The notes below the pieces were generated by a model. That model was not told where the DNA came from and did not search any database. It saw nothing but the letters and a program-made list of their open reading frames with translations. A DNA stretch of 48,192 nucleotides from an uncultured Bacteroidales bacterium (GTDB lineage: Bacteria > Bacteroidota > Bacteroidia > Bacteroidales > UBA932), in NCBI GenBank assembly GCA_947167855.1, contig CAMVJR010000005.1:1-48192 (forward strand), written 5' to 3'. Below, one piece after another: positions 1-48,192 of the stretch (positions are counted from its first letter, which is position 1; every line of letters begins with the position of its first letter). A program made the translations under genes and the position numbers.

Positions 1-833
1 CCGATGCCCATATCTACGGCCCCGACAGCATTATGCTGGACCTGGAAGACTCCGTAACCATGGCCGAGAAGGACGCTGCCCGCCTGCTGGTGCACAACGC
101 CCTCAAGACCATTGACTACGGCAAAACCGAAATGGTGGTCCGCATCAACCCGCTCAACACCCCTTACGGAAAGAAGGACGTGGAAGCCGTGGTCAAGGCC
201 GGCGTGGACGTGATCCGCATGCCCAAGACCGAAACGGCCGAAGAAGTCCGCGAACTGGAAGCCGAGATCCTCAAAGTGGAACAGGAGATTGGCCGAGTAG
301 GGGAGACCAAGATCATGGCCGCCATCGAGAGCGCCCTGGGTATTGTGAATGCCTATGCCATTGCAACGGCTTCGCCCCGCATGATGGGTATCGCCCTGGG
401 AGCCGAGGACTACAGCGCCAACCTCAAGACCAACCGTACCCCGGGAGGCGCAGAACTCCTGCTGGCCCGTGAGCAGATTGTGGTGGCCGCCCGTGCCGCC
501 GGCATCTGCTGCTTTGATACGGTGTATTCCAACCTGGACGACATGGAAACCTTCCGCAAGGAGGTGGAACTCATCAAGACCCTGGGCTTTGACGGTAAAT
601 CCATTATCAACCCCCGTCAGATTGAGGTGGTGAACAGCGTATTCACCCCCACCGAGAAGGAAATCACCAAGGCCCGCGCCGTGGTGGCCGCCATCAAGGA
701 GGCCCAGGCCAAGGGTTCCGGCGTAATTGCCGTAAATGGTAAGATGGTAGACCGTCCGGTGGTCCTGCGTGCAGAGCGTACCATTGCTCTGGCCGTGGCT
801 GCCGGTGTAATCAGTGAGGAGGAAGCACTATGA
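1..833 (+). CDS. citE: citrate lyase beta subunit (5' end truncated by window)
   Basis: Open frame runs from position 3; DAHIYGPDSIMLDLEDSV...RINPLNTPYG...IRMPKTE is typical of the CitE/HpcH aldolase family; followed directly by citF. Confidence 0.95.
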   Translation, partial: DAHIYGPDSIMLDLEDSVTMAEKDAARLLVHNALKTIDYGKTEMVVRINPLNTPYGKKDVEAVVKAGVDVIRMPKTETAEEVRELEAEILKVEQEIGRVGETKIMAAIESALGIVNAYAIATASPRMMGIALGAEDYSANLKTNRTPGGAELLLAREQIVVAARAAGICCFDTVYSNLDDMETFRKEVELIKTLGFDGKSIINPRQIEVVNSVFTPTEKEITKARAVVAAIKEAQAKGSGVIAVNGKMVDRPVVLRAERTIALAVAAGVISEEEAL

Positions 834-2251
834 GAAACAGTAAGTTAGTGACCCTGGAAGAGGCCATCAAGCGTTCCGGCCTCCAGAATGGAATGACCAT
901 CAGCTTCCACCACCATTTCCGTGGCGGTGACAAGGTGGTGAATATGGTAGTGGACAAGCTCGCAGAGATGGGCTTCAAAGACCTCAAGCTGGCTGCCTCC
1001 AGCCTTTCGGACGTACACGCCCCGCTCATTGACCACATCAAGAACGGCGTGATCACCGGTATCTCCACTTCCGGTCTGCGCGGTGCCCTGGCCGATGCCA
1101 TCTCCCACGGCCTTCTCAAAGAGCCCGTGGTGTTCCGCTCGCACGGCGGACGCGGCAGCGCCATCGCCAACGGAGAGCTCAAGATTGACGTGGCTTTCCT
1201 GGGTGCTTCTTCGGCCGATGAACTGGGCAACGCCTGCGGCTATTCCCGCTCCGAGAATGCCAAATCCATCTGCGGCTCGCTGGGTTATGCCCTGCCCGAT
1301 GCCCGCTACGCCAAGCACGTGGTGGTAATCACGGACGACCTGGTGGAATATCCCAACATGCCCATGTCCATCTCTGCGGCCGACGTAGAGTCCGTCGTGG
1401 TGGTGGACAGCGTAGGTGACAGCTCCAAGATTGCCGCCGGCGCCATCCGCGACTCCAAGAACCCCCGCGATATTCTGCTGGCCAAGCAGGCCGCCAAGGT
1501 CATCATCAACTCCGGTCTCTTTGTAGACGGCTTCTCCATCCAGACCGGTACCGGCGGTGCTTCCCTGGCTGCCGTCAAGTACATCCGCGAGGAAATGATC
1601 AACCGCGGCATCAAGGCTTCCTTCGCCCTGGGCGGTATCACGGCCCACATGGTCAAGCTCCACGAAGAAGGCCTCATTGGCAAGCTCATTGACGTCCAGT
1701 CCTTCGATAAGGTAGCGGCCGAATCCATCAAGAACGACCCTACCCACCAGGAAGTATCGGCCGTGGAGTATGCCTCCGGCCAGCACCTGGGATCTGCTAC
1801 CCACGCTCTGGATATCGTGATCCTGAGCGCCCTGGAAGTGGATACGGACTTCAACGTGAATGTTCTGGTTGGTTCTGACGGTATTATCCGTGGCGCCATT
1901 GGCGGTCACCAGGATACCGCAGCCGATAGCGCCCTCAGCATCATCGTGTGCCCGCTCCTGCGCGGCCGCATCCCTTGCGTGGTGCCGCACGTAACCACTC
2001 TCATTACTCCCGGCAAGTCCGTGGACGTGGTGGTGACCGAGTACGGTATCGCCGTCAATCCGGGCCGTCCGGAGATTGCAGAAAAGCTCAAGGCTGCCGG
2101 TCTCAATATCGTGGATATCAAGGATCTGGCCGCCAAGGCTTCTTCCATCATCGGCAAGCCCGATGCCCTGCCTTTCGGAGACAAGGTGGTAGGTATTGTG
2201 ATGAACCGTGACGGTTCTGTCCTGGATAAAATCTACAATATCGTGGAATAA
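830..2251 (+). CDS. citF: citrate lyase alpha subunit (citrate CoA-transferase)
   Basis: CitF-like N-terminus SFHHHFRGGDKVVN and full-length 473 aa; start overlaps the citE stop. Confidence 0.95.
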   Translation: MRNSKLVTLEEAIKRSGLQNGMTISFHHHFRGGDKVVNMVVDKLAEMGFKDLKLAASSLSDVHAPLIDHIKNGVITGISTSGLRGALADAISHGLLKEPVVFRSHGGRGSAIANGELKIDVAFLGASSADELGNACGYSRSENAKSICGSLGYALPDARYAKHVVVITDDLVEYPNMPMSISAADVESVVVVDSVGDSSKIAAGAIRDSKNPRDILLAKQAAKVIINSGLFVDGFSIQTGTGGASLAAVKYIREEMINRGIKASFALGGITAHMVKLHEEGLIGKLIDVQSFDKVAAESIKNDPTHQEVSAVEYASGQHLGSATHALDIVILSALEVDTDFNVNVLVGSDGIIRGAIGGHQDTAADSALSIIVCPLLRGRIPCVVPHVTTLITPGKSVDVVVTEYGIAVNPGRPEIAEKLKAAGLNIVDIKDLAAKASSIIGKPDALPFGDKVVGIVMNRDGSVLDKIYNIVE

Positions 2252-2922
2252 TGCCCGTCACCCTGGAGCAATTGCTGCAAAGCCGGGACAACCGTGCAAA
2301 GCATCAGAAGGACCTGCTGGGAGAATACCCTGGCAGGTCCCTCCTTTGCATGACGGTGCAATTGCCGGGGCCGGAAAAAAGGAACCGGACGTCACTGGCC
2401 ATTGCCAAGGCCGGTGTACAGGCCATCCGGGAGGCGTTTGAGCCCACGTACGAAGAGCTTAAGGACCTGGAGACCGGATACGAAGCCTATTTCCTGGTAG
2501 ATCTACCTGCTTTAGAAACCAAGAAAAGGGCCTGCCAGATAGAAGACACCCACCCTTTGGGCCGATTGATGGACATCGATGTCCTTACCCTACCGGTCTC
2601 AGAAAATTATTTTTCGGAAGGCTTTCCGAAAAACCAATTTTCCGAGACCTCCACAAATCCACCCTCCCGACCGGTTTCAGGAAATTATTTTTCGCAAGGC
2701 TTTGCGAAAAACCAATTTCCCGAAACCTCCACAAGGCCTGCGCGCGTAGACACTGTCAGTCGTTTAGACATTGGTCTGGAGGCCAGGAGGTGTCTGCTGT
2801 GTGATAATGAGGTACGGTATTGTATGCGTGCTAAGTTGCATACAAAAGAAGAGTTATTGAGTCGAATTGAACAAATGCTTAAGGAATATGAGCTACAAGC
2901 CCCTAACCCCCGAACAGATTGA
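2251..2922 (+). CDS. citX: CitX, apo-citrate lyase phosphoribosyl-dephospho-CoA transferase, with an internal repeat-encoded insertion
   Basis: LLQSRDNRAKHQ, HPLGRLMDIDVLT, RRCLLCDNEVRYCMRAKLHT motifs match CitX; roughly 50 aa of extra sequence between DIDVLT and RRCLLC. Confidence 0.9.
   Translation: MPVTLEQLLQSRDNRAKHQKDLLGEYPGRSLLCMTVQLPGPEKRNRTSLAIAKAGVQAIREAFEPTYEELKDLETGYEAYFLVDLPALETKKRACQIEDTHPLGRLMDIDVLTLPVSENYFSEGFPKNQFSETSTNPPSRPVSGNYFSQGFAKNQFPETSTRPARVDTVSRLDIGLEARRCLLCDNEVRYCMRAKLHTKEELLSRIEQMLKEYELQAPNPRTD
2595..2727. repeat. Two 55-bp palindromic elements, 78-bp period, in frame within citX
   Basis: GGTCTCAGAAAATTATTTTTCGGAAGGCTTTCCGAAAAACCAATTTTCCGAGACC (2595-2649) and GGTTTCAGGAAATTATTTTTCGCAAGGCTTTGCGAAAAACCAATTTCCCGAAACC (2673-2727); differences are compensatory between the arms. 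Confidence 0.9.
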
Positions 2923-4870
2923 ACTGCTGGTTCAAAGAGGCTGCCGGGCCGATGACTGGTCCACGGTTTGCACCTCACATCCCGAATCCCTGAACTACGT
3001 GCGCAATGTCCGCTTTTCCGGCACCGTGCAGTTTGGGCGCTTTGAGGAAGTGTTTACCCTTCCCGGAGGCGTCCGCAAGCACTCGGGCCTGCGGAACGCG
3101 ACCCTGCACAACGTAACGGTAGGGGACAATTCCCTCATTGAGAACGTAACCAATTACGTGGCCAATTACACCATCGGCTCCCATACCTATATAGAGAATG
3201 TGGACCTGCTGGTGTGCGAAGGCCCCTGCCGCTTTGGCAATGGCGTAGAAGTGTCGGTGCTCAGTGAGACCGGCGGCCGGGAGGTCAAGATCTACGACCG
3301 CCTGAGCGCCCAGATTGCCTATGTGCTGGCTATGTACCGGCATCGGCCCGCCTTAATTGAGCGTCTGAATGCCCTGATTGAGGCGTATGCCGCCGGAAAG
3401 GAGACCAGCGTGGGCCGGATTGGGGATCACGTCTCCATCCGCAACACCCGCCATATCAATGGCGTGCACATTGGCGATCACGCCGTCATCAGCGGTGCCA
3501 GTCGTCTGAGAAATGGCACCGTCATCAGCAACGAGGCCGCTCCCGTGATCATTGCCCACGGCGTCATTGCCGACGACTTTATCATCTGCAGCGGCTCCCA
3601 TGTGGCCGACAATACCTCCCTGGAGCGCTGCTTCGTGGGCCAGTGCTGCCGGCTGGGACACGGATACAGTGCCTCCGATTCGCTCTTCTTCAGCAACTGC
3701 CAGGAAGAGAACGGAGAAGCCTGCGCCATCTTTGCCGGTCCGTTTACCGTTACTCACCACAAGAGCACACTCCTGATTGCCGGCATGTTCTCCTTCATGA
3801 ACGCCGGCAGCGGCTCCAACCAGAGCAACCACATGTACAAGCTGGGCCCCATGCACCAGGGCATCCTGGAGCGCGGCGCCAAGACTTCGTCGGACTCTTA
3901 TATCCTGTGGCCCTCCCGCGTGGGTGCCTTCTCCCTGGTGATGGGGCGCCATGTGACGCACTCGGACACATCGGCCCTTCCTTTCTCCTATCTTATTGAG
4001 CAGCAGAATACTACCTATCTGGTGCCGGGCGTTAACCTGCGCAGCGTGGGTACGGTCCGCGACGCCCAGAAATGGCCCAAGCGCGACGCCCGCAAGGACC
4101 CCGACCGCCTGGACTGCATCAATTACAACCTGCTGAGCCCCTACACCATCCAGAAGATGTTCAAGGGCATTCAGCTCCTCAGGAATCTGCAGTATTCGTC
4201 CGGCGAGCTCTCGGACGTGTACTCGTACCATAGCACCAAGATTCGCAACAAATCCCTCCGCAGCGGCATCCATTACTACCAGACGGCCATTGCCAAGTTC
4301 CTGGGCAATTCCATCATCAAACGCCTGGAGAATATGCCCGCCGGGGCTTCCGACGAGCAGATTCGCCAGCTCCTCAAGCCCACCTGCCCCATTGGAAAGG
4401 GACAATGGGCCGATGTGGCCGGTCTCCTGGCTCCCAGGGACTGCCTCACGGAGCTGCTGAACCGCGTGGAGAAGGGAGATGTGGACCTGGAGGCCTTCTC
4501 CAATGCCTTCCACCAGCTGCACAACCAGTACTACGATGCGGAATGGACCTGGGCCTACGACAAGTTTGGAGACTTCTTTGGCTATCCGCTGGAGAGCGTG
4601 ACCGCTGCCCAGGTGGAAGATATCGTCAAGCGCTGGAAAGAGGCGGTGATCGGCCTGGATAAGGAGCTCTACGAAGATGCCCGCAAGGAGTTCAACCTGG
4701 CCTCCATGACCAGTTTCGGGGCCGATGGAGACCGCGAAACCAAGGAGCGGGACTTCTCCGAAGTGCGCGGAGACTTTGAGTCCAACTCCTTTGTCAATGC
4801 CGTCCTGGAGCACATCCGCGTCAAGGAAGCCCTGGGCGATGAACTGCTGGCCCGCCTGCAAAGATCATGA
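2888..4870 (+). CDS. DUF4954 family protein (left-handed beta-helix-like)
   Basis: MSYKPLTPEQIELLVQRGCRADDWS... with hexapeptide-like repeats (VGDNSLIENV, IGDHVSIRNT); start chosen at the internal ATG 2888. Confidence 0.8.
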   Translation: MSYKPLTPEQIELLVQRGCRADDWSTVCTSHPESLNYVRNVRFSGTVQFGRFEEVFTLPGGVRKHSGLRNATLHNVTVGDNSLIENVTNYVANYTIGSHTYIENVDLLVCEGPCRFGNGVEVSVLSETGGREVKIYDRLSAQIAYVLAMYRHRPALIERLNALIEAYAAGKETSVGRIGDHVSIRNTRHINGVHIGDHAVISGASRLRNGTVISNEAAPVIIAHGVIADDFIICSGSHVADNTSLERCFVGQCCRLGHGYSASDSLFFSNCQEENGEACAIFAGPFTVTHHKSTLLIAGMFSFMNAGSGSNQSNHMYKLGPMHQGILERGAKTSSDSYILWPSRVGAFSLVMGRHVTHSDTSALPFSYLIEQQNTTYLVPGVNLRSVGTVRDAQKWPKRDARKDPDRLDCINYNLLSPYTIQKMFKGIQLLRNLQYSSGELSDVYSYHSTKIRNKSLRSGIHYYQTAIAKFLGNSIIKRLENMPAGASDEQIRQLLKPTCPIGKGQWADVAGLLAPRDCLTELLNRVEKGDVDLEAFSNAFHQLHNQYYDAEWTWAYDKFGDFFGYPLESVTAAQVEDIVKRWKEAVIGLDKELYEDARKEFNLASMTSFGADGDRETKERDFSEVRGDFESNSFVNAVLEHIRVKEALGDELLARLQRS

Positions 4871-5595
4871 TCCGACTCCTCCTTATACCGCTTTTGCTGC
4901 TACTGGGACATCCGGTCACGGTCACCGACCCCGGAGAGGAAACTTCCCTCTATGAGGTCCGGTTCCTCTATGGCTCCCTCAATACCAAAGTGGCCAAGGC
5001 AACCTTTACCCTTACCCCCACCGAGTGGGAAGGGCACGATGCCTACAAGAGCAATATCAGTGTGAGGGTACAGCCCATCTTCCGGCTTTTCCTGCATTCC
5101 CAGTACGTGGTGGAAGCCTTCTTTACCCGTCCCGGCATGGAGCCCCTGTATTACAGCACTTCTACCAATAAGGGAAGTGCCTGGTGCCGGTATTCGGAAG
5201 GGGAGGAAGGCATTGTATTCTGGCGGCAGTTTGGCAAGATGCCCGAGCCGGAAATCTTTCACCATCCCAACGACGGCCGCACCTTTGAAGTGGTGTCCCT
5301 GCTCTATTTTGCCCGGACCCACGATTTCGAAGAAGGTGTGCCCTTTGAGGTGACGGTGCTCATGGGAGGCCGAAAGATCCGTTCCACCCTTACCCTGGAA
5401 GGCTACGACACGGAAAAATACCCCGGTCACAAGGCCCAGCTCCTGCATCTGCACATGGTGGACAGAGGTATCATGGAAAACAAAAGCGGCCAGGACGTCT
5501 ACCTCTGGACCGACGCTGAAGGAACCCGTATCGTACTGGGTCTGGAGGTGGCTCTGAGCAAGAACGGAACCATGGTTTGCAATATCATCGAATAG
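4867..5595 (+). CDS. DUF3108-like secreted protein
   Basis: Hydrophobic N-terminus then LYEVRFLYGSLNTKVAKATF; start overlaps the upstream stop. Confidence 0.7.
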   Translation: MIRLLLIPLLLLLGHPVTVTDPGEETSLYEVRFLYGSLNTKVAKATFTLTPTEWEGHDAYKSNISVRVQPIFRLFLHSQYVVEAFFTRPGMEPLYYSTSTNKGSAWCRYSEGEEGIVFWRQFGKMPEPEIFHHPNDGRTFEVVSLLYFARTHDFEEGVPFEVTVLMGGRKIRSTLTLEGYDTEKYPGHKAQLLHLHMVDRGIMENKSGQDVYLWTDAEGTRIVLGLEVALSKNGTMVCNIIE

Positions 5596-5700
5596 TGCTT
5601 ATAATTTGTCACGATTTCTTGGGAAATCGATTAGAAATTGTTACCTTCGCATAATGATTCCCTAACAGGCGGAACCGGGAGTATTGGAAAGCCTGTTTGG

Positions 5701-7404
5701 ATGATGCAAAGCTATAGTAAGCACAACATACAGGAACTGCCCCTAAGCAGTCAATTCTTCCGTAAAAAGGTGGAAAACTTCCTCGGAGACAATGGCCTCC
5801 GGATGGAAGATTTAGAAGTATATTGTGTGATAGAGAGTGAAGCCGGAGACATCCTGGCCGGCGCCGGTCTTTCTTCCGATATCATCAAATGCATAGCTGT
5901 CACCCCCGAAGCCCGTTCGGAGGGTTTGGTGGCACCGTTGGTGTCGCATTTGATTTCCCTGGCAGCCACCAAGGGCATTCTGGAGCTCAAGATTTTCACC
6001 AAGCCCGAGAATGAGGCCATCTTCGAAAGCCTGGGCTTCCACGTCCTGGCCCGCGCCCCCAAGGCCATCCTTATGGAAAACGGTCACGGCCTGGAAAGAT
6101 ACTGTCAGTATTTAAAGGGCTTCGCCCAGGAGGGCCGATGTGGCGTTGTAGTCATGAACGCCAACCCCTTCACCCTGGGGCACCTCTATCTCCTGCAACA
6201 AGCCTCCAGGCAGGTAGACCACCTTTACATCATTCCTGTAAAAGAAGACAAATCCCAGTTCTCTTACAATGAGAGACTGGAAATGATAAGAAAGGCCCTT
6301 CCGGTTGTGGAAAACACAACCTCCACAGCCCGACGCACCAGTGGGGAGGGGACGAATGTCTGTGTGTTAGAGGGCTCTGACTATCAGATTTCTGCGGCTA
6401 CTTTTCCTACTTATTTCTTGAAAGACTTGTCCGACGCGGCGGAAACGCAGATGCGTCTGGATCTTGACCTGTACGCCCGGTGGATCGCACCGGCCCTGAA
6501 CGCCTCCGTCCGGTTTGTAGGATCCGAACCTATGGATTCTCTGACTGCCCGGTACAACGTTCTCATGAAGGAACTTCTTCCCGAAGTCTTAGAAATTCCC
6601 AGATTCTGTCTTTCGGTTTCTCCTACCCTTCCGGTCTCATTTTCAGAGACCTCCACAGAACCTACGCACATAACTGCATCTGCAGTGAGGAAAGCGTTGG
6701 AGGAGGGGAGTTTCAAGAAGGCATCGGCCTTATGCCCTGAGTCAAGCTGGCCGTATCTGCTGGCAGAGCTGGCTCAGCGGGCGCTGCGGAAGGAGCTCGA
6801 TACGCCGGGAAAGCCTGGCCTGGTGGGCCCGGATTCCTGCGGGGCGCACAAGGACATGGATTACAGCACCATGCTCCAGGGGATTGCGGCCATTCGGCCG
6901 TTCTTCCCCAAGATGGTGCTGGCAACATCGGCCCATGCGTTGAAGCAATTGGGCATTGAGGCCGAAGAAGCCATGATGGCTGCCACCGGCGGCATCAATA
7001 CCCACCGCGGGGCTATCTTCTGCATGGGCCTGGCGCTGAACGCGCGCGGCGACAGCAAGCAGATGGCTGCTTTGGCCGAGCAGATCTGCGGAGACAATCA
7101 TTCCGTGGGCGCACGGACGATGGCCCTGAGCGGTTATCAGCAGCTGTTTGAGGAATGGCTTCCGTATTATGCTTCCGGGGCTGGGGAACTGAAGACGCTG
7201 CTGCGGATCATGAGCACGCTGGACGATACCTGCGTGGTGAAGAGGGCTGGGTTCGATAGAGCTCAGCAGGTGAAGCAGGAAGCATCAGAATTTTCTTCTG
7301 CTGTGAATGAACTGTGCGAGCGGTACGCTGCGGAGGGTATCTCTCCGGGAGGAGCGGCCGATATGTTAGCTTTGACAATTTTTATTCACTCAATCATCAT
7401 ATGA
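5701..7404 (+). CDS. citC/citG: Fusion: [citrate (pro-3S)-lyase] ligase (CitC) + triphosphoribosyl-dephospho-CoA synthase (CitG)
   Basis: N-terminal GNAT-like plus nucleotidyltransferase (VVMNANPFTLGHLYLLQQAS, EGSDYQISAATFPTYFLKD) then CitG motifs (TPGKPGLVGPDSCGAHKDMD, GGINTHRGAIF, SPGGAADMLALT) in one ORF. ORF opens at 5638; ATGs at 5701/5704 are plausible starts. Confidence 0.88.
   Translation: MMQSYSKHNIQELPLSSQFFRKKVENFLGDNGLRMEDLEVYCVIESEAGDILAGAGLSSDIIKCIAVTPEARSEGLVAPLVSHLISLAATKGILELKIFTKPENEAIFESLGFHVLARAPKAILMENGHGLERYCQYLKGFAQEGRCGVVVMNANPFTLGHLYLLQQASRQVDHLYIIPVKEDKSQFSYNERLEMIRKALPVVENTTSTARRTSGEGTNVCVLEGSDYQISAATFPTYFLKDLSDAAETQMRLDLDLYARWIAPALNASVRFVGSEPMDSLTARYNVLMKELLPEVLEIPRFCLSVSPTLPVSFSETSTEPTHITASAVRKALEEGSFKKASALCPESSWPYLLAELAQRALRKELDTPGKPGLVGPDSCGAHKDMDYSTMLQGIAAIRPFFPKMVLATSAHALKQLGIEAEEAMMAATGGINTHRGAIFCMGLALNARGDSKQMAALAEQICGDNHSVGARTMALSGYQQLFEEWLPYYASGAGELKTLLRIMSTLDDTCVVKRAGFDRAQQVKQEASEFSSAVNELCERYAAEGISPGGAADMLALTIFIHSIII
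6303..6321. repeat. Short member of the citX palindrome family
   Basis: ccGGTTGTG-gaaaa-CACAACCtccacag; shares the ccGG 5' edge and CCtccaca 3' flank. Confidence 0.65.
6633..6651. repeat. Short member of the citX palindrome family
   Basis: cccttccGGTCTC-attttca-GAGACCtccacagaacctacgcac; outer stem identical to citX copy 1, with the inner palindrome missing. Confidence 0.75.
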
Positions 7405-9638
7405 TTACACTAAACCCCAATGGAGTTTATCTCCTCGATGGCAAGACCATCGCCAAGGACGCGGCTCTCGGTAAGGACGAGGCCCGTGAAAACACCATTA
7501 CCTACCAGATTCTGCGCAAGCACGACGTAGACGGTTCCAAGGGCAAAGACCTGCGCATCCGTTTCGACGCCATGGTTTCGCACGACATTACCTACGTGGG
7601 CATCATCCAGACGGCCCGCGCCAGCGGACTGGAGAAGTTCCCGCTGCCTTATGCTATGACAAACTGCCACAATTCCCTGTGCGCCGTGGGCGGTACCATC
7701 AACGAGGACGACCATGTCTTCGGCCTGTCGGCAGCCAAGAAGTATGGCGGCATCTATGTTCCGGCCAACCAGGCGGTTATCCATCAGTATGCCCGTGAGG
7801 CTCTTACCGCCTGTGGCAATATGATCCTGGGCTCCGACTCCCACACCCGTTATGGCTCCCTGGGCAATATGGGTGTTGGCGAAGGCGGCGGCGAGCTGGT
7901 GAAGCAACTCCTGGAGAATACCTGGGACATCAAGGCCCCCGAGGTGGTGCTGGTATGGCTGGAGGGCAAGCCCCGCCGCGGTATCGGCCCGCATGATGTG
8001 GCTATCTCCCTGGTGAAGGCCGTTTTCGAAAGCGGCTTTGTGAAAAACAAGGTGCTGGAGTTTGCCGGCCCCGGCGTAGCCAACCTGCCCATCGACTTCC
8101 GTAACGGTATCGATGTGATGACCACCGAGACCACCTGTTTGTCCTCCATCTGGATCACCGACGAGGAAGTGAAGAAATACTTTGAAATGCACAATCGTCC
8201 CGAGGCTTACAAGAAGCTGGAACCCGGCAGCGTGGCCTGGTACGATTCCATGATCACGATTGATCTGAGCAAGCAGGAGAGCATGATTGCTCTGCCTTAC
8301 CACCCGTCCAACGCCGTGACCATCCACGAACTGCAGGAGAACCCCGAGAAGGTGCTCAAGGCCATCGAAGAAGATACCATCAAGCGCTTTGGTGACAAGG
8401 TACACCCGGATCTGCTGAGCAAGATCAAGAACGGAAAGGTGTATGCCGACCAGGGCATCATCGCCGGCTGCTCCGGCGGTACCTACGACAACCTCTCCGA
8501 GGCTGCCACCATCCTCAAGGGCAAATCCATCGGCAACGATTACTTTACCATGAGCGCCTATCCCCAGAGCACGCCCGTGTATCTGGCCACCACGCGCAAT
8601 CACATTGCCGAAGAGCTCCTGGAGGCCGGTGTGGTTATTAAGCCCGCCTTCTGCGGCCCTTGCTTTGGCGCCGGTGACGTGCCGTCCAACAACGGCCTGT
8701 CCATCCGCCACACCACCCGCAACTTCCCCAACCGTGAAGGCTCCAAACCCGGTCAGGGACAGATTTCCATGGTGGCCCTGATGGATGCCCGTTCCATCGC
8801 AGCCACCGCTGCCAACGGCGGTGTCATTACCGCAGCCACGGACATTGAATACGAAGACACCCACAAGCCTTATCAGTTTGACGGCCGTATCTATGAGAAG
8901 CGCGTCTACAATGGCTACGGAAAGGCCCATACGGAGGAGCCGCTGCGGTACGGTCCCAACATCAAGGACTGGCCCGTCATGCCCGCCATGCAGGAAAACA
9001 TGCTGGTAGAACTGGCAGCCGTGATTCACGATCCCGTGACCACCACCGACGAACTCATCCCTTCCGGAGAAACTTCCAGCTACCGTTCCAACCCGCTCAA
9101 GCTCTCCGAGTTTGCCCTGAGCCGCCGCGTTCCCGAGTATGTGGGCCGCAGCAAGCGTATCCAGGCCGATGACCGTGCCCGCCGTGCCGGCGAGGTTACC
9201 GAAGACCTCCGCAAAGCCCTGGCTGTTGCGGGAACCACGGCCGAAAGTACATCCTTCGGCTCTTGTGTCTTTGCCAACAAGCCTGGCGACGGAAGTGCCC
9301 GTGAACAGGCTGCTTCCTGCCAGAAGGTGCTGGGCGGCGACGCCAACATCTGCTACGAGTACGCTACCAAGCGTTATCGTTCCAACTGCATCAACTGGGG
9401 TATTGTTCCTTTCACCATCAGCAAGGATACGCCCTTTGACTATGAGGTAGGGGACTATGTGTTTGTGCCCGGTATCCGCAAGGCCATCCTGGGCGGTGAA
9501 GAGCAGATCGAGGCTCGCGTGATTACGCGCGACGGCCGCTCCACGCCCATCACCCTTTATTTCCAGAACCTCACCGAAGACGAGCGCCAGATTCTCGCCG
9601 ACGGCTGCCTGATGAATTATTACAAAAACCGTAAATAA
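7401..9638 (+). CDS. aconitate hydratase / aconitase-family hydratase
   Basis: [52 protein letters not shown] motifs; start at ATG 7401 inside the longer ORF. Confidence 0.92.
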
Positions 9639-9643
9639 AAACC

Positions 9644-10855
9644 ATGGAAAAAATCAAAATGACCACGCCGCTCGTAGAGATGGACGGCGATGAAATGACC
9701 AGAATCCTCTGGAAAATGATCAAGGATGAGCTCATCCTTCCCTTTGTGGACCTGAAGACCGAGTACTATGACCTGGGCCTCCCGTACCGCGACAAGACCT
9801 CCGACCAGGTTACCATTGACTCTGCCAACGCTACCAAGCGTCTGGGTGTGGCTGTCAAGTGCGCCACCATTACCCCCAACGTGCAGCGTATGAGCGAGTA
9901 CAACCTGCACCAGATGTGGAAGAGCCCCAACGGCACCATCCGTGCCATGCTGGACGGTACCGTGTTCCGTACACCCATCACCATCCCCAGCATCCATCCC
10001 GCTGTGAAGTTCTGGAAGAAACCCATCACCATTGCCCGTCACGCTTACGGTGACGTGTACCGCGACGTGGAAATCCAGACCACCGAACCCGGTGTGGCCA
10101 AGCTCGTGTTCGAAGGTGCCTCCGGTGAGCGCATCGAGGAAGTGATCCACGAGTTCTCCGGTCCCGGCGTGATCGAGGGTATGCACAACACGGATGCCTC
10201 CATCCGCAGCTTCGCCCACTCCTGCTTCAAGTACGCCCTGGATGTGAAGCAGACCCTCTGGTTCGCTACCAAGGACACCATCTCCAAGAAGTACGACGGT
10301 CGTTTCAAGGCCATCTTCGAGGAAGTGTTCCAGGAGTACAAGGACGCCTTTGAGAAGGCTGGCATCGAGTACTTCTACACCCTGATTGACGACGCCGTGG
10401 CCCGCGTTATGCGTTCCGAAGGCGGCTTCATCTGGGCCTGCAAGAACTACGACGGTGACGTGATGTCCGACATGGTCTCCACCGCTTTCGGTTCCCTGGC
10501 CATGATGACCTCCGTGCTGGTAAGCCCCGACGGCAAGTACGAGTATGAGGCTGCCCACGGTACCGTGACCCGCCACTACTACAAGTACCTGAAGGGTGAG
10601 GAAACCTCCACCAACCCCATGGCTACCATCTTTGCCTGGAGCGGTGCTTTCCGCAAGCGCGGTGAGCTGGACAACCTCCCCGAGCTGGTGAACTACGCCA
10701 ACCAGCTGGAGCAGGCCTGCTTCGATACCCTGAACGAAGGTCTGGAGACCAAGGACCTGGTGAACCTCTCCGAGGGCATCACTCCCAAGGGCCTTACCTC
10801 CCTCCAGTTCCTCCAGGAGATCCGCAAACGCCTGGAAGTTCGCCTGGGTGCCTAA
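9644..10855 (+). CDS. icd: NADP-dependent isocitrate dehydrogenase (eukaryote-like type)
   Basis: [29 protein letters not shown]... [35 protein letters not shown]. Confidence 0.95.
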
Positions 10856-10936
10856 CTGAAATATTAAGGGACGAATGGCCTGAAAAGCGTACTTTCGTCC
10901 CAAATTTGGGGCTTTCGTCCCAAAATTAACCTTTTG

Positions 10937-10973
10937 GTCACTTGTGTTCGTCACAGGTGACTTTTCTTTTTTT
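10937..10973 (+). terminator. Rho-independent terminator downstream of icd
   Basis: GTCACTTGTG-TTCGT-CACAGGTGAC stem-loop (one G.U) followed by TTTTCTTTTTTT. Confidence 0.85.
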
Positions 10974-10998
10974 GGGTGGGGAAGGCAGCGTACCTTTG
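10971..10998 (+). promoter_or_regulatory. Bacteroidetes-type promoter (TTTG ... TACCTTTG)
   Basis: TTTG at 10971 and TAccTTTG at 10991, 18 nt before ATG 11016. Spacing is slightly short. Confidence 0.55.
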
Positions 10999-11015
10999 CA
11001 TCAAACGAAAGAATT

Positions 11016-12293
11016 ATGATTGCATCCATCCCCGCCCGCCTCAGGCTCGACAATGCTGCCAATATTTATCCTGCTTCTATGTCCAAGCAGTATAGCTCCC
11101 TTTATAGAATCAAGGTAACCCTTAAGGAAGTGGTAGACGTGACCCTTCTTCAGGAAGCCCTCTTACGCGTAGCAGAGCGTATTCCTACGTTCCGCTGCAC
11201 GCTTAAGGCCGGCGCTTTCTGGTGGTATCTGGACCGCTGCCCGGTAAAGCCGGTGGTACGCGGACTCAAGCCGCTCAAGGATTTCCGCTTTGAAGACCAG
11301 GACGGCCTCTTATATCGCGTGAGCGCCCGCCGCTGCTGCATCTATCTGGATGTATTCCATGCGCTGGCCGATGGTACCGGCGCCATGACTTTCCTCATGA
11401 CCCTGGCTGGAGAATACCTCCGCCGCCGGCATGGGGTGGAGATCCCCTACAACCAGCTGGTGCTGGATCCCAAGGACCATCCCGTGTATGCCGAGGTGGA
11501 AGACAGCTTCAAGTCCGTCTTCAGCGGCCGACACGGCCAGCTGGAGAAGAATGTGGACGCCTACCACATCCAGGGCGAGGCCCTGCCTGATGCAGCCATC
11601 AAGGACGTGCGCGTGGTGGTTTCCTCCGACGACGTTAAGAACCTCTGCCGCCAGCACAACTGCACGGTGACCGAGTTCCTGACCGCCGCCATGATCTGGG
11701 CCCTGCAGGAAGAACACCGTGAGGATACCTCCCGCCGCAAACGTTCCGTTCTCAAAGTCTCCGTTCCCGTGAACCTGAGACCTTTCTACGGAAGCCGGAC
11801 CGTGCGCAACTTCTCTTCCTATGTGAACCTTGGCGTAGACGTGAAGGACGGCTACTTCTCTTTCCCGGAACTGGTAAAGGCCATCAAGGAACAGAAGGCC
11901 CACGACATGCAGCAGGACCGGCTGGAATCCAAGATTGCCGCCAATGTGGCCCTGGAAGAAATGCTGATTGTGCGGCTGCTGCCCCTCAAGATCAAGCATC
12001 CCATCATCGATATCATCAACCTCCTGCACGGAGACCGTTTCATCTCCCAGACGCTGTCCAATATCGGCCAGCTCAAAGTGCCGGAGGCCCTGTATCCTTA
12101 TATCCAGGACGTGGACTTCTCGCTGGGCCGTCAGCGCGGCAACAGCGGGGCCGTCTCCTGCCTGGGATACAACGGAAAACTCTATATCCACCTGACGCGG
12201 AAAATCGTCCGCAGCCATTTTGAGAATGCCTTTATCCGGCATCTCAAGGCTTTGGGCCTTTCTGCGGAAGTCTCTGTGGAGAATTTAGCCTAA
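11016..12293 (+). CDS. HxxxD-type acyltransferase / condensation-domain-like protein (alcohol acetyltransferase family)
   Basis: DVFHALADGTGAMTF carries HxxxDG; overall layout like AATase/PapA-type proteins. Confidence 0.7.
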   Translation: MIASIPARLRLDNAANIYPASMSKQYSSLYRIKVTLKEVVDVTLLQEALLRVAERIPTFRCTLKAGAFWWYLDRCPVKPVVRGLKPLKDFRFEDQDGLLYRVSARRCCIYLDVFHALADGTGAMTFLMTLAGEYLRRRHGVEIPYNQLVLDPKDHPVYAEVEDSFKSVFSGRHGQLEKNVDAYHIQGEALPDAAIKDVRVVVSSDDVKNLCRQHNCTVTEFLTAAMIWALQEEHREDTSRRKRSVLKVSVPVNLRPFYGSRTVRNFSSYVNLGVDVKDGYFSFPELVKAIKEQKAHDMQQDRLESKIAANVALEEMLIVRLLPLKIKHPIIDIINLLHGDRFISQTLSNIGQLKVPEALYPYIQDVDFSLGRQRGNSGAVSCLGYNGKLYIHLTRKIVRSHFENAFIRHLKALGLSAEVSVENLA

Positions 12294-12827
12294 AGGGTAG
12301 TACAGATTGTCGTACCGGCTGTTCCAGCTGCGGTCGTAGTGCTTGCGGATGGTACGGGCGCTGGCAAAAGAATTGAAATTGTCCCACGCCTCCAGGAAGA
12401 GGACGGCAAAGTCTGTCCGGTTGTGGAGCGTCAGGGCAAAGAGGGTGTAAACGGCGGTGATGTATACGCACGCACGCTCGCGGTCGTCTGCCTGAGGTGT
12501 AGCCGGCGTGGCCAGGGTGAGCCGCTGGGACTGGGCAAAGGCCAGGTCTGCTATGGCATCGGCCAGAAGGGCCTCCTCTGCGGGCTTGTATAACTGCACG
12601 TCATAACGCTCCCGGGCATGTTTCTGCTCCTTGAGCTCTTCCTCCATCCCGGGGAAAGGATTGGGAAGGGCCGATTCGAAATACCGGCCAAAGTCTGCCT
12701 CTCCCTTGAGGAACTGCAGGGCCAGGACGCAGTAGTCTCTTACGCTGGCCTCGATGACCATGGCGTAAGGGGCTTTCTCGTCTATGCGGGCCAATATTTC
12801 CGTTATACTTGCCATATCAAGATTCAA
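12285..12827 (-). CDS. hypothetical protein, all-helical
   Basis: 180-aa ORF between convergent and divergent neighbours; no family recognised. Confidence 0.55.
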   Translation of the reverse strand: MNLDMASITEILARIDEKAPYAMVIEASVRDYCVLALQFLKGEADFGRYFESALPNPFPGMEEELKEQKHARERYDVQLYKPAEEALLADAIADLAFAQSQRLTLATPATPQADDRERACVYITAVYTLFALTLHNRTDFAVLFLEAWDNFNSFASARTIRKHYDRSWNSRYDNLYYPLG

Positions 12828-12857
12828 ATATACAAAAAATCTATTATTTTTGCGTTT

Positions 12858-13784
12858 ATGAAAATAGTATTCTTAGATGCCATTTCCATGGGAGATGCCT
12901 CCCTGGAAGAAATCGCCGCCCTGGGCGAGTTTACCTGTTATCAGTCCTCTACGGCAGAGGAAGCCCGGGAGAGGGTAAAGGACGCCGATGTGGCCATCCT
13001 CAACAAAGTGATCGTGGACCAGGCTTTCCTGGATGCCGCTCCCAAGCTCAAACTCGTGTGCGAAGCCGGAACGGGCATTAACAATATTAATGTCAAGCTC
13101 TGCGAAGAGAGGGGAGTGCTGGTCCGGAATGTGGCCGGTTACTCTACGGATTCCGTGGCCCAGACCGCCTGGATGCACATCCTGAACCTGGACGGTCGGG
13201 CTTTCCATTACCAGAACTTTGTGACCAGCGGGGCATACAGCAAGAATCCCGTTCACGTGGATTATGCCCATCCCTTCACGGAACTCGCCGGCAAAACGCT
13301 GGGCATCGTGGGCATGGGTGCTATTGGCCAGAAAGTAGCCCAGATTGCCACGGCCTTTGGCATGAAGGTCATCTATTTCTCCACCTCCGGAACGGGTCAC
13401 TGCAAGGATTATCCCTGCGTGGGCCTGGAAGAACTCCTCCAGCGCTCAGACGTGATCTCCATCCACGCACCTTATAATGAAAGAACCGCCGGCCTTATTG
13501 GCTATGAGCAGTTCAAACAGATGAAGCGCACGGCCTTCCTGGTGAACACCGGCCGCGGCGGAATAGCCGTAGAGGCCGATCTGGCCCGTGCCCTGGACGA
13601 AGGCCTTCTCTCCGGCGCCGCCCTGGACGTGTATGTGAAGGAGCCGCTTCCGCTGGACAGCCCGCTCATGCATCTGGTGCATCCCGAGCGCCTGCTCTTC
13701 TCGCCTCACATTGCGTGGTACTCCCACGAGGCAAGGGCCCGGCTGGTCCACGAGATGGCAGAAAATATTAAGAGGGGCTGGTAA
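12858..13784 (+). CDS. D-2-hydroxyacid dehydrogenase (NAD-dependent)
   Basis: GKTLGIVGMGAIGQKVAQIA Rossmann motif, NTGRGGIAVEADLARALDEG, SPHIAWYSHEAR; ATG 12858 after TATTTTTG. Confidence 0.9.
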   Translation: MKIVFLDAISMGDASLEEIAALGEFTCYQSSTAEEARERVKDADVAILNKVIVDQAFLDAAPKLKLVCEAGTGINNINVKLCEERGVLVRNVAGYSTDSVAQTAWMHILNLDGRAFHYQNFVTSGAYSKNPVHVDYAHPFTELAGKTLGIVGMGAIGQKVAQIATAFGMKVIYFSTSGTGHCKDYPCVGLEELLQRSDVISIHAPYNERTAGLIGYEQFKQMKRTAFLVNTGRGGIAVEADLARALDEGLLSGAALDVYVKEPLPLDSPLMHLVHPERLLFSPHIAWYSHEARARLVHEMAENIKRGW

Positions 13785-13827
13785 GAGCCCCTCTTTCTGT
13801 TTAACTAATTCATTCTTGTATCAACAC

Positions 13828-14523
13828 TTACTTGTTGTCTTTCTTCTTGGTCTCAATACTGGCAAAACCGCTCTTCCGGATGTTGGTGTGCTCCATCTCC
13901 AGTTCGCTGGCGTCAATGTCACCGGCTCCGGAAACGCTTAGGTTGGCCGTGTGGGCCTTGCCGGACAGATCCACGTCACCGGCACCGTTCACGCTCACCG
14001 TAAGGGTCTCTACATCCAGGTCGCTGGCGTCAATGTCACCGGCGCCGTTTACGGTAAAGGTGAGGGAAGGCACCTGGATAGAAGCCACTTCAAAGTCTCC
14101 GGCTCCGTTTACCATCACACTCAGGTCCTTGTCGGATTTGTAGTTGGAAATCTCGGCGTCGGCGGCACCGTTCACCAGGAGTTTCTCCAGGCAGGGGAGG
14201 GTGACGTACACCTTGAAGGTCTTGGCCACAATCTGGACATTGTCCTTGTTCTTGAGCACCAGGACCCCGTCAATTACTTCGTAGTCCAGGTAATCAAAGA
14301 CTTCTTCGTTGGCTTTTACGTTCACGGAATAGGTCTCACCCTGGTTGATGGTGATATCGGAAGATCCGTTGACGGTGATGCCGGTAAAGTCGGTAAAGTC
14401 AAAGGACTTGCTGGTTTCGGGGCCTTTGCAGACCACGCGCTTACCATTGCTAACGCCGTTGATGCTAAAGGTGCAGCTGCATACGAGGGCCAGCGTGCAC
14501 AGGGCAGTCAGTACTTTTTTCAT
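13828..14523 (-). CDS. DUF2807 / GIN-domain lipoprotein
   Basis: Lipoprotein signal LALVCSC; repeated VNGAGDIDAS / VNGAGDVDLS / VSGAGDIDAS. Confidence 0.85.
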   Translation of the reverse strand: MKKVLTALCTLALVCSCTFSINGVSNGKRVVCKGPETSKSFDFTDFTGITVNGSSDITINQGETYSVNVKANEEVFDYLDYEVIDGVLVLKNKDNVQIVAKTFKVYVTLPCLEKLLVNGAADAEISNYKSDKDLSVMVNGAGDFEVASIQVPSLTFTVNGAGDIDASDLDVETLTVSVNGAGDVDLSGKAHTANLSVSGAGDIDASELEMEHTNIRKSGFASIETKKKDNK

Positions 14524-14531
14524 GTCAGTTC

Positions 14532-14870
14532 TTATTGGTTAAATATACTTGCATCCAAACCCAGCAGTTCCATCTTGCGTTTGATGGCCGGGACTTCTTT
14601 TTCCAGGAATTCGGCCTTCTGGGCCTCCAGGATCCTTTCTCGGGCTTCGGCCGATACAAAGTATCCGATACCGCGCTTGTTGTAGATGATGCCGTCGGCA
14701 GTCAGTTTTTCGTAAACGCGCATGACGGTATTGGGGTTCACCCCAATCTCTGCGCCATATTCGCGGACCGACGGGATTCTGTCATCGGCCTTCAGCTGGC
14801 CGGACAGGATGTTCTCTGCGAACACGTCGGCTATCTGGAGGTAGATGGGTTTTTCTCCGTGAAAGTCCAT
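14532..14870 (-). CDS. GntR-family (YtrA-like) transcriptional regulator
   Basis: IYLQIADVFAENILSGQLKADDRIPSVREYGAEIGVNPNTVMRVYEKLTADGIIYNKRGIGYFV. Confidence 0.92.
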   Translation of the reverse strand: MDFHGEKPIYLQIADVFAENILSGQLKADDRIPSVREYGAEIGVNPNTVMRVYEKLTADGIIYNKRGIGYFVSAEARERILEAQKAEFLEKEVPAIKRKMELLGLDASIFNQ

Positions 14871-14874
14871 AATT

Positions 14875-15732
14875 TTAGTGTTTTAAGGTTTTGATTCTGT
14901 AGAAGATGCCACCGGCCAGGAGGATGGCAAAGATGCCCGTATAGACCGTGATGACATTAATCATGTGGCGGATGAACTGCTCTGCCTCGGCAAAATCGTC
15001 CAGCTCGACCGTGCTCTGGAGGCCCAGCCAGGTGCTGATCATGGAACCCACGATGGAGATGCCAAAGAGGACCAGGAAGGCGTAGAGCAGCTTGTGGCGC
15101 TTGAAGGTGACGCCGCAGCACAGGAAGTAGAGGAAGTTGCAGCAGAAGCCCACCAGGTAGGGGACCACCATGAAACCGAGGCTCCAGGTAGTGGTGTATT
15201 CCTCGTTGGCCAGGGCCAGGTTGGTCTGGAACTGGTCAACGACTTCGATGGCCGATCCCAGGAGCATCTTCCCGTAAGTGGGATCCACGATGCTCAGGAG
15301 GGCATCCGTACCAGCATAGGTAACGATAAAGGCTACCGGAATCACCACCAGGGTCATCAGGATCATGGAGAACCATTTTTCAAAGGCCGATGCGGGGATC
15401 ATGAGCCAGGCGGAACCTTTCCTCCGATTGGTGATATAGCCATAGGTGCGGATCTGGTACAGTTCCAGGGCAATGCTGGCAATGACGAAGATCACGATTC
15501 GGCCCCTGAAGTCGGGTGCCTGCCAGACGCCGTGGGAATCCCTGACCAGGCCCACGATGGCGTTGAAGCCAATGCCCAGCAGATAGTAGATGACGCCGGC
15601 AAAGCCAATGAGGATGGCGGCCTTCACGTGGATGCGCAGCGTCTGCATGAGGTCATATTTGAAATAGGTAAAGAAACGTTTACCGTTGAATACTTCGGAC
15701 TGCATAGGACTACTGGAATAAAGCTTTAACAA
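14875..15732 (-). CDS. ABC transporter membrane protein (putative permease)
   Basis: Multiple hydrophobic segments; between ABC ATPase and GntR regulator genes in the same direction. Confidence 0.7.
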   Translation of the reverse strand: MLKLYSSSPMQSEVFNGKRFFTYFKYDLMQTLRIHVKAAILIGFAGVIYYLLGIGFNAIVGLVRDSHGVWQAPDFRGRIVIFVIASIALELYQIRTYGYITNRRKGSAWLMIPASAFEKWFSMILMTLVVIPVAFIVTYAGTDALLSIVDPTYGKMLLGSAIEVVDQFQTNLALANEEYTTTWSLGFMVVPYLVGFCCNFLYFLCCGVTFKRHKLLYAFLVLFGISIVGSMISTWLGLQSTVELDDFAEAEQFIRHMINVITVYTGIFAILLAGGIFYRIKTLKH

Positions 15733-16534
15733 TATCTTTGTGGGAATGGACGGCGTTGAAGAGGGCTTCCAGGTTTACCTTGGACTCTTCGCCGGTGGTG
15801 TTGGGATACACCTGGATGGCGCCGGAGGGCGTATTCTCCAGGTAGAGGGCATCGGCCTTGATGGTGGAGCCGTAGTCAAAGAACAGCTTCTGGGTAATGG
15901 TTTCCAGGCTGGCGTTCAGCAGCACCTGTTCCTTGTCCAGGATGATGATGGGGTCGATGATCTCTTCCAGGTCGCGTACCTGGTGGGTGGAGATCACGAT
16001 GGCGCTTTCCTCACAGGTATACTTCATGATGGCCTTGCGGAACTGGGCCTTGGAGGGGATGTCCAGGCCGTTGGTGGGTTCGTCCATATAATAGTAGCGG
16101 GCGTTGCAGGCCAGGGCAAAGGCAATCCAGGTCTTTTTGAGCTGACCGGTGCTCATGGAATCCATGCGCTGCAGGGAGTCTACCTCGAATTCCAGGAGGA
16201 CGGTGAGGTATTTGTTCAGGTCAAACTTGGGCCAGAGAGCGCCCTGCTCCTTGCCAAAGTCGATGGCTTTGATGTGCAGGCCGGAAACCTCGTCCGGGAG
16301 GTAGAACTGCTCTGCCAGGAGGGAGGGCTGGCGGTCGAAGGGGTGGCGGCCATCGGTTTCGATGACACCGGTCTGGGGCTTCTTGAGCCCACAGAGGAGG
16401 GTGAGAAGGGTGGTCTTGCCCACACCGTTCTCTCCCAGGAGGCCATAAATGTTGCCTCCTTTGAGCTCCATGGTGATGTTGTTGAGCACCCGTTTGGAGC
16501 CGTAGCTGAAGGATAAGTCTTTGACGCTAATCAT
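15710..16534 (-). CDS. ABC transporter ATP-binding protein
   Basis: GLLGENGVGKTTLLTLLCG Walker A, YYYMDEPTNGLDI Walker B; start MISVKDLSFSYG at 16534. Confidence 0.93.
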   Translation of the reverse strand: MISVKDLSFSYGSKRVLNNITMELKGGNIYGLLGENGVGKTTLLTLLCGLKKPQTGVIETDGRHPFDRQPSLLAEQFYLPDEVSGLHIKAIDFGKEQGALWPKFDLNKYLTVLLEFEVDSLQRMDSMSTGQLKKTWIAFALACNARYYYMDEPTNGLDIPSKAQFRKAIMKYTCEESAIVISTHQVRDLEEIIDPIIILDKEQVLLNASLETITQKLFFDYGSTIKADALYLENTPSGAIQVYPNTTGEESKVNLEALFNAVHSHKDIVKALFQ

Positions 16535-16543
16535 ATCTTTGCG

Positions 16544-16575
16544 GTGTATTAGTTCATTAGTACACTGCAAAGGTA
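16544..16575 (-). promoter_or_regulatory. Promoter with probable YtrA/GntR operator
   Basis: Minus strand TACCTTTG (16568-16575) followed directly by the near-palindrome GTGTACTAATGAACTAATACAC (16544-16565), just upstream of the ABC ATPase start. Confidence 0.7.
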
Positions 16576-16605
16576 AGAAGAAAATTCAAATCTCCAAAAT
16601 AATTT

Positions 16606-17070
16606 TCACTTTTTTCGCCATTCTTCCGGAGTAACCCCCGTAAGCTGCTTGAAACAGTGGGCGAAATTGCTGCGGTCGGAGATCCCGACGCGGCGGCTGA
16701 TGGTGGAAATGGGGGTCTGAGGCTCTGCCTTCATCTGCTCCATGGCATCCTGGAGCCGGAGCCGGGTGCGATAGGAACGGAGGTCATCACCCTGCGCCAG
16801 GAAATACCTATATAATATAGGGTAGGGAAGGCCGATGTTTTCTGCGGTTTCCGCCATGGTCTTGTGCGGAAGGCAGTATCCCTTGGCCTGGACCCAGGCG
16901 TCCAGCGCCCGGACCACCTTTTCCTCCTCCTCCTTGGAGAGCGTTTTGGCGCTGGGAGGGGGACAGAAAGAAGAAGGAGCCTGCTCTCTTTTGGGGAACA
17001 GGCTCCTGAAGTAATCTTTAATGGATTGCTTACCAGCCCAGGACATAGGCGAAAATAAGCGGTGCCACAA
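16606..17070 (-). CDS. AraC-type HTH regulator
   Basis: C-terminal ISTISRRVGISDRSNFAHCFKQLTGVTPEEWRKK. True start may be internal because the ORF overlaps 17030-17998. Confidence 0.8.
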   Translation of the reverse strand: MWHRLFSPMSWAGKQSIKDYFRSLFPKREQAPSSFCPPPSAKTLSKEEEEKVVRALDAWVQAKGYCLPHKTMAETAENIGLPYPILYRYFLAQGDDLRSYRTRLRLQDAMEQMKAEPQTPISTISRRVGISDRSNFAHCFKQLTGVTPEEWRKK

Positions 17071-17998
17071 TGGTGGCGTCCGACTCCACGATGAAGCGGG
17101 GAGTATCCGGGGAAAGCTTGCCCCAGGTGATTTTCTCGTTGGGAACAGCGCCGGAGTAAGAACCGTAGGAGGTGGTGGAGTCCGAAATCTGGCAGAAATA
17201 AGCCCAGAGGGGAGTGCCTTCCCAGCCCAGATCCTGTTCCATCATGGGAACGCAGCAGATGGGGAAGTCACCGGCGGTGCCACCGCCAATCTGGAAGAAG
17301 CCCACGCCGGGGGCGTTCTTCTTGTACCAGTCTACCAGGAACATCATAACCTCTACACCCTGGATGACCATGTGAGGGTCGTACTCACCGCGGATGACGT
17401 GGGCGGTGAAGATGTTACCGGTGGTGCAGTCTTCCCATGCGGGGCAGATGATGGGGATGTTCTTTTCGCAGGCGGCTACTACCCAGCTGTCCTTGGGGTC
17501 AATCTCGTAGTACTGCTTGAGGACACCGCTGCGGATCATCTGGTAGATGAACTCGTAGGGGAGGTATCTCTTACCTTCTGCCTTGGCCTTGTCCCAAACC
17601 TCTACCAGGTGCTTCTCCAGGCGGCGGAAAGCTTCCTCTTCCGGGATGCAGGTATCCGTAACACGGTTGTAGTGGTTGTTGATGAGTTCCTGCTCCTGAG
17701 CGGGAGTGAGGTCACGGTAACCGGGCACACGATAATAGTGGTTGTGGGCCACCAGGTTCATGATGTCTTCCTCCAGGTTGTTGGCGCTGCAGCAGACGAA
17801 GGAAATCTTGTCCTGGCGGATCATCTCGGCCAGGGAGAGGCCCAGTTCTGCGGTGGACATGGCACCGGCCATGGCCAGGAACATTTTACCACCCTTGTTC
17901 AGGAGGTCTTCATAGGCTTTTGCAGCATCTACCAGGGCTGCGGAATTGAAGTGACGGTAGTGATGGGTAATGAATTGAGAGATAGGTCCCTTTTCCAT
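17030..17998 (-). CDS. deoxyhypusine synthase family protein
   Basis: GGKMFLAMAGAMSTAELGLSLAEMIRQDKISFVCCSANNLEED, FQIGGGTAGDFPICCVPMMEQD, SYSGAVPNEKITWGKL. Confidence 0.85.
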   Translation of the reverse strand: MEKGPISQFITHHYRHFNSAALVDAAKAYEDLLNKGGKMFLAMAGAMSTAELGLSLAEMIRQDKISFVCCSANNLEEDIMNLVAHNHYYRVPGYRDLTPAQEQELINNHYNRVTDTCIPEEEAFRRLEKHLVEVWDKAKAEGKRYLPYEFIYQMIRSGVLKQYYEIDPKDSWVVAACEKNIPIICPAWEDCTTGNIFTAHVIRGEYDPHMVIQGVEVMMFLVDWYKKNAPGVGFFQIGGGTAGDFPICCVPMMEQDLGWEGTPLWAYFCQISDSTTSYGSYSGAVPNEKITWGKLSPDTPRFIVESDATIVAPLIFAYVLGW

Positions 17999-18088
17999 TT
18001 CTTTTAGCGGTTTCCCGCGGGCGAAGCCAGTCTGTGACTTCCAACCCGGAGATTGATTGCAAAATTAGGAAAAAAACGCGAGAAACGC

Positions 18089-18096
18089 TATATTTG
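18089..18096 (+). promoter_or_regulatory. Putative -7 element TATATTTG upstream of the methyltransferase
   Basis: TAtaTTTG 18 nt before ATG 18114; no clear -33 TTTG. Confidence 0.4.
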
Positions 18097-18113
18097 CAAG
18101 TTATTTTAAGTGT

Positions 18114-19208
18114 ATGAACTTATTTCCTAACATTCAGAAGGCCTATACTCAAGATTCGTTGAGTGCCAAGGACGCCCAGCGCCTGGCAGAATTCATAGCC
18201 TTTGGCCCCATTGTATTCCAGGCCAGCCGTCTCATGATTAAATTCGGCATCCTGGATGCCCTCCGGGACAACCCCATGACCCTGGAGCAGGTGGCCCAGA
18301 AGGCCGGTATCAGCCAGTACGCAGCCAAGGTGCTCCTGGAAGCCTCTCTCTCCATTGGCACGGTCCTCATTGACCCGGAAAAAGATGAGTATCATCTGAC
18401 CAAGACCGGCTGGTTCCTCATCACGGACCCCGCCACCCGTGCCAACGTTGACTTTAACCACGACGTCAACTACGAAGGCTTCTTCCGCCTGGAAGAATCC
18501 CTCAAGGAAGGCCGCCCTGCCGGTCTGGAGCACTTCGGCCCCTGGCCCACCATCTACGAGGGCCTTTCCTCCCTGCCCAAGCAGGTGCAGGACAGCTGGT
18601 TTGGCTTTGACCACTTCTACAGCGACCATTCCTTTGACCTGGCGCTGCCCATCGTCTTTGCCAACAAGCCCCGCCGGATCATGGACGTAGGAGGCAATAC
18701 AGGCCGATTCTCCCAGCGCTGCGTGGCCTACGACCCGCAGGTGGAGATGACCATCGTGGACCTGCCCCAGCAGATTGGCCTGATGAAGGAAGCTACCAAA
18801 GATGATCCCAACGCCAGCCGCATCCACGGCTTTGGTACCAACCTGCTGGATCCCACGAACGGATTCCCGCAGGACGTGCATCCGGACGTAATCTGGATGA
18901 GCCAGTTCCTGGACTGCTTTAGCGAGCCCCAGATCCTGAGCATCCTGCAGCGTGCCGCCAAGGTGATGGACGCCAACACGCGCCTGCTCATCATGGAAAC
19001 CTTCTGGGACCGCCAGAAGTACGAGCCCGCCGCCTTCTGCCTTACCATGACCAGCCTGTATTTCACGGTCATGGCCAACGGCAACTCCAAGATGTACCAC
19101 TCCGACGACTTTGTCCGCGTGGTGCGGGAAGCCGGCCTGGAGGTGGTGACCATCCACGACGGCCTGGGCCAGGGACACAGTATTATGGAATGTAAAAAAT
19201 CTCTATAG
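18114..19208 (+). CDS. SAM-dependent O-methyltransferase
   Basis: Winged-helix N-terminus (MTLEQVAQKAGISQYAAKVLLEA) plus IMDVGGNTGRFSQRCV SAM motif. Confidence 0.88.
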   Translation: MNLFPNIQKAYTQDSLSAKDAQRLAEFIAFGPIVFQASRLMIKFGILDALRDNPMTLEQVAQKAGISQYAAKVLLEASLSIGTVLIDPEKDEYHLTKTGWFLITDPATRANVDFNHDVNYEGFFRLEESLKEGRPAGLEHFGPWPTIYEGLSSLPKQVQDSWFGFDHFYSDHSFDLALPIVFANKPRRIMDVGGNTGRFSQRCVAYDPQVEMTIVDLPQQIGLMKEATKDDPNASRIHGFGTNLLDPTNGFPQDVHPDVIWMSQFLDCFSEPQILSILQRAAKVMDANTRLLIMETFWDRQKYEPAAFCLTMTSLYFTVMANGNSKMYHSDDFVRVVREAGLEVVTIHDGLGQGHSIMECKKSL

Positions 19209-19210
19209 CT

Positions 19211-19453
19211 ATGAGTATCGAAGAAATTAAAGAGAAAGTGACCACCTTCCTGGTGGAAGAATTGGAAATTGAAGAATCTAAGATTGCCGATAACGCCCGC
19301 CTCAAAGAGGACCTGGGTATTGATTCCCTGGAAGTGGTGGATGTAGTAGTGCTGGTAGAAGACGTTTTCGGTTACAAGATGAAACCGGAAGACTTCAAGG
19401 AACTCAAGACCCTGGAAGATTTCTGCCAGTTTATCCAGAAGAATATTGCCTAA
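19211..19453 (+). CDS. acyl carrier protein
   Basis: LKEDLGIDSLEVVDVVVLVEDVFG with 4'-PP Ser motif DSLE. Confidence 0.93.
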   Translation: MSIEEIKEKVTTFLVEELEIEESKIADNARLKEDLGIDSLEVVDVVVLVEDVFGYKMKPEDFKELKTLEDFCQFIQKNIA

Positions 19454-20327
19454 GGCGGCCGCACATAAGAAGTGGAAGGGAAGCCTGGACGGTGCGCCCT
19501 GGATGCACCGTGCACTGATTTCCCTGGCCCACATTCTTCCCCTGCGCCTGCTGTATGGGTGCATGTCCCTGGCCATTCCTTTCTATGTCCTGCTGGACGG
19601 AAGGGGCCGGAGGGCCTCCTACTCCTTTTTCCGGAACCGGATGGGTTACGGACGCGTGAGGAGTTTCCTGCACGTGTTTGTGAACATGTACAACATGGGC
19701 AAGGTGGTCATAGACCGCTTTGCCGCCTATGCCGGCAAACAGTTCCGGATCAGCGGACAGGACCGCTACTTATACGACACCCTGGTTCCAGACGGCACCT
19801 ATATGATGCTGTCGTCCCATGTGGGCAATTTTGAGCTGTCCGGGTATATGATTCCCTCTCCCAGACCGGTCAAGACGCTGGTCTACGCCGGAGAGAACGC
19901 CCAGGTGATGGCTCAGCGCTCCCGGCTGTTCAAGGACTGCAACATAGAAATGGTACCCGTCAAGGAAGACATGTCCCATCTCTTTATCCTGAACGACGCC
20001 CTGCAAAACGGAGAGGTAGTCTCCGTGGCGGCCGACCGTTCCTTTGGCTCGTCCAAGACCGTCCTCTGCCCGTTCATGGGCCAGGAGGCGCCCTTCCCGG
20101 CCGGTCCCTTTACCCTGGCGGTGCGACGCGGCGCCAAGGTCCTGGCCGTGTTTGTGGTCAAGGAGGGAGTCCGGGATTTCCGGGCCATCGTAGAGGAATT
20201 ACAGGCCGATGGAACCGGTCAGGCCCGGGTAGAATCCCTGGCCAAGGCTTACGCCACCGTCCTGGAGCGGGTAACCCGGCAGTATCCGGACCAATGGTTT
20301 AACTTTTATGATTTCTGGGCCGCATGA
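19446..20327 (+). CDS. LpxL/HtrB-like lipid acyltransferase
   Basis: YMMLSSHVGNFELSGYM (HxxxxE-like), VVSVAADRSFGSSKT, PAGPFTLAVRRGAKVLAVFV; TTG start overlapping the ACP stop. Confidence 0.85.
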   Translation: MPKAAAHKKWKGSLDGAPWMHRALISLAHILPLRLLYGCMSLAIPFYVLLDGRGRRASYSFFRNRMGYGRVRSFLHVFVNMYNMGKVVIDRFAAYAGKQFRISGQDRYLYDTLVPDGTYMMLSSHVGNFELSGYMIPSPRPVKTLVYAGENAQVMAQRSRLFKDCNIEMVPVKEDMSHLFILNDALQNGEVVSVAADRSFGSSKTVLCPFMGQEAPFPAGPFTLAVRRGAKVLAVFVVKEGVRDFRAIVEELQADGTGQARVESLAKAYATVLERVTRQYPDQWFNFYDFWAA

Positions 20328-20755
20328 GCAGTTTCCACGATATTCCCATAGGTGAACTCCTTCCACAGCAGCCTCCGTTCCGCTTTGTGGACCACATCGA
20401 GTACTACGGAGATGGCGAGACCCGCGTGAGCTTTACGCCGGGCAGCGGCAACCTGCTCATGGAAGACGGCTGCCTGAGCGCCGCCGGTCTCATGGAGCAC
20501 ATGGCCCAGGCCAGTGCCACCCGCGTGGGCTATTACAGCAAATATATCCTGCATATCCCGGTAAGCATCGGCTACATTGGCCAGGTGCGCAAATGGACGC
20601 TGAATCGTCTTCCCAAGGCCGGAGAGCTGCTGGAAACCTCCGTATACCTGCGCCAGGAAGTGTTCAACATTTCCCTGGCCGATATAGAAGTGCGTACGGC
20701 CGCCGGCGAAGTGCTGGCTACCGCCTCCCTGAAAACCGCCCTCAAAGATGACTAA
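20324..20755 (+). CDS. 3-hydroxyacyl-ACP dehydratase-like hot-dog protein (ApeP/FabZ-like)
   Basis: IGELLPQQPPFRFVDHIEYY ... LSAAGLMEHMAQASATRVGYY. Confidence 0.8.
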   Translation: MSSFHDIPIGELLPQQPPFRFVDHIEYYGDGETRVSFTPGSGNLLMEDGCLSAAGLMEHMAQASATRVGYYSKYILHIPVSIGYIGQVRKWTLNRLPKAGELLETSVYLRQEVFNISLADIEVRTAAGEVLATASLKTALKDD

Positions 20756-21830
20756 GGTATACTGCATAGGCTGCGGCCTGGTAACGCCGGTGGGAAATAC
20801 GCCGGCGGAGGTCCTGGCTGCCGTCCGTGCCGGCAAGACGGCCTTCCGCCAATATGAAGGCTGGCCGGAACCGTATTACGCCTCCCTGCTGGACCGCAGC
20901 GGTTTCGAGGGTCCGTCGTTCTTTGATCACATTGTCCTCCAGGCGGCTCAGGCAGCCGTTCAGGAGGCGGGTATAGACGCATCTTCGGCCCGGGTGGGTC
21001 TGGTGCTCTCTACTATTAAAGCTAATATTGATAAAATAGACTCCGAGGATGTGTCTCTGGCTGCTGCCGCTGAGACGCTGGCCAAGAGTCTGGGTGTAAC
21101 TACGGCGCCTGTGGTGGTGTCCAATGCCTGTATCTCTGGATTAGCGGCCCTGTTGCAAGGGGTGCGGATGATCCGGAGCGGGGAGTTTGACCACGTCATC
21201 GTGGCCGGAGCCGAGGTGCAGAGCCGCTTCATCGTCACCGGTTTCCAATCCCTGAAAGCCCTTTCCCTTAACCCTTGTAAACCGTTTGATGCAGATAGAG
21301 AAGGATTAAATGTAGGTGAAGCGTCAGCAGCGATAGTATTATCTGCCCACGCCGACCGGCCATCTTGGGAGATTGTTGATGGAGCGGTGCGGAATGATGC
21401 CAATCATATTTCGGGACCGTCCAGGACGGGGGAGGGCAGCTACAATGCACTCCGATATGTGCTGGAGGGCGTGAAGGCCGATGAACTGGCGTTTGTGAAC
21501 GTGCATGGCACGGCAACAAGATACAATGACCAGATGGAAGCCATTGCCCTGAACAGGGCGGGTTTGCAGGACGTGCCGGTGAATGCCCTCAAGGGCATCT
21601 TCGGCCATACCATGGGAGCTGCAGGTATTCTGGAGTCCATCGTCTCCATGCAGGCCTGCGATGCGGGCATTGTCCTGCCCACGCAGGGCTTCTCCCGGAT
21701 GGGCGTGGAACCGGCCGTGAATGTATCGGCCCAGGAGAGAAAGACGGACAAGCAGGCTTTTGTGAAACTGCTGTCCGGATTTGGCGGCGTGAACGGAGCT
21801 TTGCTCTTTAGAAAAGGAGGTGCCCGATGA
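20748..21830 (+). CDS. beta-ketoacyl-ACP synthase
   Basis: VVVSNACISGLAALLQG (Cys), NVHGTATRYND, KGIFGHTMGAAG (His). Confidence 0.9.
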   Translation: MTKVYCIGCGLVTPVGNTPAEVLAAVRAGKTAFRQYEGWPEPYYASLLDRSGFEGPSFFDHIVLQAAQAAVQEAGIDASSARVGLVLSTIKANIDKIDSEDVSLAAAAETLAKSLGVTTAPVVVSNACISGLAALLQGVRMIRSGEFDHVIVAGAEVQSRFIVTGFQSLKALSLNPCKPFDADREGLNVGEASAAIVLSAHADRPSWEIVDGAVRNDANHISGPSRTGEGSYNALRYVLEGVKADELAFVNVHGTATRYNDQMEAIALNRAGLQDVPVNALKGIFGHTMGAAGILESIVSMQACDAGIVLPTQGFSRMGVEPAVNVSAQERKTDKQAFVKLLSGFGGVNGALLFRKGGAR

Positions 21831-22321
21831 AGCAAGTCAGTATTCCTTCCGGCGCTTCTTTGACGGCGCTGTACCGGGAGTGGGTAGGGGACTATCCCAA
21901 GTTCTTCAAGATGGATACCCTGAGCAAACTGGGCTTCCTTCTGACGGAAATGCTGGTGCACGATGAGCCGGATCGGTTCACGTTTAGGGAAGACCGCGCG
22001 GTGCTTGTTTTTAGCCGCGAAGGGTGCATTGCCAACGACAGACATTACGCCGAATCCATGCAGGATTTCCCTTCTCCGGCTCTGTTCGTTTACACGCTTC
22101 CCAACATTGTTTCCGGAGAGATTTCCATCCGCAACAAATGGGGTGGAGAGAGCTCGGCCTTTGTGCTGGAAAGCTACGATGAGGCCCGGATTTGGGCCCT
22201 GGTAAGGCAGGCTTTTCAGGATAAGTGCACCCAGTCCGCCTTGGTGGCCTGGATGGATTGTAAATCCGATACTGAGTGGGTAACTAACGCTTGGTTAGTG
22301 GATAAAACAGATATGTTATAG
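21827..22321 (+). CDS. short beta-ketoacyl synthase-like protein (Ketoacyl-synt_2-type)
   Basis: SPALFVYTLPNIVSGEISIRNKWGGESSAFV resembles the KS-like N-terminal family of aryl polyene clusters. Confidence 0.6.
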   Translation: MKQVSIPSGASLTALYREWVGDYPKFFKMDTLSKLGFLLTEMLVHDEPDRFTFREDRAVLVFSREGCIANDRHYAESMQDFPSPALFVYTLPNIVSGEISIRNKWGGESSAFVLESYDEARIWALVRQAFQDKCTQSALVAWMDCKSDTEWVTNAWLVDKTDML

Positions 22322-22343
22322 TTGATAACAAAAATGTTAATAT

Positions 22344-22604
22344 ATGGAAAACTTAATTAATGAGCTTAAATTAAAGGTAATTGACGCCTTGAACCTGGAT
22401 GGGATGACCCCTGAGGATATTGAAGACAATGCTCCTCTGTTTGGAGACGAAGGTCTGGGGCTGGACTCCATCGATGTGCTGGAACTGATTGTCCTTTTGG
22501 AGAAGAATTATGGCATCCGCCTGGCTTCTCCCGCCCAGGGCAAAGAGGTCTTCCAGAGCGTGGCCGTGATGGCCGACTACGTGGCCAAGAATCGCGCCAA
22601 ATAA
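22344..22604 (+). CDS. acyl carrier protein
   Basis: GDEGLGLDSIDVLELIVLLEKNYGIRL. Confidence 0.93.
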   Translation: MENLINELKLKVIDALNLDGMTPEDIEDNAPLFGDEGLGLDSIDVLELIVLLEKNYGIRLASPAQGKEVFQSVAVMADYVAKNRAK

Positions 22605-23759
22605 GTGAAGCCGGAACTGGTCATAACGGGTGCCGGCGTGGTGAGCGCCATTGGGGTGGGCAAGGCTGCCAACCTCGACAGTCTGCTGCATGCCCGACCG
22701 GGCGTGGAGCCGGTGCGCTTCCTGGCTACGGATCTCAAGGATTTCCCCGTGGGAGAGGTCAAGCTCTCCAACGAGGAGCTGGCCGCCCGTTGCGGTGCTC
22801 CCGCCAACTGGCCCCGGACCACGCTGCTTTCCATCTGCGCCCTGCAGGAAGCCCTGGAGCAGGCAGGACTGGCCGATGGAACCGGCATGCGTCTGATAGG
22901 TGGCACCACGGTGGGTGGAATGGATCTGACGGAAAAAGTATTCCCCAAGTATTCCCCCCATCACGGATGCGGAGCTTCCACAGACCTGGCCGCTCTCTTC
23001 ATTGGGGGCTTTGAAGACGCCACCACCTTGTCTACGGCCTGTTCATCGGCCGCCAATGCCTTTATCTTTGGCGCCAACCTCCTGCGCACCGGCCAGTACG
23101 AGCGCGTGGTGGTAGGAGGCAGCGAGAGCCTCTCCAACTATCACCTGAACGGTTTCAACTCCCTCATGATCCTGGACCGGGAACCCTGCCGTCCCTTTGA
23201 CGCCACCCGCGCCGGTCTCAACCTGGGAGAAGGAGCTGCCTATCTGGTGCTGGAAAGCCTGGAGAGCGCCCTCAAGCGCGGCGCCCAGCCGCTGGCCCGG
23301 CTCTCCGGCTTTGGCAATGCCTGCGACGCCTTCCACCAGACCGCCTCTTCCGAGAACGGAGAAGGCGCGTATCTGGCCATGCAGAAGGCGCTGAACCTGG
23401 CCGGCCTGCAGCCTTCCCAGATTGACTACATCAATGCCCACGGCACGGGTACGCCCAACAACGATGCCTCCGAGAGCACCGCTCTTAAGCGCATCTTTGA
23501 CGGGAAGGTGCCGCCCGTGAGTTCTACCAAGGCCTTTACCGGCCATACCACCAGCGCATCGGGTTCCATCGAGGCGGTCTTCTGCCTCCTGGCCCTGCAG
23601 CACGGCTTTATTCCTCCGCAGCTGAATTACAGCACGCCGGATCCCGCCTGTGTGATGCCTTGTACATCGGCCCTTCAAAAACCTCTCAAGCATATCCTTT
23701 CCAACGCTTTTGGGTTTGGGGGCAACGATTCTTCCTTTATCCTGAGTGTCTATGAGTAG
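22605..23759 (+). CDS. beta-ketoacyl-ACP synthase (FabF-like), GTG start
   Basis: TTLSTACSSAANAFIFG, NAHGTGTPNNDASE, KAFTGHTTSASG. Confidence 0.92.
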   Translation: MKPELVITGAGVVSAIGVGKAANLDSLLHARPGVEPVRFLATDLKDFPVGEVKLSNEELAARCGAPANWPRTTLLSICALQEALEQAGLADGTGMRLIGGTTVGGMDLTEKVFPKYSPHHGCGASTDLAALFIGGFEDATTLSTACSSAANAFIFGANLLRTGQYERVVVGGSESLSNYHLNGFNSLMILDREPCRPFDATRAGLNLGEGAAYLVLESLESALKRGAQPLARLSGFGNACDAFHQTASSENGEGAYLAMQKALNLAGLQPSQIDYINAHGTGTPNNDASESTALKRIFDGKVPPVSSTKAFTGHTTSASGSIEAVFCLLALQHGFIPPQLNYSTPDPACVMPCTSALQKPLKHILSNAFGFGGNDSSFILSVYE

Positions 23760-24282
23760 GGAAGTGTATATCCGCGCCGTTGTCAAGCTGGGGTCCCAGG
23801 ACCCGGACTTCAAGGAGGTGATTTCCCCCATGGAGGCCCGCCGCATGGGCCGTCTGCTCAAACGGGCGGTCTGGTGCTCCTCCAAGGCCCTGCAGGAAGC
23901 CGGCATTGTGATGCCCGACGCCGTGATTACGGCTACGGACTACGGCTGTATGGAGAATTCCGAGGCCTTCCTCCAGGGTGTTCTCAATCCCCAGGAAGGG
24001 GCCATGAGTCCCACCAAGTTCATGCAGAGTACCCACAATACCATTGGCTCCCTCATTGCCATCCGGCTGGGTTGCCATGGGTACAATGCTACCTATTCCC
24101 ATACCGGCTGCTCGCTGCGCAGTGCCCTGGAAGATGCCATGATGCAGCTCCAGCTGGGAGAAATTGATAATGCCCTCGTGGGCTGGTACGACGAGCGTAC
24201 CCCCGCCATGGATGCCATGCACCTTCCCGGTACGGAGCACGCCGTGGCCATCGTTTTATCTGTGAATCCCCAATCCAAGTAG
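23752..24282 (+). CDS. truncated KS-like protein lacking an obvious catalytic Cys
   Basis: SPTKFMQSTHNTIGSLIAIRLGCHGYNATYSHTGCSLRSALEDAMMQL; about 177 aa, KS N-terminal-like. Confidence 0.65.
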   Translation: MSREVYIRAVVKLGSQDPDFKEVISPMEARRMGRLLKRAVWCSSKALQEAGIVMPDAVITATDYGCMENSEAFLQGVLNPQEGAMSPTKFMQSTHNTIGSLIAIRLGCHGYNATYSHTGCSLRSALEDAMMQLQLGEIDNALVGWYDERTPAMDAMHLPGTEHAVAIVLSVNPQSK

Positions 24283-24286
24283 ATAT

Positions 24287-24643
24287 ATGTTCAGACTCCT
24301 TTTCCTTTCGGTGATTCAGTCCATCCTGATGTGCAGCGCCCAGTCCCTGTTCAAGGTGGCCGCTACCCACATGGAGCCTTTTTCCTGGACCTGGACCTTT
24401 TTCCGGGACAGTGTTCTCCTGAACTGGTGGCTGGCGGCGGCCGGTGCCTGCGGCATAGCCGGCGTCATCGAGTGGATGTATATGCTCAAGACCTACCCCT
24501 TCAGCCAGGTATATCCGCTCTCTTCCATGAGTTTCCTCTTTGGTATGTTTGTTGCCATGATCTTCTTTAAAGAGACCGTCGTCTGGCAGCAGTGGGTGGG
24601 CGTATTCCTCATTCTGGCCGGTTGCGGTCTCATTGCACGCTAA
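24287..24643 (+). CDS. EamA/SMR-type small membrane transporter
   Basis: Four hydrophobic segments, YPLSSMSFLFGMFVAMIFFKETVVWQQWVGVFLILAGCGLIAR. Confidence 0.8.
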   Translation: MFRLLFLSVIQSILMCSAQSLFKVAATHMEPFSWTWTFFRDSVLLNWWLAAAGACGIAGVIEWMYMLKTYPFSQVYPLSSMSFLFGMFVAMIFFKETVVWQQWVGVFLILAGCGLIAR

Positions 24644-25143
24644 TGAAAAGAGGGCTTGCATATCTTCTGACGGCCGTTCTGGCCCTGACCTGTGCCTTGA
24701 CAGCACGGGCCCAGGAAGACGTATGGGCCAAGGTCAAGGAAGTGAACATGCCCAAGAAGACCCTTGCGGCCCATTGGAACCGGATTTACCGCTCTCCCAT
24801 GCTGCAGGAGGACCTCCTGAGCGAGGGTACGGTTTCGTTGGTACAGCCGGACCGTCTGCGCTGGGAAACCCTCAAGCCGGTGAACCGCGTAACGGAGCTG
24901 GACGGCACCCAGGATAAGGGCCGATTCCGTCTTCCGCAGGAGAAGGATTTCAAGGTGAAGGTGCTGGAAGGAGACACGTATTCCGTGCAGCTCACGCCCC
25001 TTAGAAGAGACCTCAAACAGCTGGTTGGTCAAATTGTATTAACGGTTGAGAAGAAGACGTATAAGCTTCTTAATGTTACCATATTAGGCGTTGATGGAGA
25101 TTGGACGCAAATCACTTTCTCCCAAGTAAAAATGGACGAGTAA
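24643..25143 (+). CDS. LolA-like outer-membrane lipoprotein carrier
   Basis: Signal peptide; LLSEGTVSLVQPDRLRWETLKP; ATG overlaps the upstream stop. Confidence 0.75.
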   Translation: MKRGLAYLLTAVLALTCALTARAQEDVWAKVKEVNMPKKTLAAHWNRIYRSPMLQEDLLSEGTVSLVQPDRLRWETLKPVNRVTELDGTQDKGRFRLPQEKDFKVKVLEGDTYSVQLTPLRRDLKQLVGQIVLTVEKKTYKLLNVTILGVDGDWTQITFSQVKMDE

Positions 25144-25144
25144 T

Positions 25145-25465
25145 ATGCTGGAAGGATTCCTGTACAAGATAGTGGAAAAAGGAGACGGCTGCGCCCAGGT
25201 GCAGCTGCTTCCGGAGAGCCCCATTTATGCCGCCCATTTCCCGGGCTTTCCCGTTACGCCCGGCGTTACGCTGGTGCAGATGGGCCTGGAATTGATGGGC
25301 AAAAAACTCAAAAGCGCCAAAGATATCAAGTTCGTGGTGCCGGTGCTTCCTTCTGAGGAGGGCACGGTGCTCAAATACGAATGGACCGTTGCAGAAGACC
25401 GGGCCGATGTCTCCGTCTTCCTCTCCGACGGAACCCTCTGTGCAAAAATGGCCCTGGGCGTATGA
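25145..25465 (+). CDS. hot-dog fold 3-hydroxyacyl-ACP dehydratase-like protein
   Basis: YAAHFPGFPVTPGVTLVQMGLEL. Confidence 0.75.
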   Translation: MLEGFLYKIVEKGDGCAQVQLLPESPIYAAHFPGFPVTPGVTLVQMGLELMGKKLKSAKDIKFVVPVLPSEEGTVLKYEWTVAEDRADVSVFLSDGTLCAKMALGV

Positions 25466-26205
25466 ACGATACCCTGATCCTGGTTCCCACTTACAACAAT
25501 GCCGGCACGCTGGAAAACGTGCTGCAGCGTTGTCTGGAGCAGGGTTTGCCCGTATTGGTGGTAGACGACGGCAGCACCGACGATACCGCCCGGCTCCTCA
25601 AGGAGATGCCCGGTCAAGCCGGGCATGACGGAACGGATCGGCCATCCCTTCGGGTGATTACCCATCCGGTGAACCAGGGCAAGGGCCGGGCTTTGAAAAC
25701 GGGCTTTCAGGAGGCCCTGAAGCTGGGTTACAGCTATGTAATCACCATCGACTCCGACGGACAGCACTTCCCGGAGGATATCCCCACCCTGCTAGCCCAG
25801 AAAGGGGAGAAGACCCTGGTAGTGGGCAGCCGCTCGCAGATGGGGGCCGATGGAGGCAGCTCCTTTGCCAACCGCTTTTCCAATTTCTGGTTCCGGCTTT
25901 ATACCGGCGTGAATTTGCCCGACACTCAGACGGGCTTCCGGCTGTATCCCGTGAAGGCACTGCCTTCCCTCCGGATCCTGAGCGCCCGCTATGAGGCCGA
26001 GCTGGCCCTGCTGGTTTTCAGCGCCTGGAAAGGCCTGGAACTCAAGCCGGTAGCCGTTAGGGTGTCTTATCCGGAGGACCGGGTTTCCCATTTTAGGCCC
26101 GGCGCAGACTTCTTCAGAATCTCCATTCTCAATACGGTTTTGCTGCTCATCAGCCTGGTGTATGGCTGGCCCCGGACCCTGCTCAGACGAATCCTGGGAA
26201 AGTAA
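25462..26205 (+). CDS. family 2 glycosyltransferase (dolichyl-phosphate mannosyltransferase-like)
   Basis: LILVPTYNNAGTLENVL, VVDDGSTDDTARLL, TIDSDGQHFPEDIP, DTQTGFRLYP. Confidence 0.92.
   Translation: MNDTLILVPTYNNAGTLENVLQRCLEQGLPVLVVDDGSTDDTARLLKEMPGQAGHDGTDRPSLRVITHPVNQGKGRALKTGFQEALKLGYSYVITIDSDGQHFPEDIPTLLAQKGEKTLVVGSRSQMGADGGSSFANRFSNFWFRLYTGVNLPDTQTGFRLYPVKALPSLRILSARYEAELALLVFSAWKGLELKPVAVRVSYPEDRVSHFRPGADFFRISILNTVLLLISLVYGWPRTLLRRILGK
25606..25626. repeat. Palindromic element inside the GT2 gene
   Basis: ATGCCCGG-TCAAG-CCGGGCAT followed by GACGG; encodes MPGQAGHDG. Confidence 0.7.
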
Positions 26206-26230
26206 TCCTTCTTTTCTAGCCGGATTTTTA

Positions 26231-26249
26231 TTACATTTGTAAAATGTAA
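26231..26249. promoter_or_regulatory. Perfect inverted repeat TTACATTT-GTA-AAATGTAA overlapping TACATTTG
   Basis: 8-bp arms, 3-bp spacer, about 15 bp upstream of the MMPL-PlsC start at 26262. Confidence 0.5.
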
Positions 26250-26261
26250 AACGACGATTCG

Positions 26262-29081
26262 GTGAGAAATCTAATCCTAAAACTGCACGATTTCCTGCGC
26301 GCCCATAAGGGCTGGGCAGTCCTTCTGCTGGTTGTGCTTCTCACCCTCAGCGTTTTAAGTGCCCTGCGCCTGCAATTCCAGGAAGATATCAGCGCATTTT
26401 TGCCGGAAGATTCCCGGGAACAGCTCCAGGAAACGGCCGGAGACGAGAAGATGGCCGTCTTCTTCCAGGGCGGTTCGCCGGAAGAAAGACAGGATGCCGT
26501 GTACGACTTCCAGGATCGTTGGGAGGAAGTGTTCCCGGAGATCGAGCTCTATGAAGGAGCGGCCGGGGAACAGGTGGCAGAAGTATTTGATTTCCTGAAC
26601 TCCAACTGGCCCTATTTCCTTCAGGAAAAAGACTACCGGAGAATGGATTCCCTGCTGGCTGTGCCGGGTTATATCGCCTCCAAATTACAGGAAGACAAGC
26701 TTTCACTAACTACGGGTAATCCTTTTACCAGCAGATATTTAAGAAGTGACCCGCTGGGCCTTTATTCACCCGTTCTGAACCGGCTGCAGGAGGCTCAACC
26801 CGCCTCGCTGCAGGATACGGAGATCCTCTTCTTTGACTCCCCGTACGGCAGCTCGGAGAGCGCTAGGAACGGGGAATTGCTGGCGGCCCTGAACAGCCTC
26901 AAGGAGGAATGTTCGAAGGCCCATCCTGCCGTCCAGATCTTCTCTACGGGCGGCCCCGAAGTGGCCGTTGAGAATGCCCGCCGCATCAAGACGGATTCCT
27001 TCCTGGCCCTGGCCTTTGCCCTGGTCCTGATCTGCCTGGTGCTGTGGTTCAGCTACAAGCGGGTGCAGGATGTGCTGTGGATCCTCATCTCCATTGCCGT
27101 GGGGGCCGTTTTCTCCCTGGGCATCATCGCCTGCTTCAAGGCCAGCGTGAGCATCATTGTGCTGGGAATAGGCTGTACGGTTATCGGCATTGCCGTCAAT
27201 TATCCGCTGCATTATATTGACCATCTAAAGTATTGCCCGGACCGGCGCCAGGCTCTGGCCGAGCAGATAGACCCGCTCCTTACCGGTAACATTACCACCG
27301 TGGGCGCTTTCCTGGGCCTGCTGCTGCTAAAATCCGAAGCCCTGCACGACTTTGGCTTCATCGGGGCCGTGATGCTGGTGGGTACCATCCTATTTGTGCT
27401 GGTGTTCCTGCCGGTATTTGTGCCGGTGTGTGAGGGGGAGAGAAAGGTGATCCAGCTGGATCCAGCTCGCTATTTCCATCCGGGTACCAAGAGCCGCCGG
27501 GCCATCTTCATGCTGTTCCTGGGCCTCACGGTGCTCTTTGCCTTTACGGGCAAGAAACTCAAGTTCGATTCCAATCTCCACAACATCAATTATATGACGG
27601 CCAGCCAGTCCCGGGGCTTTGCCCTGCTGGAATCCCTGTCCCTGGCCCCCGATGCTTTCCCCATCCCTTCCCTCGAAGAGCAGGAGGAGAGAATCGGCCT
27701 GTGGAATGCATTCTGGGAGCGGCATCAGGATGTTCCGGACCTTCTGATTGAGGAAGGCCTCAAGGCCGGCTTCACCGCCCATGGCTTCCAGCCTTTCTTT
27801 GATGCCCTGGATACCACCTGGGAGCCCCAGGAAAGGGCTTATTTCCAGCCGGTGGACTTTGCCCCGCAGGAGAACGTGGCCGGCACGCTGGTTAGCTCGC
27901 TGTCGCAGGATTTCGATACCATCGGCCTGGTTTGCAGTCTCATTGTCCTCATCTTCCTGTGGATCAGCTTTGGCTCGCTGGAACTGACGCTCATCGCCTT
28001 CCTGCCGCTGGCCGTAAGCTGGATCTGGATCCGCGGCATCATGGGCCTGACCGGCCTGGAATTCAATATCGTCAATATCATCCTGGCCACGTTCATCTTT
28101 GGTATGGGAGATGACTACAGCATCTTCATCACCGAGGGCCTGGAATACGAGTATAAGACCGGCAAAAAGATCCTGCACTCCTACGGCAATGCCGTGGTGC
28201 TGAGTGCCATCATCATGTTTATAGGCATTGGCGTGCTGGTATTTGCCAAGCATCCGGCCCTGCAATCCCTGGGCTTGGTAACGGTGATTGGTATGATTAC
28301 CGTGGTGGCCATGGCCTGCTACCTGCCGCCCATCGTGTATCGCTGGCTGCACTTCAAACACGGCGTCAAGCGCTCAGAACCGCTCACCATTGCCGGTATG
28401 CTGGCTACGGTGTACATTGCCCTCATGATGGTGATCTGGATGTCCCTGCTGACCCTTCTGGCCCTGTTTTTCCCGCAGGGGCCGGCCTACAACAAGGTGG
28501 TGCGCCGCGTAGCCAGCTGGGCCATCCACTTGATTCCCGGCTGCAAGTTCACCCTTAAGAACCCGTACGGAGAAGACTTCTCCAAGCCGGCCGTCTACGT
28601 GTGCAATCACCAGAGTCACCTGGATGTGCTGGCCCTGATTGCCCTCCAGCCCAAGCTCATATTCATGACCAACGACTGGGTCTGGAAGTTCCCGTTCTAC
28701 GGAGGCGTCATCCGCAAAGCCGGCTATTTCCCGGCCTCCTGGGGCCTGTCCGTCAATAGCGAGCATGTAAAGAAGATGGTGGCCGAAGGCTACTCCGTGG
28801 TCATTTTCCCGGAGGGAACCCGCACCCTGGATGGCAAGATAGGCCGATTCCACCGCGGAGCCTTCCTCACCGCCCGGGAGTTGGGAATGGATGTGCTCCC
28901 GCTCCTGATCCGAGGCTTCCACGAAGCCCTTCCCAAACACGATTTCTTCCTCCGTTTCCACCCTCTGACCCTGGAGATTGGGAAACGGGTACAGGTCCCC
29001 GAAGACGCCGATATAGCCGCCTTCACCCGTGATATGAGACACTTTTACGTTGAATGGTATGAAAAGCAGGAGGATAAATAA
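26262..29081 (+). CDS. MMPL/RND-family exporter fused to a PlsC-type acyltransferase
   Basis: RND-like repeats (NFVNIILATFIFGMGDDYSIFITEG-type) then C-terminal VCNHQSHLDVLAL (HxxxxD) and VVIFPEGTRTLDGKIGRFHRGAF. GTG start. Confidence 0.88.
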   Translation: MRNLILKLHDFLRAHKGWAVLLLVVLLTLSVLSALRLQFQEDISAFLPEDSREQLQETAGDEKMAVFFQGGSPEERQDAVYDFQDRWEEVFPEIELYEGAAGEQVAEVFDFLNSNWPYFLQEKDYRRMDSLLAVPGYIASKLQEDKLSLTTGNPFTSRYLRSDPLGLYSPVLNRLQEAQPASLQDTEILFFDSPYGSSESARNGELLAALNSLKEECSKAHPAVQIFSTGGPEVAVENARRIKTDSFLALAFALVLICLVLWFSYKRVQDVLWILISIAVGAVFSLGIIACFKASVSIIVLGIGCTVIGIAVNYPLHYIDHLKYCPDRRQALAEQIDPLLTGNITTVGAFLGLLLLKSEALHDFGFIGAVMLVGTILFVLVFLPVFVPVCEGERKVIQLDPARYFHPGTKSRRAIFMLFLGLTVLFAFTGKKLKFDSNLHNINYMTASQSRGFALLESLSLAPDAFPIPSLEEQEERIGLWNAFWERHQDVPDLLIEEGLKAGFTAHGFQPFFDALDTTWEPQERAYFQPVDFAPQENVAGTLVSSLSQDFDTIGLVCSLIVLIFLWISFGSLELTLIAFLPLAVSWIWIRGIMGLTGLEFNIVNIILATFIFGMGDDYSIFITEGLEYEYKTGKKILHSYGNAVVLSAIIMFIGIGVLVFAKHPALQSLGLVTVIGMITVVAMACYLPPIVYRWLHFKHGVKRSEPLTIAGMLATVYIALMMVIWMSLLTLLALFFPQGPAYNKVVRRVASWAIHLIPGCKFTLKNPYGEDFSKPAVYVCNHQSHLDVLALIALQPKLIFMTNDWVWKFPFYGGVIRKAGYFPASWGLSVNSEHVKKMVAEGYSVVIFPEGTRTLDGKIGRFHRGAFLTARELGMDVLPLLIRGFHEALPKHDFFLRFHPLTLEIGKRVQVPEDADIAAFTRDMRHFYVEWYEKQEDK

Positions 29082-29964
29082 AATTAAACTGGGCGTAGCC
29101 CCGGAGGGTTTTGTACTATCTATCCTCCTGCTCCTGCTGAGCATTCCGGTGTTCTCCCAAGAGAGGATCTGGGAGGGAACAAAGTGCAAGAACCGGAGTG
29201 TGACTTTGACGGAGTATTTGCCGGAAGGGGAGCCCCGGGCTGCGATTGTTGTGTGCCCTGGAGGAAGCTATCACTGGCACGATATGGAGACCGAGGGGAC
29301 GAGTGTGGCTAAATGGCTGGCTTCGGAGGGATATGCCGCCTATGTTCTTAAGTACAGGGTGGCCGGCAAATTTGAGTTTGCTTCCAAGTATCGTACGATT
29401 ATTCGGGGCCATCGGCACCCGGATATGATCTGTGATATCCAGAGGGCTATCCAGCTGGTCAGAGAGCGTTATAACGGCCCTGTAGGGGCCATTGGCTTCA
29501 GTGCCGGCGGGCATCTGGTGATGAGTGCAGGGGAGTACTTCAACACCAACTTCCTGTCCAAGTACGGGATTGAGCCGGAAGTATCCCTTCGGCCCGATTT
29601 TGTGGCACCTATCTATCCGGTGGTGACCCTATCGGCCCCTCCGGTGCACAAGCGGTCCCGGCTGGGCCTTTTGGGAGAATGGACGGTGCTCAAGCAGGAG
29701 ATGCGTGACTCGATGTCCCTGGAGAAACACGTGAAGGCCGATACGCCCCCCGTGTTCCTGCTCAACTGCGTGGACGATCCCATTGTAGATTATCGGAATT
29801 CGGAACTGCTGGATTCGGCCTTAACCGCCAGGCAGATTCCCCATCTGTATACCCAATACGCTACCGGAGGACATGGCTTTGGAGCCAATCCGGAGAAACA
29901 GAACGAAGAGACCAAACAGTGGCAAGCACTGTTTATAGAATGGCTACATGAATATGGACATTGA
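29065..29964 (+). CDS. secreted alpha/beta hydrolase (esterase/lipase-like)
   Basis: VVCPGGSYHWHDMETEGTSVAKWL, GFSAGGHLVMS, DDPIVDYRNS; ORF opens at 29050. Confidence 0.82.
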   Translation, partial: SRRINKIKLGVAPEGFVLSILLLLLSIPVFSQERIWEGTKCKNRSVTLTEYLPEGEPRAAIVVCPGGSYHWHDMETEGTSVAKWLASEGYAAYVLKYRVAGKFEFASKYRTIIRGHRHPDMICDIQRAIQLVRERYNGPVGAIGFSAGGHLVMSAGEYFNTNFLSKYGIEPEVSLRPDFVAPIYPVVTLSAPPVHKRSRLGLLGEWTVLKQEMRDSMSLEKHVKADTPPVFLLNCVDDPIVDYRNSELLDSALTARQIPHLYTQYATGGHGFGANPEKQNEETKQWQALFIEWLHEYGH

Positions 29965-31249
29965 GTTTAAGAAACCAGAAGAGATTAAGGCTTTTCAGGA
30001 AGGTTTACTGCACGATGCACTTGTTTACTTGAAGGAGAACTCCAAGTACTATCAGCGCATGTTTGAGAAGTACCACATCGATATTGAGAAGATCCGCACC
30101 ATAGAGGATCTGCAGAAGATTCCCTTTACGGAGAAGAAGGACCTGCAGCTGTTTAACGACGAGTTCCTCTGCTGCCCCAAGGAGAAGGTGGTGGACTATG
30201 TGACCACTTCCGGCACGCTGGGAGATCCGGTAACGTTTGGTTGCACGGACAAGGACCTGGAGCGCCTGGCCTATAACGAGAAGAAGAGCTTCGAGTGCGC
30301 CGGCCTGGGCCCGGGCAACATTGTGCAGCTCATGACCACCATCGACAAGCGCTTCATGGCCGGCCTGGCCTATTTCCTGGGCATCCGGAAGCTGGGCGCC
30401 AGCATCATCCGCGTGGGCAACGGCATCCCCGAACTGCAGTGGGATACCATCAACCGCCTCAAGCCGGACACCATCATGTGCGTGCCGTCCTTCATCCTGC
30501 GGCTTATCCAGTATGCAGAGGACCACGGCATCGACTATAAGAACTCCTCCATCAAGCGCATCATCGGCATTGGTGAAGGCATGCGGGACCAGAACTTTGA
30601 CCTGAACCTGCTGGGTCGCCGTATCAAGGAAAAGTGGGATGTGGAGCTCTTTGCCACCTATTCCTCCACCGAGATGGGAGCTACCTTCTCCGAGTGCCCC
30701 TACGGCTGCGGAGGCCACGTGCATCCGGAGCTCATTATTGTGGAAATCATTGGAGAAGACAACCTGCCGGTGCCCGACGGCCAGGTGGGTGAGATTGTGA
30801 TTACCACCCTGGGCGTGGAAGGCATGCCGCTGCTGCGTTTCCGTACCGGAGACATGGCGGCCAAGATTACCGAACGGTGCAAGTGCGGCCGCTACAGCTA
30901 CCGCCTTACGCCGCTGGTGGGCCGCAAGAACAATATGATCAAACTCAAGGGTACCACCCTGTATCCGCCGGCCGTGAACGATGTGCTGGACAATACCCCG
31001 TATGTAGAGAACTACGTGGTCATTGTGCAGGATTCCGAAGCCGGAACCGACGACGTGGTGGTGCAGCTGGGCCTCAAGTACCAGCCCGAGTTTGACCCCA
31101 TCAAGGACCTCAAGGACCGTTTCCGCTCCCGCATCCGCGTGGCGCCCACCATCGAGATCCTGCCCGTCCCGGAAGTGGCGGCCATCAACTTCCCGGCCAA
31201 GTCCCGTAAACCCGTGAAATTCATTGATAAACGCGCCAAACATGTTTGA
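29948..31249 (+). CDS. phenylacetate-CoA ligase-like AMP-forming ligase
   Basis: YVTTSGTLGDPVTFG, YSSTEMGATFSECPYGCGGHVHPEL, LLRFRTGDMAA. Confidence 0.88.
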   Translation: MNMDIEFKKPEEIKAFQEGLLHDALVYLKENSKYYQRMFEKYHIDIEKIRTIEDLQKIPFTEKKDLQLFNDEFLCCPKEKVVDYVTTSGTLGDPVTFGCTDKDLERLAYNEKKSFECAGLGPGNIVQLMTTIDKRFMAGLAYFLGIRKLGASIIRVGNGIPELQWDTINRLKPDTIMCVPSFILRLIQYAEDHGIDYKNSSIKRIIGIGEGMRDQNFDLNLLGRRIKEKWDVELFATYSSTEMGATFSECPYGCGGHVHPELIIVEIIGEDNLPVPDGQVGEIVITTLGVEGMPLLRFRTGDMAAKITERCKCGRYSYRLTPLVGRKNNMIKLKGTTLYPPAVNDVLDNTPYVENYVVIVQDSEAGTDDVVVQLGLKYQPEFDPIKDLKDRFRSRIRVAPTIEILPVPEVAAINFPAKSRKPVKFIDKRAKHV

Positions 31250-32345
31250 CGATATTCGCCCCTACTACGATTCGGAGATCCCTGCCGCCATGCAGCGGAT
31301 CGTGTCCGACAAGTATTTCCCGCTGGTCTGTGACTTCCTGTTCCCGGACACCCCGGTGCAGGAGGTAGCGGTGCTGCTGGGCAGCTGCCGTACCGTGGAA
31401 GAGTTCCAGATGCGGGTGATGTACAAGGTCATTTATGCCATTGCCCACAAGACCACGGATGGCCTGTCCGTCTCCGGCATGGAGCGCCTGGACCCTAACA
31501 AGGACTACCTCTTCGTGTCCAACCACCGCGACATCATGATGGATGCCGGTTTCCTGCAGGTTCTGCTGACGGATGCGGGCCGAAGGACCTCCGAAATCAC
31601 CTTCGGAGCCAACCTCATGCAGGGACAGATGGTGATTGACGTGGGCCGGAGCAACAAGATGTTCCGCATCGAGCGGCCCACCACGGTCACATCGGCCCGC
31701 GATTTCCTGCTCAAGAGCCAGTATGTGTCCCAGTACATCCGCTACGCCATCACCGAGAAGAAGGAGAGCGTATGGATTGCCCAGCGCAACGGACGCACCA
31801 AGGACGGAAAGGACCTCACGGACCAGGGCATCATCAAGATGTTCAACCTCTCCGGCGGAGAAGACCGCGTAGCCAGCCTGGCAGAGCTGAATATTGCTCC
31901 ACTGGCCATCTCCTACGAATGGGAGCCCTGCGACGAATTAAAGGCCCTGGAGCTCTACGCCAAGAGTTCCGGCCAGCCGTATATCAAGAAGCCGGGAGAA
32001 GACCTGAACAGCATCCTCACGGGCGTTACCCAGCCCAAGGGCCGCGTGCACCTGGCCGTCTGCGAGCCCCTGCGCCGCGAAGAGCTGGAGCAGTTTGCCA
32101 ATGCCACCAATCCCGATTTTAACAAGGGTGTGGCCGATCTGATTGATGCCCGCATCAAAGCGGCCTACCGCCTGTATCCCAACAACTACATTGCGGCCGA
32201 CCTGCTGAGCGGAAAACGTGAGCATACCTACACGAACGCCGAAAAAGAGACGTTTGTGGCCCATGTAGATAAAATAACAAAAGAATATCCCCCGGAACTG
32301 AGAGATATCCTTCTGAAGATTTACGCCAATCCTGTACTGGGTTAG
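31224..32345 (+). CDS. 1-acylglycerol-3-phosphate acyltransferase-like protein
   Basis: YLFVSNHRDIMMDAGFLQ (HxxxxD variant), VWIAQRNGRTKDGKDLTDQGIIKMF. Confidence 0.75.
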   Translation: MINAPNMFDDIRPYYDSEIPAAMQRIVSDKYFPLVCDFLFPDTPVQEVAVLLGSCRTVEEFQMRVMYKVIYAIAHKTTDGLSVSGMERLDPNKDYLFVSNHRDIMMDAGFLQVLLTDAGRRTSEITFGANLMQGQMVIDVGRSNKMFRIERPTTVTSARDFLLKSQYVSQYIRYAITEKKESVWIAQRNGRTKDGKDLTDQGIIKMFNLSGGEDRVASLAELNIAPLAISYEWEPCDELKALELYAKSSGQPYIKKPGEDLNSILTGVTQPKGRVHLAVCEPLRREELEQFANATNPDFNKGVADLIDARIKAAYRLYPNNYIAADLLSGKREHTYTNAEKETFVAHVDKITKEYPPELRDILLKIYANPVLG

Positions 32346-34000
32346 CCTCCGATGAATTCCCGTAGCAGCGATGTGGCGGGAATTTCTTTATCCGGCACGG
32401 GGGTGAAATAGTGGATGAACTTGAGGAGGCGGTGGGCCTCGGCGTACTCTGCGCAGTTTTGGGGAACGCTGCGGAGGATGGGCTCCGCGTGGTTCTTGAG
32501 CACCGCAAACTCAATGAGGTAGGCACTGTTGAACATCACGTCCGCCGTTTCCTGGTAAGGATAGATCCACTTTTCCTCGGCATCCAGCACGTTCTGCCAG
32601 TTGGAGATGGACTGCCGGGCCGTGAAGGCACCGGCGTTGTAATCACGCACAATGCGCCGCAGGAGGCGGTTGTCGCTGGTAGGGATGCTGTTGTGGTCGT
32701 CCAGGAGGGTTCCCGTAAGGGTGTTGATGAAGATCTTGAACTTGGCGCTCTCGGGGATCTTGCGGGTCAGGTTGGGATTGAGGGCGTGGATGCCTTCGAT
32801 CAGGAGAATTCGGCCTTCTCCCAGCTTGAGCTTCTTTCCGTTGTATTCCCGGAGGCCTGTGGTAAAGTTGAATTCCGGCACGGACACCTCTTCTCCGGCG
32901 ATGAGCTTCATGATGTCGCTCTCCATCAGGTCGTGGTCCACGGTATCGAAGTTATCGAAGTCGTAGGATCCGTCGGGGAAGCGGGGCGTCTCTTCGCGGT
33001 TCACAAAGTAGTCGTCCGTACTTACGGTCATGGGATGCAGTCCGCAGGCCTTGAGCTGGATAGAAAGGCGCTTGCAGAAAGTGGTTTTACCGGAAGAGGA
33101 AGGACCGGTGATGAGCACCACCTGCAGGGGCGTATCCTTGTCGTTGTAGCGGCGCTCGATCTCTTCGGCAATCTGGACGATCTTCTTTTCCTGGAGGGCT
33201 TCCGCTATCTGGATGAGCTCGCTGGCGCGGCCGCTCAGAATGGCTTCATTGACGTCTCCTACCGTGCTCAGGCCCATGATGATGTTCCAGCGCAGGGCCT
33301 CCGTAAACATCTCGAAGGTACGGGGCTGGTCCACATAGTCGGCCACGCGGCTGGGGTCTTCCCAGGAGGGAATCTGCAGCAGCACGCCGTCGTGGTAGGG
33401 CTGGAGGCCCCAGACGGTGAGGTAACCGGTAGAGGGCACCAGCTTGCCGTAGTAGAAGTCGGCCGTATCTCCCAGCGTGTAGTAGTCCGTATAGGCTTCT
33501 CCGCTGGTTTCCAGCAGGCGCACCTTGTCTTCGAAACCGGCCTTCTTGAACTCCTTGATGGCTCTTTCCGTCTGCACGTCGTAGCGGTGGAAGGGAAGGT
33601 CCTTCTTCACCAGCTCCTGCATGCAGGCCGATACTTTCTGGATGTCCTCCGGAGTGATGGGGCTGTTATCGGCCTTTCTGATATGGCAGAAATAGCCGTG
33701 GGAGATGGGATGCTCCACATAGAGCTTGCTCTCCGGCAAGACATCGCAGCAGGCCTTGTAAAGCATGAAAAAGAGCGAGCGGCAGTACACGCGCATCCCA
33801 CTGGATTCGCGGACATCGATGAACTCGATGTCTTTGTTCTGGTAGACTTTGAACTTCAGGCCCTGGGACACATTGTTCACCTTGGCGGAGACAATGGGGT
33901 AGGGCCGATGGCAGTCAAACTCGGCAAGCATCTGCAGGAGGGAGGTGCCTTCCGGGAAGCGCTTGCTCTCTTTTGTGTTTTTACAATAGACCTGAACCAT
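32342..34000 (-). CDS. nucleoside (uridine-type) kinase with TGS-like N-terminus
   Basis: VVLITGPSSSGKTTFCKRLSIQL P-loop, STDDYFVNREETPRFPDGSYDFDNFDTVD. Confidence 0.88.
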   Translation of the reverse strand: MVQVYCKNTKESKRFPEGTSLLQMLAEFDCHRPYPIVSAKVNNVSQGLKFKVYQNKDIEFIDVRESSGMRVYCRSLFFMLYKACCDVLPESKLYVEHPISHGYFCHIRKADNSPITPEDIQKVSACMQELVKKDLPFHRYDVQTERAIKEFKKAGFEDKVRLLETSGEAYTDYYTLGDTADFYYGKLVPSTGYLTVWGLQPYHDGVLLQIPSWEDPSRVADYVDQPRTFEMFTEALRWNIIMGLSTVGDVNEAILSGRASELIQIAEALQEKKIVQIAEEIERRYNDKDTPLQVVLITGPSSSGKTTFCKRLSIQLKACGLHPMTVSTDDYFVNREETPRFPDGSYDFDNFDTVDHDLMESDIMKLIAGEEVSVPEFNFTTGLREYNGKKLKLGEGRILLIEGIHALNPNLTRKIPESAKFKIFINTLTGTLLDDHNSIPTSDNRLLRRIVRDYNAGAFTARQSISNWQNVLDAEEKWIYPYQETADVMFNSAYLIEFAVLKNHAEPILRSVPQNCAEYAEAHRLLKFIHYFTPVPDKEIPATSLLREFIGG

Positions 34001-34011
34001 TGGTGGAGGAT

Positions 34012-34245
34012 TTATAATTTAACTTCCTGTTGTTCAAGATATTTGACCACGTCGCCCACGGTATTAAACTGGGCCAGGGCCTGGTCGGGGATCACAATTC
34101 CGTACTGGTCTTCGATACGCATCAGCAGCTGCAGGATATCCAGGGAATCGGCTCCCAGGTCTTTTTTGATTTGGGATTCGGGGGTAATTCTGGAAGCGTC
34201 TACGCGGAGCTGCTTGGCCAGAATGGTTTGTACTTTTTCAAACAT
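34012..34245 (-). CDS. acyl carrier protein
   Basis: IKKDLGADSLDILQLLMRIEDQYGIVIPD. Confidence 0.93.
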   Translation of the reverse strand: MFEKVQTILAKQLRVDASRITPESQIKKDLGADSLDILQLLMRIEDQYGIVIPDQALAQFNTVGDVVKYLEQQEVKL

Positions 34246-34259
34246 AGTTTAAAGAATAG

Positions 34260-34280
34260 ATACCCGGTTAAACCGGGTAT
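34260..34280. repeat. Intergenic copy of the palindromic element seen in GT2
   Basis: ATACCCGG-TTAAA-CCGGGTAT followed by GACG; compared with 25606 the arms carry a compensatory change. Confidence 0.7.
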
Positions 34281-34284
34281 GACG

Positions 34285-35304
34285 TTAGTCGATATAATGT
34301 TCGTATTTAGCGATTTCGGTTTCAATTTTGCCGGAGAGCTGGCTCACTTCCATCTTGTAGGCCTGCTCGATGCACTTCTCTACGGCTACGGCCTTGGAGG
34401 AGCCGTGACCCTTGACCACTACCTTGGAGGTGCCCAGGAGCACGCTGCCGCCGTAGTTCTGGTAGTTCATGAACTCCTTGAGGTCCTTGAACATCTTCTT
34501 CATGAGTAGGGCCCCCAGCTTGTAGAGCGTGCGGCTGAAAATCTCTCCCTTGAGCTTTTTCAGGAGCTCCAGGGCGGTGCCTTCGGTGGTTTTCACCAGC
34601 ACGTTGCCGCTGAAACCATCGGCCACCACTACGTCGTAGCTGCCGCTCAGGAGGTCGCGGCTTTCCATATTGCCCACGAAGTTCAGGCCTTCCGTTTCCT
34701 GCAGCAGGCCGTAGGCCTCGCGGCGCACGTCGTCTCCCTTTTCGGCCTCTTTCCCTACGTTAAGGAGGGCTACACGCGGGTTCTTGACGCCATACACGTT
34801 CTCCATGTAGAGGGAGGACATGATGGCAAACTGACGCAGATGGGCGCTGGTGACCTCCACGTTGGCTCCGCTGTCGCAGATGCCCACGATGCCGCCGTCC
34901 ATGGTGGGAAGGATGGGGCAGAAGGCGGGCCGAATGACACCGGGAATGCGGCCCAGGCGCACCAGGGCGCCGGTGACCAGGGCTCCGGTGGAGCCGGTGG
35001 ATACCATGGCGGCAATGTCGTCCCGGTCCCGCAGCAGGATGATGCCCTTCATCATGGAGGAGTTGCGTTTGAGGCGCACCACGTCCGTGGGCTTTTCGTT
35101 GCAGCCAATCACTTCCGGGGCGTGCACAATCTCCACGCGGGAGGCGTCGTAGGTTTTTCCGGCGAGTTCCTTGCGCAGGATTTCCTCATCTCCGCACAGG
35201 ATTATATATAGGTCCGGATTCTTGGCCAAAGCCGCCAGGGCGCCTTCTACGGGTGCCTGCGGGCTGTGGTCGCCACCAAAGCAGTCAATCAATATCTTAA
35301 TCAT
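34285..35304 (-). CDS. plsX: phosphate acyltransferase PlsX
   Basis: IDCFGGDHSPQAPVEGALAAL, VSTGSTGALVTGALVRLGRIPGVIRPA, VVADGFSGNVLVKTTEG. Confidence 0.95.
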   Translation of the reverse strand: MIKILIDCFGGDHSPQAPVEGALAALAKNPDLYIILCGDEEILRKELAGKTYDASRVEIVHAPEVIGCNEKPTDVVRLKRNSSMMKGIILLRDRDDIAAMVSTGSTGALVTGALVRLGRIPGVIRPAFCPILPTMDGGIVGICDSGANVEVTSAHLRQFAIMSSLYMENVYGVKNPRVALLNVGKEAEKGDDVRREAYGLLQETEGLNFVGNMESRDLLSGSYDVVVADGFSGNVLVKTTEGTALELLKKLKGEIFSRTLYKLGALLMKKMFKDLKEFMNYQNYGGSVLLGTSKVVVKGHGSSKAVAVEKCIEQAYKMEVSQLSGKIETEIAKYEHYID

Positions 35305-36431
35305 ACCAGTTTCTTAACGTAAGCTCTGTACCGTTTGCATTCTTCGCTCTTGAAGCGACGCCACTGGTTCAGGATGGCGTAGTTGTCTTCCAGGTTCAGG
35401 TTGGTATCGGCCCATTTGACGCGCGGGTTGGTCTGCAGCATCTTCATGATGGACAGGGAGAGGGCGCCGGATACGCCGCGGTTCATGTATTCGGGATCCA
35501 CGCCAATCAGGCACAGGTCCAGGATGTTGGGGCGCTTGATGTAGTAGAGGAGCTTGAGGGCCGTGAGCGGCGTTAACTTTCCGCGGGTTCCCACCAGGGC
35601 GGGAGCCAGACCGGGGAAGGAGAGGCCAAAGCAGACAATCTTGTCGTTCTCGTCCAGTACCACGGCCGTAAACTTGGGGTTGATGACCATGGCAAAGTTC
35701 TCCAGCACCAGCTTGCGCATGCCCTCGGTAAAGGGAACCGTTCCGTACAGTCCCTCGTAGGAGGCGTCCAGCAGGTCAAAGAGGCCGCTGGCATACTTCT
35801 TCAGAAGCTGGGGACCGTTCTTGGCGGTACCGTAATGCAGCTTGTAGCGCTTGAAGATAAAGGCCTCCAGCTGCTCCATCTCTTCCATGGTTTCCTGGCT
35901 CTCGGGCCCGTACAGGCGGCTGGCGGTCCAGTCAATCTCCTTCTGGTAGCCCAGGGCCTCCACGTGGTCCTTGTAGTAGCTGAAGTTGTAGTTCTGCTCA
36001 AAGGTGGCGGGCTCTTCAAAACCCTCCACCAGCATGCCTTCGCGCTCCAGGTCGGAGAAGTTGAGAGGTCCCACCACGGTGTCCATGCCCTTTGCAAGAG
36101 CCCATGCTTCGGCCTTTTCAAAGAGTGCGCGGGAAACCTCCAGGTCGTTGATGGCGTCGAAGCGGGAGAAGCGGCAGCGCTTTTCCTTGTTCTTGGCATT
36201 GGCGTCCTTCTGGATGATGCACTGGATGCGGCCGGCGGGTTTGCCGTCCTTGTAGGCCATGAAGCAGGTCCAGTCGCAGCTGCTGTTGTAGACGTAGTCC
36301 TTGCCGAACATCTTCTTCTCGTCCATATACAGCGGCGGTACAAAGTACTTATTGCCTTTGTACAGGTCCAGGGCAAAGTTCAGGAACTGCTTCTGCTCCT
36401 TTTTGGTTTTGACTTCTCTAACTTCTATCAT
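35301..36431 (-). CDS. GNAT-like acyltransferase family protein
   Basis: Conserved layout FLNFALDLYKGNKYFVPPLYMDEK...GPLNFSDLEREGMLVEGFE...LIGVDPEYMNRGVSGALS. Confidence 0.7.
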   Translation of the reverse strand: MIEVREVKTKKEQKQFLNFALDLYKGNKYFVPPLYMDEKKMFGKDYVYNSSCDWTCFMAYKDGKPAGRIQCIIQKDANAKNKEKRCRFSRFDAINDLEVSRALFEKAEAWALAKGMDTVVGPLNFSDLEREGMLVEGFEEPATFEQNYNFSYYKDHVEALGYQKEIDWTASRLYGPESQETMEEMEQLEAFIFKRYKLHYGTAKNGPQLLKKYASGLFDLLDASYEGLYGTVPFTEGMRKLVLENFAMVINPKFTAVVLDENDKIVCFGLSFPGLAPALVGTRGKLTPLTALKLLYYIKRPNILDLCLIGVDPEYMNRGVSGALSLSIMKMLQTNPRVKWADTNLNLEDNYAILNQWRRFKSEECKRYRAYVKKLV

Positions 36432-36433
36432 AA

Positions 36434-37300
36434 TTATCTATGAATGGCGTGGAAGCAGACTCCAACGCCGTTGGGGCCGCAATGACTGCCGGCGGTGGGG
36501 TTCACATACACATACACAATGTTCTGCTTGCCAAAGCGTTCCTCAATCATGCGGCCAATCTCCTGGGCAATCTCGGGGGCGTCGGTATGGCCGATGCAGA
36601 TGCGGTGCTTGTCAATGTTGTCTCCCAGTTCGGCCACCTTGTCTACCAGGGCCTTCATGGCGTTGGGACGGCCCTTGACGGTGCCGATGGATTCCATCTT
36701 GCCGGCCTGGCTCATGTGGATGAGGGGACGGACGCCGATGAGGGTGCCCATGGTGGCGGCAAGTCCGCTTACGCGGCCGCTGCGGCGGAAGAACTTGAGG
36801 TCATCGGCAAAGAAATACATGGCAAAGTGGTCTACCTCGGTCTTGGCCCATTCCAGGATCTCGTCCAGGGTCTTGCCGGCCTTGACCATGTCTCCCACCT
36901 CGCGTACGATGGCGTAGCTGATGGTGGTGATGCCCTTGGTGTCAATCTCCTCGAAGCGCACGCCCGGGTACTGGGCCTTGAGCTCGGCCACGGCCTGGTC
37001 CATGACGTCAAAGGTGTTGGTCATGGCACGGGAGAAATGCACGTACAGGATCTCGTTTCCTTCCTTGAAGTCTTCCTCGAAGTAGTTGATATACTGTTCC
37101 TTGGAAATAGCGCTGGTGGTGGGTAGGACGCCGCCGCGCAGCATGTCGTAGAAGGCGTGGCCGTCAAAGGTCTCGAAATCTACGTAAGGATAGGTGGTCT
37201 TGGCATCCACGCTGTAAGGCATGGAGATGAGTTTGTAACCGTATTCAGCCGCCTCAATAGGGGTGATGTCGGTATCGGAGTCTGTGTATATCTTTAACAT
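36434..37300 (-). CDS. DegV family (FakB-like) fatty-acid-binding protein
   Basis: IYTDSDTDITPIEAAEYGYKLISMPYSVD, PTTSAISKEQYINYFEE, FFADDLKFFRRSGRVSGLAATMG. Confidence 0.9.
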   Translation of the reverse strand: MLKIYTDSDTDITPIEAAEYGYKLISMPYSVDAKTTYPYVDFETFDGHAFYDMLRGGVLPTTSAISKEQYINYFEEDFKEGNEILYVHFSRAMTNTFDVMDQAVAELKAQYPGVRFEEIDTKGITTISYAIVREVGDMVKAGKTLDEILEWAKTEVDHFAMYFFADDLKFFRRSGRVSGLAATMGTLIGVRPLIHMSQAGKMESIGTVKGRPNAMKALVDKVAELGDNIDKHRICIGHTDAPEIAQEIGRMIEERFGKQNIVYVYVNPTAGSHCGPNGVGVCFHAIHR

Positions 37301-38898
37301 AGCACTAAAATATAATCGTAAACGGGTTGCCCGCCGTCCAGGAGGATGACCTCGGACAGGGGATAGGCTTTCTGGAGGGCGGCCTGCAGCTCCTGGGCTT
37401 CCTGGGCCGATGCATCGGCTCCCTGCAGGAGCATCACGATATCGGCATGCTGGGCCTCCAGCTTCTGGGCCAGGGTAATCACGGTGTCTTTTCTCTCAGG
37501 GCAGCAGCAGAGCACTTCTTTGCCGCTGAAGCCGATGTATTCTCCGGTGCGGGCGTCGGCGGTGTCGCGGATGGCCTTGGAGACGGAGCCGGTGATAACG
37601 GATGCGGCGGCCTGTTTGAGGACCTCGGTGAGCTCTTCCAGCGGCAGCTCGGCGTCCAGGTTGGCCATGGCGTAGTAGCCTTCTCCCAGCGTATGGGTGG
37701 GAATGACAACAATCTTGGATTTCTCGTACAGCTGGGCAGCCTGCTGGGCCGTGAGGATGATGTTGCTGTTGTTGGGGAACACCAGGATGGTATCGGCCCC
37801 TACCTCGTTAAACGCTTCCAGGAAGCGGTCCACCGGAGGATTCATGGTCTGTCCGCCTTCGATAACCGCATCGGCCCCCATGTCCCTGAAGGATTGGGTG
37901 AGGCCGGCGCCGGTGGCTACCGTGACAATGCCCAGGGCTTTTCCGGTGCGCTTGAAACGCTCGTCCATGTGGTTCTCGTGGTGCTGGAGGGTCATGTTCT
38001 CCACCTTGATGGTGAGGAATTCGCCCCATTCGCGGCACTTGGTGAGGACGGCGCCGGGATCCTTGGTGTGCACATGCACTTTGATGATGGAACCGTCGCG
38101 GAAGAAGACCAGGGAATCTCCCTGGGTTTCCAGCCAGTCGTGGATCACGGACTCGTCAAAGGAGTCCAGGTCCACTTTGCAGCGCTGCAGGCGGAGGAGG
38201 AATTCGGTGCAATAGCCAAACTCCAGCACGCTGTCTTCCGTGAAGGCGTTGAAGTCTACTTTGGGAGTAGATGGCCGATCGGTGTCGGCCATGACGGTAT
38301 CTCCGATCGGGGATCTTCCGTGCAGGGCGTCGCGCATGCCTTCTGCGATGCAGAGCAGGCCTGCGCCGCCGCTGTCCACCACGCCGGCCTTTTTGAGAAC
38401 GTCCAGCAGGTCCGGGGTGTGCTGCAGGCTCAGGTCCATGCCGGCAATCCAGAGGTCAAAGAACTCCTCGATGCTGGCCGATCCTTCGGCTGCCGCCACG
38501 CCTTCCCGCAGGACGGTGAGGATGGTGCCTTCTACGGGCTGGGAAACGGCGTGATAGGCTTCTTCCACCGCAGCCTTCATGGCGGCGTTGAACTGCTTGC
38601 TATCGGCCTGTTTGAGGCCCTGGAAGGCCTTTCCCATGCCGGCGAAGATGCGCGAGAGGATGACGCCGGAATTGCCGCGGGCGCCCAGCAGCATGCCCTG
38701 CGAAACGGCGGCGGCCATTTCTGAGAGCGTGTTTCCGGAAGCCTGCGTACCGGCTTCGATGGTCATGTACATGTTGTCCCCGGTGTCTCCGTCCGGAATG
38801 GGGAAAACATTGAGGTTATTGATATCCTGGCGGTTTTGCGCCAGGCGGGCTGTGCCGCCCTTGATCAGGTTCAGGTATAGTTGTGCGTCCAGGTTCAT
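37294..38898 (-). CDS. DAK2/DhaL-domain protein, FakA-like fatty acid kinase
   Basis: NNLNVFPIPDGDTGDNMYMTIEAG, LLGARGNSGVILSRIFAGM, VVDSGGAGLLCIAEGM. Confidence 0.9.
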   Translation of the reverse strand: MNLDAQLYLNLIKGGTARLAQNRQDINNLNVFPIPDGDTGDNMYMTIEAGTQASGNTLSEMAAAVSQGMLLGARGNSGVILSRIFAGMGKAFQGLKQADSKQFNAAMKAAVEEAYHAVSQPVEGTILTVLREGVAAAEGSASIEEFFDLWIAGMDLSLQHTPDLLDVLKKAGVVDSGGAGLLCIAEGMRDALHGRSPIGDTVMADTDRPSTPKVDFNAFTEDSVLEFGYCTEFLLRLQRCKVDLDSFDESVIHDWLETQGDSLVFFRDGSIIKVHVHTKDPGAVLTKCREWGEFLTIKVENMTLQHHENHMDERFKRTGKALGIVTVATGAGLTQSFRDMGADAVIEGGQTMNPPVDRFLEAFNEVGADTILVFPNNSNIILTAQQAAQLYEKSKIVVIPTHTLGEGYYAMANLDAELPLEELTEVLKQAAASVITGSVSKAIRDTADARTGEYIGFSGKEVLCCCPERKDTVITLAQKLEAQHADIVMLLQGADASAQEAQELQAALQKAYPLSEVILLDGGQPVYDYILVLC

Positions 38899-41384
38899 TA
38901 CTTTTCAGGTATACGGAATCCGCGCCGGAAGAAAGGAATCTTGACCAGCAGGCGGAAAAGGAATGGCTGTAAGGAGTAAGTGATCAGGATGGTGGAAGCC
39001 ATGCCGATCAGGGTAATCAGGCCGATGGAATGGATGGCCGGGTGACGGGCAAAGATGAGCGAGAAGGTCACGATGCACAGCACCAGGGCACTGAAGAAGA
39101 TGGCCACCTTGTGGTATTCCAGCATCTTGGTTTCTCCGTGGCGGGCTTCGGTGAGCAGACCCTCCATCACAAAGATGCTATAGTCTACGCCAATACCGAA
39201 GATAAAGGTGGAGATCACAATGTTGATGAGGTTGAATTCCAGGCCGAAGATGGCCATGTAGCCCTGCATCACATACCAGCTCACAAACATGGGGAAGAAG
39301 GCCAGCAGGGCGATCCAGATGTTCATGAAGCTCAGGAGCAGGACGATGAACACAAAGACACTGGAGATCCAGAGGGTGGTCTTGAAGTCGTCGTGGATGA
39401 TTTCCACCATGTCGCGGCAGTAGAAGAAGGGCTCCAGCACCAGCACGTGGTCTACGGAGGTGAGGGCCTTCCAGACCTTGTTCTGGTCTGCTATGTCGTA
39501 GGAGACTTCCGTGTACACCATGTATCGGCCGCTTTCCTGCTGCTCCACATAGTTGGAGAGCAGGCCTTCCGGTACGATGCCGGAGGTAACGATGTTGCCC
39601 GGCTCATAGGTGTTCTGGATGAGGTCCATGAAGGGGGCGTAGAAGCCGCTGGGCAGGCCGTATTGGTATTCGGCCTCGTAGAAGCGGCGGCGCATCTCCC
39701 GCACGCGGTCGCGGGTCCAGAAGTGGTTCCAGGCGTTGATGCGCATCTGCTGGTCCTGCGTGGAGTGCAGCAGCAGCTTGGCCACGGGGACGTAGCCTTT
39801 CACGAGACCATCGGCCTTTAACGAATCCAGGGCCTTGACCAGGCCTTTGTTGTATTCCAGGGCTTCGTCCAGGTTGTTGTCGTCCCAGGCGGCGAAGTAC
39901 TGGTGGGCGAAACCGTCGGCGCTCTTGCGGTTGTAGAGGTCCTGGCTTTCGCGAAGCTCGGCGTTGTCAAAGTCCAGGTTCATGAGATCGCTGTCAAACT
40001 TGACCTTGGGGCTGTAGCAGATGCCCACGATGATGGCAATGACCAGGGCGCCGATGAACCATTTGTTGCGGTCCCAGGGCAGGTTGTTGATGCGCTCGAT
40101 GAGCGGGAAACCGTGCGTATGTTTGTAGTGGATCTGCTCCGGCTTGAGGAAGTGGGGCAGGAAGATCAGGGCAAAGAGGGTATTGCCGATGAGGGCAAAG
40201 GTGGCAAACAGGCCGAAGTCGCTGAGCAGTTCGCTCTCCGTGAAGATGAGGCCCATGAAGGCACCGATGGTGGTGACGCAGCCCATGAATACGGGAGTGG
40301 ACTCTTCCCTAAGCATCTGCTCCGTGTCACTCACGTAGTAGTAGTGGATGAGCACGTGCAGGCAGTAGCTGATGGCCACGCCCAGGACGATGGCGCTGAT
40401 ACCCATGGCCATCAGGGACATGCCGCCTTTGAGCCAGTACATGCAGGCCATGGCGAAGAGGGTGCCGTACAGCACGGGAACCAACTGCTGCCACAGGAAA
40501 GCCACCCTGTGGAAGCTCAGGAGCATGATAACCAGGATGAGAATCAGGGACAGGCCGATGGACCACATGAGGTCCCGTTTGATGGTGCCGGCGTTGGAAA
40601 CGCTGCCCTGCGGATTGCCGTGGACCAGGATGCGGATCTCCGGATGCAGGGCCTCTACCTCGTGCTTGAGTTTGTCCATCATGTTCACCAGCTTGGTGCA
40701 GGCACCGGAGTTGGTGGAAGTGAAGGAAGGGGAGAGGAGGGCCAGAGCCACGGTCTTGTCCGGGGACAGGAGGTGACCGCCGTCAATGGTGATGCCGCCC
40801 ATGCTGGCGTCCTGTCCCAGGATTTCTCCCAGCAGGGCCGCACGCAGGTTGAGCGGATCCATGGAGACCAGTTGGGTATCGTCTCCGGTTTCGTCTTCCA
40901 TCACCAGCTCGTAGTTCTTGGCCATTTGCTCGGCAAAGGCCTTGGGCTCCAGGGCCTTCTCAATCTGGGCATACCAGGACGTATCAATGAAAGAGGGAAG
41001 ATGGTTCAGGCCGAAGTCCATGGCTCCCAGGGCCATGTCAATGTCCAGGGCCACCAGCACGCCCTTGAGGTAGTGCGTAGCGCTGTCCCGCTGCTGCAGG
41101 ATGTTGCAGTATTCTTCTGCGATGGCTCCCAGTTCGTCCGGACTTACCGGATTGAGGGTATCCCGCGACGTGACCTGGACAAAGATCTTGTCAATAAGGC
41201 CGATGTCACTGAAAGCGAGTTCGTTGGAAGTGGAGGAGCGGGGGAGCAGCTTGATAATGTCTTCCTCGTACTGCAACTTGGCTCCAAACCAGCCAAAGAC
41301 AACTGTGGTTGCGATCAAGATGGCATACATCAATGCCTTGTGCCCTTTGAAAAAATGGTATATGGGCAGAAAGATTCTGTGCAT
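38898..41384 (-). CDS. MMPL/RND-family exporter
   Basis: Twelve-TM-like profile; FNLINIVISTFIFGIGVDYSIFVMEGLL; start MHRIFLPIYHFFKG at 41384. Confidence 0.88.
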   Translation of the reverse strand: MHRIFLPIYHFFKGHKALMYAILIATTVVFGWFGAKLQYEEDIIKLLPRSSTSNELAFSDIGLIDKIFVQVTSRDTLNPVSPDELGAIAEEYCNILQQRDSATHYLKGVLVALDIDMALGAMDFGLNHLPSFIDTSWYAQIEKALEPKAFAEQMAKNYELVMEDETGDDTQLVSMDPLNLRAALLGEILGQDASMGGITIDGGHLLSPDKTVALALLSPSFTSTNSGACTKLVNMMDKLKHEVEALHPEIRILVHGNPQGSVSNAGTIKRDLMWSIGLSLILILVIMLLSFHRVAFLWQQLVPVLYGTLFAMACMYWLKGGMSLMAMGISAIVLGVAISYCLHVLIHYYYVSDTEQMLREESTPVFMGCVTTIGAFMGLIFTESELLSDFGLFATFALIGNTLFALIFLPHFLKPEQIHYKHTHGFPLIERINNLPWDRNKWFIGALVIAIIVGICYSPKVKFDSDLMNLDFDNAELRESQDLYNRKSADGFAHQYFAAWDDNNLDEALEYNKGLVKALDSLKADGLVKGYVPVAKLLLHSTQDQQMRINAWNHFWTRDRVREMRRRFYEAEYQYGLPSGFYAPFMDLIQNTYEPGNIVTSGIVPEGLLSNYVEQQESGRYMVYTEVSYDIADQNKVWKALTSVDHVLVLEPFFYCRDMVEIIHDDFKTTLWISSVFVFIVLLLSFMNIWIALLAFFPMFVSWYVMQGYMAIFGLEFNLINIVISTFIFGIGVDYSIFVMEGLLTEARHGETKMLEYHKVAIFFSALVLCIVTFSLIFARHPAIHSIGLITLIGMASTILITYSLQPFLFRLLVKIPFFRRGFRIPEK

Positions 41385-41446
41385 ACAGGTAGGTTCTAGG
41401 TTTAATCCAACAAATATACGCATTTTTCTTAGAAAAATGAATTGCC

Positions 41447-41786
41447 CGGCCGTCAGGACACCGAATAAGCCTTTTGGTGTCCGGATGCTTCATTTTCGGC
41501 CGTCAGGACACCGAATGGCGGTTTTGGTGTCCGGATGCTTCATTTTCGGCCGCCGGGACACCGAATGGCGGTTTTGGTGTCCGGATGAGTTTATTTCGGC
41601 CGCTGGGACACCGAATGGGCATTTTGGTGTCCGCACACTTCTTTTTCGGCCGTCAGGACACCGAATGGGCCTTTTGGTGTCCGGATGCTTCATTTTCGGC
41701 CGCCAGGACACCGAATGGGCATTTTGGTGTCCGCACACTTCTTTTTCGGCCGCCGGGACACCGAATGGCGGTTTTGGTGTCCGCAC
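41447..41786 (+). repeat. Tandem array of 7 palindromic (REP-like) units, 50-bp period
   Basis: GGACACCGAATnnnnNTTTTGGTGTCC begins at 41456, 41506, 41556, 41606, 41656, 41706 and 41756; units separated by CGnAnnnnTTnnTTTCGGCCGYYR. Confidence 0.97.
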
Positions 41787-41844
41787 GGAGACGTATTTCC
41801 TGGGGTGCCGTGTTTTAATCGTAGAAATGTTATAATTTGTAACT

Positions 41845-42342
41845 ATGAAAACGATCAAAGCCGTACTTCTTATTGCTGGTCTGCTTGCGCTGGCAGCTTG
41901 TGAAAAATACCCCGTGGAGGGCCTTCAGGGCTCGTGGTGTCCCGTTTATGCCAACGGGTCTTTCGAGAATTCTGTGTATGTCTACACTTACAATGCCCCA
42001 GTTGACGGGGCCGGACGCGTCCCCTATGTGTACGTGAGCAAAACCAATCCCGATGTGAAGTATGATGGATATATGATGGTCCCTTGTCTCCGCTTCTTCA
42101 AGGAGAAGGGTGAGGATGTATACACGTCTTTCTATAAAGACGGCTCTGGGGAAGAATCCGACGAACCGCTTCATTACTACATAAAAGACGGCAAACTCTA
42201 CCGAGAATATCCCTGGAATTACTTGGTTAACGATGACTACTATTACCCCGGCGCCGAATCCGATAAATACTACGAAGCCCCCATTCTCTTCCTGGACAAC
42301 GGTCAAGTCAAAATAGGTGACATCACCTACGAAAGGTACTAG
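41845..42342 (+). CDS. small predicted lipoprotein
   Basis: MKTIKAVLLIAGLLALAACEK lipobox; lies between the REP-like array and the RAYT-like gene. Confidence 0.75.
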   Translation: MKTIKAVLLIAGLLALAACEKYPVEGLQGSWCPVYANGSFENSVYVYTYNAPVDGAGRVPYVYVSKTNPDVKYDGYMMVPCLRFFKEKGEDVYTSFYKDGSGEESDEPLHYYIKDGKLYREYPWNYLVNDDYYYPGAESDKYYEAPILFLDNGQVKIGDITYERY

Positions 42343-42344
42343 TG

Positions 42345-43262
42345 TTATTCTGCTTTCGGAAACATCCGGTCCACATCTGCTGCAGGTAAACGAAGTACAT
42401 GTGTTATTTGCCGATTTGAGGAAGCAAGGCGCTGTTTCATCATCTTGGCTGCATTCAAGCGCGCCTCGAGTTCAAGAGTACGGAGATTCTGCCCCTGAAA
42501 CCAGCTGCTGACTATCTGAAAAACTTCTTCGGTTGGAAGCTGAATCTTTTCACCCAGCTTGGCTGCTATCTCCACATCGGCCTCCCCCCTTCGTGTAAGG
42601 AGGGTAAAGTACTGATTGGCGCTGTTAAAAAGGGCTTCCGTTGCGTGATAATCCACAAAACTGCTTCTGAGTATCATTCCATCGCAAACGCGGTAATGAC
42701 TCGGCAAGTCTGTATCATGAGAACGGCAGATAATCCTTTTCTCCCGTCCTCCCACTTTGTCAAACGGAATTCCTTGATTCATGAGCCGCAAGTTCCCGTT
42801 GAAGAACAGACTGGCCGATCCCCATGGATACCCGGTGGGCATACTGTCCAGACGGGCGACATATGCGTTCCGGTCTGTATAAGCGATCCTGTTTCTAAAG
42901 GATTTCAGATCCAGCGTTTCATCTATCCTTATATTCCATTCTTTCAGTGCGGGCTTTTGCAGAGAACGCTGGTATTTCCGTTCATTTTCGTGAAGTATCT
43001 CTGCAAAACAACAGGCCTTATCGAATGATCCTGTGCCCATTATGTGATGATGGCTGTTCATCTGGATATCATCCAAAATCATAAAACCGGACCGGGCCGA
43101 CGCAATGGCAATTAGATTGGTCCCCACTATGAATTCCTCCGGATTATCATACAGTGTCCAGTCCAAATCCTCCGTGGAGATGAAATAATACGGTCCACCG
43201 GCCGCAAATAACCGTTCACACTCCCGTTCCCGGTCCCAGTAATCGTTCTTTTCGTATGCCAT
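42345..43262 (-). CDS. RAYT-like (REP-associated tyrosine transposase, Y1/HUH) protein
   Basis: MNSHHHIMG corresponds to the MxNHxHLL HUH motif; YTDRNAYVARLDSMPTGYPWGSASLFFNG corresponds to YIHxNPVxxGLVxxPxxYxWSS; C-terminal helical DNA-binding-like RLASSNRQITHVLRLPAADVDRMF. Preferred start 43262. Confidence 0.7.
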   Translation of the reverse strand: MAYEKNDYWDRERECERLFAAGGPYYFISTEDLDWTLYDNPEEFIVGTNLIAIASARSGFMILDDIQMNSHHHIMGTGSFDKACCFAEILHENERKYQRSLQKPALKEWNIRIDETLDLKSFRNRIAYTDRNAYVARLDSMPTGYPWGSASLFFNGNLRLMNQGIPFDKVGGREKRIICRSHDTDLPSHYRVCDGMILRSSFVDYHATEALFNSANQYFTLLTRRGEADVEIAAKLGEKIQLPTEEVFQIVSSWFQGQNLRTLELEARLNAAKMMKQRLASSNRQITHVLRLPAADVDRMFPKAE

Positions 43263-43283
43263 AACTATTATCTTTATTGTTTC

Positions 43284-43360
43284 GGGCACCATTTCTCAGT
43301 TTTGGTGTCCGCATGCTTCATTTTCGGCCGCCAGGACACCGAATGGGCATTTTGGTGTCC
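43284..43360 (+). repeat. REP-like unit (43334-43360) plus a degenerate unit
   Basis: GGACACCGAATGGGCATTTTGGTGTCC at 43334; preceded by gGGCACCatttctcagTTTTGGTGTCC with the same inter-unit sequence. Confidence 0.92.
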
Positions 43361-43370
43361 GCGGGGTGGG

Positions 43371-44999
43371 TCAGTAGGTGCACTGGAGCTGGAAGTTCAG
43401 GGTTGGGGTGGGGGCACGGCCCACGCGGAGCATGTAGGCGGCGCGGAGGTTGGCCTTGAAGGTGAGGCGCCAGAGGCGGAGCTTGTAGCCGGCCACCACG
43501 GAGCCGGAGAGGCCGGTGCCGGAATAGGCCGGAACGGAGAAGGTGCCGGGAGCATCGCGCTCGTAGCAGTAGATGCGGTCGGCCCATTCGGGGATGCGGA
43601 AGGCCGAAAAGCGCAGGTACGTGGACAGGACCTCGTTCTTATACCCGCCCTCCAGGTAGGTCAGAAGGCCCCAGGACTTGCAGCGGACAGCCTCCCCGCG
43701 AAGGACGGAAAGCCAGGGGCCGTGGGCAAAGCGGACATCGGCCCGAAAGTCCGTGCGGGGCGGCTCATAATTGCGGTAACGCTCTGTCAGGCGCAGGCTC
43801 AGCGACCAGGCCGAAAATACCTGCCAGTCAAAGTTCAAATATCCCCGAACCTGCAGGCGCCGGGGATCCACGCCTCCCACTGGTAACAGCGCGCCATCCA
43901 ATGTGATAGAGAGTTTATAGAAAGGAACGGATGAACCAAATCCGGTGCGGCCGGCGAGCGGCACCCATCGGCCACTGGACAACGCATAGCCGGCGGCCAG
44001 TCCGTATTCGCCGTTCTTTTTGCCGCTGAACTGAGAGGGCACCACACGCGCCTGCAGGGCCCATTTCCCCTGACTGCCGGCCTTCCATCGGGCCGATGCC
44101 TTCCCAGCCACCGAACGTTTTCGCCAGGCCGCTTCGGCCGTATAGTCCGCGCCCCGCAGGTTCAGCCGGGCATCAGCAGAGCCGGAAAGCCCATTAGAGC
44201 GGCTCCAGGCAAGGGTTCCGCCTACCTGGCCCCATCGGCCCGAATATTCTCCGCGCGTACCGAAAGCCAGCGCCAGTGTGCCCCAGGCCGATGCCCGCCA
44301 GTGCCGCCCGCCGTACTCATAGGCCAGGCCCCGGTGCACGGAGGAGGATGTGTAGGACCAGACCGGCGAGATGCCCGTGCTGCGGCGGATGAAGGCGTCC
44401 ACCGTGGACAGGCTCTCCATGGAGAAGCCGCTCCACTGGGCCAGGCCCTCGCCGTAGCGGACGTTGAAATCGCCCAGGACCAGGCGGCCCCAGCGGGTAT
44501 CGGCCTCGGCGTGCGCGGTCCAGTCAGGATTCCTCCAGGCGCCTCCAACCCGCCAGTTCTCGCCGGAAACCTTGGCCTTCACACCCACTTGCTTCAACGT
44601 GGTTCGCGCCAGGGCCTCGGCCCGGATACGGGGACTCCCTACAGCCCCCGGAAGCCGCCGGGACTCCAAAGACAGGAAAGGCTGCAGGGCTTCCACTGCT
44701 TCCCTGCCAAAGCCGTCCACCAGCATCAGCTCTTCCCAGGAGAGGATGTCCCCGGAGGTGGCCCGGTAATCGGCCAGGGCAGCTATCTGGTATTCCGTCA
44801 GAATGCCCGGGCGCAGGCGCTCGGAATTTACCCGGACTTTAAACACCATTCCTTCCAGGCGCTCAATCCAGTCCTGGTCCACTTCTTCGATGCTGGAAGC
44901 GCCCGACAGATAGAGCGCCGCCCGCAGGACGGAAGCATCCTGCGAGGCAGCCTCAAGGCTCAGCAAGGCCGCAACGGCCACACAAACAATATGTCTCAT
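43371..44999 (-). CDS. helix-hairpin-helix (ComEA-like) protein with outer-membrane-barrel-like body
   Basis: Signal peptide; TEYQIAALADYRATSGDILSWEELMLVDGFGREAVEALQPFL, then alternating beta-rich sequence. Confidence 0.72.
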   Translation of the reverse strand: MRHIVCVAVAALLSLEAASQDASVLRAALYLSGASSIEEVDQDWIERLEGMVFKVRVNSERLRPGILTEYQIAALADYRATSGDILSWEELMLVDGFGREAVEALQPFLSLESRRLPGAVGSPRIRAEALARTTLKQVGVKAKVSGENWRVGGAWRNPDWTAHAEADTRWGRLVLGDFNVRYGEGLAQWSGFSMESLSTVDAFIRRSTGISPVWSYTSSSVHRGLAYEYGGRHWRASAWGTLALAFGTRGEYSGRWGQVGGTLAWSRSNGLSGSADARLNLRGADYTAEAAWRKRSVAGKASARWKAGSQGKWALQARVVPSQFSGKKNGEYGLAAGYALSSGRWVPLAGRTGFGSSVPFYKLSITLDGALLPVGGVDPRRLQVRGYLNFDWQVFSAWSLSLRLTERYRNYEPPRTDFRADVRFAHGPWLSVLRGEAVRCKSWGLLTYLEGGYKNEVLSTYLRFSAFRIPEWADRIYCYERDAPGTFSVPAYSGTGLSGSVVAGYKLRLWRLTFKANLRAAYMLRVGRAPTPTLNFQLQCTY

Positions 45000-45115
45000 A
45001 CGGGGAAGTTAAGCAAAGCCGGCCGAAATCCCCGCGACCTGTTGAAAACTTGTGTTGTTTCAGATGTATTTTTGTGTGTTTTTTACTATTTTTGCATAAC
45101 TAAATTTGCAAATCG

Positions 45116-45667
45116 ATGGATCCAAAAATTACCCTTCACGACAAAACTTTCAAACTCTTTATCCCTAACGAAGAAATCGAGAAGGCCATCGACGCCTTGG
45201 CAGAGCGCCTGAACGCAGACTACGCCGACGCCACCGACGAGGATCCCGTGGTGCTCCTGTGCACGCTCAACGGGGCCATCATCTTTGCGGCCGAACTCCT
45301 CAAACGCGTCAAATTCCCCCTGGTCCTCAAGGCCTGCAAGCTTTCCTCCTATCAGGGAACCCAGTCCACGGGCTACATCAAGACGGAAGTTCCCCTTCCC
45401 GCCCACCTGGAAGGCAAGAGAGTCATCATTGTGGAGGACATTGTGGATACCGGCAACACCATCGTGGCCATGAAGGACCTCCTGCAGGACGCCAGCGTCA
45501 GAGACTCCAAGGTATGCACCCTGCTGGTCAAGCCGGACGTGTACAAGAAGCACGTCAAACTGGACTACGTTGCCATGGAAATCCCCAACCGGTTCATCGT
45601 GGGCTTCGGCCTGGATTACGACGAGCTGGGCCGCAACATCAAAGATATTTACGTACTTGACGAATAA
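45116..45667 (+). CDS. hpt: hypoxanthine phosphoribosyltransferase
   Basis: VIIVEDIVDTGNTIVAMKDLL PRPP motif; FIVGFGLDYDELGRNIKDIYVL. Confidence 0.95.
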   Translation: MDPKITLHDKTFKLFIPNEEIEKAIDALAERLNADYADATDEDPVVLLCTLNGAIIFAAELLKRVKFPLVLKACKLSSYQGTQSTGYIKTEVPLPAHLEGKRVIIVEDIVDTGNTIVAMKDLLQDASVRDSKVCTLLVKPDVYKKHVKLDYVAMEIPNRFIVGFGLDYDELGRNIKDIYVLDE

Positions 45668-45679
45668 CCATTAAATCGC

Positions 45680-46252
45680 ATGAAATATTTCGTACTTTTT
45701 GGCCCTCCCGGTGCTGGTAAAGGCACCCAGGCCGGCGCTATGGTAGAGCGCTACAATCTCTGCCACCTGTCCACCGGAGAACTTCTCCGCAGTGAAATTG
45801 CCGCCGGCACCCCGCTGGGTCTGCAGGCCAAAGCCCTCATCGAGGCCGGCAGCCTGGTCCCCGACGAGGTAGTTGTAGGAATGATTGAATCCAAGTTCAA
45901 GAGCGTGAAGAATGTCAAGGGTTTCCTGCTGGACGGTTTCCCCCGTACCATTGCCCAGGCCGAGGCCCTGGACGCCATGCTGTCCAAGAACGGTGAATCC
46001 GTGACCGGCTGCATTTCGCTCATGATTCCTGACGACCTCATCCACGAGCGTATCGCCCACCGCGCCAACATAGAAGGCAGGGCCGATGACGCCCGCCCGG
46101 AGGTGGTTGCCAACCGCGTAAAGACCTACCACGACAAAACCGAACCCCTCATCGACTTCTACAAGAAAGCCAACCGCTACCACGAAATTGACGGCGTAGG
46201 CCTCATCGAAGAGGTTCGAGACCGGATCTTCAAAAAATTGGATTTGCTATAA
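45680..46252 (+). CDS. adk: adenylate kinase
   Basis: FVLFGPPGAGKGTQAGAM, HLSTGELLRSEIAAGTPLG, GFLLDGFPRTIAQAEAL. Confidence 0.97.
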   Translation: MKYFVLFGPPGAGKGTQAGAMVERYNLCHLSTGELLRSEIAAGTPLGLQAKALIEAGSLVPDEVVVGMIESKFKSVKNVKGFLLDGFPRTIAQAEALDAMLSKNGESVTGCISLMIPDDLIHERIAHRANIEGRADDARPEVVANRVKTYHDKTEPLIDFYKKANRYHEIDGVGLIEEVRDRIFKKLDLL

Positions 46253-47377
46253 ATTAAAGCGTACACCAGCTGCCACTGTAAAGAAGAACGGATGCTGGCT
46301 GCGGTAAGTCATCAGGACCCGGCTGCCCGAAGGCACCGTCCAGCTAAGCTCCGGCTCCAGATACAGGCCGATGTGCCGGCTACAGTTGAACTGCACGCCG
46401 GCAGCTCCCAGCAGGGAGAAGCTGAAGCCGTCCCGCTGGATCTTCTCTCCGCTAAGCGAGGCCGCCACGCAGAAATCGCCCTCCATTCCGGCTCCCAGAT
46501 ACACATCCAGCCACTTGTTGGAAGCGATGCTCCAGTCCATCCGGACAGGGATGCCCAGATAATGGGCGCTCTGCTGTTTGACGCCGGTCATCGAATAGGT
46601 AAAGAAGGTCTTATACAGACTGTATTCAACTCCAGTGGTGAGTTTCCACCGCTTGCTTACCGGAATGCCCAGGGAAACGCCGCCCCGGATAAAAGGATAC
46701 TGCGTACGGGTATCGGTAAGCAGATTCACGTCCGGGACATAATAATGCTCACCAGGATCATTAGTCCCGGATCCGGAATCAAAAACCGGCGAGTTGCCAA
46801 ATCCAGTATCATAGCTCAGATTCCTACCCGAGCCCACCAGCGGCGTAATCACAGCCGCCAGAAGGCCTGCTCCAGCCACAATACCGGCCGCCGGAGCCAC
46901 CTTCATGCGCACAGGCTTAGCAGCAGCCTTGGGCTCCGGAATAAAGGGAGACCCCGCCGGCTGCTCCTCCTGGTTCACAGCTTCCTGGGGCTCGGCCTCT
47001 ACAGGCTCAGCTACTGGCAGGACCGGCTCGGCAGGCGCAACCGTCGTAGGCTTGGCCTGGGCCACCAGCCGAGGCTTAGGCGCCAGAACGGGCTCTGAGA
47101 ATTCCACCGAATCGGCCTCTTCCACTACTTCAACTACCGGCACCGGGGCCTGCTCTATCAGCTGCACACCTCCGTCCGTTTCCGGTACCGAAGGCCGATG
47201 CAGCAGCAGAAGGGCTGCCACAGCCGCCGCCACAGCGGGAACCGCCGCCCATATCCACAGGACGGGCTTCCGGGCCTGGCTGTTTTGCCGGGCGTGGAAT
47301 TGGGCCAGCACGCTGTCCGGAAGGGTTCCGTCGAACTCTTCCATCTTTTGCTTCACAATGTCTTCCCACTTTTTCAT
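46247..47377 (-). CDS. membrane-anchored protein with C-terminal OM beta-barrel-like domain
   Basis: Single TM (VLWIWAAVPAVAAAVAALLLL), Pro/Glu-rich linker, C-terminal barrel-like; start overlaps the stop of the ECF sigma gene. Confidence 0.7.
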   Translation of the reverse strand: MKKWEDIVKQKMEEFDGTLPDSVLAQFHARQNSQARKPVLWIWAAVPAVAAAVAALLLLHRPSVPETDGGVQLIEQAPVPVVEVVEEADSVEFSEPVLAPKPRLVAQAKPTTVAPAEPVLPVAEPVEAEPQEAVNQEEQPAGSPFIPEPKAAAKPVRMKVAPAAGIVAGAGLLAAVITPLVGSGRNLSYDTGFGNSPVFDSGSGTNDPGEHYYVPDVNLLTDTRTQYPFIRGGVSLGIPVSKRWKLTTGVEYSLYKTFFTYSMTGVKQQSAHYLGIPVRMDWSIASNKWLDVYLGAGMEGDFCVAASLSGEKIQRDGFSFSLLGAAGVQFNCSRHIGLYLEPELSWTVPSGSRVLMTYRSQHPFFFTVAAGVRFNL

Positions 47378-47934
47378 CGGCCTTGTTCCTTTAAGTATTC
47401 CTGAATCTTCTCCTTGAGCTGCTTTCGGGCCTTGGCCAGGGTGCTGGTGCTTCCTTTCTCACTGATTCCCAGCATCTTGCCAATTTCATCGTGCGAGTAT
47501 CCGTCCATGCAATACAGGTTAAAGACGGCTCTCCGCACGCCAGGCAGCGCTCCTATCCATTCCATCAGTTTTTCCTTGGGGATGCTTTCTACGTCTTCGG
47601 CCGACGGATCCGGAATCGTGTCCTGGGCCATCAGGTCCAGGGAAACCACTCTCCATCTCTGCCGCTTGATCTGGTTGATGGCCCGGTTGATCGCAATCCG
47701 GCTCATCCACCCGTACAGTGAACCTTTCCCCGTATACTTGTAGGTGCCAATCTTTTCGAGGGCCTGAATGAGAGTCTCCAACATGAGGTCCTTGGCTTCT
47801 TCCTCATCTCCCAAATAACGTCTGCAGAGTGCATTCAGCCGGGCTGCATATCTCCTATACAGTTCATCTCCCGCCATTCTGTCTTTTTGTGAGCAGTACC
47901 TGGCCAGCGTCTGCTCATCCATTTCCTTATACAC
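47374..47934 (-). CDS. ECF-type RNA polymerase sigma factor
   Basis: EEEAKDLMLETLIQALEKIGTYKYTGKGSLYGWMSRIAINRAINQIKRQRW; HDEIGKMLGISEKGSTSTLAKARKQLKE. Confidence 0.95.
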   Translation of the reverse strand: MYKEMDEQTLARYCSQKDRMAGDELYRRYAARLNALCRRYLGDEEEAKDLMLETLIQALEKIGTYKYTGKGSLYGWMSRIAINRAINQIKRQRWRVVSLDLMAQDTIPDPSAEDVESIPKEKLMEWIGALPGVRRAVFNLYCMDGYSHDEIGKMLGISEKGSTSTLAKARKQLKEKIQEYLKEQGR

Positions 47935-48019
47935 TCTTACGGATGCGTTTGGCCCGTAAAGTTAACACACTTTTTGCTTCTATCCTATAAACACACGAAA
48001 GGCCGAAATACGTCTCCGC

Positions 48020-48096
48020 GGACACCAAAAGGCTCATTCGGTGTCCCGGCGGCCGAAAATGAAGCATCCGGACACCAAAAGGCTTATTCGGTGTCC
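48020..48096 (-). repeat. Two REP-like units, inverted relative to the main array, 50-bp period
   Basis: GGACACCAAAAGGCTCATTCGGTGTCC (48020-48046) and GGACACCAAAAGGCTTATTCGGTGTCC (48070-48096). Confidence 0.95.
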
Positions 48097-48124
48097 GGAT
48101 GGTGATTCGGAGGGGTAAAAACCC

Positions 48125-48192
48125 TTACCGCTTTCCGACCTTCAGGCGCTGGCCGATGGCGATGCGGTCGCTCTTGAGGTTGTTCCAGCTCT
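48125..48192 (-). CDS. C-terminus of a LysM-domain protein (partial)
   Basis: Minus strand reads SWNNLKSDRIAIGQRLKVGKR-stop, a LysM-like tail. Confidence 0.6.
   Translation of the reverse strand, partial: SWNNLKSDRIAIGQRLKVGKR

Follow-up and report, generated by a model that had tools for sequence, protein, structure and literature searches.

Bacterial MITEs are small, non-autonomous, dispersed sequences with an inverted-repeat structure. The element described here has all of these properties but lacks a fixed terminal inverted repeat, its outer arms varying between copies.

Palindromes within coding sequence are known from the Rickettsia and Wolbachia palindromic elements (RPE and WPE), dispersed repeats of ~100-150 bp that lie in ORFs, leave the frame intact, occupy sites shared among orthologues and encode a conserved peptide (PMC3767692, PMC10969869). 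The Bacteroidales element is likewise palindromic and dispersed within one genome, and it sits in ORFs of genes that are unrelated to each other without disturbing their frame. It differs in belonging to another phylum, in its conserved core (compared with RPE/WPE by description only), and in having nested stems of free sequence around fixed unpaired motifs. REP sequences are dispersed hairpins with a bulge that sometimes lie within ORFs (PMC3733652). The element is also a bulged, dispersed hairpin found partly in ORFs, and genes for REP-associated tyrosine transposases (RAYT, TnpAREP) occur in the same genus; however, it is longer and nested, the consensus of 69 copies shows neither a GTAG/GGAG-type nor a CGTC foot, and the RAYT genes whose flanks were read have other palindromes directly beside them. 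In subclass 2.6 of the TnpAY1 transposases of Bacteroidetes, 'atypical secondary structures' flank tnpA and also occur elsewhere in the genome (PMC6006769). The phylum is the same and our hairpins too occur elsewhere in the genome, but those of subclass 2.6 flank tnpA, whereas the RAYT-flanking hairpins seen here are other repeats.

We suggest that the element works in the manner of RPE and intragenic REPs, with RPE as its probable nearest precedent. It is filed apart from both because it lacks the tetranucleotide foot, any cognate RAYT is a candidate only, and RPE was compared by description. The element is a new family, distinctive in that its unpaired motifs are fixed while its stems vary freely, and set apart from RPE by description; no earlier account of it was found in the open-licence literature. 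It adds a large case of in-gene palindromes, independent of the earlier ones and informative about structure, from uncultured rumen and gut Bacteroidales. For the locus studied here, we consider it highly probable (about 0.85) that the two palindromes in citC are decayed copies of this genus-restricted, dispersed hairpin element, tolerated in frame within genes and shrunk by in-frame deletion.

Palindromes in the citC-citG and citX genes

The window, a stretch of 48,192 nucleotides, is one contig (C5) of a genome of 1.99 Mb in 173 contigs that is 82% complete; all sequence data used here are metagenome assemblies. The palindromes and their host genes are listed in Table 1. The first citC palindrome reads CCGGTTGTG-GAAAA-CACAACC-TCCACAGCCCGACGCAC and the second CCGGTCTC-ATTTTCA-GAGACC-TCCACAGAACCTACGCAC.

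Table 1. Palindromes of the window and the genes that contain them
Feature	Position	Strand	Basis
citX, host of two tandem copies	2251..2922	+	Pfam CitX, two matched stretches
citX copy 1, full hairpin: outer GGTCTC/GAGACC, inner hairpin, A/CC bulge	2595..2649	+	ssDNA fold z = -8.3
citX copy 2, full element: GGTTTC/GAAACC hairpin (2673-2727) and 3' loop strand	2673..2745	+	
citC-citG fusion, host of both short copies	5701..7404	+	Pfam Citrate_ly_lig (C-terminal) and CitG; orthologue alignment
Element 1 in citC, putatively tip-deleted, GGTTGTG-GAAAA-CACAACC (arms 6303-6309/6315-6321)	6303..6321	+	Insert site 201; sequence
3' internal-loop strand of element 1, TCCACAGCCCGACGCAC	6322..6338	+	Sequence; strand conserved family-wide
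Element 2 in citC, putatively tip-deleted, GGTCTC-ATTTTCA-GAGACC (arms 6633-6638/6646-6651)	6633..6651	+	Insert site 305; sequence
3' internal-loop strand of element 2, TCCACAGAACCTACGCAC	6652..6669	+	Sequence

The first-pass annotation had described two palindromes in frame within the CitC-CitG fusion, had assigned them to the family of the citX palindromes, and had placed them in loops of CitC. Both are present in the ORF, and they occupy the very sites at which relatives have full elements. The 3' flank said to be common to the citC and citX palindromes was found, although that of short copy 1 is one base shorter and the end of that of citX copy 1 is degenerate. Taken singly, the short hairpins have modest single-stranded DNA fold z scores (-2.2 and -3.5); the citX copies reach -8.3 and -4.8. 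A stem of at least 6 bp ending at the flank motif occurs five times in the loci scanned, both citC hairpins included, and not once with a reversed control motif; the other three occurrences look like chance. In the source genome, five of the six exact matches to the flank adjoin an element or a remnant, in line with the enrichment beside inverted repeats that had been expected.

Matches to CitC-CitG were obtained in 44 of the 151 genomes of the genus, and their alignment revealed discrete insert sites near residues 201, 305, 461, 495 and 531. Sites 201 and 305, which bear out the placement in loops, are empty in many orthologues, and where an orthologue has no palindrome it has no additional residues at these sites either. 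Full elements occupy site 201 in G122, a reindeer MAG (L151), RUG11937 (L081) and G037, and site 305 in RUG173 (L149), RUG11937 and G005, with a reverse-oriented copy at the latter site in the reindeer MAG. At site 201 RUG173 retains the right half only, CACAACCTCCACAGG, while the window carries the hairpin bases alone at both sites. In an AlphaFold model built from nine sequences, with a mean pLDDT of only 61, both citC inserts are predicted as low-confidence coil between ordered segments. Orthologues of citX mostly have a short linker in place of the inserts; the window has two elements there and RUG173 two and a half.

The short hairpins measure 19 nt, compared with 55 nt for full hairpins that share their stems and lie at other places in the genome. 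The difference of 36 nt corresponds to 12 codons, and the reading frame is thus kept. In the simplest reading, the short citC hairpins of the window arose by deletion of the hairpin tip; given the half and full states in RUG173, we would replace the earlier view of a separate 'short form' with that of a full hairpin minus a tip of ~36 nt. Short forms are rare, so the case for tip deletion draws on the two in the window, the half copies of RUG173 and a core-less form in G125 (see below). The stems at site 305 differ between the window and RUG173, which may indicate a separate insertion there. With empty, full, half and apparently tip-deleted sites in one gene across species, it can be studied directly how copies insert, how a translatable frame is selected and how copies decay.

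Other inserts occur in the same gene. At sites ~495 and 531, L272 (G133), L271, L282 and other orthologues carry in-frame palindromic inserts whose sequences are unrelated to the element; these are perfect inverted repeats of 18-24 bp, and MPDQVGND- and AGHDG-type repeats. Insertion of palindromes in frame looks general in this genus. In L297 (G028), the element at citC site 201 has copies of another repeat, TGTCATTCTGAGCGAAGCGAAGAATC (peptide CHSERSEES), on both sides, all in one reading frame.

Structure and covariation of the element

The full element is ~75-110 nt long. Alignment of 69 diverse copies revealed an inner hairpin, TTTTTCG..CGAAAAA, seated on a conserved A opposite CC, followed by a variable middle stem. 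The middle stem has 11-14 bp and its sequence is almost free, with 91 distinct stems among 173 copies. Below it lies an asymmetric internal loop whose 3' strand is conserved. This strand is what had previously been called the flank, and its wide consensus is CTCCACAACGCCnACGCrC or CATCGCAACGCCnACGCrC. The conserved unpaired motifs are the A/CC bulge and the CTCCACAACGCCnACGC loop strand.

Pairing holds in 90.8% of cells across the 69 copies; shuffling lowers this to 76.2% and sliding to 63% or less, and 257 cells are changed on both sides against 95 in the shuffled set. This covariation agrees with the earlier proposal that the stems vary as pairs. A third, outermost stem of 8-14 bp is often present, with more than 20 arm sequences; at a length of at least 8 bp it is found in 27% of copies, compared with 1.7% after halves were exchanged between copies. 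It ends at a near-constant distance from the core, mostly 22-23 nt on the left and 31 or 33 nt on the right. We considered that the outer arms might be target hairpins into which the element had inserted, and rejected this because of the near-constant spacing and because almost no empty hairpins of this kind exist in the scanned loci. L241 (G125 C57) carries, at ~100-150, a form of the element that has the outer arms GCATCTGC/GCAGATGC but no core; it may be a further case of tip deletion.

We tentatively suggest, at somewhat less than even odds, that the element is recognised by its shape. The A/CC bulge, the CTCCACAACGCC..CGC loop strand and the inner hairpin would be the fixed features, and the two outer stems would drift as pairs; the element would move by structure, be tolerated as translated loops in many enzymes, and depend on a mobilising enzyme of new specificity. 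A recognition structure defined by covariation offers a handle for seeking such an enzyme.

Reading frame, distribution and dispersal

One frame of the element, S0, reads through without a stop and encodes PVxENYFSQGFAKNQFxxTSTxPxR. In-gene copies were classified by Pfam matches and orthologue alignment, a codon score having been dropped as too strict. Pfam families were matched in 29 of 30 candidate host ORFs in frame S0 and in 5 of 20 in other frames. About 22 copies in S0 have domain matches on both sides, in RmlD, IGPS, ATP synthase gamma, SpoU methylase, RibF, MetH and others, whereas in other frames the element lies inside a domain in 2 of 20 ORFs. A tally made by hand, which adds citX, citC-citG, mutY, hddC and ugd by orthology and ignores shared ancestry, places ~58 of 68 in-gene copies in S0, six in the reverse frame O0, four in the reverse frame O1 and none in the remaining frames.

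Read in frame O0, the usual 29-nt core has a TAA stop around the bulge. Each of the six O0 copies has AAAT/ATTT in place of AATT/AATT, so that the stop is lost while the bases still pair; the same swap occurs in just 3 of the 206 other copies (Fisher p 7e-10, some of the six sharing ancestry). This paired, stop-removing swap is evidence for selection on both the reading frame and the pairing. The in-gene copies bear on selfish DNA as a source of new protein segments, and they carry a warning for annotation: in such genomes, a segment of the ENYFSQGFAKNQF type is an insert.

The element was detected in 23 of the 151 sampled genomes of the genus, with 1-26 matches per positive genome among at most 27 best scored candidates, some of them reverse-strand matches to the same copy. 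The core is also contained in more than 117 stretches of public assemblies, nearly all of them from Bacteroidales or Bacteroidia MAGs and many from the ruminant gut. A MAG labelled Clostridia (L127) has a typical copy at a contig end, likely Bacteroidales contamination. Family- and order-wide samples of other genera, in which the best 10-16 candidates per genome were scored, gave no covariance-model match at E 1e-6, and the element was not matched in plasmids or phages. No Rfam family matched the element in the 11 loci searched, which returned only tRNA and sub-threshold chance matches.

A search of the source genome with one citX copy showed that mutY and a nucleotidyltransferase-HAD fusion contain full copies, and ugd a partial one. 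Another copy lies inside a SpoU methylase gene, and several are apparently outside genes. Across the family, copies are both intergenic and intragenic, the latter in citX, citC, citG, mutY, ugd, rmlD, atpG, trpC, SpoU and others. Within single genomes, copies 93-99% identical are embedded in unrelated flanks, indicating dispersal and favouring the mobile origin put forward in the first-pass annotation.

Mobilisation and alternative explanations

The family is most likely a non-autonomous mobile repeat recognised as a hairpin. Copies would land in intergenic DNA as well as in permissive loops within genes, and those in genes would survive where their translation is harmless, that is, mostly in one orientation and with a stop-free frame. 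Later, copies would decay by losing one half, as in RUG173, or the tip of the hairpin, in either case in frame; such loss would account for both citC hairpins. The stems would stay paired because shape, and not stem sequence, is recognised. Alternatively, the element may be part of the REP family proper and be moved by RAYT (TnpAREP) acting on the single-stranded hairpin, a reading that we find doubtful. RAYT-like genes occur in 110 of the 151 genomes and, from a comparison of two lists, in 22 of the 23 that have the element. A copy lies within ~210 bp of six RAYT records (five places, one being in two overlapping loci), and in one RAYT clade seven of the 12 nearest holders are positive genomes (hypergeometric p = 0.0004, without phylogenetic correction). 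However, loci found by searching for RAYT contained no copy except in G028, and none lies within the examined loci of the six RAYT candidates of the source genome. Other palindromes directly flank RAYTs wherever the flanks were read, and the consensus lacks a GTAG-type foot. On the tests of loci, proximity and co-occurrence, and given those flanking palindromes, RAYT was rejected as a clear cognate and is kept as a rival; the same tests identified no autonomous parent or transposase for the element.

The agreement between arms might also come from templated quasi-palindrome correction, with one arm copied onto the other, in place of structural selection. The very high pairing suits such a process, as do the arms at the same citX site, which differ on both sides between the window and RUG173, and the species-specific apex CAAGACTTTG common to RUG173 copies at two genes. 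If arms were copied in this way the A/CC bulge would tend to be lost, yet nearly all copies keep it; the stop-removing swap points to selection, and independent insertions of subfamilies explain the site differences equally well. We therefore consider templated correction unlikely. Far less probable is that the element is a structured regulatory RNA whose in-gene copies are accidental or misannotated. Many copies are intergenic, where they may have a role, and the covarying structure resembles a cis-acting RNA, but the element is without an Rfam match, and hosts with domain support on both sides of the insert, together with empty-site orthologues, imply true insertion into coding sequence. For the in-gene copies, this reading is largely refuted. 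The least probable reading is that the segments are skipped in translation or cut from the RNA, as a bypassing element or tiny intron. A strong hairpin within coding sequence would suit skipping; a frame kept through the insert, the preference for one frame and the loss of the O0 stop in six of six copies would be needless if the segment were skipped. Setting these alternatives beside the mobile, hairpin-recognised repeat, we favour the latter.

The genus has many divergent RAYT genes, several per genome (L185-L234, L355-L392), with flanking palindromes of their own where these were read. L299 (G028 C5) has a RAYT gene within a composite array, which is made up of CTTAAGATCGT repeats and of the element in three nearly identical copies.
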